Source: a virus. Taken from it: DNA of 51,808 bases. Shown here in pieces: positions 1 to 51,808 of the stretch (positions are counted from its first letter, which is position 1; every line of letters starts with the position of its first letter). Made by a program: the position numbers and the translations under genes. The DNA is taken from positions 1 through 51,808 of IMG/VR virus record IMGVR_UViG_3300047174_000176; one strand, written 5' to 3'. Below the pieces are notes generated by a model, which worked only from the letters and a program-made list of their open reading frames with translations, made no database searches and had not been told where the DNA came from.

Positions 1-127
1 AAGGGCGTGGGCGACGCGATCCGCACCGTGGCGCGCCACGCTCTTCTGGATGATGACGATCCCGATCGTCTCCCCTGGGCGCATTCTGGAGCTTGCGGAA
101 TTGGAGTTGAGGATCTTCACGGACGCG
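1..127. repeat. Terminal overlap, left copy (circular assembly join)
   Basis: These 127 bases are identical to positions 51682-51808. A 127-base exact overlap equals a common maximum k-mer length in de Bruijn assembly, so it is most simply the closure signature of a circular contig, leaving 51,681 unique bases. A real terminal repeat of the virion DNA is less likely because the repeat lies inside a gene and the terminase is of the cohesive-end type. Confidence 0.9.
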
Positions 128-567
128 AGGCGGCAGACCTCGTCGATCAGGACGGCGTCAGGCTCGCCGGCGGCGACCGCGGCCTTGTGCAGCTGAAGCG
201 TGTTCATCCTGGTGGTCTGGCCGTTGACGGCCTTGAAGGCGGCCGCCTGGGCGGCGCGATCAGCGATCACCACCAGGGCCGGGAGCTGCTCTACGCCGCG
301 CAGCGTGGCGGCCGTCGCGCGATGTTGGCCATCGATCACAGCGAACCTCCCGCCTTCGACAGGGGAGACGATGAGCGGCGCGAACTTGGACCAGGCGAAC
401 CGTTCTGCGATCGCGGAGACGTTCTTGGCGCCGGCTCCGCGGATCGGTCGCTGATAGGCCTCGTCCACGACGAGGTCCTTGATGCTGACCCACTGCAGCA
501 TCGGCGCCGGGCCGGGATCAAACTGCGTTTCGGGAAGGCGATGAGCGGCGGGATCAAGCGTGCGCAT
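1..567 (-). CDS. ParB/sulfiredoxin-fold domain protein (N-terminal part; continues at 51406-51808)
   Basis: Read across the circle join this gene encodes about 280 residues; this piece holds the N-terminal 189. Visible landmarks are a DLVVDEAYQRPI segment, then FAPLIVSP, the box FAVIDGQHRATAA (the GQHR motif typical of ParB-like nuclease-fold proteins) and a KAVNGQT segment. Such phage proteins resemble the DNA- and CTP-binding N-domain of ParB, but no partition ATPase is seen nearby, so the role (regulation, nuclease or partition) is open. The ATG at 565-567 is the first in frame. An upstream ATG at 612-614, overlapping the previous gene's likely stop, would be in frame only if the 583-593 tract had 9 or 12 C on the coding strand instead of 11. 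Member of the leftward early operon. Confidence 0.8.
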   Translation of the reverse strand, partial: MRTLDPAAHRLPETQFDPGPAPMLQWVSIKDLVVDEAYQRPIRGAGAKNVSAIAERFAWSKFAPLIVSPVEGGRFAVIDGQHRATAATLRGVEQLPALVVIADRAAQAAAFKAVNGQTTRMNTLQLHKAAVAAGEPDAVLIDEVCRLASVKILNSNSASSRMRPGETIGIVIIQKSVARHGADRVAHAL

Positions 568-582
568 GATAACGCCTGAAGC

Positions 583-593
583 GGGGGGGGGGG
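583..593. repeat. Run of 11 G (11 C on the coding strand)
   Basis: The homopolymer lies between an ATG at 612-614 and the ATG at 567 of the ParB-like gene. With 9 or 12 C the upstream ATG joins the ParB frame through an MSDLPSS-PPP leader, and that ATG then overlaps the preceding stop as ATGA, the rule in this operon. As sequenced the frame is broken. It is either a length error in the assembly or a variable tract. Confidence 0.7.
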
Positions 594-656
594 TGACGAA
601 GGAAGGTCGCTCATCGGCAAAAGTCCTCGATGTCCATCTGGTCCAAGTTCAGCTCC

Positions 657-1031
657 TCACGCGGCAAATGCCGCACCTTGTGAGCGGGGGGGGGGTAGCC
701 TCGAAAGCACTTCGCGGAGGCGGGCGATGGCGTCCATCCGGCCGCGGGGCGGCGCGGAGTAGGTGAACTGGCCGAAGTCATCGACGCATCCGTCGCGCAC
801 CAGGTCCTGCGCGGCCTCGGCGAGGTCGAAGGCCATCAGGACCATGTCGGCGAGGGCGTGATCGGCGTAGACATCATCGGTCCGGGGAATCTTGATGATG
901 ATCCGCCGCTTGAAGCCGCGACCAAGGCTCGTGCCGGAACTAACCCGCATCGGCGCGGTCTCGATCGCGATGTCCTTGGCGCGGGGTCTCTTTTCCCAGG
1001 GCCGCGGATGGTGGGCGACGGCGTCGATCAT
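657..1031 (-). CDS. Early-operon protein of unknown function, probably frame-broken at its C-terminus
   Basis: As sequenced it encodes 124 residues, a basic N-terminus followed by an acidic mid-region (DDVYADHALADMVLMAFDLAEAAQ). I recognise no family. Its ATG overlaps the upstream stop as ATGA. The coding strand has a run of 10 C at 686-695, and the residues after it look non-native. With 9 C the frame would continue as AHKVRHLPREELNLDQ and end at 611, where the stop overlaps the next ATG. I infer that the true or alternative product ends at 611. Confidence 0.7.
   Translation of the reverse strand: MIDAVAHHPRPWEKRPRAKDIAIETAPMRVSSGTSLGRGFKRRIIIKIPRTDDVYADHALADMVLMAFDLAEAAQDLVRDGCVDDFGQFTYSAPPRGRMDAIARLREVLSRLPPPRSQGAAFAA
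686..695. repeat. Run of 10 G (10 C on the coding strand)
   Basis: The tract lies in the 3' part of the gene at 657-1031. One C fewer restores a C-terminus that ends exactly at a TGA/ATG overlap with the next gene. It is the second of two long G:C runs within 115 bases. Confidence 0.7.
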
Positions 1032-1366
1032 GCGCGCACCTCGACAGGGATTTTAGCAAGGCCGCGCCGGCGCAGGCTATCGAGCTCGCGACTGAGGGCG
1101 AGACGCACCTTGCGTTCCGCCCAGGTCTCAAAGAGGCCGGCGTCCCAGTTATTGGGAACGCGCCGGCCGGGATCGACCTCCATGTAGCGCGAGGAGAGAC
1201 TGCTGGCCCCGAGGACGTCTTGATTGAAGCGCCGCGCGGCCTGGTGGAGATCGTAGTGGGCAGCCAGGCGCTGCGCATAGATCAGCTGGTCAGGCACAAG
1301 GTCGACTTCGCACAGCCGCCCGTCCAGAACGGCGGCGAACTCTAGGGCGCTGAGGATCCGTGGCAT
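1028..1366 (-). CDS. Unknown early protein, 112 aa
   Basis: The ATG at 1366 overlaps the preceding stop (TGATG) and the stop overlaps the next gene as ATGA, which fixes both ends. The protein is soluble and charged, with segments such as LVPDQLIYAQRLAAHYD and a basic C-terminus. No motif or membrane segment is recognisable. It is co-translated with its neighbours in the leftward operon. Codon third positions are strongly GC-rich, supporting real coding. Confidence 0.8.
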   Translation of the reverse strand: MPRILSALEFAAVLDGRLCEVDLVPDQLIYAQRLAAHYDLHQAARRFNQDVLGASSLSSRYMEVDPGRRVPNNWDAGLFETWAERKVRLALSRELDSLRRRGLAKIPVEVRA

Positions 1367-1647
1367 CACTCGCCCTCGTGGCAAATGATCTGATCGTCCG
1401 TCGCGCCGCCAGCGCCGCGCTCCAGATACATGAAGTGGTGGAAGCGCACGGCGCGCTGCACCCGGGCGGCCGGCACGTTGAAGGCCTGCGCCGCCTCACC
1501 GACCGTGACCGGCTGCTTGATCTGAAGGATGCTCCAGACTTGGATCGCGTTCGCCAGGCTGGCGATGGTCGGAAGGCCGTCCTGGCCAAAGCCGAGATCG
1601 TGATCGCCCGGCGCGATCTGCGAATCCTGAAAATCCAAAAGGCTCAC
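1366..1647 (-). CDS. Small winged-helix-like protein, 93 aa
   Basis: I chose the GTG at 1647 because a strong ribosome site (GAAGGAG) sits 8 bases upstream and the GTGA overlaps the previous stop. Residues about 45-75 (KQPVTVGEAAQAFNVPAARV) look like a helix-turn-helix of MarR or winged-helix type, suggesting DNA binding. A longer open frame extends upstream but lies out of phase with the real gene at 1644-2123. Target unknown. Confidence 0.8.
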   Translation of the reverse strand: MSLLDFQDSQIAPGDHDLGFGQDGLPTIASLANAIQVWSILQIKQPVTVGEAAQAFNVPAARVQRAVRFHHFMYLERGAGGATDDQIICHEGE

Positions 1648-2123
1648 GCGGCTGCTCCTTCGAAGGAAGATGGCGGCGAGAGGCGCTTGCCGGCGGGTTC
1701 GGCGACAGCGGCCGTTCGCTCGGCGGCGACCGCCTGCAGCCCGGCCATCACGCAGGCCCGCCAGACCAGATCCCGGTCGCGCGCCAGCCTGGCCAGCCGA
1801 TTGTAGTGAACGGTGAGGCTGCCGCGGGCGCGGGGCGTCACCACCTGGGCGAACTCGGCCGCGAAGATCGTCATCGGGTCGGGCGCGCCGATCAGGCGCT
1901 CGCCGGCGAGCGGGCTGAATTGGGAGGCCCAGGCGCTCCTGGCGGCGCGATCGGCCGCCAGCCGCCATAGCACCCGGGTGGGCGCCTTGGCCGTCTTCCA
2001 GCGCACGGACTTGTCCAGGATCTGGGCGTGGGTGTCGAAGGCGGCTGCGGCGAACGTCTCCAGGGATCCCGCCATGACGCTGGGATCGATCAGCGCGGGC
2101 CCGCGCACGGCGAGCGCGTTCAT
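1644..2123 (-). CDS. Unknown early protein, 159 aa
   Basis: ATG at 2123 overlaps the upstream TGA, and the 3' end overlaps a GTG start. The protein is Ala/Arg-rich and mostly helical by eye, with segments such as FAAEFAQVVTPRARGSLTVH and LVWRACVMAGLQAVAAERTA. No signal peptide or catalytic motif is seen. I do not recognise the family. The strict overlaps and third-position GC bias make it a confident gene of unassigned function. Confidence 0.8.
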   Translation of the reverse strand: MNALAVRGPALIDPSVMAGSLETFAAAAFDTHAQILDKSVRWKTAKAPTRVLWRLAADRAARSAWASQFSPLAGERLIGAPDPMTIFAAEFAQVVTPRARGSLTVHYNRLARLARDRDLVWRACVMAGLQAVAAERTAAVAEPAGKRLSPPSSFEGAAA

Positions 2124-2392
2124 CGCGGAAGCTCCCGCTCGGCGATAAAGCCTGCATCGGTGAGCCAGTATCCGGTGAACTGAGCGCCGTTGCGCCGGAA
2201 CACCTTGGAGCGGACGAGGCCCATCTCCGCCAGGGCGGAGAGAACGCCGGCGCTGACGCCCGGTCGGCCAATACAGACCTGCAGCGTGTAGACGGACGCC
2301 GCGGCCGCCTCGCTGATCGCCGCGCAGGTGCGCAGGGTTTGAAGGTGGCGTGCCTCGGACTCGGAGAAGGTGAGGTTGACCACGTCGCTCAT
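2120..2392 (-). CDS. Small winged-helix-like regulator, 90 aa
   Basis: The start is the ATG at 2392, which overlaps the stop of a 36-codon gene upstream. From residue about 28 the order of elements (VYTLQVCIGRPGVSAGVLSAL, EMGLVRSKVF, a FTGYWLTDAGF wing) fits a winged helix of the kind that ends with LTDAG in MarR/PadR-like proteins. This suggests DNA binding. There is no membrane segment or enzyme motif. Confidence 0.75.
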   Translation of the reverse strand: MSDVVNLTFSESEARHLQTLRTCAAISEAAAASVYTLQVCIGRPGVSAGVLSALAEMGLVRSKVFRRNGAQFTGYWLTDAGFIAERELPR

Positions 2393-2499
2393 GACGGCTG
2401 CACCGGGTTGGCGGCCAGCGCGAATGCGAGCGCCCGGGATAGGGCGATGACGCCGATAAATATCCAGCGCGTGATGGTTTCCGGGGTGAGGCGTTTCAC
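2389..2499 (-). CDS. 36-aa small membrane protein
   Basis: GTG at 2499 overlaps the lipoprotein stop as GTGA and the TGA overlaps the next ATG, so the gene is locked between its neighbours. The peptide begins MKRLTPETITRWIF and has one hydrophobic stretch (residues about 13-30, IFIGVIALSRALAFALAA), a likely single membrane helix. Function unknown. It could act with the lipoprotein encoded just upstream. Confidence 0.7.
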   Translation of the reverse strand: MKRLTPETITRWIFIGVIALSRALAFALAANPVQPS

Positions 2500-2840
2500 G
2501 AGCCAACCCGCACGATTCTGACGATGTTCGGCGACATCGAGGCCCACGGAACGCGCCAGCCGATCGTCTCCACCGTATAGGTTTGACCCTGGTGGAGCAG
2601 CGCTTGCATCGATGCGCTGTCGAACTTGGCCTTTTCCCCGAAGACGATCGCATCTTCGTTCCGGAAAACCTCGCCGTTCGTCCCGTAGACGTAGTAGGCG
2701 CAGCGGATGCTCTGAGCGCCGTCGCTGTCAGAACGACGCTCTTTTGATTCCACCGTGAACGTGACGATCTGCTTGTGACTTTGCTCGCAGCCGCCGAGCG
2801 AAATCGCGAGCGCCATCAGTCCAAAAAATGGGCGGCGCAT
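2496..2840 (-). CDS. Lipoprotein, 114 aa
   Basis: The N-terminus is a lipoprotein signal: RRPFF, a hydrophobic core GLMALAISL, then the lipobox LGGC with the modified Cys near residue 19. The rest is a small polar domain (KQIVTFTVESKERR, YYVYGTNGEVFRNEDAIVF) facing the periplasm. ATG at 2840 overlaps the GapR stop (TGATG). Early expression of an envelope lipoprotein fits a superinfection-exclusion role as in some other phages, but this is inference; I know no close family. Confidence 0.8.
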   Translation of the reverse strand: MRRPFFGLMALAISLGGCEQSHKQIVTFTVESKERRSDSDGAQSIRCAYYVYGTNGEVFRNEDAIVFGEKAKFDSASMQALLHQGQTYTVETIGWRVPWASMSPNIVRIVRVGS

Positions 2841-3136
2841 CACAACCCCCCGATTGCGGAAAGGTAGAGATCGATCAGCGCCTCTTCCTCCTGGCGCTTG
2901 GCTTTGTCCTGCTTACGCAGGCGGACCACTTTGCGGAGGATTTTGGTGTCGAAGCCGTCGCCCTTGGCCTCAAGGTAGACCTCCTTCAGGTCCTCGGCGA
3001 TCGCGGCCTTGTCTTCTTCCAGTCGCTCGATGCGCTCGATCAGGCTGACCAGGCGGCCTTGGGCGGCGGTGTTGAGGACGTCGTGCGCGACGGTTTCGAC
3101 GTCGCCGGCGGCGACGGGGGCTGTTCCGTCGGCCAT
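2840..3136 (-). CDS. gapR: GapR-like nucleoid-associated protein (DUF2312)
   Basis: The C-terminal 70 residues carry the DUF2312/GapR signature: [20 protein letters not shown], then [17 protein letters not shown], then [20 protein letters not shown] and an LIDLYL end. In Caulobacter GapR is a coiled-coil protein that clamps AT-rich, overtwisted DNA and supports replication and topoisomerases. A phage copy near the head of the leftward operon could organise phage DNA or reshape host chromosome topology. ATG at 3136 overlaps the upstream stop; a GTG one codon earlier is possible. Length (98 aa) is close to host GapR (about 89). Confidence 0.9.
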
Positions 3137-3327
3137 CACGCCACCACCTTGGTAGCGTCGCTGCGCACGATCTCGCGAACCGACAGTTGGAGGATCGCTG
3201 TCGGCATCGGGTTAAGCGCGGCAGCGGCACGGCCCTCATCGATCAGCTGGAAGTTGATGATCGCAGCGCGGAGGCGGGCAAGCCCAAGGTGAGAAAGAGG
3301 CGGTATCGGTTCTGCGACGTCGGCCAT
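3136..3327 (-). CDS. First gene of the leftward operon, 63 aa, unknown
   Basis: ATG at 3327 has GGAG six bases upstream and is the first start after the pL promoter, leaving a leader of about 90 bases. The product ([16 protein letters not shown], then [20 protein letters not shown]) is small and soluble with no motif I recognise. As the first early gene it is a candidate antiterminator or host-interacting peptide, but nothing in the sequence shows that. Confidence 0.7.
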
Positions 3328-3425
3328 GGGGCGCTCCAGATTGGGGAGCCGCCTCGGGCGGGGTTAGGGAAAGGACCTTCCCTCTACGATGTCGCAGCAA
3401 GCCCCGGCCGAGGTGGCCTGGGCAA

Positions 3426-3455
3426 ATAGTTCGACCATATCGAACTAGCAGTCAA
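3426..3455 (-). promoter_or_regulatory. pL promoter with operator O1 (3429-3445)
   Basis: On the minus strand TTGACT (3455-3450) is followed after 17 bases by GAACTAT. The spacer and the -10 edge contain the perfect inverted repeat GTTCGA-N5-TCGAAC (O1, 3429-3445). Every element is placed exactly as in pR at 4318-4347. It is expected to start the leftward early operon about 90 bases before the ATG at 3327 and to be blocked directly by repressor bound to O1. Confidence 0.85.
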
Positions 3456-3462
3456 TAAAAAA

Positions 3463-3479
3463 GTTCGACCCTATCGAAC
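3463..3479. promoter_or_regulatory. Operator O2
   Basis: Second copy of the inverted repeat GTTCGA-CCCTA-TCGAAC, centred 34 bases (about three helical turns) from O1 and just upstream of the pL -35 box. The spacing suits cooperative repressor binding. It contains the stop codon of the secreted-protein gene. Confidence 0.85.
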
Positions 3480-3962
3480 ATTTGCCGTAGGAGCGCTCGG
3501 CGTAGATTCTGGAGAGGATTTTAGCGCCAGGTCGATCCAATCTCGGAGAACGATTCCAGATATCTGCATTGGAGCGTCTTCGTCGAATTTCGCGTCTGGA
3601 AAGTAGGGTTCCGCGCCATCGGCAGAGTCGACCTCAACGGCGATTTTTCTGCTCGATGAATCAACGAGCGAGTCGAACACTACGATCGTATCAACAATGC
3701 GAGGTGACGATGATCCAGCAGCCGGTGCGGCAAGCTCAACCTCAGCTATGCAGGTAACCTGATCGATACTCGTGTCGTTTCTCACTAACTGAACTTTTAG
3801 CGCTTTGATTGTAGTGCGCAGAGCAGCCTCCCGAACCGATTCGTATCTAGCTCTCGACATCGGCGCCATTAAAGCGGATCGCAAGAGTTGAATAGCGGCC
3901 GGAGATCCGCATCGGGCTCGAGCCTGAGACGCTGTCGCTGCTATGGAATATTGGCCTGGCAC
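3471..3962 (-). CDS. Exported accessory protein next to the repressor
   Basis: The frame carries a hydrophobic N-terminal stretch (LLATTLALALVPG) then a polar region, so it looks exported, although the start is uncertain. The only common start codons after the repressor stop are a TTG pair and the GTG at 3962; upstream in-frame codons overlap the repressor gene. Two cysteines (ARCGSP and VTCIAE) may form a disulfide, and a conserved-looking core runs YESVREAALRTTIKALKVQL. Base composition is poorer in GC than its neighbours, a sign of recent acquisition. Lying downstream of the repressor on the same strand, it could be expressed in lysogens. Confidence 0.6.
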   Translation of the reverse strand: MPGQYSIAATASQARARCGSPAAIQLLRSALMAPMSRARYESVREAALRTTIKALKVQLVRNDTSIDQVTCIAEVELAAPAAGSSSPRIVDTIVVFDSLVDSSSRKIAVEVDSADGAEPYFPDAKFDEDAPMQISGIVLRDWIDLALKSSPESTPSAPTANVR

Positions 3963-3985
3963 CAAGGCCAAGGCGAGGGTCGTCG

Positions 3986-4258
3986 CTAAGAGGCAGGGCC
4001 ACCACCGCGAGCAATTTCGGCAGCGGTATCTCTTAGACGCCTCAATGCAAGAGCATCGGCTGGTGGCATCAACAACTCGTGCGGTCCTATTCCAAGGAGC
4101 TGTGCGACCTCGTTCACATCTTCTCGTCGATAGGATTGCTTGCCATGCCATACGAGGTGGGCCCTATTTTTCGTCCACCCTAGGCTGGTCACGAGGTCAG
4201 CTTGCTTCTTGCCAAGCTTCCTCATCCATTCTTTCAGATACCAGTCTGGGTGTTCCAC
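3986..4258 (-). CDS. Phage repressor, small HTH (CI-like)
   Basis: From the GTG at 4258 the product is 90 residues: WYLKEWMRKLGKKQADL, SLGWTKNRAHLVWHG, then VNEVAQLLGIGPHELLMP, an XRE/lambda-repressor-type helix-turn-helix. The position, divergent from a Cro-like gene with operator O3 between and O1/O2 on its other side, is the main argument that it is the lysogeny repressor. A longer frame starts at 4339, but that ATG lies in O3 and the extra 27 residues look non-coding. There is no peptidase domain, so induction would not occur by LexA-like self-cleavage. Confidence 0.75.
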   Translation of the reverse strand: MEHPDWYLKEWMRKLGKKQADLVTSLGWTKNRAHLVWHGKQSYRREDVNEVAQLLGIGPHELLMPPADALALRRLRDTAAEIARGGGPAS

Positions 4259-4317
4259 ATTGCCAGTGTCGTTTGGGACTGCCGCGGCGTCGCTCCGATA
4301 GAATCGAAGATTCGCAC

Positions 4318-4347
4318 TTGACCAAAAGTTCGATCTCATCGAACTAT
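4318..4347 (+). promoter_or_regulatory. pR promoter with operator O3 (4328-4344)
   Basis: TTGACC (4318-4323), 17 bases, then GAACTAT (4341-4347). O3 is GTTCGA-TCTCA-TCGAAC at 4328-4344. Compared with pL, the -35 box, operator halves and -10 occupy identical positions; only the five central bases, the four bases before the operator and one -35 base differ. The expected transcript start is at about 4353-4355, which puts the Cro-like gene's ATG at or next to the 5' end of its mRNA. Confidence 0.85.
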
Positions 4348-4354
4348 CCGCGTC

Positions 4355-4603
4355 ATGTCGCTTGCCCAGGTCAGAAAGAGTCGAGGCGTTACCCTCGATG
4401 AGCTGAGTCTCGTCGTTGGCCGCAGCAAGGGGACCCTTTCAGACGTTGAAAACGGCGCTGCTACACCCTCCCTCGAGCTCGCCCTCCGAATCCAAGTCTG
4501 GTCCGAAGGCGCCGTCCCCGCCGCCGAGCTGCGCCCCGACCTGAAGGACCTGATCGACGCCGCCCTGAAGACGTCGCCGGCGGGCGAGGGGGTGGCGGCG
4601 TGA
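4355..4603 (+). CDS. Cro-like XRE helix-turn-helix protein
   Basis: 82 residues with a clear XRE fold at positions 1-55: LAQVRKSRGVTLDELSLVVG, then RSKGTLSDVENGAATPSLEL. It is the first gene from pR and diverges from the repressor, the classic place of Cro. The ATG lies only about 8 bases from the -10 box, so translation is probably leaderless. The Ala/Glu-rich tail (DLKDLIDAALKTSPAGEG) has no assigned role. Its stop overlaps a GTG start. Confidence 0.85.
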   Translation: MSLAQVRKSRGVTLDELSLVVGRSKGTLSDVENGAATPSLELALRIQVWSEGAVPAAELRPDLKDLIDAALKTSPAGEGVAA

Positions 4604-4812
4604 GCGAGGCGTTTTCGCCCGAGCAGGAACGTCGCCTTCGCGAAATTCTCCGCGAGGAGCTGGCTGCGCGCCCCCTGCAGCATTCCAGGTTCTCCGTGGT
4701 GCGTGTGGTAGCCGCCACGGTAGAGCGCCTCGCCGGGGGAGTCGTTAAGGCCCTCCGGCGGGGTAGCGCTCGATTGCATGTCGGCGCGGTGCCGATGCGG
4801 GCGACCACATGA
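4600..4812 (+). CDS. Unknown small protein, 70 aa
   Basis: GTG at 4600 overlaps the Cro-like stop (GTGA) and the TGA overlaps the next ATG. The N-terminal half is a charged helix (FSPEQERRLREILREELAAR); the C-terminal half is basic with hydrophobic patches (SVVRVVAATVERLAGGVVKAL). No family recognised. Confidence 0.65.
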   Translation: MSEAFSPEQERRLREILREELAARPLQHSRFSVVRVVAATVERLAGGVVKALRRGSARLHVGAVPMRATT

Positions 4813-4970
4813 TCGCTCGCGACCCCGATCCTATGCGCCGCGTCGCCCGTCGCCTGGCCGAGCTGCGCGAGCGAGACGAAGCCGCCGGAAACATGCGTGC
4901 GCCCGGCGACCCCGTTCATGTTCATCGCCCCCCCCCCCGGCCGGCGCCGGTGCGTGAGGGCGACGCATGA
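4809..4970 (+). CDS. Unknown small protein, 53 aa
   Basis: The ATG overlaps the previous stop as ATGA. The start is a charged helix (MIARDPDPMRRVARRLAELR) and the end is Pro/Arg-rich, coded partly by a run of 11 C at 4928-4938 that here keeps the frame open to a TGA at 4968-4970. It ends 13 bases short of the convergent gene's stop, which is tidy. Function unknown. Confidence 0.6.
   Translation: MIARDPDPMRRVARRLAELRERDEAAGNMRAPGDPVHVHRPPPRPAPVREGDA
4928..4938. repeat. Run of 11 C
   Basis: In-frame Pro-coding homopolymer near the end of the gene at 4809-4970. Another of the five G:C runs of 9 or more found in or near early genes. Confidence 0.75.
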
Positions 4971-4983
4971 CAATCCCAAGCCG

Positions 4984-5214
4984 TCACGCCGCCGGCGGGG
5001 CCAGCATGTTCAGCGCGGGGCGCAGGAACCGCTGGCTCGTGGTCCTGAGATCGCTGGGCGCGCCCTGGCGCTCCCAGTCGGTGGAAATCACCTCGAGTCG
5101 ATGGATGAGCCGCGCTCGCCCCTTCGCTGGAAGCGCGGCCGCCACCGCTTCCAGCACCGCCAACACCGCCAGCGCCTCCCACTTGGATGCTCGATTTACG
5201 CCCCTTGCCATCAC
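4984..5214 (-). CDS. Unknown minus-strand protein, 76 aa
   Basis: Read on the minus strand the codons are strongly GC3-biased and give a sensible helical protein (RASKWEALAVLAVLEAVAAA, ARLIHRLEVISTDWERQG); the plus-strand frame across it looks like a shadow. The start is GTG 5214 or ATG 5211. It lies alone, opposite in direction to its neighbours, and diverges from the gene at 5446, so the structured 5215-5445 region may control both. No family recognised. Confidence 0.6.
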   Translation of the reverse strand: MMARGVNRASKWEALAVLAVLEAVAAALPAKGRARLIHRLEVISTDWERQGAPSDLRTTSQRFLRPALNMLAPPAA

Positions 5215-5445
5215 CCATACCCGTACTTGGTTGAAACTGCGGGGGACGCTTCGCCCTTACGGTGAGCAATGCAATTCGATAACGGTTCGGTTGAGTCAAC
5301 ATGCCGCAGGCGGGCGCCCCAACAAGCTGAAACACCCACTCTATCAGGCGAGTGCTCGCCGGATAGGCGAGCCTCCTTACCGCATGTGGGTCAGACCTAA
5401 GTCGGTTTACCGACATGGATTTACAAACCTTTTGGGGGCGCCAGC
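5215..5445. promoter_or_regulatory. Divergent intergenic region with overlapping hairpins
   Basis: It contains three related arms: GGCGAG (5347-5352), CTCGCC (5355-5360) and GGCGAG (5366-5371), so the middle arm can pair with either flank, giving mutually exclusive stems. The longer stem is GCTCGCC-ggata-GGCGAGC (5354-5372). There are two further inverted repeats, GTTGAGTCAAC (near 5290-5300) and GTCGGT-TT-ACCGAC (near 5402-5415). No convincing -35/-10 pair was found by eye. Operator or attenuator function is inferred. Confidence 0.5.
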
Positions 5446-5745
5446 ATGACGGGGCGCCCGCTTTCCATCCTTCTCGACAACGAACTCGCGATGCGGCTGT
5501 CCCACGCCGCCGGCGAGCTTCGCCAGTCCGACCCGGAGACCTCCGACGCCTGCTACGAGGCCGCGATCCGCCTTCTGTCCGCGCCAGGCCCAACCGCCGA
5601 CAGCATCGGCTACCTGGTGCGAGAGGAGCTGCGCCGCCTCGGCATAGATCCCGACATGATGGCCGCCGAGGCTGTGGACTTGGCCCTGATGGTCAGCCGC
5701 TCGAGGGCCGCCGTCTTGCCGTTCCGAAAAAGGTCCGGGGCATAG
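5446..5745 (+). CDS. Unknown early protein, 99 aa
   Basis: ATG at 5446 follows a G-rich possible ribosome site. The product is helical and soluble (LLDNELAMRLSHAAGELRQS, SIGYLVREELRRLGIDPDMM) with a basic end (FRKRSGA). The next gene starts 3 bases after its stop, so they form one operon. No family recognised. Confidence 0.75.
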   Translation: MTGRPLSILLDNELAMRLSHAAGELRQSDPETSDACYEAAIRLLSAPGPTADSIGYLVREELRRLGIDPDMMAAEAVDLALMVSRSRAAVLPFRKRSGA

Positions 5746-5748
5746 CGC

Positions 5749-5985
5749 ATGAGTGGTCAGGCGCTTCTCACCAGCACCTGCCGCCCGCCGCCAGATCTCC
5801 GCTCTATCGTGTTCACGGTTCGATCCTGCGACAGTTTGTACGCGGTGTACGGATCGAACCGGCAGCCGCCCCGGGTTCTCCACGCGGCCGCTGAATTCCG
5901 CGACGGCCTCCTGGCCGCGATCGCCAGGTGCCGTGAGCGACGCTCGGCCCCCGACGGCCAATCCCACATTCGCGCAACGCCCTAG
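5749..5985 (+). CDS. Unknown protein, 78 aa, with possible amber extension
   Basis: ATG at 5749 follows directly on the previous gene. Residues include VFTVRSCDSLYAVYGSNRQP and FRDGLLAAIARCRERR. It ends at TAG (5983-5985), but coding-like sequence continues in the same frame to 6111 (next entry), so the protein may be longer by readthrough or the TAG may be a recent mutation. Confidence 0.65.
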   Translation: MSGQALLTSTCRPPPDLRSIVFTVRSCDSLYAVYGSNRQPPRVLHAAAEFRDGLLAAIARCRERRSAPDGQSHIRATP

Positions 5986-6111
5986 CTGGCCTCCAGTGGG
6001 CGGCAGACCGGACGCGATCCGGCTCGCCGCCCGGCCGCGCGCTTCATCAACATCAACGGTTCCGACCGCGGCTCCGCGTCCACGCGCCACCTCATGGGTG
6101 AGCGCGCATGA
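5986..6111 (+). other. In-frame coding-like extension after an amber stop
   Basis: Straight after the TAG the same frame stays open for 41 codons with GC-rich third positions, and its TGA overlaps the next ATG as ATGA, just as true gene ends do here. No ATG, GTG or TTG lies near its 5' end. Either the amber is read through, or one base change has split a 120-codon gene. Confidence 0.45.
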
Positions 6112-6206
6112 CGCCTTTTGCCGGGCGCGAACCTGTCGCCGCGACCATAGCTGTGGCCGCGACCGTCTGCGTTTGCGCCCAATTCCAGGGTGCTTCGTCG
6201 CGCTGA
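6108..6206 (+). CDS. 32-aa small hydrophobic peptide
   Basis: ATG overlaps the preceding TGA as ATGA. The peptide begins MTPFAGREPVAATIAVAAT and has a hydrophobic middle (residues about 10-24) that could cross the membrane once, with two cysteines (VCVCA). Its existence depends on the overlap argument only. Confidence 0.45.
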   Translation: MTPFAGREPVAATIAVAATVCVCAQFQGASSR

Positions 6207-6270
6207 ACATGCCTGTGAGCATGCGCGGGATCGTTTGGCCTGCCGTCCGGACCATTTGGAGAAAACTCCA

Positions 6271-6699
6271 GTGGACGCACGACAACACGCGCTTCTTGCG
6301 CGTCAGCTCATCGACGAGTGTGGCGGCCCAGAAAAGATCGTCCTTGAGGGCATATGCCGGTTCAAAGGGACAACCTGGCTCTACAAGTTCAGGGACGCCG
6401 CCAGCGCATCCTTCATGCCGGCCGACGTGATGGCCGACCTCGAGGCCTACTGCGGCAAGCCGATCTACAGTCGAGCCCTGGTAGACGCCCGACCTGCCGC
6501 GGAGGATGTGCTGAACGTCTGGGCGGAGGCTTGCGAGGCCACCGAGTCGGCGGCTGAGCTGCAGCGCATCGCGCGCCTGGCGCAGTCCCACCCCGGCGGC
6601 CCGACGCCCAGGATGCGGATGGCGATCGAGGCGGCGACCTTGCGGCTCGAGGCTGAGGCGCGAGCGGTGCGGGCCTGCAACGAACGTGGGTCGTCATGA
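6271..6699 (+). CDS. Phage regulatory protein, CII/CP76 family
   Basis: From the GTG at 6271 (GGAG nine bases upstream) it encodes 142 residues. The middle matches the phage CII regulatory family: an ARQLIDECGGPEKIV helix, a TTWLYKFRD recognition region, then FMPADVMADLEAYCGKPIYS, the most recognisable stretch. These proteins bind DNA and take part in lysis-lysogeny or early control. The stop overlaps the replication initiator's start (ATGA), placing it in the rightward early operon. Confidence 0.8.
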   Translation: MDARQHALLARQLIDECGGPEKIVLEGICRFKGTTWLYKFRDAASASFMPADVMADLEAYCGKPIYSRALVDARPAAEDVLNVWAEACEATESAAELQRIARLAQSHPGGPTPRMRMAIEAATLRLEAEARAVRACNERGSS

Positions 6700-7418
6700 C
6701 CGCCGTGGCACTCATCGACAAACATGCTCGCCGGCGTCCCGAGCCGGAAGAGCGGCGTTCCCACCAGCCCGTGCGTCGCAACAGCCGCATGGCAGAGGAT
6801 CTCTACCGCGGATGGGAAAGCCGGTGGACGCGAAAGGGGATGACCTGGCGCGAAAAGCACGAGCTGGTCAAAGCCGCCCGAGCCTACGATCGCGCCAACA
6901 AAAAGCCCGGCGCCCGCCACGGCCCCTTGGGCCCGATCGCCATCGAGCTCCTGGAGGAGCTCTGCTACATGGCGGTGTCAAACGATGGACGGCTCTATCC
7001 GACCCTCGACTGGATGCAGCAGAAGCTGCGCCGATCCAGAGACACCGTCGTCAGGGTCATGCGCGCCCTGGCGGACGCCCAGATCCTGCAATGGATCCGG
7101 CGGCTCGTGCCGGTTGAAGACGACGGAAAGGGTTGGGGGCGGGGGCCGCGGGTCAAGCAAACATCGAGCGTCTACCGCATCCAGTTGCCCGCCCGCCTGC
7201 GCAAGTTCGTCAGGCGTAAGCCGCCGGCGGCGGACGAGGCCCACCGAAAAGCCGAGATGCGCGCCACGATTGAAGCCCACATTCGCGAGGAGGCCGCCGA
7301 TCGCCTCGACGCGATCCCCGCAGTCGCGCGAGCGAACGCCAAGGCCGCCTCCGATCGCCGGAAGCTAGACCGCGAGTCCGATGATCCGGCTCAAACCGTC
7401 CACAAGTCAGAATCATAA
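6696..7418 (+). CDS. Replication initiator-like winged-helix protein
   Basis: 240 residues. The centre (LGPIAIELLEELCYMAVSND, then LYPTLDWMQQKLRRSRDTVV and RALADAQILQWIRR) is a winged helix typical of plasmid/phage replication proteins and lambda O-like N-domains; the ends are basic and charged. It is last in the rightward early operon and is followed by a hairpin-rich non-coding stretch that could contain the origin it binds. No helicase or primase gene was recognised, so host replication enzymes are presumably recruited. It could alternatively be a transcription regulator. Confidence 0.7.
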   Translation: MTAVALIDKHARRRPEPEERRSHQPVRRNSRMAEDLYRGWESRWTRKGMTWREKHELVKAARAYDRANKKPGARHGPLGPIAIELLEELCYMAVSNDGRLYPTLDWMQQKLRRSRDTVVRVMRALADAQILQWIRRLVPVEDDGKGWGRGPRVKQTSSVYRIQLPARLRKFVRRKPPAADEAHRKAEMRATIEAHIREEAADRLDAIPAVARANAKAASDRRKLDRESDDPAQTVHKSES

Positions 7419-7692
7419 GGCGTCCGCGTACCGCGGACCGGTCTGTTGCGAGGTTGAATGAGGAGCCCACCTGCCGGTGGGCAAGATGTGTGAAGAAAAC
7501 CCGTCAAGATTTCACTGAGGTCCAGCTTTCGCCGGACACAGGCCGAGAGGTCATGCCTGCTTGATCACACCTCAGCGCCGCCGACAGCGCGGCGCCTTAG
7601 CTCTTCGGGGAAGAGCTCCGGGTTTTCGGGCGCGGGCCGGCGGCGGGCGGGGATTTGTCGTAGATAGGGTCGTGGTCGAGCCAGGATTGGCG
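7419..7692. other. Non-coding, hairpin-rich region (candidate origin)
   Basis: No credible gene. Perfect hairpins are GTCCGCG-tac-CGCGGAC (7422-7438), GCCCACC-tgcc-GGTGGGC (7465-7482), GCGCCGC-N7-GCGGCGC (about 7574-7594) and the terminator at 7599. The position right after the initiator gene and between convergent transcripts makes it the best origin candidate in the window, but no iteron-like direct repeat was seen. Confidence 0.5.
7599..7628. terminator. Terminator between convergent operons
   Basis: Perfect stem AGCTCTTC-GGG-GAAGAGCT (7599-7617) followed by CCGGG and TTTT (about 7623-7626). It stops the rightward early transcript. On the minus strand there is no good T run. Confidence 0.6.
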
Positions 7693-8283
7693 TTAGGCGC
7701 CGCCGAGCATCAAACGCAGGCTGTGCCATGCCTCCGCGACATACCCCGGCCAGATGAGTTTAATGGCCTGGGTCACCACCGCCGCCACCAAAAGCACGCC
7801 GAGGAGCGCGATCGGGCCTTTGCCCATTTCGATGAGCGTCCATTTCCACAACGGCTCTTTTTTTGGTGTTCTGCAGGCGTCGATGACCGCTGCCTGAACC
7901 CGGGCGACCGCCTTCTCGAGTTCCGCGGCAGGGACGACCGTGTTGCGTTGGGCGACGTATTGTTGAAGGCCTGCCAACGCTTCTCCCCAGATCGTCGTGA
8001 AGTGCTTTTGGGTGCAGCTGTCGCGGACCTCCTCAAGATCAACGTCGGAGAACGGCGGAGGATGTTTCAGCGCCTCCTCTTCAGCGCCCCATCTATCCAC
8101 GGTGTAACGGCCAATGGCGATGTAGATCTCCACCAGGTCGCGTGTGTCGGCCACGTCCATCCCCGGCCGGGGAAAGCCCTGCATCAGCCTCGTCTTCGCC
8201 TCGGCGAAGGTGACGTTGTGATGATCGCCATATTCCGGCTCAGCGATGTCGGCGCCGCGCCCCCCGGCGCCCGTTGGACCCAT
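7693..8283 (-). CDS. Membrane protein of the accessory cassette, 196 aa
   Basis: A soluble N-terminal region of about 150 residues (VEIYIAIGRYTVDRWGAEEE, an LQQYVAQR segment) is followed by one membrane helix near residues 157-175 (GPIALLGVLLVAAVVTQAI) and a short tail. ATG at 8283 overlaps the stop of the upstream gene (TAATG), so the two are co-translated. The layout resembles phage accessory modules that act at the membrane, such as superinfection exclusion, but I recognise no family. Confidence 0.75.
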   Translation of the reverse strand: MGPTGAGGRGADIAEPEYGDHHNVTFAEAKTRLMQGFPRPGMDVADTRDLVEIYIAIGRYTVDRWGAEEEALKHPPPFSDVDLEEVRDSCTQKHFTTIWGEALAGLQQYVAQRNTVVPAAELEKAVARVQAAVIDACRTPKKEPLWKWTLIEMGKGPIALLGVLLVAAVVTQAIKLIWPGYVAEAWHSLRLMLGGA

Positions 8284-8627
8284 TAGGCCGACTTGAGCTC
8301 GATAGCTGGGACGTGTTCGGCCGCCTCCGCTTGCAGCTTGATGACCATCTCATCGACGTCAGCCAGTTGCTTTCGGTGTGCGTCGCGCACCTCAGGAACC
8401 GCCAGGTCACGCTGCACACGCTCCACCAGGTCTTTCAATCCGGGCGACGACTTGAACGGGTCCGGGTAATTGATCCTGACGATCGATAGGATGGGGCTTT
8501 TTCCCGCGGCCTTCAGGGCGCGGCGATACCTTTTGACCAGAAGAGAGCTCTTTAAGCGGGACGACTCCAGCGAACTATCGGTCGTCGCCGCCTGCGCGGA
8601 GGCATCCGTTTGGTTGGTGTCTACCAT
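8283..8627 (-). CDS. Unknown partner of the membrane protein, 114 aa
   Basis: Soluble, Ser/Thr-rich at the start (MVDTNQTDASAQAATTDSS) then basic and helical (LVKRYRRALKAAGKSP, then LKDLVERVQRDLAVPEVRDA). No Shine-Dalgarno sequence is visible for the ATG at 8627; an alternative start lies at 8645. It is translationally coupled to the membrane protein. Function unknown. Confidence 0.65.
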   Translation of the reverse strand: MVDTNQTDASAQAATTDSSLESSRLKSSLLVKRYRRALKAAGKSPILSIVRINYPDPFKSSPGLKDLVERVQRDLAVPEVRDAHRKQLADVDEMVIKLQAEAAEHVPAIELKSA

Positions 8628-8799
8628 TAAGGAGATCCAGCGCATGGGTGATAGATAGGAGGAGAACGCTCGCCAGGCCCTGACGTGCCAGCTTGAACGA
8701 TTTGATCCGAGCAAGGTTTGGTGAGCCATGCAAGCGCCGATTGAACCCGGTTAAATGCGCGGCAAAGTAAAGAGACGCCGCCAACATACTGACAATCAA
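8575..8799 (-). CDS. Possible small membrane protein
   Basis: An open frame with a TTG start at 8799 has a convincing membrane helix at its start (LIVSMLAASLYFAAHL) and a second hydrophobic stretch (LASVLLLSITHAL). It overlaps the 5' end of the gene at 8283-8627 by about 50 bases in another frame. There is no ribosome site, so it is tentative. Confidence 0.3.
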   Translation of the reverse strand: MIVSMLAASLYFAAHLTGFNRRLHGSPNLARIKSFKLARQGLASVLLLSITHALDLLNGRHQPNGCLRAGGDDR

Positions 8800-8960
8800 C
8801 AGGGTTAATGAGGCCAGATCACGCCACGACGCAGCTCATTTTCTTGCGCTTCCGTGTCCTCAGGGGCGGAAAATGACCTCGATTTAATTTCGCCGAGGCT
8901 CCCTGCGATGCCCTCTAAGCGACCAGATGGTGATTCTGGCGCCCATAATGAAGCCGAAGA
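8800..8960. other. Intergenic stretch of the accessory cassette
   Basis: AT-richer than its surroundings. It holds inverted repeats CCTCG-N12-CGAGG (near 8877-8898) and CCAGA-N7-TCTGG (near 8921-8937). A minus-strand frame could encode a peptide of 20-30 residues with one hydrophobic segment (LLIFGFIMGARITIW) but no credible start was found. Promoters for the genes at 8627 and below presumably lie here. Confidence 0.35.
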
Positions 8961-9575
8961 TTAAGAGTCCGGTCGAACCAGCGACCGGGTTTCGGAGAGA
9001 TTTTCGAGCAGCACGCTGGTGATCGAAAGCTCATCTTCGTCCAGGGGCTTGGCCTTGAACCGTCGCAAAATTTCACGTCGGACTTCCGCGGCGATCGCAA
9101 GGCGATGTTCGAAGGCCGCGGCCGCCTCCATGTCCTTTTCCGCCACTTCGGCCGCCTTGGGTCCATATCGATCGAGGAGCTCGCTCGCCCGCGCGCGCAC
9201 CTCGGCGCGCTGGCGTCGAAGTTTTAGTAGCCAGCTGAGCTCCAGTCCCTCGCGCCGTTTGGCGTCGCGATCGGCGCGCCAGATTTCGTGCAGGTGCGCC
9301 GTCAGGCGAACATCGTCCGTCCTCATGTTGGTCGGCCAGGTGCTGTCGCCCGGTAGGCTGGCGATGAAGAACACGCGTGTCCTGCAGCCCCTAGTCTTGC
9401 ACCGGGCATGCCGGTTCCAGAGAGAATAAAGCTCGCCGCGTGATTTGATCAGGAGCTCGAGATTTACCGGCCGGTGGATCGCGCACGACGAACAGAAGGC
9501 GCTGACGGCTGCGCCCCTCTCGAAAAGATGGCCCACCGTGCTCGACCAGTGTGGGATGATAATGAAACGGCTCAT
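8961..9575 (-). CDS. Zinc-ribbon protein, possibly SOS-controlled
   Basis: From the ATG at 9575 it encodes 204 residues. Two Cys pairs in the N-terminal third (FCSSC, then CKTRGC about 35 residues later) form a likely zinc ribbon around an IHRPVNLELL segment; the rest is a charged helical region (SWLLKLRRQRAEVRARASEL). An upstream ATG at 9605 would lie inside the LexA-type site, so I prefer 9575. LexA control would make this the gene most responsive to DNA damage here, but its activity, possibly as an antirepressor, is inference. Confidence 0.7.
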   Translation of the reverse strand: MSRFIIIPHWSSTVGHLFERGAAVSAFCSSCAIHRPVNLELLIKSRGELYSLWNRHARCKTRGCRTRVFFIASLPGDSTWPTNMRTDDVRLTAHLHEIWRADRDAKRREGLELSWLLKLRRQRAEVRARASELLDRYGPKAAEVAEKDMEAAAAFEHRLAIAAEVRREILRRFKAKPLDEDELSITSVLLENLSETRSLVRPDS

Positions 9576-9598
9576 GCGATTGTAGACCTCGCCGCCAT

Positions 9599-9613
9599 GT
9601 TCCATATTTGTTC
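9599..9613. promoter_or_regulatory. LexA-type SOS box
   Basis: GTTC-CATATTT-GTTC is an exact match to the direct-repeat SOS box of Alphaproteobacteria (GTTC-N7-GTTC), with the AT-rich centre usual for it. It lies 24 bases upstream of the ATG at 9575. The divergent gene at 9745 could be affected too. Confidence 0.65.
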
Positions 9614-9744
9614 TTATGCCGAGTCAAGCGCGGCCTGGGGCAAACCTGACGTCCAATCCGCGCGAACCCCTTGCGGCAAAAGGCTTCACGACACGGCAAC
9701 GATCATGGGATAATTCTCCCCATAGGCGAGTGGGCGGGTTTTAG

Positions 9745-10269
9745 ATGGCGCTGAGTTCAAAGGGACGTAATCGGCCCGCTGCGCGCCTGGCCGCCGCCGC
9801 TGCACGCAGGATGGGAGCGGCCAAGGCCCCGACCCGCCGCGTGGTCGCAAAGCGCGAACGCCATATTTCCGGCCTGGCGTGGCTCAGCAACAAGGGCAAG
9901 ATCAGCGCGCGCGAACGCCGGGCGGGTGAGGACTATGGCGTCCTCTTCCGCGTTTCCGCCATGGAAGGGTTCGTCTCGATCCGCTCATGCCTTAACGATG
10001 AGCAGGGCGGAGGAAAAGGCGGCGGGTTGCCGAGCCTGGATCTTGAGGCCGCGGCGTGGGCGGCGGACTGCAGGATGCGGCTGGCGGACGCTCAGCTCAA
10101 CATCTTGCAGGGACACTCCGGGCTGATCGCGGCGCTCGCCTGCATCTGCGGCCGCGGTGAAACACCCCGCGAGGTCCTGGGCGACAAGGCCACAGATCGG
10201 GAAGTCGAGGACCTCATAAGCTCGCTTCGAACAGCTCTGCAGATGCTGGCGAACAAATGGCGGATTTGA
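9745..10269 (+). CDS. DUF6456-like regulator, 174 aa
   Basis: A very basic N-terminus (RPAARLAAAAARRMGAAK) precedes a domain with HISGLAWLSNKGKISARERR, LADAQLNILQGHSGLIAALA and a final LRTALQMLANKWR. The order (a GLAWL start, AGE-type helix, a helical C-terminus ending in a short recognition-like helix) resembles DUF6456 proteins of Alphaproteobacteria, many of them phage-borne regulators. A GATAAT box near 9710 may be its promoter. It is followed by a strong terminator, so it is probably a single-gene transcript. Confidence 0.55.
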   Translation: MALSSKGRNRPAARLAAAAARRMGAAKAPTRRVVAKRERHISGLAWLSNKGKISARERRAGEDYGVLFRVSAMEGFVSIRSCLNDEQGGGKGGGLPSLDLEAAAWAADCRMRLADAQLNILQGHSGLIAALACICGRGETPREVLGDKATDREVEDLISSLRTALQMLANKWRI

Positions 10270-10309
10270 CAAACCCGACGGGTTATGGTTCTACCTCGAT
10301 CGTGATCAG

Positions 10310-10360
10310 AGGTGCGCGCGACGCACCTGCCCAGCCCCGGCCTTTGGCGCGGGGCTTTTT
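10310..10360 (+). terminator. Hairpin plus rho-independent terminator
   Basis: First stem AGGTGCG-N5-CGCACCT (10310-10328), then AGCCCCG-N10-CGGGGCT (10333-10356) followed by five T. A TTGACA box at 10266-10271 could alternatively start a short RNA of about 60-70 bases ending here, but its -10 is poor. Confidence 0.8.
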
Positions 10361-10377
10361 CATGCCCGGAATCATCA

Positions 10378-10560
10378 ATGAGCCCAAACGTCCAGGCTAA
10401 GGTCTGTGCGCACGCCGAGGCGTTCGCGCAGCGGGTGACGACGCCGGCCTACGCTGGCGGCGAGCGCGAGGCGGAAGTGACGGCCATCATCATCAACGCC
10501 GGGGAGGAGCGCCGCCGGCGTATCGCCATCGGCGCGACACGGACCGGCCGCGGCGCTTGA
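10378..10560 (+). CDS. Small unknown protein, 60 aa
   Basis: ATG at 10378 sits just after the terminator. The product (MSPNVQAKVCAHAEAFAQRV, VTAIIINAGEERRRRIAIGA) is mixed alpha/beta with a basic end. No good ribosome site is visible, and the following 160 bases lack a gene, so this is a modest call. Confidence 0.45.
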   Translation: MSPNVQAKVCAHAEAFAQRVTTPAYAGGEREAEVTAIIINAGEERRRRIAIGATRTGRGA

Positions 10561-10585
10561 ACGCTCACCCATCGGGGACGATCCT

Positions 10586-10602
10586 CCCTTATCGATCGTC
10601 AG
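10586..10602. repeat. Dispersed 17-bp element, copy 1
   Basis: CCCTTATCG-atc-GTCAG. A second copy (CCCTTATCG-gaa-GTCAG) is at 10983-10999, so the pair brackets the gene at 10736-10969. It may be a binding site or a promoter-like element. Confidence 0.5.
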
Positions 10603-10692
10603 AGCCACGCTCGTGAGACACAAGCGGGTTTGTTGATCACCGGCGTTACGCAAGAACGGGCGCCATACCCATTCTCGGAGGTGCGCTCCGGC

Positions 10693-10729
10693 CAATCGGG
10701 GGTGAACCCCTGGTCAATCTGGGGTGAAC
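10693..10729. promoter_or_regulatory. Two 15-bp direct repeats (operator-like)
   Basis: CAATC-N-GGGGTGAAC occurs at 10693-10707 and 10715-10729, 22 bases apart (two helical turns), immediately upstream of the gene at 10736. The spacing is typical of a dimeric regulator bound to one face of the DNA. Confidence 0.55.
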
Positions 10730-10735
10730 AACAAG

Positions 10736-10969
10736 ATGGTCGATTTGAATCTGCTCCGGTCGTCCGCCGGAAAAGCCCGCGACGACGCCGCCGCTGAGCT
10801 GGACGGCCTCGTCTATCACGAGCGGCAAATCGAAGAGGGTCGCGCCAAGGCCGAACGCCTCACACGTTTTGCCGACGAGCTCGAGCAGCTGCTCGCTCAA
10901 GTCGATCCCACCTATCGGCGGGTGACGCCGCAGCTGGCCGACTTCCGCGGGCGAATGCGGCACCTCTAG
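10736..10969 (+). CDS. Coiled-coil-like small protein, 77 aa
   Basis: ATG 10736 is preferred; GTG 10724 lies inside the direct repeat. The protein is almost wholly charged helix (KARDDAAAELDGLVYHERQI, then AKAERLTRFADELEQLLAQV), probably a coiled coil. It is bracketed by the two 17-bp elements. Function unknown. Confidence 0.65.
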   Translation: MVDLNLLRSSAGKARDDAAAELDGLVYHERQIEEGRAKAERLTRFADELEQLLAQVDPTYRRVTPQLADFRGRMRHL

Positions 10970-10982
10970 CCGGCGATAATCC

Positions 10983-10999
10983 CCCTTATCGGAAGTCAG
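10983..10999. repeat. Dispersed 17-bp element, copy 2
   Basis: CCCTTATCG-gaa-GTCAG; 14 of 17 bases match copy 1 at 10586. It also overlaps the inverted repeat CGATAA-N6-TTATCG (10974-10991). Confidence 0.5.
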
Positions 11000-11012
11000 G
11001 GCGGCCTCCGAC

Positions 11013-11080
11013 CTGCATAGACAACTGCGATTTTTCAACACGTCGCGACGATCTGCATAGAGCGCGCGAAATCTTCAACA
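11013..11080. repeat. 28-bp imperfect direct repeat before the recombinase
   Basis: Units at 11013-11040 and 11053-11080 both begin CTGCATAGA and end TTCAACA, 40 bases apart. The pair ends 12 bases before the ATG of the tyrosine recombinase. It is AT-richer than its surroundings. Binding sites for the recombinase or a regulator are likely; core recombination sites cannot be assigned. Confidence 0.55.
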
Positions 11081-11092
11081 TCAGGATTTTGA

Positions 11093-12103
11093 ATGCCCGG
11101 CACGGACGTCGTCACGACGCCGCCGGCGCGCGACCTGGTCCCTGCGGCCGCCGGGCCAGAAGTCCAGAGGCTCGCCGCCGCGGCGGCCGCGTATGCCGAC
11201 GCCGCTCAGGCGTCGAACACGCGGCGAGCCTACGAATCTGATTGGGCCGATTTTGCAGCGTGGTGCTGCACCTTCGGCGCGACGCCGCTGCCCGCCGCCG
11301 GCGCGACGGTGGCGTTCTACCTCATGGCGCGGGCTGAGACCCACGCCGTTTCGACGCTCGAGCGCCGCATGGCGGCGATCAGCACGAAACACAGAATGGC
11401 TGATCTTCCGCCGCCGGCGTCGCGCGATCTCCGCGCGATCTGGGCGGGGATCCGCCGCACTCACGGTCGGCCGCCGCGCCAGAAGCGGGCTATCATCACA
11501 GAAGACCTGCGCCGCATCCTGGCCAAACTGCCGACCACCACCATCGGCGTCCGCGATCGGGCGCTGATCCTTTTGGCATTCGCCGCGGCGCTCCGGCGCA
11601 ACGAGGCGGCCGCCCTCAATCTCGCCGCAGGCGCGCCCGGGCGATTGCGCGGGATCTGGCTGAGCTTCGTTCCGGGCGGAATGCAGATCCTGATCGATCA
11701 CAGCAAGGCCGACCAGGAAGGCGAAGGCGCCGTCGTCGCCGTGCCTTACGGCAGGAGTCTCTGTCCAGTGCAGGCGATGCAGGCGTGGCTGGAGCTGGCA
11801 CAGATCTCCACCGGCCCGGTGTTTCGCCCCGTCGATAAACACGGCCGGATCGCCGCGCGCGCCATGAGCGACAAGGCCATCGCCGATGTCGTCAAACGCG
11901 CTGCGGCGCGGGCGAAAATCGACCCGCGCACGGTGGGGGGGCACAGCTTACGCGCCGGCCTAGTCACCCAGGCGATCATCAACGGGGTCGCCGTGACGAA
12001 TATCATGAAGCAGACCCGCCATGCGAAGGTCGACACGCTCAACGGTTACGCGCGAACTGCGGGCAATATGAAGACCAGCGCTGCAGGCAAGGTAGGCCTG
12101 TGA
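11093..12103 (+). CDS. Tyrosine recombinase 1
   Basis: 336 residues with an N-terminal SAM-like core-binding domain (SNTRRAYESDWADFAAWC) and a catalytic domain holding the full set of residues: Arg near 168 (ALRRNEAA), Lys near 205 (HSKAD), His-x-x-Arg near 284 (GGHSLRAG), His near 309 (TRHAK) and Tyr near 318 (NGYAR). It is distinct from the integrase at 42582, which has the excisionase and attP-like array. It may act as a resolvase, a second integrase or an inversion enzyme. It starts a run of co-directional genes leading to the terminase. Confidence 0.9.
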   Translation: MPGTDVVTTPPARDLVPAAAGPEVQRLAAAAAAYADAAQASNTRRAYESDWADFAAWCCTFGATPLPAAGATVAFYLMARAETHAVSTLERRMAAISTKHRMADLPPPASRDLRAIWAGIRRTHGRPPRQKRAIITEDLRRILAKLPTTTIGVRDRALILLAFAAALRRNEAAALNLAAGAPGRLRGIWLSFVPGGMQILIDHSKADQEGEGAVVAVPYGRSLCPVQAMQAWLELAQISTGPVFRPVDKHGRIAARAMSDKAIADVVKRAAARAKIDPRTVGGHSLRAGLVTQAIINGVAVTNIMKQTRHAKVDTLNGYARTAGNMKTSAAGKVGL

Positions 12104-12402
12104 CGCGCAACGCGCCGCTGCGCCCCGCGCGCGAACTGAAGAGCGACGCTGGCGACGGTGATCGCGATCCGCACGAGCTGTTGGACGAGATCGCCAGCGA
12201 GCTCAACCTGCTCATCGAGAGCTATAGCAACCCCGACGCCTTTCTTGAGCGCCGCGACATGCTGGTGAAACGCCTTCGCCGTTTGTCGAAGCGCCTCCGC
12301 GGCGGCGAGCCCGCCGTTGCGACCACCACCTGGCGCAACCCGTCGCCGCAGCCGGCGCAGCCGCGCTCAGCGCGCACCATCACCATTTTCAGGAGATGCT
12401 GA
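12100..12402 (+). CDS. Unknown protein, 100 aa
   Basis: GTG at 12100 overlaps the recombinase stop (GTGA). A charged helical stretch (LLDEIASELNLLIESYSNPD, then LVKRLRRLSKRLRGGE) and a Pro-rich C-terminus are visible. No family is recognised. Translational coupling suggests joint expression with the recombinase, perhaps as an accessory factor. Confidence 0.65.
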   Translation: MTRNAPLRPARELKSDAGDGDRDPHELLDEIASELNLLIESYSNPDAFLERRDMLVKRLRRLSKRLRGGEPAVATTTWRNPSPQPAQPRSARTITIFRRC

Positions 12403-12403
12403 A

Positions 12404-12607
12404 ATGATTCCGACAGGGCGTTATTCACTCGGCGATCTCGCGCGCCGCAGCTGGCGCAACAAGGTGAACTATTTTCGCCGCGCCGCAGCCCGCCAACCCG
12501 TCACGCAGGCGGACTATGATCGCCTGCAGGCCGCGACAGATAAGCGCTCCCGTAAGGCTGAGCATCTGAAGAAGATCGCGGCCGCTGGCGGAATGGCCTT
12601 TTCCTAA
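12404..12607 (+). CDS. Small basic protein, 67 aa
   Basis: ATG 12404 with AGGAG nine bases upstream. Very basic (LGDLARRSWRNKVNYFRRAA, then TDKRSRKAEHLKKIAA), consistent with nucleic-acid binding. Its TAA overlaps the next ATG (TAATG). Family not recognised. Confidence 0.65.
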   Translation: MIPTGRYSLGDLARRSWRNKVNYFRRAAARQPVTQADYDRLQAATDKRSRKAEHLKKIAAAGGMAFS

Positions 12608-13248
12608 TGTCGACCTTCTTCGACAGGCCCGGCACGCAAGTGATCGGCGGCCGTGAATACATGACCGACGCCAAGGGGAGCTTGATCCCCGCGTCCTCGG
12701 TCAAGGAGCACGACAAGGTCGAGGACGAGTTCGTTCGTGACCTTTGCGCTCGCGCTGAACAACAATCAGAAGGGCTGCGGCTATTCAAGGAATCGGCATT
12801 CCGCGAGGGCGATGCCTTCAATGATCTGCTCGATGAGCGGTATGGCGTTAAAAAGCGCGGCCAGAAGGGCAATCAGACGTTCACGACGTTCGATGGCCTG
12901 TACGAGGTGCAGATCGCTGTCGCTGACCAGATTTCTTTCGGCGCAGGCCTCCAGCAGGCCAAGGCGTTGATCGACGAGTATCTGCAGGATCTGACCAAGG
13001 ACAGTGGCGATGAGCTGGTCACCCTGGTCACCAAAGCTTTCGACATGGGCAAGGAAGGAAAGATCAACGCTAAGGCGTTGCTCTCCCTGAAAACGTACAG
13101 CTTCAAGGATGATCGCTGGATCCGAGCGATGGCTGCGATCGACGATTCCATCAAGATCGTTGGATCAAAGCGGTATATTCGGTTCTCCAAGCGCGATCGA
13201 CCTGACGACAAGTGGCAACTGATCGCGCTGAACATCGCCGTCGCATGA
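12607..13248 (+). CDS. DUF3164 family protein
   Basis: 213 residues matching the DUF3164 pattern known from Mu-like phages: EYMTDAKGSLIPASSVKEHD near the start, FNDLLDERYGVKKRGQKGN mid-way, and AKALLSLKTYSFKDDRW followed by a DSIKIVGSKRYIRF end. The biochemical role is unestablished; in Mu-like phages it lies among early genes. Here it sits between a recombinase and the terminase although the phage has no Mu transposase. Confidence 0.85.
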   Translation: MSTFFDRPGTQVIGGREYMTDAKGSLIPASSVKEHDKVEDEFVRDLCARAEQQSEGLRLFKESAFREGDAFNDLLDERYGVKKRGQKGNQTFTTFDGLYEVQIAVADQISFGAGLQQAKALIDEYLQDLTKDSGDELVTLVTKAFDMGKEGKINAKALLSLKTYSFKDDRWIRAMAAIDDSIKIVGSKRYIRFSKRDRPDDKWQLIALNIAVA

Positions 13249-13442
13249 ACCGCAGTCACGATCTCAAGACGGGCCGGTTCGCCACCGCTCCCCATTCGGT
13301 CTTACAAGACCCCAGTCTTCCGACGCTAACCGTCTATGGAAGACGGGGTCGGCTATTCACCACATTAGGATTCGCTGTTCTGCAGACAGCCATATTGGCG
13401 CCGGCGGTCATCGGCGCAGCTTTTGTTTTAAGGGCCGCCTGA
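13245..13442 (+). CDS. Small membrane protein, 65 aa
   Basis: ATG at 13245 overlaps the DUF3164 stop as ATGA. A polar N-terminus (MNRSHDLKTGRFATAPHS) precedes one membrane helix near residues 42-62 (LGFAVLQTAILAPAVIGAAF). The stop overlaps the next ATG. Function unknown. Confidence 0.65.
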   Translation: MNRSHDLKTGRFATAPHSVLQDPSLPTLTVYGRRGRLFTTLGFAVLQTAILAPAVIGAAFVLRAA

Positions 13443-13732
13443 TGTCTGACGGCCAACACCGCCAACTGCTCCGTGTGAACTTCCGTCAGTCGTCTGACGA
13501 CGACACCTGGGAGTCGGAGCTGGTCGGTTTGGACGGCGTATCCATCGTTTCGACAGCTGGTCATCAAACCTACGGCGATGCCGTCGCCGCTGGGCACGCA
13601 TTGATGAAAGCTTATGTAGCCGGCTTCGATGCTCAAACCGAGACGTTGGTGGAGGCGCTGTCCCATCCCGCCATCCTCAAGCTGGCGGGCGCCGTCGCGC
13701 AGTCGCTGAGGGTGAGCCCATACAGACCCTAG
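13442..13732 (+). CDS. Unknown protein, 96 aa
   Basis: Starts at a TGATG overlap. Contains an antiparallel-looking N-terminal half (LLRVNFRQSSDDDTWESELV) and a helical second half (YGDAVAAGHALMKAYVAGFD). Its stop lies in the palindrome GACCCTAGGGTC at the edge of the candidate cos region. No family recognised. Confidence 0.65.
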   Translation: MSDGQHRQLLRVNFRQSSDDDTWESELVGLDGVSIVSTAGHQTYGDAVAAGHALMKAYVAGFDAQTETLVEALSHPAILKLAGAVAQSLRVSPYRP

Positions 13733-13814
13733 GGTCCTCCGCCGGTCGACCGGCGCCGAGGGAATGTTCGAACCCTGTTTCATTCCCAGCGCTAAATCAA
13801 AAATTGGGTCCGCA
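13725..13814. other. Candidate cos region upstream of terminase
   Basis: Between the last early-type gene and the small terminase lie three symmetries: GACCCTAGGGTC (13725-13736, perfect), CGCCGGTCGACCGGCG (13740-13755, perfect 16-mer) and GGGAATG/CATTCCC arms around GTTCGAAC (about 13760-13790). Lambda-type terminases cut cos just upstream of the small-subunit gene, so this is the natural place to look for the packaging site. Symmetry alone does not prove it. Confidence 0.5.
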
Positions 13815-14486
13815 GTGGCGTTAGCGATCTCAATCCGCGAATTCGCCCGCCGCGATGGCTGCAGTGAAAAGCTCGTGCGCCGTGGCATTTCCACTGGGCA
13901 TCTCAAGACCTTAGCCGACGGCAAGCTCGACGAGACACTCGTCGGCTCGGCCTGGCGCAAGGGAAACCGCAATGCGGACATCGGTGCGGACAAGGGTGCG
14001 GACAGCGCGCCGAGTGTCCGCACCCCAAGTAAGCCTTCCGCACCAAATCCCGGCGGGGAGGGGCTCCATGTCGAAATCGAGCGCCAGCCTCACGGCGGCG
14101 CTCTGAAGCGAACACGTAAGGACGATCCCGATCCTGACGAGGACCTCGAGGACCTCGGCGACGACGTCATCGCTCAAATCCTCCGCGGCGAGTTCGTCAA
14201 TGTCGCAAAAGCGGAGATGCTCAAGGCGAACGCCTTGGCGCTGCGCCAGACCATCAATGCCCGCCGGGAAGCCGGCGCGCTGGTGGAGATCGAACTCGCA
14301 GAGCGGGTGCTCTTCGAAAGTGCGCGGGCCATTCGAGAGGCCTGGCTGAACTGGCCACTGCGCGCCGCCCCCCTGATCGCCGCCGAGCTGGACGTTCCGG
14401 CGGACAAGGTGGTGGAGGTGCTCACCGCCCATGTCCATGAGCAGCTCGCCACGCTCGGAGAGCCAGAGGCCGACTTCTCCGCTTGA
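13815..14486 (+). CDS. Terminase small subunit (Nu1-like)
   Basis: From GTG 13815 it encodes 223 residues beginning with a helix-turn-helix (ISIREFARRDGCSEKLVRRG, then ISTGHL) of the phage Nu1/DNA-packaging type, an acidic linker (DDPDPDEDLEDLGDD), and a C-terminal part that should contact the large subunit. An earlier ATG at 13764 is possible but lies in the palindromic region. It binds the packaging site and recruits TerL, whose gene overlaps by about 56 bases. Confidence 0.8.
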   Translation: MALAISIREFARRDGCSEKLVRRGISTGHLKTLADGKLDETLVGSAWRKGNRNADIGADKGADSAPSVRTPSKPSAPNPGGEGLHVEIERQPHGGALKRTRKDDPDPDEDLEDLGDDVIAQILRGEFVNVAKAEMLKANALALRQTINARREAGALVEIELAERVLFESARAIREAWLNWPLRAAPLIAAELDVPADKVVEVLTAHVHEQLATLGEPEADFSA

Positions 14487-16599
14487 GCGGCTGCAGCGCG
14501 CTTTCCGGCGGGGAGCCACGCCGCCACCGCGGATCAGCGTTCCGGAGTGGTCTGACCGTTATAGGCGTCTCGCCAAGGTGGAAGGCGCCCGCCCTGGGCG
14601 ATTCATCACAGCGACGGTGGAGATCGCGCGCGGGCCCATGCTCGCTGTGACCGAGCCTGGAGTGCGCGTCATCACCGCCATGGTGGCGACGCAGCTTTTG
14701 AAGACGACCCTGCTGATGAGCACGGCGGGGTTCTTCGCTCACCTCGATCCCTGTCCCATGCTCCTGGTGCAGCCGAAGGAAGCGGCCGCCGAAGCGTTCT
14801 CCAAAGAGCGCGTCGAGCCAATGATCAAGGAGACGCCGGTCCTGCGGGCCATCGTCGGATCTTCGCGCACCAGGTCCAAGGACGAAACACTCCTCTTCAA
14901 GGCCTTCCCGGGCGGATTCCTCGCCATGGTGGGCGCCGGCAGCCCCGACAATCTCGCCCGCCGCCCGGTCCGCGTCATCATGTATGACGAGATCGACAAG
15001 TACGTGACTACCAAGGAGGGCGATCCTCTGGCGCTGGGCGACGAGCGCCTGGCGACCTTCGATCTCAACTCCCTCAGCATTCGCGTCTGTTCGCCCACCG
15101 AGAAGGGCGGCAGCCGCATCGAGAAGAGCTACGAGGCGTCCGATCTGCGTCGCGCGTCGGTCGTCTGCCCTCTCTGCGACCATCGCCAGTTCCTGGACTT
15201 CTTCAAACAGGTCCATTGGCCCAAGATCGACGGCGACCATCAAACCTGCCTTGCGCAGATCCACTGCGAAAGCTGCGGCGCCGCATGGTCTGAAGGTCAG
15301 CGGCTGAAGTCGCTGCGGACCATTCGCTGGCATCAGACGCGAGCCTTCAGCTGCTGCGGCGAGCGGCATGATCCGGCCGAGGATTACGAACGCGCCTGGC
15401 GCGAGGGAGACGGCGCCGGAGCGATCGAACGTGTCTGGGATTGGTGGACCTCCCCGCGCCACGCGGTCTACCGGGCCCGATGCAGGACCTGCGGTGTGTG
15501 GGGCGTTCCAAACGAGCATGCGGGCTTTCAGGCCTCCAAGCTCTTCAGCCCTTCCCAGAAGGACAAACCGAGCGACATCGCCGGCAAATGGATCGCCGCC
15601 CAGGGAGACGAAGATGCTCTACAGGCCTTCTACAATACCCAGCTCGCTATCCCGTATCGGCGCAACACCGGACGGGAGATCAAAGCTGATGCCCTCGCCG
15701 CTCGCGCCGAGAACTGGGCTGCAGAGGTCCCTGACGGCGTCGCCGTCATCACGGCCGGGATCGACACCCAAGACTACCGCTTAGAGGCCACCGCGTTCGG
15801 CTGGGGGCGGCTAGAGGAGGCCTGGACCCTCGAGCACGAGGTGTTTGTCGGCGATCCGGAGACCGATCCACATCTGTGGGACCAACTGGACGCGTGGCTG
15901 AAGAAAATCCGCTATCGCGCCGATGGCCGCGGGTTCGAGGTCGCCGCCGCCTGTATCGACAGCGGCGGCCACCATACCCAGCGCGTCTACGACTTCGCCA
16001 AGGCCAGGCTCGGCCGCAAGGTCTGGGCGACCAAGGGCGAGAGCGCCACCAACGGCAAGCGCAATCCCATCTGGCCGGTCAAACGGCCGTCCTCCAGGAC
16101 GAAGAAGAGCTTCCGGCCGGTCATCCTTGGGGTCAATGCGGCAAAGGATGTCGTGCACGCTCGGCTGATCAAAACCGCGCTGAGCGAGACCACCGGCGGG
16201 CCGGGCTACGTGCACCATCATGCGGATCTGGACGCCGGCTACTATCAGCAGCTGACCGCAGAACGCAGCGTTACCAAATTGGCGTCGGGCGGCCAGAAGT
16301 ATCGCGTCTGGGAAGAAATCCCGGGGCGGGCGAACGAAGCTTTCGACTGCGCTGTCTACGCCTACGCGGCCCTCTGCGGGCTGGTTCACATGGGCCTGAA
16401 GCTCAACAAGCGCGCCGACGCCGTCGGAGCGGCCTTAACGCCCGAGCAGGCGATCACAGAGGCGCGGCCAGTGTCCGAGGCGAGGCCGCCGACGTCGTTG
16501 GCTGCATTATCACCGACGCCGTCTCCAACGCCGAGAGCCGGAGCCAAGCGCGGCAATCGGCTCGCCAACCGTCTTTCTCGAACCGTCAAGCCAAGCTGA
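14431..16599 (+). CDS. Terminase large subunit, lambda GpA type
   Basis: 722 residues of the GpA family. Features are the entry ISVPEWSDRYRRL, an unusual Walker A region TQLLKTT (near 87-93), the Walker B MYDEID (near 184-189), two Cys clusters (CPLCDH, CESCGA) and the nuclease-domain start TAGIDTQDYRLEATAFGW. It drives ATP-dependent DNA packaging into proheads and makes the cos cuts. It is encoded ahead of gpW and portal as in lambda. The C-terminal 40 residues are Pro/Ala-rich. Confidence 0.95.
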   Translation: MSMSSSPRSESQRPTSPLERLQRAFRRGATPPPRISVPEWSDRYRRLAKVEGARPGRFITATVEIARGPMLAVTEPGVRVITAMVATQLLKTTLLMSTAGFFAHLDPCPMLLVQPKEAAAEAFSKERVEPMIKETPVLRAIVGSSRTRSKDETLLFKAFPGGFLAMVGAGSPDNLARRPVRVIMYDEIDKYVTTKEGDPLALGDERLATFDLNSLSIRVCSPTEKGGSRIEKSYEASDLRRASVVCPLCDHRQFLDFFKQVHWPKIDGDHQTCLAQIHCESCGAAWSEGQRLKSLRTIRWHQTRAFSCCGERHDPAEDYERAWREGDGAGAIERVWDWWTSPRHAVYRARCRTCGVWGVPNEHAGFQASKLFSPSQKDKPSDIAGKWIAAQGDEDALQAFYNTQLAIPYRRNTGREIKADALAARAENWAAEVPDGVAVITAGIDTQDYRLEATAFGWGRLEEAWTLEHEVFVGDPETDPHLWDQLDAWLKKIRYRADGRGFEVAAACIDSGGHHTQRVYDFAKARLGRKVWATKGESATNGKRNPIWPVKRPSSRTKKSFRPVILGVNAAKDVVHARLIKTALSETTGGPGYVHHHADLDAGYYQQLTAERSVTKLASGGQKYRVWEEIPGRANEAFDCAVYAYAALCGLVHMGLKLNKRADAVGAALTPEQAITEARPVSEARPPTSLAALSPTPSPTPRAGAKRGNRLANRLSRTVKPS

Positions 16600-16610
16600 A
16601 AGGAGGTCGG

Positions 16611-16877
16611 ATGCGTCGTTTCAATCCCGCCGCCTCGATACTGGCCGGCATGGACACGACGGTCCTCCAGGCCCAGCTGCAGCAGCTGCAGCAGGCCTAT
16701 CTGGACCTCAGCTCGGGCGCCAAGGGTGAGAGCTATAGCTACACCCAAGGCGATGGCTCCAAGGCGATCACCTATACCCGCGCCAACCTGGGTGCGCTGA
16801 CCCAGGCGATCCAGCTGCTCCAGCAGCAGCTCGGCATCGTCAATCGGCCGCGGCGCCCCTTCAGGGTGCGCTTCTAG
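16611..16877 (+). CDS. Head-tail joining protein gpW-like
   Basis: 88 residues with AGGAGG before the ATG. The helical LQAQLQQLQQAYLDLSSGAK, then YTQGDGSKAITYTRANLGAL and ALTQAIQLLQQQLGI follow the gpW fold (two helices around a beta hairpin). gpW seals the portal after packaging and allows tail attachment. Order TerL-gpW-portal matches lambda. Confidence 0.8.
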   Translation: MRRFNPAASILAGMDTTVLQAQLQQLQQAYLDLSSGAKGESYSYTQGDGSKAITYTRANLGALTQAIQLLQQQLGIVNRPRRPFRVRF

Positions 16878-18614
16878 GTGCGGCCGGGACCTTTGCCGCC
16901 TCAGGTCTCCGGACTGGTCTTTCCGTCCGGCGCGCCGATCCCCCCCAGTCGGGCGACCGGCGGGCGCAGCTCCGGCATGCGCGCATCGCTGAACGGCGGC
17001 ATCGGCGGCGGCTACGGATTGGGATCGAACGGCTACCCGGGTTATGGGAGCTCCTTTCCCTATGACGCGGCCGCCTGGCAGTCGACGGAGATGGGCGAGT
17101 GGCTTCCGCTCGTCCGGTCTCCCGACAGCGAGATCAACGTCAATCGCGACCGCATGGTCGCCCGCCAGCGGGACCTTGTCAGGAATGAGGGCTTCGCCTC
17201 CGGGCTGATCAGCCGGATTCTCGATTCCACCATCGGCGCCTACTACCGCCTCGTCTCCAAGCCCGATTATCAGGCGCTCGCCGCCCGCTTCGGTAACGGG
17301 TTCGACCACGTCTGGGCGCAGGAGTTCAGTCGGGCGGCCAGCGCCAGGTGGCGCACCTACGCCGATGACCCTGGCCACTATAACGACGTCTCCCGTCAGA
17401 TGACGATCACCCAGCAGCTGCGCCTGGCGCTGGGTCACAAACTCATCGATGGCGAGAGCGTCATCATCCGCCATTGGCTTCCCAAGCGGATCGGCCGCGG
17501 CGCCGCGCGCTACGCCTCCGCCGGCCTGGTGATGGACCCGGATCTTCTATCCAACCCCTATCAGCAGCCGGATACCCGCTACATGCGCGGCGGCGTCGAG
17601 CTCGACAGCTACGGCGTCCCGATCGCCTACCACCTCCGTAGGGCCCACCAGAACGACTGGTATAGCGCCCTTGAAGCCCAGGAATGGGATCGGGTGACCC
17701 GCGAAGACGACGACGGCTTCCAGCGGGTGATCCACGACTATGACCGCGGCCGCGCGGGGCAGAGCAGGGGTGTTTCGATCTTCGCCCCCGTGCTGTCGAG
17801 GATGAAGATGCTCGCCAGGTACTACGGGGTGAAGCTTCAGGCCGAAACCCTCTCCACCGTGTTCGGGACGGCGGTCACCTCGCCTTACGACCGGCAGATG
17901 ATCCAGGAGGCCCTGGACGATAACGAGGGCGATGAGATCGGCGTCTACGCCGAAATGCGCGAGGGATGGCATGAGCGAAACGCCATGCAGCTCGAGAACG
18001 TCCGCATGGTGCAGCTGGCTCCCGGCGAAACCATCGAAACCATCTCGTCGGCCCGCCCGCCAGGCGAGATGACGCCGTTCGCCCACGAGATGCTCCGCTC
18101 GCTGGGATCCGCCGCCGGCATCTCCGGCGAGCAGATCACCGGCGACTATTCGGAGGTCAACTTCTCCTCGATGCGGGTTGGCATCGTGAACAGCGAAAAG
18201 ACCTACGCCCGCCGCGTCGGGGACTTCAACGCCAATACGGCCACACCGCTTTATGCCGGCTGGCTGCACGAGGCGATGGACTTGGGCGAATTCGACGACG
18301 TGCTGCCCAATAACGCCCCCGACTTTCTGGACGCCCGGGCGGAGTATTCACGCAACCGGTGGCTGGGCACAGCGCGGGGCTGGTACGACCCTGTGGCGGA
18401 GCGCCAAGGCACCGTCCTTGGCCTGGACGCCGGCCTGGACACCCTGGAGGACGCCTGCGCCGAGCAGGGCGCCGACTGGGAAGAGAACGTCCACCAGCGC
18501 GGCCTGGAGGCCAAGGCTTTCCGTGATGCGGGTCTGCCGCCGCCCAACTGGTTTGGCGACGGCACGTCGGCGACCGGCGCCGCGAAAAAACCCACACCGC
18601 CCGAGGCCGCCTGA
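16878..18614 (+). CDS. Portal protein, lambda family
   Basis: 578 residues. Typical segments are EINVNRDRMVARQRDLVRN, ASGLISRILDSTIGAYYRL, a GYGVPIAYHL-type turn (YGVPIAYHLRRAH) and GISGEQITGDYSEVNFSSMR. It forms the dodecameric gate at one head vertex for DNA entry and exit. GTG directly follows the gpW stop; the Gly/Ser/Pro-rich first 60 residues are less conserved, so a later ATG (for example 16977) is possible. Confidence 0.95.
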   Translation: MRPGPLPPQVSGLVFPSGAPIPPSRATGGRSSGMRASLNGGIGGGYGLGSNGYPGYGSSFPYDAAAWQSTEMGEWLPLVRSPDSEINVNRDRMVARQRDLVRNEGFASGLISRILDSTIGAYYRLVSKPDYQALAARFGNGFDHVWAQEFSRAASARWRTYADDPGHYNDVSRQMTITQQLRLALGHKLIDGESVIIRHWLPKRIGRGAARYASAGLVMDPDLLSNPYQQPDTRYMRGGVELDSYGVPIAYHLRRAHQNDWYSALEAQEWDRVTREDDDGFQRVIHDYDRGRAGQSRGVSIFAPVLSRMKMLARYYGVKLQAETLSTVFGTAVTSPYDRQMIQEALDDNEGDEIGVYAEMREGWHERNAMQLENVRMVQLAPGETIETISSARPPGEMTPFAHEMLRSLGSAAGISGEQITGDYSEVNFSSMRVGIVNSEKTYARRVGDFNANTATPLYAGWLHEAMDLGEFDDVLPNNAPDFLDARAEYSRNRWLGTARGWYDPVAERQGTVLGLDAGLDTLEDACAEQGADWEENVHQRGLEAKAFRDAGLPPPNWFGDGTSATGAAKKPTPPEAA

Positions 18615-18874
18615 TGATCTTCGTCAGCCTGACCCGCTACGCCGCCGGCCGGAAGATTCCGGTGAACTCCTCGGTGATCGCCTACCTCGATGCCTGTGAG
18701 GGCGGCGCCAACGTCGCTTTCGCGTCAGGAGAGACGATCCGGGTCAGCGAGACGCCCGACGAGATCCTCGCCGCGATCTTCGAGGCAGAGGCCCAGTGCG
18801 CCGCCGGGTGGCCGAACAGACAGAACACTACACCGCCCATAGCTCCCATCCGCCAGAAGAAGACAGCACGATGA
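18614..18874 (+). CDS. FlbD-like small protein
   Basis: 86 residues whose first 55 resemble the FlbD fold: MIFVSLTRYAAGRKIPVNS, VIAYLDACEGGANVAF, then GETIRVSETPDEILAAI. In bacteria FlbD-like proteins accompany flagellar genes and their function is poorly known. ATG overlaps the portal stop (TGATG) and the stop overlaps the protease ATG, so it belongs to the morphogenesis operon. Lambda lacks it; the similarity is by eye and could be fold-level only. Confidence 0.6.
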   Translation: MIFVSLTRYAAGRKIPVNSSVIAYLDACEGGANVAFASGETIRVSETPDEILAAIFEAEAQCAAGWPNRQNTTPPIAPIRQKKTAR

Positions 18875-19737
18875 GCGCCTTCGCACACTTCGCGCCGAGG
18901 CTGTTCAACACGCCCGTCGCGATCCACCCCGCCCATTCCGATCTCTGCATCGCGGCCCTTGGCGACTACTTCGCCGCTTCGAGGGCGGTCGGGATATCGG
19001 CGCTCGCAGATCTCGCGTCCAAGGACACAGAGGTCGACCGCCCGCGCCCTTACGAATTTTGCGACGGCGTCGCCATCATCGCGGTGCGCGGCACTCTTGT
19101 GCAGAGGATCGGCTCGCTCTGGTGGATTTCCAGCTACCTTGGCGTCACCGGCTATGACCATCTGCGGATGTGTATCCTTGACGCCCTGGCGGATCCGGCT
19201 GTCGAGGCGATCGTCTTCGATATCGACAGCCCCGGCGGGGACGTCGCGGGCTGCTTTGACCTGGTGGACACCATCTTCGAGGCGCGCGGCCAAAAGCCGA
19301 TCTTCGCCATCCTCGGGGAAAACGCCTACTCTGCGGCCTACGCCATCGCCAGCGCAGCGGATCCCGGCCGCGTCTACGTTCCCCGCACGGGCGGGACGGG
19401 TTCGGTCGGCGTGATCTACATGCACTGCAGTTACGAGCGCGCCCTGGATAAGCAGGGCGTGGATGTCACCTTGATCACCAAGGGCGATCTCAAGGGTGAT
19501 GGGTCCGACGTCAAGGCGCTCAGCAATGACGCCTATAAGCGCCTGAAGGCCGACGTCCTGGTGGTGGGCGACCTCTTTGACGCCACCGTCGCTCGCAACC
19601 GGGACATGAAGGTCTCGGACGTATTCAAAACCCAAGCCGGCACCTTCATGGGCGGCAAGGGCGTTGATGTCGGCTTCGCCGACAAGGTGATGGCGCCAGA
19701 TCAGGCGTTCCGAGCCGTCCTCAAAGAGCTCGGCTGA
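18871..19737 (+). CDS. Head maturation protease, S49 family (gpC-like)
   Basis: 288 residues from the ATG that overlaps the upstream TGA. The signature strings are AIIAVRGTLVQR, FDIDSPGGDVAGCFDL, the nucleophile region ENAYSAAYAIAS (Ser near 154), GSVGVIYMH, and a Lys-bearing LITKGDLKGD (near 203-208) as in SppA/SohB Ser-Lys enzymes. It trims prohead proteins during capsid assembly. Unlike lambda, the scaffold is a separate downstream gene rather than an internal start. Confidence 0.92.
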   Translation: MSAFAHFAPRLFNTPVAIHPAHSDLCIAALGDYFAASRAVGISALADLASKDTEVDRPRPYEFCDGVAIIAVRGTLVQRIGSLWWISSYLGVTGYDHLRMCILDALADPAVEAIVFDIDSPGGDVAGCFDLVDTIFEARGQKPIFAILGENAYSAAYAIASAADPGRVYVPRTGGTGSVGVIYMHCSYERALDKQGVDVTLITKGDLKGDGSDVKALSNDAYKRLKADVLVVGDLFDATVARNRDMKVSDVFKTQAGTFMGGKGVDVGFADKVMAPDQAFRAVLKELG

Positions 19738-19779
19738 ACCCCGGGGCCAGCGCCCCCTCCAACCCCAACGAGGTTACAC

Positions 19780-20460
19780 ATGAGACCCTCCCTGATGGGC
19801 GGCGCCAGCCGCTTCGCGCACTTCGCCGGCCTGTCGCGTCGCGCCGCCGCCGATGATGCGGACGATCGCCGCGACGATGAAAAGGACGGCAAGAAGGGCC
19901 GCCGAGCCGCCGAGGATGACGACGACACCGCCGATCCTGACGACAAAAAGGACGGCAAGAAGGGCCGCCGCGCCGCCGAGGATGACGACGACACCGCCGA
20001 TCCTGACGACAAAAAGGACGGCAAGAAGGGCCGCCGCGCCGCCGAGGATGACGATGAAGAGGAGATGGAGGAGGACGAGGATGACGATCGCGAGATGCGT
20101 GGTCGCAGCGCCGTCGCCTGCGCCCGCCGGCGTGAACGCGCCCGCTGCGCCGCCATCTTCGCAACCCCGCAGGCCGCCGAGAATCCCGAGCTCGCCATGA
20201 GTCTGGCGTTCGAAACCAACATGACCCGTCAGGCCGTCATCGCGGTCCTGAAGGGCCAGCCTCGCGCCAGCCGCCGCGATCGCGCCCAAAGCCGGGATCA
20301 GCGACGTGAGGCTCTCAATCCCGATCTCGATAACGGCGCCCCGGCTGCTCCGCGCGGCAAGGTCGTCTCCAGCGCCTGGGACACCGCCCATGCGCGTGCC
20401 AGCCACACCCGGGTAGGCTGCGACGCCTGGGGCGCGGCGCACGCACGCGCTCAAAAGTAA
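19780..20460 (+). CDS. Scaffold-like protein with charged repeats
   Basis: 226 residues. Residues about 30-95 are an extreme charge-repeat region built on KDGKKGRRAAEDDDD, coded by nearly identical 66-bp tandem units. The C-terminal part (ELAMSLAFETNMTRQAVIAV, VVSSAWDTAHARA) resembles proteins found after S49 proteases and thought to aid head assembly. Position between protease and decoration protein supports a scaffold. The repeat could vary in copy number without breaking the frame. Confidence 0.7.
   Translation: MRPSLMGGASRFAHFAGLSRRAAADDADDRRDDEKDGKKGRRAAEDDDDTADPDDKKDGKKGRRAAEDDDDTADPDDKKDGKKGRRAAEDDDEEEMEEDEDDDREMRGRSAVACARRRERARCAAIFATPQAAENPELAMSLAFETNMTRQAVIAVLKGQPRASRRDRAQSRDQRREALNPDLDNGAPAAPRGKVVSSAWDTAHARASHTRVGCDAWGAAHARAQK
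19882..20060 (+). repeat. 66-bp tandem repeat, about 2.7 units
   Basis: The unit starts AAGGACGGCAAGAAGGGCCG and recurs at intervals of 66 bases; copies 2 and 3 are almost identical and the third is truncated where the sequence turns to an acidic run. It codes alternating basic and acidic blocks in the scaffold-like protein. Confidence 0.85.
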
Positions 20461-20539
20461 GTCGCAGGCCCGGCGCTGCCGGGCGTTCATCGTCCCCGCG
20501 CGACCGCGCCGGGCCTCACTCCCTTAGAAGGAAATACCC

Positions 20540-21220
20540 ATGGGCAATCCCACGGTCACCCCGATCACCGAACGCCGCCACGCGCTCGGCTTTCTGGTCG
20601 GCGACGTCTACGACGGCATGTTCAGCCGCGAACAAGCCTATCTCGCTCAGGGCTATGGTGTCCTGACGGCGGGCCTGGTGCTGGGTCGTATCAGCGTCGG
20701 CGCCGCGGCGTTTGCGGCGCTTGGGACCAACACCGGCAACCCGACCTGCAGCGCCATCACCGTCGCCCAGCCCGCCGTCGCCGGCGAGTACGACATCCAG
20801 ATGGATGACGCGACCCACTTCACAGTCTTCCAGCCGATCGCCGGCGGCGACGGTCCCGGCGATGAGCTCGGCCATGGCGTCCTTGGCGCGGCGGTCGCCT
20901 TGGGCGGCCTGGGGTTCACGCTGACGGCTGGCGGCACGCCCTGCGCCGCCGGCGACGCCTTCAAGATCACCGTTGCGGCGGGTTCGGGCCAGCTGAAGCC
21001 GTTCGATCCGACGGCCAACGACGGCAGCGAGGTCGCCGCGGCGATCCTCTGCTCGGAATACAAGGACACCACCAACGCCGCCCAGCGCTGCGCCGTGGTC
21101 GATGGCGGCCCCTGCAAGGTCAACATCTCCGAGCTCCTGTGGGGCGCCAACGTCACCACGACCCCTCAACAGACCGCCGCGCTCGCGCAGCTCAAGCTGC
21201 TCGGCATCAAGTCGGTCTAA
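20540..21220 (+). CDS. Head decoration protein (gpD-like)
   Basis: 226 residues. The start MGNPTVTPITERRHALGFLV and the SREQAYLAQGYGVLTAGLVL region fit the head decoration protein D family seen before gpE-like capsids; the insert with repeated small residues probably forms the outer beta domain. It would trimerise on expanded heads to stabilise them. A good ribosome site (AGAAGGA) precedes the ATG. A hairpin GCCCGGC-gct-GCCGGGC lies in the gap upstream (about 20468-20484). Confidence 0.85.
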   Translation: MGNPTVTPITERRHALGFLVGDVYDGMFSREQAYLAQGYGVLTAGLVLGRISVGAAAFAALGTNTGNPTCSAITVAQPAVAGEYDIQMDDATHFTVFQPIAGGDGPGDELGHGVLGAAVALGGLGFTLTAGGTPCAAGDAFKITVAAGSGQLKPFDPTANDGSEVAAAILCSEYKDTTNAAQRCAVVDGGPCKVNISELLWGANVTTTPQQTAALAQLKLLGIKSV

Positions 21221-21319
21221 CCCCGCACGCCGCCTTCGGGCGGCCGCCCCAACACGCGGCCTTGGGCAAGCCGCTTCGCGCCGTCGCGATGACGCCGCTT
21301 TCCCCCAGCAGGAGCCCCC

Positions 21320-22408
21320 ATGGCCTCTCTCGACGTCTTTCGTCAGGATCCCTTCTCTACGTTCCAAATGACCAGCGCCATCGAACGCCTGCCGTACCAA
21401 CCGGACGGCATCGATGCGATGGGCGTCTTCATCGACAATCCCATTCGCACCACCAACGTGGGCGTCGAAGAGCGCAACGGGGTCTTGACCATCATCCCCA
21501 CCTCCGAGCGCCATACGCCGCCCAATAGCGAGCGCACGACCGAGCGTCGCGAAATGCGCTACTTCAACACCAAGCGCATCGTTCAGGGCGACACCATCTG
21601 GGCCGACGAGATTCAGAATATCCGGGCCTTTGGCCAGGAGACGGAGCTCATGCAGGTGATGACCGAGGCGGCCCGCCGCCTCTCCGGTCCCACCGGCCTG
21701 ATCCAGAACATCCGCTACACCCACGAGAACATGCGTCTCGCCGCGGTCAAGGGCATCCTGATCGATGCCGACGGCTCGACGATCTACAACTGGTATGACG
21801 AGTTCGGCTTCCAGCCGGCCCTGCCGTTCTACTTCAACCTGGCGGCCCAGGTGGCCAACTCGCTGCGCCCGCTGATCAATAAGCTGGTGCGCTCCATCGC
21901 CCGCTCTTCGAAGGGCCTCTTCCGCCCCAATACGAAGATCTATGCGCTCTGCGGCGACCTGTTCTGGGACGAGTTCACCAATCATCCCGACGTCATCCGC
22001 ACCTTCGTCAACTGGTCGGATGCTCGTGACATCAGGGACGGCGGCCAGGGCGCGGCGTTCTCCACCTTCTCCTTCGCCGGCGTCGAATGGGTCAACTATC
22101 GGGGCTCGGACGACAACGCGACGATCAAGATCGCCGACAACGAGGTCGAGTTCTTCTCCGACGCCCCTGGCGTCTTCGAACGGACCCTGGCGCCGGCCGA
22201 GACGATCGAGTGGGTGAACACCCCGGGCAAGGAATTCTACGTGATCCCGATCTTCGACCGTGACCGCAACATGTGGTTCCGCAACGAGGTCTATTCCTAC
22301 CCGCTGTTCATCTGCAAGCGCCCCGACACCCTTCGCAAGGGCTACGCCGACGCGCTGCCGGGCGGCGCGACCCAGGGCGGCGCGGACCTTCCGGTCGAAA
22401 GCGACTAG
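21320..22408 (+). CDS. Major capsid protein (lambda gpE family)
   Basis: 362 residues. MASLDVFRQDPFSTFQMTSA at the start, AVKGILIDADGSTIYNWYDE in the middle and VEFFSDAPGVFERTLAPAET near the end are all typical of the gpE family (HK97 fold). It builds the icosahedral shell. AGGAG before the ATG predicts strong translation. Length agrees with lambda gpE (341). Confidence 0.95.
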   Translation: MASLDVFRQDPFSTFQMTSAIERLPYQPDGIDAMGVFIDNPIRTTNVGVEERNGVLTIIPTSERHTPPNSERTTERREMRYFNTKRIVQGDTIWADEIQNIRAFGQETELMQVMTEAARRLSGPTGLIQNIRYTHENMRLAAVKGILIDADGSTIYNWYDEFGFQPALPFYFNLAAQVANSLRPLINKLVRSIARSSKGLFRPNTKIYALCGDLFWDEFTNHPDVIRTFVNWSDARDIRDGGQGAAFSTFSFAGVEWVNYRGSDDNATIKIADNEVEFFSDAPGVFERTLAPAETIEWVNTPGKEFYVIPIFDRDRNMWFRNEVYSYPLFICKRPDTLRKGYADALPGGATQGGADLPVESD

Positions 22409-22425
22409 GGCTCTTCGCGTAGCTT

Positions 22426-22779
22426 ATGTCCGTCGATTGGGACCGGTTCCTCCTCGCGCCCGTCATGGCGGTGTTCGGGGAGGACCTGCTGAGCGCGTCG
22501 ACGCTGCCGCGCTATATGCCGGCGGCGCCGGGCGCGGCGGCGTTCGACCTTGTCGATGCGGTGTTCGACCGCGAGTTCCAGGAAATCGTCATGATCGACG
22601 AGGTTCCGAACGCGACGATGCGGCCGGTTCTTGGCGTGCGGCTGGCGCTCTTCGCCGCGCCGCCTGTCCAGAACGACAAGGTGTTCATCCCAAGTGTGGG
22701 CGTCACGTACATCGTGCGTGAGGTCCGCCCGGACGGCCATGGCTGGGCCAAGCTCATGCTCAACATGGTCCCCTCGTGA
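22426..22779 (+). CDS. Head-tail connector, FII-like
   Basis: 117 residues, MSVDWDRFLLAPVMAVFGED at the start and RPVLGVRLALFAAPPVQNDK then YIVREVRPDGHGWAKLML at the end, which suits the small beta-barrel head-tail joining proteins (gpFII/ATPase-less attachment family). It would extend the portal neck to receive the tail. Overlaps the next gene's GTG. Confidence 0.7.
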   Translation: MSVDWDRFLLAPVMAVFGEDLLSASTLPRYMPAAPGAAAFDLVDAVFDREFQEIVMIDEVPNATMRPVLGVRLALFAAPPVQNDKVFIPSVGVTYIVREVRPDGHGWAKLMLNMVPS

Positions 22780-23330
22780 CCACGTCGGCAGATCTCCTCA
22801 CCCTCGCGGTGGCGGCGCTCGTCGGCGATGATCCGAATGCGCCGCCCACGGCCGCCGGCGCCAACGTCTTCTCACCCGGCGACTGGCCGACGTGGGATCG
22901 GAACTTTCCCGCCATCCTCGCCCGCATCGTCAACGAGGATAAGACCTCGATCGGCCGGGGCACCATCGAGTTCACCGTGATCTCCACCCTTCAGCTCAGC
23001 TGCAGGGTTGAGGCGCCAGCCGACGTCGACGACGGCGGCGCGGTGGCGGCCGAGGCGGCGCTCTGGGCGCTGCAGCGCCAGGTCGAGATCGCCATCATCA
23101 ACAGCTACCCGCTGACGTCGCTGCTGCAGCAGTTCCCGTTCGTGCGGACCCAGATGGCGTTCAGCTCCGAGGGCGAGAAGCACCTAGCCGCACTGCAGAT
23201 GGAGATCGGGCTCGAATTCTACCAAGGCCCCGAAATCTTCGCGCCGATCGAAGCCGACGACATCGACGACGCCGAGATCACCACCACCAATTTCCCGGGC
23301 GCCGGACTGTCGCTCGACCTCAACCCTTAG
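22776..23330 (+). CDS. Tail completion/neck protein
   Basis: 184 residues from a GTG overlapping the previous stop. The mid-region (AILARIVNEDKTSIGRGTIE, LQRQVEIAIINSYPLTSLLQ) and position between connector and tail sheath fit a tail terminator or completion protein of Mu/P2-like tails. I cannot tell which named family it belongs to. Confidence 0.6.
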   Translation: MTTSADLLTLAVAALVGDDPNAPPTAAGANVFSPGDWPTWDRNFPAILARIVNEDKTSIGRGTIEFTVISTLQLSCRVEAPADVDDGGAVAAEAALWALQRQVEIAIINSYPLTSLLQQFPFVRTQMAFSSEGEKHLAALQMEIGLEFYQGPEIFAPIEADDIDDAEITTTNFPGAGLSLDLNP

Positions 23331-23340
23331 GGAGAGCGTC

Positions 23341-23565
23341 ATGCTCGTAAAGCCCGCGCCTGGCCTGAAGGTCAGGGACCCCCGCACCAAGCAGCTGATC
23401 GACCCCGAGGGCGTGGAGCTCCCCATCCACGACCTCGATTTCGCGCGCCTCCTCACCGACGGCGACCTGGTGGAGTGCAAGCCGCAAACGGCCTCGGCCG
23501 ATGCTGTCGTCACCGACGACCCTGACGCCGCTGGCGGCGACCTCAATGACAAGGAAACCGCCTGA
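23341..23565 (+). CDS. DUF2635 family protein (Mu gp38-like)
   Basis: 74 residues; MLVKPAPGLKVRDPRTKQLI and a PEGVELPIHDLDFARLLTDG core are the hallmark of DUF2635, which in Mu-like phages always sits directly before the tail sheath gene, as here. Its role is unproven. Its acidic tail (DDPDAAGGDLNDKE) is variable. Confidence 0.85.
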   Translation: MLVKPAPGLKVRDPRTKQLIDPEGVELPIHDLDFARLLTDGDLVECKPQTASADAVVTDDPDAAGGDLNDKETA

Positions 23566-25061
23566 TGGCCGATATTGGCTTCTCGAAGATCCCGGCCAAC
23601 ATCCGGGTCCCGCTCTTCTATGCGGAGCTCAACAATTCCCAGGCCAACAGCGCCCAGCAGAATGGCCGGGCCCTGATCATCGGCCAGATCACCTCCGCCG
23701 GCGCCGCCGCGCCCAATGTGCCATTCCTGTCTCAAGGGGTTTCTGACGCCAAGAAGCAGGGCGGCCCGGGCTCGATGCTGGCGCAGATGGTCTGGGCCTA
23801 TCGTCAAAACGATCCGTTCGGCGAACTCTGGTGCCTACCTCTGGCGGACGCCGCCGGCGGCGCGACGGCGGCCGCCGGCTCAGTCGCCTTCGCAGGGCCT
23901 GCCGGCGCCGCCGGCGTTCTAAGCCTCTATGTGGCCGGGCAGCTGGTCGCTGTGCCCGTCACCTCGGGCATGACCGCTGCTCAGCTCGCCACCGCCGTCG
24001 CCGCGGCCATCACCGCCGCCAGCGACCTGCCGGTGAATGCGGCTGTCGATGGCATGACCACCTCTAAAGTGGATGTCACCGCCAAAAACGTCGGGCTCGC
24101 GGGCAACGACATCGATCTTCGCCTGAACTTCCTCGGATCCGCCGGCGGCGAAGTCACCCCGGTCGGCCTGACCGTGACGATCGTCGCCATGACCGGCGGA
24201 ACGATCAATCCGACGCTGACCACGGCCCTGGCCAACCTCAACAGCGAGACGTTCGACTACATCGTCTCGCCATACACCGACGCCGCCTCGGTCGCCGCGA
24301 TGACGGCCTTCATGAACGATACGACGGGCCGATGGTCCTGGCAGACGCAGGTCTACGGTCACGTCTTTGTCGCCTATCGCGGCACCGCCGGCGCGCTGAC
24401 GACGTTCGGGACCGCGCTGAACGATCCGCACCTTTCGGTGATGGGCGTCTACGATAGCCCGAGCCCCATGTGGAACTGGTCAGCCGCCATGACGGGCGCG
24501 GCGGCGGTCAGCCTCAGGGACGATCCTGGCTTGCCGCTGCAGACGCTGCAGATCCTCGGCGTCAAAGCGCCGCCGCTGCAATCTCGGTTCAGTCTCTCGA
24601 TCCGCAACACCCTTCTCTACGACGGGATATCCACCTTCTCGGTGGATCCCACCGGCGTCGTGTCGATCGAGAACATGATCACGACCTATCAGCTGAACAC
24701 CTTCGGCCAGCCGGACAACTCCTATCTCGAGGTGGAGACGCTCTTCCTCCTCATGTACGGCCTGCGTCAGCTGCAGAGCATGGTCACCACCAAGTACGCC
24801 CGAAAGAAACTGGCGGCCGACGGTACGCGTCTTGTCCCCGGCGCCAATGTGGTGACGCCCTCCACCATCAAGGCCGATCTCATCGCCCAGTACCGGGAGA
24901 TATGCGACGACGGCTATTATCAGAACCCGGACGCCTTCGCCGCGGCGCTGCTTGTGCAGAAGAACACCCAGAACCCCAACCGGGTGGACGTGAGCTGGCC
25001 CGGCACGGTGATCAATCAGCTGCGCGAGTTCGCGCTGCTGAACATGTTCCGCACCCAATAG
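23565..25061 (+). CDS. Contractile tail sheath (Mu gpL-like)
   Basis: 498 residues. MADIGFSKIPANIRVPLFYA and the ENMITTYQLNTFGQPDNSYL, LRQLQSMVTTKYARKKLAAD segments are conserved in Mu gpL-type sheaths, including the YAR-K arginine-rich turn. It polymerises around the tube and contracts on infection, so the particle is a myovirus. Internally (residues about 100-230) there is an Ala/Gly-rich surface domain. ATG overlaps the preceding TGA. Confidence 0.95.
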   Translation: MADIGFSKIPANIRVPLFYAELNNSQANSAQQNGRALIIGQITSAGAAAPNVPFLSQGVSDAKKQGGPGSMLAQMVWAYRQNDPFGELWCLPLADAAGGATAAAGSVAFAGPAGAAGVLSLYVAGQLVAVPVTSGMTAAQLATAVAAAITAASDLPVNAAVDGMTTSKVDVTAKNVGLAGNDIDLRLNFLGSAGGEVTPVGLTVTIVAMTGGTINPTLTTALANLNSETFDYIVSPYTDAASVAAMTAFMNDTTGRWSWQTQVYGHVFVAYRGTAGALTTFGTALNDPHLSVMGVYDSPSPMWNWSAAMTGAAAVSLRDDPGLPLQTLQILGVKAPPLQSRFSLSIRNTLLYDGISTFSVDPTGVVSIENMITTYQLNTFGQPDNSYLEVETLFLLMYGLRQLQSMVTTKYARKKLAADGTRLVPGANVVTPSTIKADLIAQYREICDDGYYQNPDAFAAALLVQKNTQNPNRVDVSWPGTVINQLREFALLNMFRTQ

Positions 25062-25141
25062 CCCCGAGCTTCCCACCGCCCGCCCGCCAGGGCAGCCCCG
25101 CGCCGTCGAGATGACGCCGCCATTCCCTTCGAGGAGCCTCT

Positions 25142-25513
25142 ATGGCCGACAACTCCAACCGCCTCGCCGGCGTCGCCTACGTGACCGTTGACGGGGCCGC
25201 CTACGCCATCGCCGGCGACGGAACCTATCGCACGAGCTCCGTGAGCCGCGAGACCCTGATGGGCCAGGACGGCTATCACGGGGTCAAGGAGATGCCGACG
25301 GCCGGCCGGATCGCCTGGCGCGGGCGGGACGGGCAGGGGGTCTCGATCCAGACGCTCTCAGACTCCGCCAACGTCACCGTGGTGCTCGAGCTCGCCAACG
25401 GCAAAACGATCATCGGGCGCAACATGACCCGCGTGGGCGAGCCCCTCGAGGTCAACACCGAGGAGGCGACGTTCGATATCGCCTGGGAAGGCCCGGACGT
25501 CTCCGAGAACTAA
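25142..25513 (+). CDS. Tail tube protein (Mu gpM-like)
   Basis: 123 residues: NRLAGVAYVTVDGAAYAIAG, SRETLMGQDGYHGVKEMPTA and GRIAWRGRDGQGVSIQTLSD are typical of the Mu/FluMu tail tube family (single-ring beta barrel). It forms the inner tube through which DNA passes. GAGG before the ATG; directly follows the sheath gene. Confidence 0.92.
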   Translation: MADNSNRLAGVAYVTVDGAAYAIAGDGTYRTSSVSRETLMGQDGYHGVKEMPTAGRIAWRGRDGQGVSIQTLSDSANVTVVLELANGKTIIGRNMTRVGEPLEVNTEEATFDIAWEGPDVSEN

Positions 25514-25522
25514 AGCGCACCC

Positions 25523-26284
25523 ATGAGTCGCCTAACGGGCGGCGCCCTCTTCAACGTCGATCAGCGCGCCCTGGACCGGTCGTTCTCCAACCTCGAGAAG
25601 ACCCAGATTCCGTTCGCCACCATGACCGCGCTGAACGACATCGCGTTCGGTCTGCACACCGACCTGGTGGAGGAAATGAAGCGGGTCTTCGACCGACCCA
25701 ATCCGTTCACCCTTAACGCCTTCTACGTGAAGCGGGCCACCAAGCGAGATCTATCCGCCTGGGTCGGGATTCGGGATTTCGCGGGCAAGGGCACGCCAGC
25801 CTGGAAGTACCTGACGCCCCAGACCGATGGCGGCGAGCGGGCGATGAAGCGGATGGAGAAGCGTCTCTCGGCTATTTCCGGCGGTCAGTTCGTGCTGCCC
25901 GGCCGCGGCGCCCGCCTGGACCAGTACGGCAACATCTCCCGTGGGCAGATCGGCCAGGTGCTCTCGCGGTTGAACGCGATGGCCGACCCCGCTCAGAACA
26001 TGACCGACAAGACGACCCAGCGGCTGCGCCGCAAGGGCCTGATCGCACGGGGCCAGCGCAGCGATTACTTCGTCGCCCACTCCAAGCGGGGCAACAAGCG
26101 GCCGATCGGCGTCTACCAGCTGCTCGGCCCAGGCAAGGTCGAGCCCGTCCTCCTCTTCAGCCAGAAGCCCCCGACTTATCGGGCGCGGTTTCACTTCGAC
26201 GACCTGGTCCTCTCCTCCATCAACAAACACAGCGTCGGCGCGTTCGAACGCGCCATGGCGCGGGCCCTCGCCACCGCCAAATAG
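25523..26284 (+). CDS. Unknown tail-region protein, 253 aa
   Basis: Lies between tube and tail chaperone, a slot with no gene in Mu. Helical N-terminus (LNDIAFGLHTDLVEEMKRVF), a DRPNPFTLNAFYVKRATKRD segment, and a basic middle (TQRLRRKGLIARGQRSDYFV). It may be a minor tail or tail-length factor. Codon use and spacing match neighbouring tail genes. Family not known to me. Confidence 0.7.
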   Translation: MSRLTGGALFNVDQRALDRSFSNLEKTQIPFATMTALNDIAFGLHTDLVEEMKRVFDRPNPFTLNAFYVKRATKRDLSAWVGIRDFAGKGTPAWKYLTPQTDGGERAMKRMEKRLSAISGGQFVLPGRGARLDQYGNISRGQIGQVLSRLNAMADPAQNMTDKTTQRLRRKGLIARGQRSDYFVAHSKRGNKRPIGVYQLLGPGKVEPVLLFSQKPPTYRARFHFDDLVLSSINKHSVGAFERAMARALATAK

Positions 26285-26292
26285 GAAAACCC

Positions 26293-26568
26293 ATGGATAC
26301 GGCCGAAGACGAAAAGACGTTCACGCTCAAAAAGCCCGTCAAGGCGCTGGACGGGACCGACCTGACGTCGATCACGCTCCGCGAGCCCACCGCCGGGCAG
26401 CTTCGCGAGATCAACCGCAAGACGGGCACCGACGCGGACATTTACGCCGTCGCCACCATCGGCGGCGTCCCGGTGCAGGTGGTGGACAAGATCATGGCTG
26501 GCGATCTGATCCGGATGGCGGACTACATCTCGGGTTTTCTGAAGGGCGACCAAGGGACTGGCGCGTAA
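26293..26568 (+). CDS. Tail assembly chaperone, short form (Mu gp41-like)
   Basis: 91 residues with the TAC pattern of Mu gp41: FTLKKPVKALDGTDLTSITL, REPTAGQLREINRKTG and MAGDLIRMADYISGFL. It coats the tape measure protein before tube assembly. Near its 3' end the message contains the slippery heptamer GGGTTTT, giving a longer fusion (separate entry). Confidence 0.85.
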   Translation: MDTAEDEKTFTLKKPVKALDGTDLTSITLREPTAGQLREINRKTGTDADIYAVATIGGVPVQVVDKIMAGDLIRMADYISGFLKGDQGTGA

Positions 26569-26696
26569 GGCTGGTCACGATCGCGGCCGCCTTCAACTGG
26601 CCGCCCTCAGAGATCTGGGCGCTGACCTGGTCCGAAATCGACTTCTGGAATACCGCCGCGATCGCGGCCCTGAAGATCAGGCGCGGAGGCCGATAA
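26293..26696 (+). CDS. Tail assembly chaperone, -1 frameshift form
   Basis: Ribosomes slipping back one base at 26532-26538 leave the short frame and read on to TAA at 26694-26696, giving about 134 residues. The extension contains VTIAAAFNWPPSEIWALTW, which matches the P2 gpE/E'-type pattern (an F-x-W-P-P-S box). The two-protein arrangement parallels lambda G/GT and P2 E/E+E'. The new frame is open from before the slip site to the tape measure gene. Confidence 0.85.
26532..26538 (+). promoter_or_regulatory. Programmed -1 frameshift site GGGTTTT
   Basis: A perfect X-XXY-YYZ heptamer in phase (G-GGT-TTT), 28 bases before the zero-frame stop TAA at 26566-26568. It links the gp41-like chaperone with the GpE-like extension. 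Confidence 0.85.
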
Positions 26697-26697
26697 C

Positions 26698-28299
26698 ATG
26701 ACCGCCGCACCGAAAAACAGATTCGCCGTCGAGATCATCGCCAACGACAACTCCAAGAAGGGCATCGCGAGCTCTCGCAAGGGGTTCAAGGGCCTGGCCG
26801 ACGAGGTCAACCGCTACGATGTCGCCGTGAAGCGGGCGGGGGGGTCCTCCTTCGGCAAGGCCTTCTCCGGGATCGTCAAATCGACGGTCGAGGTGGAGAA
26901 GGCGACCGCCAAGGCGTTTGGTTCGAGGTCGGTGTTCGGCGGCGTCGCCAGCAAGCTTGGGGAGATCCGGGAGGCGGGGTCGGCGGCGGCCTCCGGGATG
27001 ACCCGGGCGGCGCAGGCGGGCTCCGGCCTTGGCGCGGTGATGGGCGGCGTCATCGGGACGGCGGGAATCATGACCGGCGTGCTCGTCGCCGCCGGCGTCG
27101 CCGGGTTCAAGTTCGTCGACGGCTGGGCCAACAGCACGGCGAGCCTGGGGCGCCTGTCGAAATCGCTAGGCATGGCCTCGAAGGATCTGCAGCTCTTCCA
27201 GGGCGCTGGTGAGCAGTTCGGCGTCGACAAAGACACGATGTCGGGGGCCGTGGGCGGCATCGGAGCCGCCATCTACGGCATACAGACCGGCACTAATCAG
27301 GACGCTCTCGTTTTGCAGCGCCAGTGGGATCTAAAGATCAATGCTGGAAAGGACGGTCTGCCGGACGTCAAGGACTTCGCTCTGCAGCTGGCGGACGCCA
27401 CGGCGAAGTACAAAAACCCCTACTCGCAAGCGCAGTTCGCATCGATCTTCGGATTTCAGGGCGCGCTCCCTGCGTTTCGAGGCGGCTCCGCGCCGCTCAA
27501 AGACGCGATGGCCTACACCGAGAAAAACGGTGCGGTCGCGTCCGATGAGCTAATCGCCAAGGGCACCCGCTTCCAGCGGGATAAGGTTCGTGCCCAGCAG
27601 GTCCTCGAAAAGGACGCCATGGATGGCGCGGGCATGACCGCCGGACCGATCGATAAGGTGGTGCGGGGCTTTGGAGCGGCCAGCATCGTCCTCAACGACG
27701 CGGTCCGCGGCGACTTCAAGCCAGCCTCCCAAGCCTTGGGGCGGGCCGCCGCGGGCCTGGAGGCGCTGATCAGCCGCACCACCATCGGCGGCCGGCTGCA
27801 CAATCCTATGAATATCCGACCGGTCGGCGGCGCGGGTTTTCAGCATTTCGATACCGACGAAGCGGGCATCCAAAGGGCGGCTCATCAGCTGCTGCTCGAC
27901 CAATATAAGCACGGCGCCCGCACGCCCTATGAGCTTCTCGCCGGTCGGATGGGCGCGGACGGCAAGCGCCGGTGGGGCTACGCCCCGGCGTCTGACGGAA
28001 ACGACCCGGACAGCTACGCCAGGGAAGTCGGCGGCAAGATGGGCATCGGCCGCGACGGCCAGCTGAACCTGCAGGATCCTCACCAGCTCGCCGCCATGCT
28101 CTCAGCGATGATCTTTCGCGAGACCCATAACCGGGTCTCTCCCGATAAGCTCCTGCCGATCGCAGAGGCCGCCGAGCGCGGTGACCGGCGCATAGTGCTT
28201 GAGCTCCAGGGCCTTCCGCCCGGCGCCCAAGCCAAGGTGAAATCCCAAAAGGGCGCCACGCTCGCCATCGCCCAAGCTATGCCGGCGGGACACTTCTAG
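26698..28299 (+). CDS. Tape measure protein with C-terminal lysozyme-like domain
   Basis: 533 residues. The N-terminal half is Ala/Gly-rich and helical with a hydrophobic stretch near 118-142 (GVIGTAGIMTGVLVAAGVAG), as in tape measures. The C-terminal part from about 365 (LHNPMNIRPVGGAGFQHFDT, RRWGYAPASDGNDPDSYARE) looks like a phage muralytic domain with the NPxNIR and DGND strings. It would set tail length and open peptidoglycan during entry. At 533 residues it is short, so a short contractile tail is predicted. Confidence 0.85.
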   Translation: MTAAPKNRFAVEIIANDNSKKGIASSRKGFKGLADEVNRYDVAVKRAGGSSFGKAFSGIVKSTVEVEKATAKAFGSRSVFGGVASKLGEIREAGSAAASGMTRAAQAGSGLGAVMGGVIGTAGIMTGVLVAAGVAGFKFVDGWANSTASLGRLSKSLGMASKDLQLFQGAGEQFGVDKDTMSGAVGGIGAAIYGIQTGTNQDALVLQRQWDLKINAGKDGLPDVKDFALQLADATAKYKNPYSQAQFASIFGFQGALPAFRGGSAPLKDAMAYTEKNGAVASDELIAKGTRFQRDKVRAQQVLEKDAMDGAGMTAGPIDKVVRGFGAASIVLNDAVRGDFKPASQALGRAAAGLEALISRTTIGGRLHNPMNIRPVGGAGFQHFDTDEAGIQRAAHQLLLDQYKHGARTPYELLAGRMGADGKRRWGYAPASDGNDPDSYAREVGGKMGIGRDGQLNLQDPHQLAAMLSAMIFRETHNRVSPDKLLPIAEAAERGDRRIVLELQGLPPGAQAKVKSQKGATLAIAQAMPAGHF

Positions 28300-29624
28300 T
28301 GAGCATCGCAACCCTACTGCCGGCGTCCTTCCGCGGCGTCCTCTTCGGTGTCCGTTCCACCAGCACGCAGTTCTCTCGCCGCCTGGCTGTGCACCAATAC
28401 CCGGGCCGGGACGATTGCTGGGTCGAGGACATGGGGCGCGGGGTTCGCCGCTTCCATTTCTCCGGCTTCCTGGCCGATGGCGATGTGGCGTTCGCCGGCG
28501 GACCGGTCGAGCTGCAGCGCACGCTGATGGCCGCAGCCGCCGAGACCCAGGGGCCGGGCATCCTTACGCACCCGACCCTTGGGATCCTGAATGTCGCGGT
28601 CGAGACCTTCAGCCTTGCCGAGGACCTCGGCGCCGGATCCGAATCCGATATCGAGTTCACCTTCGTTGAAGCGGGATCGCAGCTTTATCCTTCGCTTCTG
28701 GTTTCCACGGGCTCCAGCGTTCTCACAGCCGCCGGCCTGGCGGTCGTGGCCATCGCTTCGGATTTCGTCAGCGCCTTCACCTTGGCCTATGACGCCGCCG
28801 CCGAGCCGACGCCGATCGCAGCCTCCACAACGGCCGCCTGGTCCGATCAGGTGGTCAGCACCGGCGGCGACGCAACCGCATTGCTGGGCCTCGCAAGCCA
28901 GCTTCCGGGGAACTGGGGTCGGTATTTCTCCGGCGGCAACAGCGGCTACGTGGGAACCTTCACCAGTCCTTATTCCAGCGACACGACTGTCGCGGATCTC
29001 GTCCAGGACGCATCAACACAGAGAGCGGCGATCGCGGCTGCCGCTGCGTCGCTGGATGCGTCGGTTTCAACAGAGACGTCGGCGTCCTCTGCATCCGTGA
29101 TCGCCGCCGCGGCTCAAACTTTGGTCCAGGCGCTTCTATCCGCCTGCGCGGATCCGGCTGACGCGATCCGCCTCCTGTCCGGCCTTCTCGGCTTCTCACC
29201 GCCAAGCCCCTCCCTCATCAGCCCGATCGGCGTTCCCATCAACGATCTCTTTCGCCGAACCTGCGTGATCGCGATCGCCCAGGCGGCGGAGAGCTATCAG
29301 CCCACAAGCTATGACGACGCCCTGTCCCAGCTCCTGGCCATCACCGCCCTGATGGACGCGGAGATCGACTACGCCGGCGACCAGGGCGACGATGACACCT
29401 TCAACGCCATCTGCGCGCTCCGGGTCGCCGTGGTGCAGGACCTGCGCGCTCGAGGGGCGGATCTGGCCGCCATCACGACGTTCGAGTTCGGCGCGCCGCT
29501 TCCAGATTGCGTCTTGGCGACGCGAATCTACCGAGACCCGTCCCGTGCCGATCAGCTGACGGAAACCGTGGATCCCGTGCACCCGCTCTTTTTTCCGACG
29601 ATCTTCGAGGCGCTGGCGAGCTGA
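28299..29624 (+). CDS. Mu gpN-like baseplate/DNA circularisation protein
   Basis: 441 residues. The first 120 (FRGVLFGVRSTSTQFSRRLA, GRGVRRFHFSGFLADGDVAF, a LTHPTLGILNV segment) match the N-terminal domain of Mu gpN. It belongs to the baseplate hub region connecting tube and tape measure. The stop overlaps the next ATG. The C-terminal 300 residues are Ala-rich and variable. Confidence 0.9.
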   Translation: MSIATLLPASFRGVLFGVRSTSTQFSRRLAVHQYPGRDDCWVEDMGRGVRRFHFSGFLADGDVAFAGGPVELQRTLMAAAAETQGPGILTHPTLGILNVAVETFSLAEDLGAGSESDIEFTFVEAGSQLYPSLLVSTGSSVLTAAGLAVVAIASDFVSAFTLAYDAAAEPTPIAASTTAAWSDQVVSTGGDATALLGLASQLPGNWGRYFSGGNSGYVGTFTSPYSSDTTVADLVQDASTQRAAIAAAAASLDASVSTETSASSASVIAAAAQTLVQALLSACADPADAIRLLSGLLGFSPPSPSLISPIGVPINDLFRRTCVIAIAQAAESYQPTSYDDALSQLLAITALMDAEIDYAGDQGDDDTFNAICALRVAVVQDLRARGADLAAITTFEFGAPLPDCVLATRIYRDPSRADQLTETVDPVHPLFFPTIFEALAS

Positions 29625-30739
29625 TGGCCGAAACCATCTCGATCGTCACCGCGGCAGGGTCGGTCAGCGGTTGGAGCGGCGTGTCTGTGACCCGGGGCAT
29701 GGAGCACGTGCCCAATAGCTTCGAGATCTCGATGACCGCCCGGGGCGAGATCGTCGGCGGCGGCGTGGTCGCTAAGGCCGGCGACGACTGCACCGTCTTC
29801 GTCGGCTCGGACAAGGTCATCACGGGAGTGATCGACCGCGATACGAACGGGGGCGACGCCAACAGCCATACGCTCAGCCTGGCGGGCCGGGGGCGATGCC
29901 GCGACCTCGTCGATTGCTCGGCCGAATGGCCCGGTGGCCAAATCTCCGGCGCCAACGCGCTTGAGATCGCCCAGAAGCTGGCCGCGCCTTACACCAACCT
30001 CACTGTGTCGGCTTTACCCGGCGCCGCCCTTGGCGAGACCATTCCGGTCCTTCTCCTCAATTACGGCGAGACCGCCTGGGAGATCATCGACCGCATCGCC
30101 CGGTCCCAGGGCCTTCTCGCCTACGAAGACGTCAACGGTAATCTCGTGATGGGCCAGGTCGGCACGACCATGGCGGCCAGCGGGGTGATCTACGGTCAGA
30201 ATGTCCAGGCCTGGTCCGTGGTGAACGCGGTGGACCAGCGCTACAGCGACTATGCGTGCGAAGGGCTCTCGACGGCGACCCTTGGCGGCCTCGGCAACAA
30301 TGGTCAGCCCTATTATGTCTCCAAGGACCCGAACATCGCCGCGCATCGGCTCCTCTATCTGGTCGTCGATCAAAGTGCGGTCGGTTACACGCTCTGCGAA
30401 AAGAAGGCGGACTGGGAGATGAACCGCCGCGCCGGCCGCGGCATCGTCGCCTCAGTCACCGTCGACAGCTGGCGAGACAGCGCCGGTGCGCTTTGGGCGC
30501 CCAACACCCTTGCGCCAGTCTCCCTTCCAGGGTTTCGGCCGATCGCGCCTGGCTCTCAGGCGAACGCCCAGAACCTCCTGATCAGTTCGGTGACCTATCG
30601 CTATGGCGATGACGGCGGCACGGTTGCAGATCTCGTTCTAATGCCGCCGCAGGCCTTCGCCATCGAGCCGATCGCGCTCTTCCCTGTTCCTCCCGGCTTG
30701 ACCATTGCGGCCGCCCAAAGCGGGAATCCCGGTCTATGA
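29624..30739 (+). CDS. Baseplate hub, Mu gpP-like (gp44)
   Basis: 371 residues from the ATG overlapping the gpN-like stop. GWSGVSVTRGMEHVPNSFEI, LSLAGRGRCRDLVDCSAEWP and the GLLAYEDVNGNLVMGQVG turn are gp27-like hub features of Mu gpP. It forms the trimeric hub on which the spike sits. An earlier start would overlap gpN by 120 bases, so it was not used. Confidence 0.9.
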   Translation: MAETISIVTAAGSVSGWSGVSVTRGMEHVPNSFEISMTARGEIVGGGVVAKAGDDCTVFVGSDKVITGVIDRDTNGGDANSHTLSLAGRGRCRDLVDCSAEWPGGQISGANALEIAQKLAAPYTNLTVSALPGAALGETIPVLLLNYGETAWEIIDRIARSQGLLAYEDVNGNLVMGQVGTTMAASGVIYGQNVQAWSVVNAVDQRYSDYACEGLSTATLGGLGNNGQPYYVSKDPNIAAHRLLYLVVDQSAVGYTLCEKKADWEMNRRAGRGIVASVTVDSWRDSAGALWAPNTLAPVSLPGFRPIAPGSQANAQNLLISSVTYRYGDDGGTVADLVLMPPQAFAIEPIALFPVPPGLTIAAAQSGNPGL

Positions 30740-31293
30740 GCAGAGAGTGGCTCGCTAGGACCCTTCACGCCATCACCCTTGGCACCGTGACCCTTGTGGA
30801 CGACTCCAAGGTCGTCCAGGAGATCCAGTTCACGCGGCCGTATTCCCCGGACGGCTCGGCGGCGGTGTCCGACAATGTGCCGGTGGTGGGCTTCTTCGGG
30901 CTAGCGTCCAATCCGCCCCTGCAGTCGGACGTGATCGTCGTTCGGCTGTTCGGCTCGCGCACGCTCACGGTCGCCATCGGGACCAACAATCAAGCCGCGC
31001 GCCTGAAGAACCTCGCCGCCGGCGACAGCGCGCTCTACGACGTCCGCGGCGCCTATGTGTGGCTGACGCCGGCAGGCCCCGTGATCGACGCCGCCGGCGG
31101 CGACGTGGTGGTCCAAAACGCCGCCACCGTGACGGTGAAGGCCTCCACCAAAATCCGCTGCGAAACGCCGCTCCTGCAGTGCACGGGCGATGTGGTCGCC
31201 AACTGCGATACTGGCCCGATCAGCCTCGTGAACCATCCCCACTCCGAAGTAGCGAGCGGGCTTGCCGAGTCCGGGCCGCCGGTCTCGACCTGA
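30736..31293 (+). CDS. Baseplate spike, Mu gp45-like
   Basis: 185 residues. An OB-fold start (ITLGTVTLVDDSKVVQEIQF) is followed by a beta-helix stretch (DAAGGDVVVQNAATVTVKAS) and a C-terminal NHPHSE with an H-x-H motif, the iron-binding tip of membrane-piercing spikes. It punctures the outer membrane when the sheath contracts. ATG overlaps the hub stop. Confidence 0.9.
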   Translation: MSREWLARTLHAITLGTVTLVDDSKVVQEIQFTRPYSPDGSAAVSDNVPVVGFFGLASNPPLQSDVIVVRLFGSRTLTVAIGTNNQAARLKNLAAGDSALYDVRGAYVWLTPAGPVIDAAGGDVVVQNAATVTVKASTKIRCETPLLQCTGDVVANCDTGPISLVNHPHSEVASGLAESGPPVST

Positions 31294-31296
31294 TCC

Positions 31297-31845
31297 ATGG
31301 CCGACATCACCACCATCTGGAACGCCGCTACGCAAAGCGGCGACTGGGCGATTGCGGGCGCAACCCCGGCCGCCATCTGGGACGAGACCTCCAGTCTTGA
31401 CCTGATCACCGACATCGGCGGCGGCGTCATTCTGGATGAGCCGCTGTTCGAGAACTTCATACCCGGGCTCGTCTCCGGCGAGGACCTGGTGACGGCCGTC
31501 GCTCTCAGCCTGCTTACCGACCAGCTCGCGGGACCAGACGACGTCATCCCGGACGGCTCCAGTGATCCAAGGGGCTGGTGGGGCGATCTTGGGGCCGCCT
31601 ATCCGATCGGCTCCAAGATCTGGCTGAGGCTCAGATCCAAGCAAACCAGCGAGACTCTGGCGCTCGTCAAAGACGACATCCAACAGGCGCTGGCGTGGCT
31701 CATCGCCGACGGTGTGGCCGCCTCGGTCGACGCAACGACATCGTGGGTGCGGGCGGGCTTTCTGGGCGCCAGCGTCCTCATCACGCAACCATCCGGCGGC
31801 TCCCTCAAGATGACCTTCGCCTGGGCCTGGAAGGGACTGAGCTGA
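31297..31845 (+). CDS. Baseplate protein, Mu gp46-like
   Basis: 182 residues with the GP46 pattern: AIALSLLTD-like centre (TAVALSLLTDQLAGPDDVIP), RGWWGDLGAAYPIGSKIWLR and KDDIQQALAWLIADGVA. It resembles T4 gp25-type wedge proteins in role. Stop overlaps the next ATG. Confidence 0.9.
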   Translation: MADITTIWNAATQSGDWAIAGATPAAIWDETSSLDLITDIGGGVILDEPLFENFIPGLVSGEDLVTAVALSLLTDQLAGPDDVIPDGSSDPRGWWGDLGAAYPIGSKIWLRLRSKQTSETLALVKDDIQQALAWLIADGVAASVDATTSWVRAGFLGASVLITQPSGGSLKMTFAWAWKGLS

Positions 31846-32987
31846 TGCCCTTCGCAAGACCCACGCTGACCCAGCTCCGCTCCCAAATCGCCGCGGATAT
31901 CGGCTCGAGCCTGCCGGGCGTCGATGGCCTTCTAAGGTTCTCCAACATGGGGGTCTTGGGATCTGTTCTCGCGAAAGCGGTGAACGGCCTTTATGGCTAT
32001 CTCGATTGGATCGCGCGGCAGTGCACGCCGTTCACGGCGACCGGCGAGTTTCTCGAGGCGTGGGCGGCGCTGAAGGGCGTCAACCGCAAGGCGGCGACTC
32101 CGTCTACGGGCGCGGCGACGTTCGCCGCGTCCGGAACGACCTCGGTGCCGGCGGGAACCGCTTTCGTTCGATCCGACGGCGCACTGTTCACCTCGACCGC
32201 CGGCGTCAGCGCGGCGGGCGGATCGGTGATCGTGCCGCTGGAGGCCAATGTCGCTGGCTCGGCCGGCAACGGAGCCGTTGGCCTCATCATCAGTCTTAGC
32301 TCCGGAATCTCCGGGGTTTCCAGCCAAGGCGCCATCAGCATGGCCCTTACGGGCGGCGCTGACCTCGAACTCGACGCCGACCTCAGGACGCGCATGCTCG
32401 AGGCCTACGCCGCGCCGGCGCAGGGCGGCGCCACGTCGGACTACGTGTCGTGGGCCGAAGAGGTGGCGGGCGTCACCAGAGCGTGGGTTGCTCCATCGGG
32501 CAATGGCGCAGGCACCGTTGTGGTCTACTTCATGATGGATGCGAGTGAAGCGGCTTTTGGCGGCTTTCCCCAGGGATCGGATGGCGTCGCTTCGGGCGAG
32601 ACTCGCGACACGGCGGCGACGGGGGATCAGCTCGCCGTCGCCAACTACATATTCAACGGCCGCCAACCCGTCACGCCGCTCGTCTACGCAGTAGCGCCAA
32701 AGCCGAACACGGTGACCCTGACCATAGCCGGGATTTCCGGGGCGAGCGCCGATACGAAGGCCGCCATCGCGGCAGCCGTCACCGCCGCCCTGGAGTCCAA
32801 CGCATCACCCGGCGGCGTCACCAACACCTCGAGCATCGAAGCGGGCATCGCGGCGATCAGCGGCGCAGCGGGATTTATCATCACAGACATCGCCGCGAGC
32901 CATGGGACGGTTTCCCCGGGCGTCGCCGGCAACATCACCGCCAACGCCGGCTACCTCTCCGTCGCGGGCGCGATCACCTATACATGA
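31845..32987 (+). CDS. Baseplate J-like protein, Mu gp47
   Basis: 380 residues: FARPTLTQLRSQIAADIGSS at the start, LEAWAALKGVNRKAATPSTG and TSDYVSWAEEVAGVTRAWVA are hallmarks of the Baseplate_J family (T4 gp6-like wedge). ATG 31845 overlaps the gp46 stop. An upstream open frame overlaps gp46 and is not coding. Confidence 0.95.
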   Translation: MPFARPTLTQLRSQIAADIGSSLPGVDGLLRFSNMGVLGSVLAKAVNGLYGYLDWIARQCTPFTATGEFLEAWAALKGVNRKAATPSTGAATFAASGTTSVPAGTAFVRSDGALFTSTAGVSAAGGSVIVPLEANVAGSAGNGAVGLIISLSSGISGVSSQGAISMALTGGADLELDADLRTRMLEAYAAPAQGGATSDYVSWAEEVAGVTRAWVAPSGNGAGTVVVYFMMDASEAAFGGFPQGSDGVASGETRDTAATGDQLAVANYIFNGRQPVTPLVYAVAPKPNTVTLTIAGISGASADTKAAIAAAVTAALESNASPGGVTNTSSIEAGIAAISGAAGFIITDIAASHGTVSPGVAGNITANAGYLSVAGAITYT

Positions 32988-33529
32988 CGGCGCGGTTCTC
33001 CCTCGCGGACTATGCCGGCGCGCTCCTATCACTCCTGCCACGCGGGAGGGCGTGGAGCGGCGATCCGCAAAGCACCCAGTACGCGACCCTCACCGGGCTC
33101 GCCGGCGTGATGGAGCAGGTCGATGGCGACGCGGTCGATCTCATTGCGGACGGCTTTCCCGCGACGGCCGTGAACCTTCTTCCGGAATGGGAACAGTCGC
33201 TAGGCTTGCCGGACCCTTGCGCTGGGCCGAGCCCCACGGTGTCTCAGCGCCAGGCGCAGGTGGCCGCAAGGTTCGCGGGTGGGGGAGGGCAGTCGCGCCA
33301 GCGTTTCATCGACTATGCGGCGACCCTCGGGTTCGAGATTTCGATCACCGTCTATGCGCCCTTCTGCAGCGGCCGAAACACCTGCGGTCAGCCGGTTTAC
33401 GGCCAGGCCTGGGCCTTCGCCTGGAGCGTCCAGGTTCTTTCAAACACCTCCGGTCTCCCCAACTCCGTCCTTGAGTGCGAGCTGAACGCGATCAAGCCGG
33501 CGGAGACGACCCTCTTTTTCACGGATTGA
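32984..33529 (+). CDS. Baseplate wedge, DUF2313 (Mu gp48)
   Basis: 181 residues; YAGALLSLLPRGRAWSGDPQ, NLLPEWEQSLGLPDPCAGPS and QRQAQVAARFAGGGGQSRQR are typical of YmfQ/DUF2313. In Mu-like tails it links wedge to fibres, and the fibre gene follows as expected. Its ATG overlaps the gp47 stop. Confidence 0.92.
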   Translation: MTARFSLADYAGALLSLLPRGRAWSGDPQSTQYATLTGLAGVMEQVDGDAVDLIADGFPATAVNLLPEWEQSLGLPDPCAGPSPTVSQRQAQVAARFAGGGGQSRQRFIDYAATLGFEISITVYAPFCSGRNTCGQPVYGQAWAFAWSVQVLSNTSGLPNSVLECELNAIKPAETTLFFTD

Positions 33530-33532
33530 CGC

Positions 33533-34477
33533 ATGTTCGCGATCGACACAGCGACCGCGGCAGCGGCGCAGCCGGCTCAGGCGGCGCAGGGAACTGCGAA
33601 ATTCTGGACCAATGGAGTCCCGGGCGAGGTCGCCCCCACCGTCTTCGACGCCGACTTCATGAACAACCTCCAGATGGAGATCCTGAACGTCATCATCAAC
33701 GCCGGCATCGAGCCGTCCAAAGCGAGCCAGACCCAGCTTTGGGAAGCGATCAGCGCTGTCGTAACGGGCGACGTTCCGACTGCCTCGACGACGGTTGCGG
33801 GCATTCTGAAGCTCGCGACGCTCGCCCTGGCGAACGCAGGCGTCGATACGGCGACCGCGATGACGCCTCAGCTGGTCGCCAAGGTCATTCAGCCCGGCGC
33901 TTTCGTCTACGCCGCGGACACCTCCGGCGCAGCTAACACCGTCGCCGCTGCGTTAACGCCGGCGCTCAGCGCCTACGTCGCCGGCCTGTCCGTGAAGGTG
34001 TCGATCGCCAACACCAACACCGGCGCCAGCACTCTCAACCTGAATGGTCTGGGCGCCAAGGCGGTCCAATGGAACGGCCGTCCGCTCGTCGGCGGCGAGC
34101 TGGTCGCCGGAAAGATCGTTGGTCTTATCTATGACGGAACGCAATTTCAGATCGAAGGGCTGGCGTCGATATCGGGCGGAAATCCGACAGCCTGGTGGAC
34201 GATCTACGCCGACGGCCGGATCGAACAGGGCGGCTATGTCTCAGGTCCCTTCGGCGAAGGTGATCAAACGATCGTCCTGCCGATCCCTTTCCCCAACGAA
34301 TATCGCGGTGTGGATGGCACCACATATTCCAACCCGGATGTCTCGAGCGCGGACTACTGGCTGAAAGGGCAGACGATCCCGGCCTTGGGGGCTGTCTCCT
34401 CAATCGTCGTCTACATCAACAGCGGAACAGGCGGCACGCCTGTGACGGGCTTCTCCTGGAACGCACGCGGCCGCTGA
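33533..34477 (+). CDS. Tail fibre protein
   Basis: 314 residues. An N-terminal baseplate-binding part (FWTNGVPGEVAPTVFDADFM, LQMEILNVIINAGIEP) is followed by a phage tail-repeat-like stretch (GILKLATLALANAGVDTATA), and a C-terminal region (WWTIYADGRIEQGGYVSG to the end) similar to gp53-like fibre tips. It is a likely receptor-contact or fibre-linker protein. Confidence 0.85.
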   Translation: MFAIDTATAAAAQPAQAAQGTAKFWTNGVPGEVAPTVFDADFMNNLQMEILNVIINAGIEPSKASQTQLWEAISAVVTGDVPTASTTVAGILKLATLALANAGVDTATAMTPQLVAKVIQPGAFVYAADTSGAANTVAAALTPALSAYVAGLSVKVSIANTNTGASTLNLNGLGAKAVQWNGRPLVGGELVAGKIVGLIYDGTQFQIEGLASISGGNPTAWWTIYADGRIEQGGYVSGPFGEGDQTIVLPIPFPNEYRGVDGTTYSNPDVSSADYWLKGQTIPALGAVSSIVVYINSGTGGTPVTGFSWNARGR

Positions 34478-34527
34478 CCGCGGCTGAGCGACCCCCTTCA
34501 CTATGACCGACACGGGAGACGCGAAGC

Positions 34528-36291
34528 GTGCCTGACATTTCCAACATCTCCGCTGCCGGCAAGGCCGCAATCGGCGAGGCCGCCATTGCGAATGGCGCCG
34601 CCTCGGTCGCGCAGCTCCAGGCGCTGATGGTTGCGATCGCCGCGACGGGCGTTGGCGAAACCACGTTGTCGGCTCTCAACGGCGACCTCGCCCATCAGGC
34701 TGGCACGCTCGGCGTGGTTAGCGGCGACCCCGTCCCCTCAAACGATGGCTATTATACCAAGCTCGGCGCTTCCGGTTCAGGCTCATGGAGCCCACTTGGG
34801 GTTCCGCTCACAGTCAACTGGCAGCAGCTGGCGCTGGCCCTCATCCGACGCGAGATTGACCTCGCGTCGCCCACGCCTCGGCAGCTTTTCGACTACACTG
34901 AAGGTCAGAATAATACGGCGCTAGATCAGGTTGGCGGCGGCGGCTACGGGGCCGAGAATTATTACTTGAGCGGCTTTATCCCCTTAACCGGGGGCAACAC
35001 CTACGTCGCCAACATCACCGGGCCTCTCGGTGTCTATGACTACAATGAAGCCTTTCTCGGGGTCGAGGAGATCACCTCCGGAACGCCGTTCACGCCCACG
35101 GCGAACGTCGCGTTCGGGCGCATACAAATCTATCCCATGTCCGTTGCCGGCCAGATCAGCTTCGTCAAGGGGACGATTCTTCCGTCTTCATATGAGGGTT
35201 TTGGTTTTCCAACTCCCGCACAGGTCAATCTAACCGCTCTGACGCAGGCCCGAAACGCGGTCAACGCGGCCTTGCCAGCGAACCGAAATCTCTTTGATCA
35301 GACACAAATACTCGCCAACAGTGCGATTTCGTCAGTCAATGGAGCGATCTACACCGCCACCAATTATTTCGTAACGCCAGTCATAGGTGTTGAACCTGGC
35401 GGTAACTTCGTCAGCACCCAGGGGTCTAACTCCGGGGTGTTCTACGATATTAACGGTGAATTCCTATCTGGGATAGGAGCGAGCGCTACACCGCCGACAG
35501 CGAACATTCTGCCCAACACGGCTTACGCAGTTCCTGCCGGCGCCTATAGCATGCAGTTCCAGCTCGAACCGCTGTCGCTCGCATCCGAGCTGACGATCGT
35601 GAACGGCTCGACGCCCCCCGCCGGCTACTTGCCTTTTGGCGGCGGAGGGGCCGCTTACCCAAGCGCCGGAATCCGGATCGGGTTTTTTGGCAACTCGCAA
35701 ACGAACAATGGTCTCTTTCAGCCGGAGGTCTTGGCAGTCACCGGAGGCTCGCAATCGTTCAACAGCGGCCACCCTGGATATGACTTTGGAGGGCTTGAGC
35801 CTCTCGTTTCAGGCTTAACCCTGGCTGGGACGGATGTGGTTGTCGTCACCGAGGGCGCCAACGAGTGGGGCGGGGCGGCCCGGCCGCTTGGCGCCATCAC
35901 TGACGCGGTCGGAGCCTCGACGACGTTCGGCCAGATCAAAGCGATCATCGAAGGCCTCTATGCCTTAAAGGACTCGATCCTGATCGTCTTCACCGGCAAC
36001 ACCTATCGAGCGCCGACCAACATTTCGTCGGTGGTCTACACGGCCGATACGACAGCGAATGGTCAGGGCGTTACAGGTCTGCAGATCGACCAGGCGATCG
36101 AGGCCTGTTGCCAGCTCTATGGATGTGGATTCGTCCCCCTGCGTCAGGCATCGGGCATCAACGCCAAAACTGAGACCGGTAATATCGTTGGATCGCCCAT
36201 CAACACCTGGACGGCTGAAGGCCTCCATTGGAGCGCCGGTGCTCCGAGGGTGGGCCGCCAAATCGGCGCGGTCATCAACGAAATCTGCTGA
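34528..36291 (+). CDS. Tail spike/fibre with SGNH esterase domain
   Basis: 587 residues. A virion-attachment N-terminus (GSGSWSPLGVPLTVNWQQLA) and a beta-rich middle precede a C-terminal SGNH hydrolase: block I GFFGNSQTNN (Ser near 390), a conserved Gly in HPGYDFGG, block III TEGANEWGG (Asn near 440) and the His in EGLHWS (near 567). SGNH enzymes on phage tails deacetylate capsule or O-antigen sugars during adsorption. No signal peptide, consistent with a virion protein. Substrate unknown. Confidence 0.75.
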   Translation: MPDISNISAAGKAAIGEAAIANGAASVAQLQALMVAIAATGVGETTLSALNGDLAHQAGTLGVVSGDPVPSNDGYYTKLGASGSGSWSPLGVPLTVNWQQLALALIRREIDLASPTPRQLFDYTEGQNNTALDQVGGGGYGAENYYLSGFIPLTGGNTYVANITGPLGVYDYNEAFLGVEEITSGTPFTPTANVAFGRIQIYPMSVAGQISFVKGTILPSSYEGFGFPTPAQVNLTALTQARNAVNAALPANRNLFDQTQILANSAISSVNGAIYTATNYFVTPVIGVEPGGNFVSTQGSNSGVFYDINGEFLSGIGASATPPTANILPNTAYAVPAGAYSMQFQLEPLSLASELTIVNGSTPPAGYLPFGGGGAAYPSAGIRIGFFGNSQTNNGLFQPEVLAVTGGSQSFNSGHPGYDFGGLEPLVSGLTLAGTDVVVVTEGANEWGGAARPLGAITDAVGASTTFGQIKAIIEGLYALKDSILIVFTGNTYRAPTNISSVVYTADTTANGQGVTGLQIDQAIEACCQLYGCGFVPLRQASGINAKTETGNIVGSPINTWTAEGLHWSAGAPRVGRQIGAVINEIC

Positions 36292-36342
36292 GCAATCGGC
36301 GCTGCTTTAGGTCGGCGCTTTCACCTAGTCCTGGAGATCGCT

Positions 36343-37161
36343 ATGCGATTTAGAAATGGCCTCTGGGCCTTGATGGCGCTCGCTTGTCTTCTGGGAGCTC
36401 GGCCTGCTTCGGCACAGACTTCCGCCAAAGTCCGCGTGGAATTCGAGCGACTGACAGCGCCAAACATGAATCGCGGCGACGCTCCCGGCGCTCCGAGCGC
36501 CGTCCTGAGTTCTCAGATGCTCACGGTGACCGCTACGCCCGTCTCGAGTAACGCGGCGCCGACCTTTCCTGACGGAGCAGGCGGTTTCGCTAATCTTGTC
36601 GGCGTCTCGGGCGCAGCGATCTGCACAAGGGATGGCTCGACGCCATCGGAGACGAATGGAAGCCGTGTTCAGCCTGGGGGATCCTTGCCGCTCTTTGTGA
36701 GCTCCGGTTCGATCATCAGCTGCGTACTCGCCGCTGACCAACCGGCGCCGCAAGCGACGGCCCCCGCCGCCGGCTCGCCTGGCTCGGCGGCCGGGACCCC
36801 AAGTTTCATCCAGATCGTTGGGCAATCTTATGCTGCGTCAGGTTTTTCAACGGTGTCTTGCTCCCTCTCCGCCGCGGGCGTGTGCGAATTCGATAACGAG
36901 CTCGCCGGCCGCGGTTTTCATATCGTCATGCCTGCGGGAACGGGCGCTGCGACCTGCCAACTCGAGCGCAAGCTCGATGGGACGAATTGGACCAAAGTGA
37001 CCGTCAACGGTTCGGCCTTCTATGCCATATCCTATGTCGGTCTCAGCATCAGCGAGGACGTGACGGAGCCTCAAAGCGGCGTGCCCTACCGCATGGACTG
37101 CGGCGGCGGCGCGAACGGCTCCTACACCTCTGGAACCATCCCGGTAGAATTCACCCAATAG
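36343..37161 (+). CDS. Sec-exported protein encoded in the fibre module
   Basis: 272 residues with a textbook signal peptide: basic MRFRNG, core LWALMALACLLGA, cleavage after RPASA. GGAG stands six bases before the ATG. The mature protein is Ser/Gly/Ala-rich with beta-type segments (FHIVMPAGTGAATCQLERKL, SYVGLSISEDVTEPQSGVPY) and several Cys that could pair in the periplasm. A signal peptide is out of place in a virion protein, so it probably acts in the host envelope. No family recognised. Confidence 0.7.
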   Translation: MRFRNGLWALMALACLLGARPASAQTSAKVRVEFERLTAPNMNRGDAPGAPSAVLSSQMLTVTATPVSSNAAPTFPDGAGGFANLVGVSGAAICTRDGSTPSETNGSRVQPGGSLPLFVSSGSIISCVLAADQPAPQATAPAAGSPGSAAGTPSFIQIVGQSYAASGFSTVSCSLSAAGVCEFDNELAGRGFHIVMPAGTGAATCQLERKLDGTNWTKVTVNGSAFYAISYVGLSISEDVTEPQSGVPYRMDCGGGANGSYTSGTIPVEFTQ

Positions 37162-37246
37162 CGCAGCAGTCAGGCACACCGCTCTGACGCAGTCGACGAG
37201 CGCCCTCGGCGCGGTTTGAGTCCATTTCCAAAAATTGAGGTTACTC

Positions 37247-38755
37247 ATGAATCGCACCCTTAAGGGCGTGATCGCCGCTGTGTGTCTGGTGATGCTCGGC
37301 TTCGAGCCCGCGTTCGCGCAGGCGGACGGTCCGATCGCCAGGGCGGCGTTTTCCCAGTCTCAGGCGAACTCCGCCGCGATCAACGCTCCGAAGGTCTTCA
37401 ACACACTGCCACCCGGCGGCAATTTCATGCCGCCGACTAGCGGCGCAGTCGTCACTGGATCAATTTCCGACACTACGTTTACCGTCACGGTCGCCGACAC
37501 CTCGCACGTGCTTGCGCCCGGCCAGGTGTTGAGTGGGACCAACGTAGCCGCCGGCACCACGATCACCGGGCTTGTGCCATCTGCCTCGGGAAACACCGGT
37601 GGTCAGGGCGGCGTTGAGACCTACACCGTTTCAATCTCTCAAACGGTCGCTTCGACGACCATAACGGCCGTGGGCGACCCTCGGTGCACTGCTCAGCCTC
37701 AGACGGTCAACAACTGCGGCCCCCTCGTCACATTGAACGAGGCATCGACGGGGATCACGAGCCCGATTTCCTATGGGCCGAGCAACGCCGTTTTTCGCGT
37801 GCTTGGGCTGACCTCCTTCGGCAATTTCAACTCGACCACCTTCTACGGCAATACAACCAACCTAGCCTTCCCAGTGGTGCTGCAGTGGTATGATGATGCG
37901 GCCCAAGTCGAGATCGTGCAGCTTCGTTACAACACCCACCTCGATATTCGCGTCGATGGCCAACTTGTGCTTCCAGGCCAGATCAACACCGATAGCGCGG
38001 GTTCGGCGACTTATCACAAGCTCGACTGGACCACGAACAATGAGCCCCACCGCAAGCGCCTGTATCAGGTCACGGCGATCAATTTTCTGGGCGGCGGGAT
38101 CTACCAAAGCGCTGAAGGGACCGCGACCTACCCTTACGACATAGCCGCGAAACCCATTCTCAGCGGGATGACCGACAGCTACGGCTCGACGGGCTCCAAC
38201 AGCTATAGCCAGTCATCGTTCGCCACCTTGGCGGACCAGCTTGGCTATCAATACGCACCCATCGACACCATCGGGGGGACGGGGTGGTGCTCGTCGTCCA
38301 CGAACGCGCCATCTTACCGGCTGACGAATTATGTCGCCAACCTCAATTTCAAGCCTGCTGCCTTCTTTTTTGCATTCGGATATAATGACTACGGCTGCCC
38401 TGCTTCGACGATCACGGCCAACGCCACAGCAGCGTTGAACCAGGCCAAGGCGCTCCCGTCGTTGAGCGGCGCCAAAATTTTCGACATGGGCAACTGGTAT
38501 CCGAACGGTCCTACCGCCACCGGCGTAACGCCATCAGGCGCTCAGCTCGCCACGGTCGATGCGGCAGACGCTGCGGGAGCGTTGGCCGCGAACATCCCCT
38601 ACGTGTCGCTGTCGGGCATTCAGACTGGCGCGAACCAGCCGATGTACGGCTTAGGCGACCTGTCCACCGGGTATTCCACACACTGGAATCAACTCGGTCA
38701 AAAGTGGCTCGGGGCGGGTATGGCCGAAAAGCTTCGCGCCGCTGCTATCCAATGA
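37247..38755 (+). CDS. Sec-exported SGNH hydrolase
   Basis: 502 residues from ATG 37247 (GAGG six bases upstream). Signal peptide: MNRTLKG, core VIAAVCLVMLGF, cleavage after PAFA. The C-terminal half is an SGNH hydrolase: SGMTDSYGSTG (Ser near 310), FAFGYNDYG (G-x-N-D near 376-379) and STHWNQLG (His near 478). The N-terminal half is beta-rich. The enzyme would reach the periplasm or surface and remove acyl groups from envelope glycans, possibly masking the receptor that the tail esterase uses. That role is inferred. Confidence 0.75.
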   Translation: MNRTLKGVIAAVCLVMLGFEPAFAQADGPIARAAFSQSQANSAAINAPKVFNTLPPGGNFMPPTSGAVVTGSISDTTFTVTVADTSHVLAPGQVLSGTNVAAGTTITGLVPSASGNTGGQGGVETYTVSISQTVASTTITAVGDPRCTAQPQTVNNCGPLVTLNEASTGITSPISYGPSNAVFRVLGLTSFGNFNSTTFYGNTTNLAFPVVLQWYDDAAQVEIVQLRYNTHLDIRVDGQLVLPGQINTDSAGSATYHKLDWTTNNEPHRKRLYQVTAINFLGGGIYQSAEGTATYPYDIAAKPILSGMTDSYGSTGSNSYSQSSFATLADQLGYQYAPIDTIGGTGWCSSSTNAPSYRLTNYVANLNFKPAAFFFAFGYNDYGCPASTITANATAALNQAKALPSLSGAKIFDMGNWYPNGPTATGVTPSGAQLATVDAADAAGALAANIPYVSLSGIQTGANQPMYGLGDLSTGYSTHWNQLGQKWLGAGMAEKLRAAAIQ

Positions 38756-38884
38756 CCACGCTCCCTCCCATCACCGCCCTTGTAGGGTGCTCGGCTGAGA
38801 GGTCGGCGAACACCCAAGCTGGATAGGCGGCGAGCCTGATCCGCTCAAATCCACAATCCACGTTTAGTCTCTGGAGGCCAGTCT

Positions 38885-39238
38885 ATGGCAGCGTCGAAAC
38901 TCGACCCACGTTCCTTGACCACAGTCAAAGCCGTCGGAGGCGCCGTAGTCGAAGTCCACGACTGTCTTCACGTCGTCGATCAAAAGATTGATGTCGTGAA
39001 GGTCCAGGTGGCCATGCTTGCGGCCGCCAACGGCATCTCGTTACCGACAGAAGAGGAAATGAGGTCCGGCGCTGCTCCGCGTAAGGTTCGCCGGCGTTTG
39101 GGGGGCATGAACCCCTATAAAGCCGCAGCCGTTCTGATGCCCGCCGTCGCCGGCGGCGTCGGCCTCTACAAAGTGATCGAACCCGCCGTGATCGCGTTTT
39201 TCACCGCGCTCCACCACGCCCTGATGACGGCGCACTAA
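38885..39238 (+). CDS. Lysis-region membrane protein (holin candidate)
   Basis: 117 residues with a coiled-coil-like N-terminus (VDQKIDVVKVQVAMLAAANG) and a hydrophobic C-terminal region near 80-110 (AAAVLMPAVAGGVGLYKVIE, then VIAFFTALHHAL). AGG-rich ribosome site precedes the ATG. Position before endolysin suggests a holin or pore regulator. The 129 bases before it hold no gene that I can see. Confidence 0.6.
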   Translation: MAASKLDPRSLTTVKAVGGAVVEVHDCLHVVDQKIDVVKVQVAMLAAANGISLPTEEEMRSGAAPRKVRRRLGGMNPYKAAAVLMPAVAGGVGLYKVIEPAVIAFFTALHHALMTAH

Positions 39239-39282
39239 GGAGCGCCGCGCCAGAGCGACGCACCAAATATCGGAGGACATCG

Positions 39283-39495
39283 ATGGAAGACCCGACTGAC
39301 GCGGCATCCGCCGCGCCGACGCCCACGCGTGCGCCGGCGTCGCCGCTCGATCTACTGCCCTATGCGCCCTACGCTTTGCTGGTCGCTTGCCTGGTCGCCC
39401 TGAGACTCGGCGTCGACCCGCAAACTGTCGGCAACGTAGTGACAGTCGCTTTGGTCCTGATCGACCCCCGCCAGGTGATGGGGCGCCGTTCGTGA
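39283..39495 (+). CDS. Small holin-like protein
   Basis: 70 residues, Pro/Ala-rich start then hydrophobic segments near 25-42 (LLPYAPYALLVACLVALRLG) and 46-60 (VGNVVTVALVLI). GGAGG upstream. Its TGA overlaps the endolysin GTG, linking it to lysis. It could be the holin, with the upstream protein as partner, or the reverse. Confidence 0.6.
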   Translation: MEDPTDAASAAPTPTRAPASPLDLLPYAPYALLVACLVALRLGVDPQTVGNVVTVALVLIDPRQVMGRRS

Positions 39496-40199
39496 TCACG
39501 CAGGATCAAATCCATGCCCTGGCTCCGTCATTGTCGGCCGCTGACCTGCAAGCATGGACAGCGGCGCTGCAGTCGGCTCAGCGCGCCGGCCTTCTCAATA
39601 CCGGGCTGCGCGAGGCCCATTTCATCGCCACCGTCGCCGTTGAAACCTGGTCGTTCACCAAGCTCCGGGAAAGCTTTCGCTACAACGGCGCAGCGCACCT
39701 GCTGTCGGTCTTTCCCAGCGAAATTCGCGACCTTGAGGACGCTACGGCGCTCATGGCCCGCGGCGAGGAAGCCATCGCCAACAGGGTCTATGCCGGCCGC
39801 TATGGCAATGGCGACGAGGCCTCAGGCGACGGCTGGCGTTTTCGCGGGGGCGGCGCCATCGCGCTGACGTTCCGCTCGAACTATCGGGTTGTAGGCGCGC
39901 TGACCTCGATGCCGCTGGAATCGGAGCCCGAGCTGCTCGAAAAGCCTGACACCGCCTGCAGGGCGGCCGCCATATGGTGGGACAGGAAGGGCTGCAACGC
40001 CTTCGCCGATCAAAACGACGCCGCCGGCGTGCGTCGGCTTGTGAATGGCCCGGCTCTGGAAGGGCTGGGTGATGTCGAACATGCGCTGGACGTTCTTCGC
40101 CGCATCGCTGGCGCCGGGTCCCAACCATCTTCACCGCCGACCGCAATGCAGCCGCCCAGCGCTCCGACCGCCAATCAAACCGTGAGCATAGACCTATGA
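39492..40199 (+). CDS. Endolysin, GH19 chitinase/lysozyme-like
   Basis: 235 residues from the GTG overlapping the upstream stop. GH19 marks are AHFIATVAVETWSFTKLRES (catalytic Glu in the VET box), AIANRVYAGRYGNGDEASGD and GWRFRGGGAIALTFRSNYR. It cleaves glycan strands of peptidoglycan at lysis. The C-terminal 35 residues are a Pro/Ser-rich tail. No signal peptide, so release depends on the holin. Confidence 0.88.
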   Translation: MITQDQIHALAPSLSAADLQAWTAALQSAQRAGLLNTGLREAHFIATVAVETWSFTKLRESFRYNGAAHLLSVFPSEIRDLEDATALMARGEEAIANRVYAGRYGNGDEASGDGWRFRGGGAIALTFRSNYRVVGALTSMPLESEPELLEKPDTACRAAAIWWDRKGCNAFADQNDAAGVRRLVNGPALEGLGDVEHALDVLRRIAGAGSQPSSPPTAMQPPSAPTANQTVSIDL

Positions 40200-40573
40200 G
40201 TTTGGCCATTTACGGCGCTGTGGGCGCCGTTGCCTTAGCCGGCCTGTTGTCGCTCGGCTTTTGCCATCCGGATCCCCGCATCCAGCAGGGCCATGACCAG
40301 GCCGTGACAGCGGTCGGTCAGGACCACCTAAACCAGGGCGTCACTGCAATCGAAGAAAAGGCCCAGGCCAAAACCGTCAAACTTGAAATCACCACCCGCG
40401 AGGCTGTCCATGACGTTCAAATCGCCCCGGGCGCATCCTCGCCCGTTCCTCCTGATGTTCTCAGCGCTTGGGGTGCTGGCGTCGACCGCTTGCGAGCATC
40501 TGACGCCCCCGACGCCGGGCGCCCTGCAGGCGACCATTCCAGCGAAGATCAGCCAGGCATGCCCCAGACCTGA
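40196..40573 (+). CDS. Inner-membrane spanin (Rz-like)
   Basis: 125 residues. One N-terminal membrane anchor (LAIYGAVGAVALAGLLSL) and a periplasmic helical region (AVTAVGQDHLNQGVTAIEEK) fit an i-spanin. ATG overlaps the endolysin TGA. The outer-membrane partner is encoded inside it in another frame, the classical Rz/Rz1 arrangement. Confidence 0.8.
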   Translation: MSLAIYGAVGAVALAGLLSLGFCHPDPRIQQGHDQAVTAVGQDHLNQGVTAIEEKAQAKTVKLEITTREAVHDVQIAPGASSPVPPDVLSAWGAGVDRLRASDAPDAGRPAGDHSSEDQPGMPQT

Positions 40574-40751
40574 TCGACCCAAGGCGCCAAGCATCGGCGA
40601 CCTCGCCTCCTTCTCGATCGAGCAGGAAGCGGCGATCTCCGTTTGCGACACCCGGCGCGCCGCGGCCGTTTCGATCATAGAGCTCCAGAACAAGACCTCT
40701 GCGGCCGTCGCGGCGGCCATGAAGCCCAAGCACTGGTGGTGGCCATTTTAA
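40410..40751 (+). CDS. Outer-membrane spanin lipoprotein (Rz1-like)
   Basis: 113 residues starting within the Rz-like gene in another frame. Signal RAHPRPFLLMFSALGVLA is followed by the lipobox LASTAC, and the mature part begins Pro-rich (EHLTPPTPGALQA), as in o-spanins. It is longer than most Rz1 proteins. It bridges to the inner-membrane spanin for outer-membrane disruption. Confidence 0.8.
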   Translation: MTFKSPRAHPRPFLLMFSALGVLASTACEHLTPPTPGALQATIPAKISQACPRPDRPKAPSIGDLASFSIEQEAAISVCDTRRAAAVSIIELQNKTSAAVAAAMKPKHWWWPF

Positions 40752-40836
40752 CGATTGCGCGCTGAATACACCCAACGAGGCAGCGTTAGATGCCGATGCG
40801 CGGGCCGAGGGCCCGGGCATCGTTGCAACATAGATC

Positions 40837-40852
40837 GCCGATGGCCATCGGC
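40837..40852. promoter_or_regulatory. 16-bp perfect palindrome
   Basis: GCCGATGGCCATCGGC sits just before the ribosome site (AGAGGA) of the gene at 40867. Upstream another stem, GGGCC-gag-GGCCC within GATGCC/GGGCATC arms (about 40788-40821), forms a larger hairpin. Either an operator or RNA structures between the lysis cassette and the last late gene. Confidence 0.5.
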
Positions 40853-40866
40853 AGAGGATGCTCCAT

Positions 40867-41301
40867 ATGACCACACCTTCCACCGCGGCCCCACAGGCCG
40901 CTAGCCCGCTGCTTTCGTCCTCCGGCGTGGCGGCGCTCTTTTCAGGACTGAAGTCTGACGTGCTCGCCGCGGCGGGTAGCCTTGAACAGGACGCCGAAGC
41001 CGAGATCGACAAGCTCTTCGGCGCCGCTCAGACCAAGGTGGCCACCACGATCACGACCGTGGCCCCGACGCTCGACTCAGATCTCGCCGCGCTGGACACA
41101 GCAGTCGAGACAGGGTTGACCGCGTTCACGACAGCGCATCTTGGCCCGGTCGCCGGCGCGGCGGAGGCGAGTGTGGCCGACCCCGTAATCCAGGAGCTGA
41201 CCGCCGACGCGATACCGCTGCTTGAGGCGGCCGCCAGCCAGGCGATCGCCACCGCAAACAACTGGCTCGCCGCGATGAAGGCCAAGATCCCGGCCCTGTG
41301 A
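40867..41301 (+). CDS. Last late gene, Ala/Thr-rich protein, 144 aa
   Basis: ATG 40867 with AGAGGA eight bases upstream. The sequence is rich in Ala and Thr and looks helical throughout (LKSDVLAAAGSLEQDAEAEI, TLDSDLAALDTAVETGLTAF). No signal peptide or membrane segment. It follows the spanins and ends before a strong terminator. Function unknown; a structural or host-interaction role is possible. Confidence 0.7.
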   Translation: MTTPSTAAPQAASPLLSSSGVAALFSGLKSDVLAAAGSLEQDAEAEIDKLFGAAQTKVATTITTVAPTLDSDLAALDTAVETGLTAFTTAHLGPVAGAAEASVADPVIQELTADAIPLLEAAASQAIATANNWLAAMKAKIPAL

Positions 41302-41326
41302 CCAGAGTTCGTCTCGTCTAGTACCT

Positions 41327-41359
41327 GGCCGTCGTCAGCGCCGCTGGCGGCGGCCTTTT
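41327..41359 (+). terminator. Late operon terminator
   Basis: Long GC-rich stem formed by GGCCGTCGTCAG and its complement ending GGCGGCGGCC (12 or more pairs including two G-T), followed by TTTTC. It closes the late transcript of about 27 kb. Confidence 0.85.
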
Positions 41360-41387
41360 CGTTTCAGGGCCTAGCGCTTAGTCTTCT

Positions 41388-41494
41388 CCCGTCGGATGCG
41401 ACGGGGGTCGAGGTGTGTCACCACCTCGAGCCGAACTCCGCACGTCCGAGGGTGCGCACCCTCATCAGTCCCGCCACCGGTCCGACCGGCGGGG
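41388..41494 (+). promoter_or_regulatory. Leader with four tandem hairpins
   Basis: In order: CCCGTC-N6-GACGGG (41388-41405), CGAGGTG-N6-CACCTCG (41409-41428), GAGGGTGCGCACCCTC (41448-41463) and CCGGT-ccg-ACCGG extended by CCGCC/CGGGG (about 41470-41494). They end about 20 bases before the methylase ATG. Four perfect stems in 107 bases suggest a structured 5' leader controlling the methylase. Confidence 0.6.
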
Positions 41495-41515
41495 CCATCC
41501 GAAGTTGAGTCTGTC

Positions 41516-42316
41516 ATGGAGTCGAGCCTTACCCGGCCGGTCGCCCCCGTGCGCCCGGTCGCCCCCTACATCGGCGGCAAGCGAAACCTCTCCCGCCGCA
41601 TCACCGATCTGATCGAGACGATTCCCCACCGCACCTACGCCGAGGTCTTCGTCGGCATGGGCGGCGTTTTCCTGCGTCGGCGCTCGCGGCCGCAGGCCGA
41701 GGTCATCAATGACTGGAGCCGCGACGTCCACAATCTCTATCGCGTGCTCCAGGAGCACTACGCCTACTTCCTGGATCAGCTGCGGTTCCGGATCACCACC
41801 CGGGCCGAGTTCGAGCGCCTGGTCATTGTCGATCCGGATACACTGACCGATCTGCAGCGCGCTGTTCGGTTCCTCTATCTGCAGCGCCTGGCGTTCGGCG
41901 GGAAGGTCGCTGGACGCAACTTTGGCGTCGATCACCACCGGCCGAGCCGGTTCGACGTCACCAGGCTGACGCCAATGCTTGAGGATCTTCATGAGCGCCT
42001 CGCCGGCGTCGTTGTGGAGCGGCTGCCCTGGCGCGCCTTCATCGAGCGCTACGACACGCCCGAGACGCTGTTCTACCTGGACCCCCCGTATTTCGGCTGC
42101 GAAGGCGACTACGGTGCGGACATGTTCAGTCGCGTGGAATTCGGCGAAATGGCCGCCGCCCTCGAACAGCTGCAGGGGCGGTTCATTTTATCGCTGAACG
42201 ATCGGCCGGAGGTTCGCGCTACCTTCGCGGCCTTCAAGATCGAGGCGGTTCAAACCTCGTATGGGTTAACGGGGAAGGGCGCCACGCCGGCGGCAGAGGT
42301 GATCGTCACCGGCTAA
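41516..42316 (+). CDS. DNA adenine methylase, D12/Dam class
   Basis: 266 residues. Motif I-like PYIGGKRNLSRRI (near 17-29), EVFVGMGGVFLRR, and motif IV DPPYFG (Asp near 189) identify an N6-adenine methyltransferase of the Dam-like D12 class; the order SAM site then DPPY is that of the alpha group. No restriction partner is adjacent, so it is probably a solitary methylase that protects phage DNA or alters gene control. It differs from host CcrM, which is of the beta group. Confidence 0.9.
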   Translation: MESSLTRPVAPVRPVAPYIGGKRNLSRRITDLIETIPHRTYAEVFVGMGGVFLRRRSRPQAEVINDWSRDVHNLYRVLQEHYAYFLDQLRFRITTRAEFERLVIVDPDTLTDLQRAVRFLYLQRLAFGGKVAGRNFGVDHHRPSRFDVTRLTPMLEDLHERLAGVVVERLPWRAFIERYDTPETLFYLDPPYFGCEGDYGADMFSRVEFGEMAAALEQLQGRFILSLNDRPEVRATFAAFKIEAVQTSYGLTGKGATPAAEVIVTG

Positions 42317-42338
42317 TCCATTAAATCGCAAATGCTTC

Positions 42339-42372
42339 GCCGTCGTCGACCTTGGGGTTGGCGGCGGCTTTT
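42339..42372 (+). terminator. Terminator after the methylase
   Basis: Stem GCCGTCG (42339-42345) with CGGCGGC (42362-42368) including one G-T pair, followed by TTTT. It separates the methylase transcript from the attP-like region. Confidence 0.55.
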
Positions 42373-42389
42373 GCGTTTTAGGGTCGGGC

Positions 42390-42572
42390 GGTTAGACACT
42401 CGCCATACAAGCCATTGTTATCTATTGGAGCGATTTTTGGGGGTTAGACAGCCTATGTGGCTGATCTATTTGAAGGTGCGCAGTACCCTAGGGACTGCCA
42501 CGTGGAGTATTTTGTCTAATTAAATCGGCTAGTTGGCCAAGGTTAGACAATTTGGGACGCCGAGGTTAGACA
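42390..42572. repeat. attP-like array: GGTTAGACA repeats
   Basis: Four exact direct copies of GGTTAGACA at 42390-42398, 42442-42450, 42541-42549 and 42564-42572, plus an inverted TGTCTAA at 42513-42519. The block of about 265 non-coding bases is AT-rich and lies immediately downstream of the integrase stop. This is what arm-type integrase sites around attP look like. The core crossover sequence cannot be read without the host attB. Confidence 0.75.
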
Positions 42573-42581
42573 CTTCTGTTC

Positions 42582-43622
42582 CTATTTCACCCTCTTCAAC
42601 CGCTCCATGGCGCTGTCCGCGAGGCGCTTTTGATCGACGTCGCGGGTGTAGGTTCTGACCTCTGCGAGGTCCTGGTGGCCCAGGATCGAGGCGATCTCGT
42701 GCTCAGTACAGCCCGCTTCGGCGAGGCGCCGGCCGGTCGATTTGCGGAGGCCATGGGGCGTGCGTCGCGTAAGTCCGGCGGCTTCCGCCCATTCCACGAA
42801 CCTGCTGGTGAACCCCGGGGCTGAGAACGGCTTCTGGTACTCGGTCACCAGAAAGGTGAGATGACCACTCGGGCAGGCCTCGATCGCCGCCACGAGACTC
42901 GGATGCATCGGAATCCAGATCAGCACGTCCGTCTTGATCATGCGCACGCCGATTCGGCCGCCTTTGATGTGCTGAGGGCCCATGCCGACAACATCGCTGC
43001 GCCGCACGCCTGTGTTGACCAAGAGCTCGAGCGCTAGGCGTTGCTTGGTGCCGATCGCCCACTTGGCCTCATAGGCTTGGATGTCCTCCTCCGACCATGG
43101 CGTAAAGCCTTTCGTCTTCCGTTTGGCCGCCCGGACGACCATGACCGGATTGTCCGTTCGCCAGTTGAGGTCGGCCGCCAGCTGCATGAGCTGGCGCAGC
43201 CGTTTGCGGAGGTTCGACGCCTGGGCGGGCGTGGACGCCTTACTGTGCAGGATCGCCCTGATGTGGTGGGGTTGGATCGACACGGCCGACTTATCGCCGT
43301 GTTCAGCGCGGAAGGTCTCCAGGTGGTTGCGATAGCTGCGCTTGGTCGACTCTCGGAGCGATAAGTAGATCTCCGATTTGTAGAACTCCATGATAAGCGC
43401 CGACATCGACCGAGGCTTGACCTTGGACGCGCCGATCGGCGTCTTGGTGGAGCTCAGGGCCGCTTTGTAGGCGTCCATGAACTCCTCAGAGCCAGGCTGC
43501 CCGGGCAGCGTCACCTTCTTAAAGCCTGGTCTTCTGAAGTAGTGGCGCATGCGGCCGTGACGATCGCGATAGGCCTGGACATAGCTGATCTCGACCTTCG
43601 CCAACGCGCCCCGCTCCGTCAT
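42582..43622 (-). CDS. int: Integrase (tyrosine recombinase 2)
   Basis: 346 residues from the ATG that overlaps the excisionase-like stop. N-terminal arm-binding domain (YRDRHGRMRHYFRRPGFKKV), core-binding domain (LSLRESTKRSYRNHLETFRA) and catalytic domain with Arg near 206 (GVRRSD), His-x-x-Arg near 288 (PHGLRKS), His near 315 (LGHQD) and Tyr near 323 (RTYTRD). It sits between an excisionase-like gene and the attP-like repeats, so it is the likely lysogeny integrase. It is last in the leftward operon. Confidence 0.93.
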   Translation of the reverse strand: MTERGALAKVEISYVQAYRDRHGRMRHYFRRPGFKKVTLPGQPGSEEFMDAYKAALSSTKTPIGASKVKPRSMSALIMEFYKSEIYLSLRESTKRSYRNHLETFRAEHGDKSAVSIQPHHIRAILHSKASTPAQASNLRKRLRQLMQLAADLNWRTDNPVMVVRAAKRKTKGFTPWSEEDIQAYEAKWAIGTKQRLALELLVNTGVRRSDVVGMGPQHIKGGRIGVRMIKTDVLIWIPMHPSLVAAIEACPSGHLTFLVTEYQKPFSAPGFTSRFVEWAEAAGLTRRTPHGLRKSTGRRLAEAGCTEHEIASILGHQDLAEVRTYTRDVDQKRLADSAMERLKRVK

Positions 43623-43867
43623 GAAAGCACGACGTCCCACTCGTTCGCCGTCACCTCGCCGTTTACATCTGGCAGGCGATCGAAGGCCATGTCCAGGGCG
43701 CGGAGATCCCAGACCCTGCGGCTGTCGATCATCTTGGGCTTGGGCATGCGGCCGTCTTCCACCATCTTGTCGAAGGTGGTGGGCGATATACCGACGTAGC
43801 GCGCCGCAAACTCCCGCTGCAGGCCGCGAGGCGCGAGGTTCGGCGGCATGATCATTTCCCGGGGCAT
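43619..43867 (-). CDS. Excisionase-like small HTH protein
   Basis: 82 residues from ATG 43867. The segment LQREFAARYVGISPTTFDKM, then VEDGRMPKPKMIDSRRVWDL and a DLRALDMAF end, is the AlpA/excisionase type of winged HTH that reads a K-P box and RRVWD. Directly upstream of and overlapping the integrase, it probably directs excision or controls the integrase. Confidence 0.8.
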   Translation of the reverse strand: MPREMIMPPNLAPRGLQREFAARYVGISPTTFDKMVEDGRMPKPKMIDSRRVWDLRALDMAFDRLPDVNGEVTANEWDVVLS

Positions 43868-44082
43868 CAGCGCCGACCGAAGCCCTGTTCCTGGAGCTGC
43901 ATCGCGCGCGAGATCAGCAGGTACTTCGCGGTGTCCTCGACCGATGGACCGAACCACGCGGACCAGAACTCAAGCCAAGGGATCAGGGCGGCGGCCACGT
44001 GGAGCTCGAGCACCACGGTGTCCTGCAGGGCTCCCTTACGACGATAGCGGATGCGAGGGCGGCTGGGTTTCAGGTGCGCCAT
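43867..44082 (-). CDS. Unknown small protein, 71 aa
   Basis: Basic start (AHLKPSRPRIRYRRKGALQ) then an aromatic-rich helical section (VAAALIPWLEFWSAWFGPSV). Both ends overlap neighbouring start/stop codons (TGATG). No family recognised; possibly a DNA-associated accessory of the integration module. Confidence 0.65.
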   Translation of the reverse strand: MAHLKPSRPRIRYRRKGALQDTVVLELHVAAALIPWLEFWSAWFGPSVEDTAKYLLISRAMQLQEQGFGRR

Positions 44083-44342
44083 CAGCCCGACTCCCTACCT
44101 GCTGCCGCTTGGCGCCGTGCAATCCATGCCACAGCGTGGTCGGGGCAGAGATCCTTATCCGGCGCCGGCACGTGGGTGCATTTGCGGCAGAGCGGTTTAT
44201 CGCATGTCCCGCTTTTCTTTCCCGGAACCTTCCAGTCGCACAGGCGCGTCGCGGCCGCGCCGCAGGCGCAGCGCTGGCGCCGCCCGCTGGTGCACATCAA
44301 GCCCGTCGTCCCGGCTTCCGTTTGAAACGGCGTGCAAGGCAT
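44082..44342 (-). CDS. Cys-rich zinc-binding-like protein, 86 aa
   Basis: Nine cysteines, with CAC, a later GTCDKPLCRKC cluster and an LCPDHA end; the spacing of the last group suits a zinc ribbon. Start ATG 44342 overlaps the upstream stop. Likely nucleic-acid or protein binding. Family not assigned. Confidence 0.7.
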   Translation of the reverse strand: MPCTPFQTEAGTTGLMCTSGRRQRCACGAAATRLCDWKVPGKKSGTCDKPLCRKCTHVPAPDKDLCPDHAVAWIARRQAAAGRESG

Positions 44343-44542
44343 CAGGAGATTCTCTTCTCGGCGCCGTAGTGTCCGCGGATCTTCGTTTCCGGCTCAGCAC
44401 AGGCGCTGCAGAGATCAGGTTCAGCCCAGGAGCATCCCTCCACCGGCCCACCGAAAGGGGACTGGACAAGGCAGGCGTTCAGCTCGGTGCAGCCGCATTT
44501 GCGGCAGGAGCGTCCGTCGTCCCAAGCATCGAAGATGCTCAT
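44342..44542 (-). CDS. Zinc-ribbon protein, 66 aa
   Basis: MSIFDAWDDGRSCRKCGCTE at the start gives C-x-x-C-x-C, followed by NACLVQSPFGGPVEGCSWAE and DLCSACAEPE; together a plausible Cys4 zinc site. The ATG overlaps the upstream stop. Similar small Cys-rich proteins are frequent in alphaproteobacterial phages. Role unknown. Confidence 0.7.
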   Translation of the reverse strand: MSIFDAWDDGRSCRKCGCTELNACLVQSPFGGPVEGCSWAEPDLCSACAEPETKIRGHYGAEKRIS

Positions 44543-45069
44543 GCGGCTATCTTCTTTGAGAGCTGGGAATTCAGGCGGTTCCAGGTAATCCAAGCTGCGC
44601 CGGCATTTTCGCGAGTGAAGGTGGATTGCTGAAGCGGCGCAGCGCGTCCCCGGGCGTCGCAAAACAGACGATAGTGCCAGAAGCCGGCCGGCTTACATTG
44701 GCTGTCGGCCGGTGTCTCGCACCACACCAGCTCGATCTGCGCAGCGAACATGGCCTGCGCAATCGCGAGTGAAGCCTGACGATCGTGCGGCAGGATCGCG
44801 CCGGTCCGGCTGTTGCGGAAAACCACGGAGAGACGACGGCAGCGTTTAAGGCCTGGCTGCGCCCACCAACCGCACGCCTGCTCTCCAGTCTCACGGACAT
44901 AGGTAACGAGCGCCATGCGGTCTGAGCCCAAGTTGAGCTTATGGGTGCAATGCTCAATCACACGCTGGGCCATCAGCCCGAACTTACCGTTGTAGACGCG
45001 TTGCCGCGCCCGAAGCCGGGCGAAGTACGCCAGGCCATCGATGTTCGTGAATGCTGGGTATTTTTCCAT
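44539..45069 (-). CDS. Conserved-looking unknown protein, 176 aa
   Basis: Segments YARLRARQ-like (FARLRARQRVYNGKFGLMAQ), ACGWWAQPGLKRCRRLSVVF and PHDRQASLAIAQAMF stand out as motif-rich and well folded (Trp, Cys, Arg clusters). It has no signal peptide. I do not know a function. It lies downstream of a 69-base gap with a GC hairpin, so it may have its own expression level. Confidence 0.75.
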   Translation of the reverse strand: MEKYPAFTNIDGLAYFARLRARQRVYNGKFGLMAQRVIEHCTHKLNLGSDRMALVTYVRETGEQACGWWAQPGLKRCRRLSVVFRNSRTGAILPHDRQASLAIAQAMFAAQIELVWCETPADSQCKPAGFWHYRLFCDARGRAAPLQQSTFTRENAGAAWITWNRLNSQLSKKIAA

Positions 45070-45095
45070 GGTCGTAACTCGGGTTGGGGAAAGGC

Positions 45096-45126
45096 GCGGG
45101 CGGACCGCCGAAGGTGGTCCGCCCGC
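45096..45126. terminator. GC hairpin downstream of the repeat-protein gene
   Basis: Perfect 11-bp stem GCGGGCGGACC-N9-GGTCCGCCCGC in the gap between 45069 and 45139. A weak T run follows on the minus strand (CCTTT), so it may attenuate the leftward transcript. Confidence 0.5.
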
Positions 45127-45138
45127 TATAAGGGCGGA

Positions 45139-45894
45139 CTACTCCGCCGGGATCAGCTCGCGGATCTTGTCCATCCGGGCTTGCACGATCTGGACGTCCA
45201 GTGGGTCACCCTGCTTTCCCAGCTTGATCGCCTCGTCCAAGATTTGCGTGGCCGCGGTGAACAGCTCGCGCCGGTAGGCGCGGTCGAGGGCGAGGTCGAG
45301 GTCGAGGGCGAGGTCGAGGTCGAGGGCGAGGGCGCGGTCGAGGGCGCGGTCGAGGGCGAGGGCGCGGTCGAGGTCGAGGGCGAGGGCGAGGGCGAGGTCG
45401 AGGGCGAGGTCGAGGTCGAGGGCGAGGTCGAGGTCGAGGGCGAGGGCGAGGGCGAGGTCGAGGGCGAGGGCGATCTGCTCAGCGACTTGCTGAACATCTC
45501 TTAGGCTACTCGCTTGCTCGCAACGGTCGGCGATCTCCGAATAGCCCATCGGCCGCAACATCAACGGGAACATCCGTCGACAGATCTGGATGATCATGAA
45601 TTCCGTTCGGAGGCGTTCCACCTCCGGCGTATCGGCCGTGCCGCCGAGGCGAGTGACGAAAGGCTTCAGGAGCTCGTTGCGAAGATCGTCCGGCATCGCG
45701 TCGTTCAGGTGGATCGCGAAAGCGGAGATTGGTCGGGAGAAGCACGGCGGGCAGTCGTTCGCTGAGCTGATAGCGCGATATTCCATGCCCATGGCGACGA
45801 TGGCCGCCTCGTTGATGCATGTTCCCCCTTCAGGGCCCGGGAAGGTGTGGGATCCAGTTTTCAGCTCCCAGTTCAAGATATGGTCGAAACTCAT
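45139..45894 (-). CDS. Protein with a 32-unit dipeptide repeat
   Basis: 251 residues. The N-terminal 140 look like a conserved domain (FPGPEGGTCINEAAIVAMGM, ANDCPPCFSRPISAFAIHLN, PFVTRLGGTADTPEVERLRT). From about 143 to 206 the chain consists of Leu-Ala, Leu-Asp and Arg-Ala dipeptides coded by hexanucleotides, then returns to a normal helix (ELFTAATQILDEAIKLGKQG). The repeat interrupts an otherwise ordinary protein and is a multiple of three, so expansion keeps the frame. Function unknown. Confidence 0.8.
   Translation of the reverse strand: MSFDHILNWELKTGSHTFPGPEGGTCINEAAIVAMGMEYRAISSANDCPPCFSRPISAFAIHLNDAMPDDLRNELLKPFVTRLGGTADTPEVERLRTEFMIIQICRRMFPLMLRPMGYSEIADRCEQASSLRDVQQVAEQIALALDLALALALDLDLALDLDLALDLALALALDLDRALALDRALDRALALDLDLALDLDLALDRAYRRELFTAATQILDEAIKLGKQGDPLDVQIVQARMDKIRELIPAE
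45279..45470. repeat. Hexanucleotide tandem repeat, about 32 units
   Basis: Units GGTCGA, GGGCGA and GGGCGC alternate for about 192 bases with larger duplicated blocks visible (for example LA-LA-LA-LD-LD recurs). All three frames on each strand stay open across the tract. It lies inside the coding region of the gene at 45139-45894. Confidence 0.95.
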
Positions 45895-45936
45895 AGGGTT
45901 TGCCTTTGCTGCAGGGTGAAGATCGAAACTGAAATG

Positions 45937-45961
45937 GCGCGGCCACCTACGGCGGCCGCGC
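45937..45961. terminator. GC hairpin upstream of the repeat-protein gene
   Basis: Perfect stem GCGCGGCC-N9-GGCCGCGC in the 99-base gap between 45894 and 45994. With the hairpin at 45096 it brackets the repeat-protein gene, one of the few loosely spaced genes in this operon. Confidence 0.45.
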
Positions 45962-45993
45962 TTGAGAGTTCTGAGAGCGGCGGTGACGGAGCA

Positions 45994-46374
45994 TCAGGCG
46001 CACTCCCTCGCCGCCAGCATCACGAGGCGACATTCGATCGTGTGAAAGCTCCGGTCGTTTCCGAACTTCTGCTTTGTCCGGACGGCTATCTGACGGGTCG
46101 GGACGCCCTCGACGCGCAGCTGCTCGATGAAAGCATCCTCCTCGGGTGAGAAGGGGACAACCAAGCGATCCCCGCGCATGTAAGGCTTCTGATTGCCGTA
46201 CTGGGGCGCAGCGAGACCGGCGCGGTACATGTACCACTGCACCGTCGCAGGGTGCTTTTGCAGGTCGCGCGCGATCCGGTTCGCCTTCCAACCGCGCTCT
46301 GCCAAGCGTTCGATCGTGGCGCGGTGCTCGTCGCTGAGTCCGCCCGGGATCACCGTCCAACGCACGGCCGCCAT
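45994..46374 (-). CDS. HTH regulator, 126 aa
   Basis: First HTH near 15-50 (LSDEHRATIERLAERGWKAN, then RIARDLQKHPATVQWYMYRA); second near 77-120 (FSPEEDAFIEQLRVEGVPTR, then a TIECRLVML helix), which recalls SANT/GcrA-like helices. Probably a DNA-binding regulator. ATG 46374 overlaps the ATPase stop. Confidence 0.7.
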   Translation of the reverse strand: MAAVRWTVIPGGLSDEHRATIERLAERGWKANRIARDLQKHPATVQWYMYRAGLAAPQYGNQKPYMRGDRLVVPFSPEEDAFIEQLRVEGVPTRQIAVRTKQKFGNDRSFHTIECRLVMLAARECA

Positions 46375-48617
46375 CAGTCGGTACCTCGCAGCTCGCGGAT
46401 GATCGGAAGAACGTCCAAGGCGTCGCCGTCATCGAACTCCACGGTCAGAGATGACTTGCGAAGGGCGCTCCACAGATGATCACAGCGTGGGCCGCGCTCG
46501 GACATGTTGAGGGCACGGAAAAGCTCCATCCGGCTTATGGGCCCGCTCCTAGCGAGCAGGCGAAAGCCGGCCGCTGCGATCGGCGGATTCTTGCCAGTGG
46601 TGAGTTTCGGAGCGAGCTCCTCCAGGAGCGCCTCGAGCGAAGGCCGCGAAATCCCATCCCATAGGTCGTTGGGGGTCGGCTCGGTCCACCCGGCTTCCCG
46701 CAGATCGCGCCGGACGATATCGACGCGCGGGCCGACCGGCAGCATGCCGACCAGAACGCAAGCTTCCGCCCATGTGACGGGCCTGAACGCGTGGCGTGCA
46801 CAGTTCAGAACCTTCTCTGCAGCCTCGGGGAGCGCACCGTCTAGGTTCGCCTCACGAGAAGCCGGCGCTGGCGCGACAACGGTTTCGTGCGGCGCCGCCG
46901 GCTTCTCAAGAGTCTTTGCGATTGCCCGCGGCGGCGGCAAGGGTGGCGCTGGCAGGGATGAACCGTGCGTGGGGGCCTGAGCTAACAGGGGCAGAGGACG
47001 GTGCACACCATCCACAGTGGTGATCAGGCCGACCTTGCGAAGCGCTGCGAGGCCTGCGTACCAGTGCCCGTTGCCCGACTTGATGCCGGTCGTTTCTTCC
47101 AAAGCCTTGTCCGTGAGGCTTCCGCCCGCGAGGATCGCCTCGAGCATCGGGATCGCGGGCTTTTTCAGCCCCGCCCAAGTCGCCAGGAGCTCGGATCGGG
47201 TGAGGGGATTGGGCGCGAGCGTCTCGGCCGACCGATACCGCTCGCCCGCCTTCAGCACCCATCCCTGTTCGGTCGCCGATTTTCGGGCGCCGTAGTAAGC
47301 GCCGTTATTAGGAAGAAGCCCGATAGCGATGCCGATCTCCAGGTCGGTCAGGCCTCTCTCGCCATACCTCGCCACGGCCTGAGCGAAACGCTCCGCGAAG
47401 GAGTGGGTCTTGACGGAAGGCTTGGCCCCGGTGTCGGCGCCGACATCGAGCTTTGGATGGCGGCCGATGCGATCAGTTTTCGGGAGGGTGCTTGGCGTGC
47501 TCAGTTTTTGAACCAGCTCCGCCGGCGATTGCGCCTCGGCGCGCGCGGCGATCTCCTCGACGTTCAAGAAATTCAGGGCGGATTGTGACGCGGCGAGACC
47601 GAGTTCGATACCGGTGCGTACGCCTCGGCGAAGGCCCTCGGCGAGGCCGGCCGCGTGGCTTTCACGCTTGGCCGTCTCCAATATCGCGGGGTCAGCCGGC
47701 GCCGCGGCCTTCGCGCCCTTTCCCGACTTGGGGGACTGAGCTTCGTCGGTGGGCGCCGGCGCGAGCGCGGCGCGTAGCAGCGCGATGTCGATCGGCTTCA
47801 GCGCGCGGGGCTCGGCCGGCTCGTCGTTGGTGGGCGTGGCGGAGCTGTCGAACGTCCGGTTCAGCCTGAACTTCACCTTCTCCAGGATCTTCAGACGCGG
47901 CGCCCAGATCCACCCTTCGCCGACCGGCAGGGACGGCAGGCTGTCCAGGATCTCTCTTCCGGCCTTGGGATCGGCCTCCTGGGTGATCCACTCCTTGACG
48001 GCCGCGCGGTCGTGGGGGCCGACGTTCAGCATCGCCACCAGGGTCTGCACCTGGCTCAGGGCGTCGTTGTGCAGCTTGGCGGGCCTCTGGGTCAGCAGCA
48101 TCACCCGAAGGCCCTGGGAACGGCCTCCAGAGACGAGCTCGTTGGCGGCAGCGAGCATGCGGCCGGCTTCGAAGTCGTGAACCCGGCCCTTGGGCGCGAA
48201 GAGGTGCGCTTCGTCGATCACCAGGTGGAGTGGCCGTGTGTTGATCTCCGCCATCCGTTCGGCGAAATCGGCGAAGAGCCGCGTGCGCCCGCTCACGGGC
48301 AGAAGGCGCGTGTCGATCACGCAGCTGAAGTCGCCCTGGGAGACCGTTTCGGCGAGCGCCCGGCCCGCGCCCGAATCAAGCTCTACGTCGCCGTGAAGGC
48401 CCCCGAGAATGGCGACGGGGTAGGGCGACGGCGTCTTGCCGTCGAGCGCCAGGCGCAAGCCCCACCAGACGCCCTTGGGATCGATTACGCAGACGCGACG
48501 GCTGGCGTCGAGCAACAGCTCGACCTCGCCCTTGGCGGCGTACGTCTTCCCGGCGTCGGACGTGCCGAGGATGCCGACGTGGCGGTTCAGCGAGGCTTCG
48601 GGGAGGCGATCGAGCAT
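46374..48617 (-). CDS. HerA/FtsK-type ATPase
   Basis: 747 residues. Walker A GTSDAGKT (18-25), Walker B LVIDEAH (132-138), a sensor-like MLLTQRPAKLHNDALSQ and a GEGWIWAP segment place it with DUF87/HerA-like P-loop ATPases. Residues from about 400 on contain repeated winged-helix-like segments (GLTDLEIGIAIGLLPNNGAY; GSLTDKALEETTGIKSGNGH; RPVTWAEACVLVGMLPVGPR; GPISRMELFRALNMSERGPR) separated by Pro/Ala linkers, suggesting DNA binding. The role could be DNA translocation, replication or interference with host defence; no partner nuclease (NurA-like) is adjacent. Confidence 0.8.
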   Translation of the reverse strand: MLDRLPEASLNRHVGILGTSDAGKTYAAKGEVELLLDASRRVCVIDPKGVWWGLRLALDGKTPSPYPVAILGGLHGDVELDSGAGRALAETVSQGDFSCVIDTRLLPVSGRTRLFADFAERMAEINTRPLHLVIDEAHLFAPKGRVHDFEAGRMLAAANELVSGGRSQGLRVMLLTQRPAKLHNDALSQVQTLVAMLNVGPHDRAAVKEWITQEADPKAGREILDSLPSLPVGEGWIWAPRLKILEKVKFRLNRTFDSSATPTNDEPAEPRALKPIDIALLRAALAPAPTDEAQSPKSGKGAKAAAPADPAILETAKRESHAAGLAEGLRRGVRTGIELGLAASQSALNFLNVEEIAARAEAQSPAELVQKLSTPSTLPKTDRIGRHPKLDVGADTGAKPSVKTHSFAERFAQAVARYGERGLTDLEIGIAIGLLPNNGAYYGARKSATEQGWVLKAGERYRSAETLAPNPLTRSELLATWAGLKKPAIPMLEAILAGGSLTDKALEETTGIKSGNGHWYAGLAALRKVGLITTVDGVHRPLPLLAQAPTHGSSLPAPPLPPPRAIAKTLEKPAAPHETVVAPAPASREANLDGALPEAAEKVLNCARHAFRPVTWAEACVLVGMLPVGPRVDIVRRDLREAGWTEPTPNDLWDGISRPSLEALLEELAPKLTTGKNPPIAAAGFRLLARSGPISRMELFRALNMSERGPRCDHLWSALRKSSLTVEFDDGDALDVLPIIRELRGTD

Positions 48618-49300
48618 CAGGCGGCGCTTTCCGACTTGTCGGCCGCACCGCGCCGATCGTGAAGCTCAAGCAGGTGATCAAGGTTGGCTGGTGGCGTGAG
48701 TTCGAAATACGCTAGCGGCTCCGACCAGACCGGCTCCCCGTCCTTGGAGAACACCCATTGGCTCGGCTCGCGCCAGATGTCCCATAGGATCACCCCAAAC
48801 CAGTAGTCTCCCGGCTTCACACCGCGCTGCGCGTCATCAGGCACGCGATCGTGGATCCCGAAGCCAAGATAGGCCGTCCCGTCCCGATGGGCGCAATCGA
48901 TCGCCTTGAAGGGCAGTTGGCCTGCTAAGGCGACACTGAGCTGGCCATGGGCCTGCGCGTAGCCCCGTTGCACGGCCAGGGCGATCCGCAAGTCGGAGTC
49001 GTCTCCCCTGGCTCTCCAGGCGCGCTGACTGAAAGCATATTCCAGCTGCTTGCGCTCATCCGCCGTCCAATGGTCATCGCCCGGAACCTTCTTGACCGGC
49101 CACGCCTCCATCGCCTCGGCTTGCCGAAGGGCGGCCTCCGCGTTCGCTTTGGACCCGCCGCGCGCGAGGTGCAGAGCCGCCCACGCCCTCGTCATCTCGG
49201 CGGCGTCGGCATCCTGGGCGCGACCAATGAAGACCGGCTCGTCGGCGGGGATGGTGGAGACCTTCAACATGGCGTCGAGGTCAGCGCGTCCGGTCTGCAT
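48617..49300 (-). CDS. Unknown protein, 227 aa, next to the ATPase
   Basis: N-terminal helical part (AEMTRAWAALHLARGGSKAN) and a C-terminal half rich in aromatic residues (YLGFGIHDRVPDDAQRGVKP, GDYWFGVILWDIWREPSQWV). Both ends overlap neighbours. It may work with the ATPase, but no motif is identifiable. Confidence 0.75.
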   Translation of the reverse strand: MQTGRADLDAMLKVSTIPADEPVFIGRAQDADAAEMTRAWAALHLARGGSKANAEAALRQAEAMEAWPVKKVPGDDHWTADERKQLEYAFSQRAWRARGDDSDLRIALAVQRGYAQAHGQLSVALAGQLPFKAIDCAHRDGTAYLGFGIHDRVPDDAQRGVKPGDYWFGVILWDIWREPSQWVFSKDGEPVWSEPLAYFELTPPANLDHLLELHDRRGAADKSESAA

Positions 49301-49557
49301 CAGTTAATCCCTTCCTGAGTTTGGCGCCGCGGGACGCCGTCGAGGTCCTCGCTTCGCCTGGGCTTGGCGATCACGTCGGCCAGGGCGTGCAGCTGCTGGG
49401 CCGTGACCGAGGCCGACTGGATGGCGCACAGGCGCGTGACGGCGACCCGGATGATCGTCCAGAGCCGCACATGTTCCGGCTCATCGCGCTTCATCAGGCT
49501 GAGGAGCTTCAGGGCGGTGCCGGCGGCTTCATCCAGGCTCGGCCGTTCGGCGATCAT
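49300..49557 (-). CDS. Unknown small protein, 85 aa
   Basis: From ATG 49557, which overlaps the upstream TGA. Helical: LDEAAGTALKLLSLMKRDEP, then LWTIIRVAVTRLCAIQSASV. No motif. A longer frame upstream overlaps the preceding gene and is not supported. Confidence 0.7.
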   Translation of the reverse strand: MIAERPSLDEAAGTALKLLSLMKRDEPEHVRLWTIIRVAVTRLCAIQSASVTAQQLHALADVIAKPRRSEDLDGVPRRQTQEGIN

Positions 49558-49883
49558 GACGGGTCTTCGCGGAGACCGAACCGCGGCCGAAAGGCGTCGC
49601 GGTTCTCCCAGGGCCAAAGGTCCAGCGCGATCACGAGCTTCAGGCAGCTGTTGGCGTCCCTACGCGGCCAGTCGATCACCGCGAAAAACCGACCCTCGCG
49701 GATGAACACACCGCAGTCGGTGAACGGGTATTCGCCGCCGGCTTGCCGCTTCCTGATCTGGTCCACATAGGCAGAGCTCGAGCACTGCAGCGCCATTTCG
49801 ATCGGCACGCGCCAGAACCCCTCGGGGTAGCGGGTCTCGATCGGCAGCTCGGCGATCTCATCGACCAGGCGCGCGGCGGTCAC
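49554..49883 (-). CDS. Unknown protein, 109 aa
   Basis: GTG 49883 follows closely on the GcrA-like stop. Contains a YPEGFWRVPIEMALQCSSSA segment and a FIREGRFFAVIDWPRRDANS turn; compact alpha/beta by eye. No family assigned. Confidence 0.7.
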   Translation of the reverse strand: MTAARLVDEIAELPIETRYPEGFWRVPIEMALQCSSSAYVDQIRKRQAGGEYPFTDCGVFIREGRFFAVIDWPRRDANSCLKLVIALDLWPWENRDAFRPRFGLREDPS

Positions 49884-49884
49884 G

Positions 49885-50428
49885 TCAGGCGATCCGCGCC
49901 GAAAGACGAATGATCGACTTGTGGTAGGCCTTGGCGGCGGCGTCCCGCTCCGCCGGCGTCACGCGCCTGTTGAACGATCGGGCGGCATGATCCTCGCAGT
50001 AGGGCTGTCCCTGCGGCCGCGCGCAGCCGCAAAAAAGCATCACACCGGCGTTTTCGCCGATCGGCCATTTGCAGCCATTCCCGAGCGCCAGAAGATCGAC
50101 CCCTTGCGCTTCGCCTCCCACCAAAACCACCGGCGCCGGCGGGGGGGGGGCTCGGTCGGACCGGGGCGCTGCGGACTTTCACGGCCGTCGGCTCTCGCCG
50201 CGGCCGCGGCGCGCCCACGGCCGGGATTTTCGGCGCGGAAGCGGCGGCGCGTTTATGGACGCCGAGACGATGCACCATGCCGATCACCGCGCTGCGGCTC
50301 GGGCCGTTGACGCGCGGTTCCTTAAGCCGCTCTACGATCATCGTCGCCGAGAAGCCTTCTTCTTCCCAAAGCCGCTTCGCCAGGACTTTTGTCTCGTCGG
50401 TCCAAACGAACTTTTCGTAGGTCCGCAT
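49885..50428 (-). CDS. gcrA: GcrA-like cell-cycle regulator, split by a homopolymer frameshift
   Basis: The N-terminal frame gives the GcrA HTH (FVWTDETKVLAKRLWEEEGF, RSAVIGMVHRLGVHKRAAA). The typical GcrA C-terminus (GNGCKWPIGENAG, FCGCARPQGQPYCEDHAARS) is present in the other frame, from about 50130 to the TGA at 49885. The break falls in the Pro/Ala linker at a run of 10 C; 9 (or 12) C would join them into a protein of about 180 residues, close to host GcrA. In Caulobacter GcrA binds sigma70 RNA polymerase and activates promoters with methylated GANTC. As sequenced, translation in the first frame would give an HTH with a foreign tail ending at 49880. Confidence 0.85.
50141..50150. repeat. 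Run of 10 G inside the GcrA-like gene
   Basis: Homopolymer at the junction of the two GcrA domains. Deleting one base restores the full reading frame. It codes Pro in the linker, where length change is tolerated structurally. Confidence 0.85.
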
Positions 50429-50682
50429 CAGTGCACGCGCCGATCAATGGGCGCGGCCCGCTCGTTCGCATCCGCCACGGCCCGCGCAAACCCGAGGCCG
50501 ACGTCCACAGTGTCCTGCAAAGCGATGGGCGCAAGGGCGAAGATGCGGCCGTTTCGGTCGTGCAGGCGCACGAACACCGTTCCATGGGAGCAGGTTGCGA
50601 AGCTGATGCTGTCGGCCGTCAGGGGAGCCGAGGCCGCCTTCTCCAGATACTGTCGACGCCGCGCGCCGCGCAGGGCCGACAT
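50428..50682 (-). CDS. Unknown small protein, 84 aa
   Basis: MSALRGARRRQYLEKAASAP at the start, then a beta-type FATCSHGTVFVRLHDRNGRI and a final helical part (VGLGFARAVADANERAA). Start overlaps the XRE stop and the stop overlaps the GcrA-like ATG. Unknown function. Confidence 0.7.
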   Translation of the reverse strand: MSALRGARRRQYLEKAASAPLTADSISFATCSHGTVFVRLHDRNGRIFALAPIALQDTVDVGLGFARAVADANERAAPIDRRVH

Positions 50683-51077
50683 CAGTGCACCATGGCGTCG
50701 ATGACGCGGCTCAGCGCTTGGCGATGCTCGATCGGCAGATCCGCGATCTTGGCGAGTGACGGCATCAGCATGCCGGCGCGCTTGATGCTGGCCTCGCGGG
50801 CCAGATAGGCGCTGTCCTCGCGCGGAAGTTCGCCCAGGCCCTCGAAGAAGGCCCCGGGCGTTGTCTTTAGCGTGATGGCGATGCGGTAGAGCGCAGAGGC
50901 GCTGACGCGATTGGCGCCGCGTTCGTATTTCTGGATCTGCTGGAAGGTGATGCCAAGCTGCTCGGCCAGACCCGACTGCGACATGGACAGGAATTTGCGA
51001 CGGCGTCGGATCTCCGCGCCGACGTGTATGTCGATCGGGTCGAACGGACCGTCTTGGGGGGGGGCGAGGTCAGCCAT
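50682..51077 (-). CDS. XRE-family regulator (SinR/CtrA-region type)
   Basis: 131 residues from ATG 51077 (GGAG upstream). Clear XRE HTH at 15-75: DIHVGAEIRRRRKFLSMSQS, LAEQLGITFQQIQKYERGAN, RVSASALYRIA. The C-terminal part matches common alphaproteobacterial HTH regulators. A run of 9 C (51056-51064) codes A-P-P near the N-terminus and is in frame. It is a second, early-expressed regulator besides the repressor and Cro-like proteins. Confidence 0.85.
   Translation of the reverse strand: MADLAPPQDGPFDPIDIHVGAEIRRRRKFLSMSQSGLAEQLGITFQQIQKYERGANRVSASALYRIAITLKTTPGAFFEGLGELPREDSAYLAREASIKRAGMLMPSLAKIADLPIEHRQALSRVIDAMVH
51056..51064. repeat. Run of 9 G near the start of the XRE gene
   Basis: In-frame Pro-coding tract within the first ten codons of the regulator; a one-base change would abolish the protein almost completely. 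Confidence 0.75.
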
Positions 51078-51109
51078 GGTGGTGGGGCTCCGTTGGGGTT
51101 TGGGCGAGG

Positions 51110-51409
51110 TCAAAGGTGAAATTCGAACACGATCAGGGCGGCGAAAGCGGCCATGAAGATCACGACATAGACGTGGCGGCTGAGCCGGCTCGGCTCCGTC
51201 GTGATGCGGCGCCGGAGCGCCCTCGCGCTGTCGGACGGCTTAGGCGGCTGCCAGGCGACGGGACCCTGCTTGCGCTGCGCTTCCAAGGCCGAGCCCAGCA
51301 CCAATCCGCGCCGGAACGCTTCGCGCGCCACGGCGCGATCGGGGTCGATGACGATCTCCAGCTGCGCTGGGTTACGCTGGAAGCGAGGGTGATGGACCGC
51401 GGCGCTCAT
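51110..51409 (-). CDS. Tail-anchored small membrane protein, 99 aa
   Basis: Basic, soluble N-terminal part (FQRNPAQLEIVIDPDRAVAR; RALRRRITTEPSRLSRHV) and one C-terminal membrane helix (VYVVIFMAAFAALIVFEFHL) at the very end. ATG overlaps the ParB-like gene's stop. Likely anchored in the inner membrane facing the cytoplasm. Function unknown. Confidence 0.7.
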   Translation of the reverse strand: MSAAVHHPRFQRNPAQLEIVIDPDRAVAREAFRRGLVLGSALEAQRKQGPVAWQPPKPSDSARALRRRITTEPSRLSRHVYVVIFMAAFAALIVFEFHL

Positions 51410-51808
51410 GCGGCGGCGCTTTGCGGGGCGGCTTGCAGCTGCTCTTGCAGCCGTGACCGTAGGCGGTCCCTCAGGATTTCCCAGAGGGCCACGCCTTTTT
51501 CGCGGGGCGTGAATTTGGCCTTGTCCTCCTCGCGCAGGAGCTTGATCTGATCGAAGGCGTCATAGAGCCGCTGATAATCGACACCCCTGAACTGCGGGTC
51601 CGTGACGATCGCCACCAGCGCTTCGATGATGGTGGACGTCAGGCCGCCGGGAATGTTGTTGGACGTTCGCGTCACGCATTGAAGGGCGTGGGCGACGCGA
51701 TCCGCACCGTGGCGCGCCACGCTCTTCTGGATGATGACGATCCCGATCGTCTCCCCTGGGCGCATTCTGGAGCTTGCGGAATTGGAGTTGAGGATCTTCA
51801 CGGACGCG
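51406..51808 (-). CDS. ParB-fold protein, C-terminal part (continues at 1-567)
   Basis: Runs off the window end and continues at positions 127 downward to 567. This piece gives a helical C-terminus (IGIVIIQKSVARHGADRVAH, IIEALVAIVTDPQFRGVDYQ, WEILRDRLRSRLQEQLQAAP). It ends where the next gene's ATG overlaps. See the entry at 1-567 for the ParB-like motifs. Confidence 0.8.
   Translation of the reverse strand, partial: ASVKILNSNSASSRMRPGETIGIVIIQKSVARHGADRVAHALQCVTRTSNNIPGGLTSTIIEALVAIVTDPQFRGVDYQRLYDAFDQIKLLREEDKAKFTPREKGVALWEILRDRLRSRLQEQLQAAPQSAAA
51682..51808. repeat. Terminal overlap, right copy
   Basis: Exact copy of positions 1-127. Together they show that the window is a circular molecule written linearly with one overlap. 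Confidence 0.9.

Follow-up and report, generated by a model that had tools for sequence, protein, structure and literature searches.

The switch of phage lambda is a textbook case of gene regulation. In the lambda record, the annotated operators OR1 and OL1 are both 17 bp long and begin 4 nt after TTGACT and TTGACA, respectively. The repressor gene lies between pL and pR, Cro directly follows pR, and the interval between the repressor and pL is occupied by rexAB. Cooperative binding through the C-terminal domain of the repressor is central to this switch, and lambda CI activates its own promoter, pRM, from the OR2 position; pRM has a poor -35 and gives a leaderless message. The C repressor of Rhizobium phage 16-3, a temperate phage of an alphaproteobacterial host whose operators have been studied, is likened to the present system by description only. 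Among the telomere phages N15, phiKO2, and PY54 (immB), the cI and cro messages of PY54 are leaderless (PMC4488713), as predicted below for the family described here; these three differ from it in being gammaproteobacterial linear-plasmid prophages with other operator sequences. In Pseudanabaena phage Pam1, a CII-like protein is annotated beside cro, and the consulted passages of a previous study propose gp47–49 as CI-, Cro-, and CII-like proteins from predicted structure and make no mention of operators (PMC9382816). A literature search, whose coverage left out most subscription journals, found no description of the operator family reported here.

The window analyzed is the 51,808-base stretch of IMG/VR record IMGVR_UViG_3300047174_000176. 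It encodes a phrog_15 terminase, a portal protein, a contractile sheath protein, a baseplate hub protein, and an integrase, indicating a temperate phage with a contractile tail. The locus is very probably the immunity switch of this phage, which would infect Caulobacterales-like hosts, and is expected to work in a lambda-like manner. As in lambda, the repressor gene (3986–4258, minus strand) is located between pL and pR and is divergent from a Cro-like gene directly behind pR, and other loci of the family are arranged alike. The predicted leftward operon starts with a gene of 63 aa (3136–3327, minus strand) followed by a GapR/DUF2312 gene (2840–3139, minus strand); matches at the DNA level to phages of Brevundimonas and Caulobacter lie at this second gene.

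The exact inverted repeat GTTCGA-N5-TCGAAC is present at three positions and nowhere else in the window: O_L1 (3429–3445, minus strand), O_L2 (3463–3479, minus strand), and O_R1 (4328–4344, plus strand). Only 0.01 occurrences are expected from dinucleotide shuffles, and none of 100 shuffles reached three. The -35 hexamers TTGACT of pL (minus strand, 3455–3450) and TTGACC of pR (plus strand, 4318–4323) stand exactly 4 nt before the 17-bp operators O_L1 and O_R1, and O_L2 lies 34 bp behind O_L1, measured start to start. These sites and distances agreed with the first-pass annotation, as did the presence of a helix-turn-helix (HTH) repressor ORF between the promoters and of a Cro-like ORF (4355–4603, plus strand; HTH_3, PF01381, E value, 9.6e-08) whose ATG starts 10 nt past the right operator. 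The proposal that the TAT following each operator is the -10 did not hold, as its first base is 21 bp after the -35. This distance is too great, and the -10 has to include the final three or four operator bases, either as GAACTA (17-bp spacer) or as AACTAT (18-bp spacer); the -10 of lambda likewise overlaps the operator end. Operators of about 17 bp that overlap the spacers of both pR and pL are thus present as in lambda, and because the geometry of -35, 4 nt, and 17-bp operator is identical to that of OR1 and OL1, the twin operator-in-spacer design is classic rather than new.

Relatives of the locus were collected by tblastn on named phages, by a scan with the repressor of Microcystis phage Mae-JY04, and then by an alignment scan. 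The tblastn search found Mae-JY04 and Pam1, and further relatives came from viral contigs and from genomes of Caulobacter, Brevundimonas, Phenylobacterium, Novosphingobium, and Sphingopyxis; scans for close relatives with the repressor of the window or of Pam1 as the query found nothing. After removal of near-duplicates, the compared set comprised 19 loci including the window (20 for some alignment columns), with a median repressor core identity of 52%. The operator plan was searched for by a repeated-palindrome scan that used none of the letters of the window, and then with each locus’s own O_R1. In all 19 loci, TTGAC(N) followed after 3–5 nt by a 17-bp operator flanks the repressor on both sides, with operator letters that vary (GTTCGA, GTTTCAT, GTTCGGAT, GTTCACAT, GTTCCG, TTTCACC, ATTCGCAT, and others). 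O_R1 lies inside pR with its first base 85–87 nt from the repressor start, usually exactly 86 as in the window, and a Cro-like HTH ORF starts 7–11 nt after it (in L057 with a corrected start). O_L1 lies inside pL, 0.4–2.7 kb beyond the repressor start, and O_L2 stands 34, 35, or 36 bp behind it in 11, 5, and 2 loci, respectively, accounting for 18 of the 18 loci where both were found. Pam1 and Mae-JY04 share this repressor family and operator plan, but their operator letters (GTTCGCAC and GTTTCAT) differ from those of the window.

A scan of viral contigs for TTGAC-N5-GTTCGA-N5-TCGAAC returned 38 stretches, most of which held one isolated match, taken as chance and not individually annotated. 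In contig L014 (7218–7981), three GTTCGA-N5-TCGAAC sites surround a different HTH repressor of 120 aa, with TTGTCA and TTGACG at 4 nt and a Cro-like ORF starting at a GTG 11 bases beyond the end of the operator. The GTTCGA letters alone are therefore no marker of the repressor family.

According to the first-pass annotation, each early promoter is controlled from a single site, with a second operator adding cooperativity only on the left. The right-hand side speaks against this claim. A weaker operator, O_R2 (CTTCGATTCTATCGGAG, 4293–4309, minus strand), is predicted 35 bp behind O_R1, at -51 to -35 of the repressor start. For each phage, a matrix was built from its O_R1, O_L1, and O_L2, and the spacer from O_R1 to the repressor start was scanned with it. 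Over 19 loci, this own-operator scan peaked at offsets -51 (mean z 3.10) and -17 (mean z 2.15), where the standard deviation of the mean z is 0.23 under independence. In each of the 19 loci, offset -51 ranked with the best-scoring sites, so that the predicted O_R2 is conserved at -51 to -35 throughout the set. When operators were swapped between phages, none of 300 permutations reached the own score at -51 or -17 with the full 17-bp score, and 2 of 300 did so at -17 with the best half-site alone. In its usual form, O_R2 has a good half-site facing O_R1 and an eroded half beside pRM. The site at -17, O_R3, abuts the repressor start codon and is present in approximately 10 of the 19 loci, including Pam1 and Mae-JY04; the window has none (own-operator score, -20), and its predicted operators are O_R1, O_R2, O_L1, and O_L2. 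O_R2 of the window is itself weak, as 19 17-mers in the 51.8 kb score equally well, so its reality rests on the position shared across the family; the chance expectation at the family offset is about 3 × 19/51,792 = 0.001. A switch with one operator per promoter, left-only help from O_L2, and neither a second right-hand site nor self-activation would fit the fact that O_L1, O_L2, and O_R1 are the only exact repeats, but it leaves unexplained a site that matches each phage’s own operator at -51 and lies exactly at that offset in the window, and we consider it quite unlikely.

The operator letters were compared with the proteins that might read them. Operator distance correlated with the distance between repressor recognition helices (Mantel r = 0.42; none of 5000 permutations), whereas no correlation was seen for the remainder of the protein (r = 0.00, p = 0.47). 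The signal is weaker without GTTTCAT, the largest operator group: with its four phages reduced to one, r was 0.28 (p = 0.027; partial r = 0.32, p = 0.017), and with all four removed, r was 0.24 (p = 0.073; partial r = 0.29, p = 0.048). The expectation that GTTCGA-N5-TCGAAC would track with the 90-aa repressor among relatives was thus borne out for the plan, whereas the letters change with the recognition helix. For the Cro recognition segment, the correlation with operator distance over all 19 loci (r = 0.20) did not exceed that of the remainder of Cro (r = 0.21), and it was 0.06 (p = 0.33) when a single GTTTCAT phage was retained. These values do not support Cro as the protein that chiefly sets the operator letters. 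These comparisons also bear on the idea that the palindromes serve chiefly Cro, with the 90-aa protein binding elsewhere. The stronger HTH match does belong to the Cro-like protein, and in switches of this type Cro often shares its operators with the repressor, but with a single representative of the GTTTCAT group, the letters follow the recognition helix of the repressor and not that of Cro, and O_R2 and O_R3 are positioned relative to the repressor start. This idea appears very unlikely.

Sites borrowed from a host regulator, either LexA or another chromosomal factor, were also considered, as GTTC and GAAC words occur in the alphaproteobacterial LexA box as well. The first-pass annotation had correctly noted that the sites do not fit this direct-repeat box: they are inverted repeats, and GTTC-N7-GTTC is found once in the window (9599–9613), a count at chance level. 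The letters also vary from phage to phage along with the repressor. A host origin is extremely improbable. The single GTTC-N7-GTTC adjoins the start of an open frame at 8961–9605 (minus strand).

The 19-locus layout and the helix-tracking letters give good support to the proposal that one repressor shuts off both early operons from operators within their promoters, and this part of the first-pass interpretation is predicted with high confidence. The part that failed is the single right-hand site, given the O_R2 position kept in 19 loci. Help from O_L2 to the left side, which may or may not be cooperative, is proposed with moderate confidence.

The promoter of the repressor itself resembles lambda pRM. 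In the window, a weak -35 (GCGACG, 4288–4293, minus strand; family consensus NCGACN at -35 to -30) and a -10 (GACACT, 4265–4270, minus strand, -12 to -7 of the repressor start) are predicted. When the family was aligned on the repressor start, A at -11 and T at -7 were each found in 19 of 20 loci, and the -35 columns were conserved as C-34 (17/20), G-33 (19/20), A-32 (17/20), and C-31 (16/20). ATG or GTG stands at +1, and in 20 of 20 loci the start codon is where transcription is predicted to begin, some GTG start codons having been picked with the family geometry in view. pRM is accordingly predicted to combine a poor -35 with a leaderless repressor mRNA, and the short distance from O_R1 to the Cro start suggests that the cro message is leaderless as well, a feature unlike lambda.

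The repressor is 90 aa long when read from GTG 4258 and consists of an HTH domain and one C-terminal helix. The start of a 117-aa frame from ATG 4339 would fall inside O_R1. Pfam matches to HTH_31 and HTH_26 were weak and below the curated cut-offs. The AlphaFold model (pLDDT 87) has six helices, five short and one long at the C terminus, and its structural matches include 434 and the lambda CI N-terminal domain with DNA and sigma region 4 (1rio, 1lmb). None of these matches was significant by E value (best, 0.014), and 1rio was among the top matches. The model suggests a single lambda-CI-like HTH domain. A protein of 90 aa made up of one HTH and one helix is too small to include an autocleavage domain, and the C-terminal autocleavage and cooperativity domain of CI/LexA-type proteins (HTH + S24) is absent. 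Across the family, HTH families were the only Pfam matches shared by any number of members, and the repressors (90–148 aa) are without a C-terminal cleavage or cooperativity domain.

Family O_R2 lies at -51 to -35 of the repressor start and lambda OR2 at -50 to -34 of the cI start. Since the two positions differ by one base, self-activation of pRM is a likely role of O_R2, and we propose this role with moderate confidence. The spacings differ more: lambda has 24 bp from OR1 to OR2, 23 bp from OR2 to OR3, and 24 bp from OL1 to OL2, whereas the family has 35, 34, and 34–36 bp, respectively. Neighboring operators are thus 10–12 bp further out than those of lambda, approximately one helical turn, with the activation position kept within one base; the extra turn may matter for contacts between dimers. 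With the lambda layout present, the CI domain feature missing, and the spacing different, the system is a variant of the lambda-type switch, and the window further departs from lambda in having no O_R3.

The same sites could also serve without self-activation or cooperativity, with O_R2 and O_L2 raising the local concentration of repressor or blocking RNA polymerase. The single small domain is consistent with this possibility, since two such dimers at a 34-bp spacing would have 17 bp of DNA between them and might make no contact, and the half of O_R2 beside pRM is eroded in most relatives. The fixed distance from O_R2 to the repressor start, together with the poor -35 of pRM, is what activation would require, and the left side, which lacks a pRM, preserves the 34–36 bp spacing as well. 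We regard this alternative as rather doubtful and favor self-activation from O_R2.

In the favored model, dimers of the 90-aa repressor would occupy O_R1 and O_L1 in the lysogen, between the -35 and -10 of pR and pL, so that cro and the leftward operon are shut off. Repressor on O_R2 would touch RNA polymerase and raise the output of leaderless repressor message from pRM, whose -35 is poor, and O_L2 would reinforce repression on the left. When the repressor falls, pR would make a leaderless Cro, which is expected to act on the same sites. A bolder version is offered tentatively, as somewhat less probable than not: a widespread class of alphaproteobacterial phages may reproduce the complete lambda scheme, including self-activation from O_R2 and cooperativity between O_L1 and O_L2, on a single-domain repressor of about 90–110 aa whose dimers communicate across 34–36 bp, a helical turn beyond the lambda distance, without the C-terminal domain on which lambda depends for this and whose induction does not involve self-cleavage.

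About 20 phages combine the promoter-operator geometry of lambda with a minimal repressor, a constant extra turn, and many operator specificities. The family provides a natural panel for finding out what operator spacing, cooperativity, and self-activation require. It could also help to infer repressor specificity from sequence and to predict which immunity group an alphaproteobacterial prophage belongs to.

The gap between the repressor and O_L2 is a variable cargo slot of 0.05–2.3 kb in the relatives, at the position of rexAB in lambda, and several times it encodes a small protein whose N terminus resembles a signal peptide or that of a lipoprotein. The gene of the window in this slot (3471–3971, minus strand) also has a signal-peptide-like start; its start codon is uncertain, as the open frame extends to 4151, and a search for protein families found none. 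The slot genes (3471–4151, minus strand, in the window, and those of relatives) are candidate superinfection-exclusion genes.

A stem-loop directly behind O_L1 opens most pL leaders, with a mean folding z of -1.67 over the 19 loci and values below -1.5 in nine of them. In many relatives, the Shine-Dalgarno sequence of the first gene lies within its 3′ arm. In the window, the stem-loop (3401–3423, minus strand) reads GCCC.GGCC/GGCC.GGGC, and the first gene follows approximately 100 nt downstream. The window also contains two tandem repeats: a 66-bp unit rich in GAC and AAG codons at 19873–20054 (2.8 copies, 97% matches) and the 6-bp unit GGCGAG at 45277–45473 (approximately 33 copies, 85% matches).
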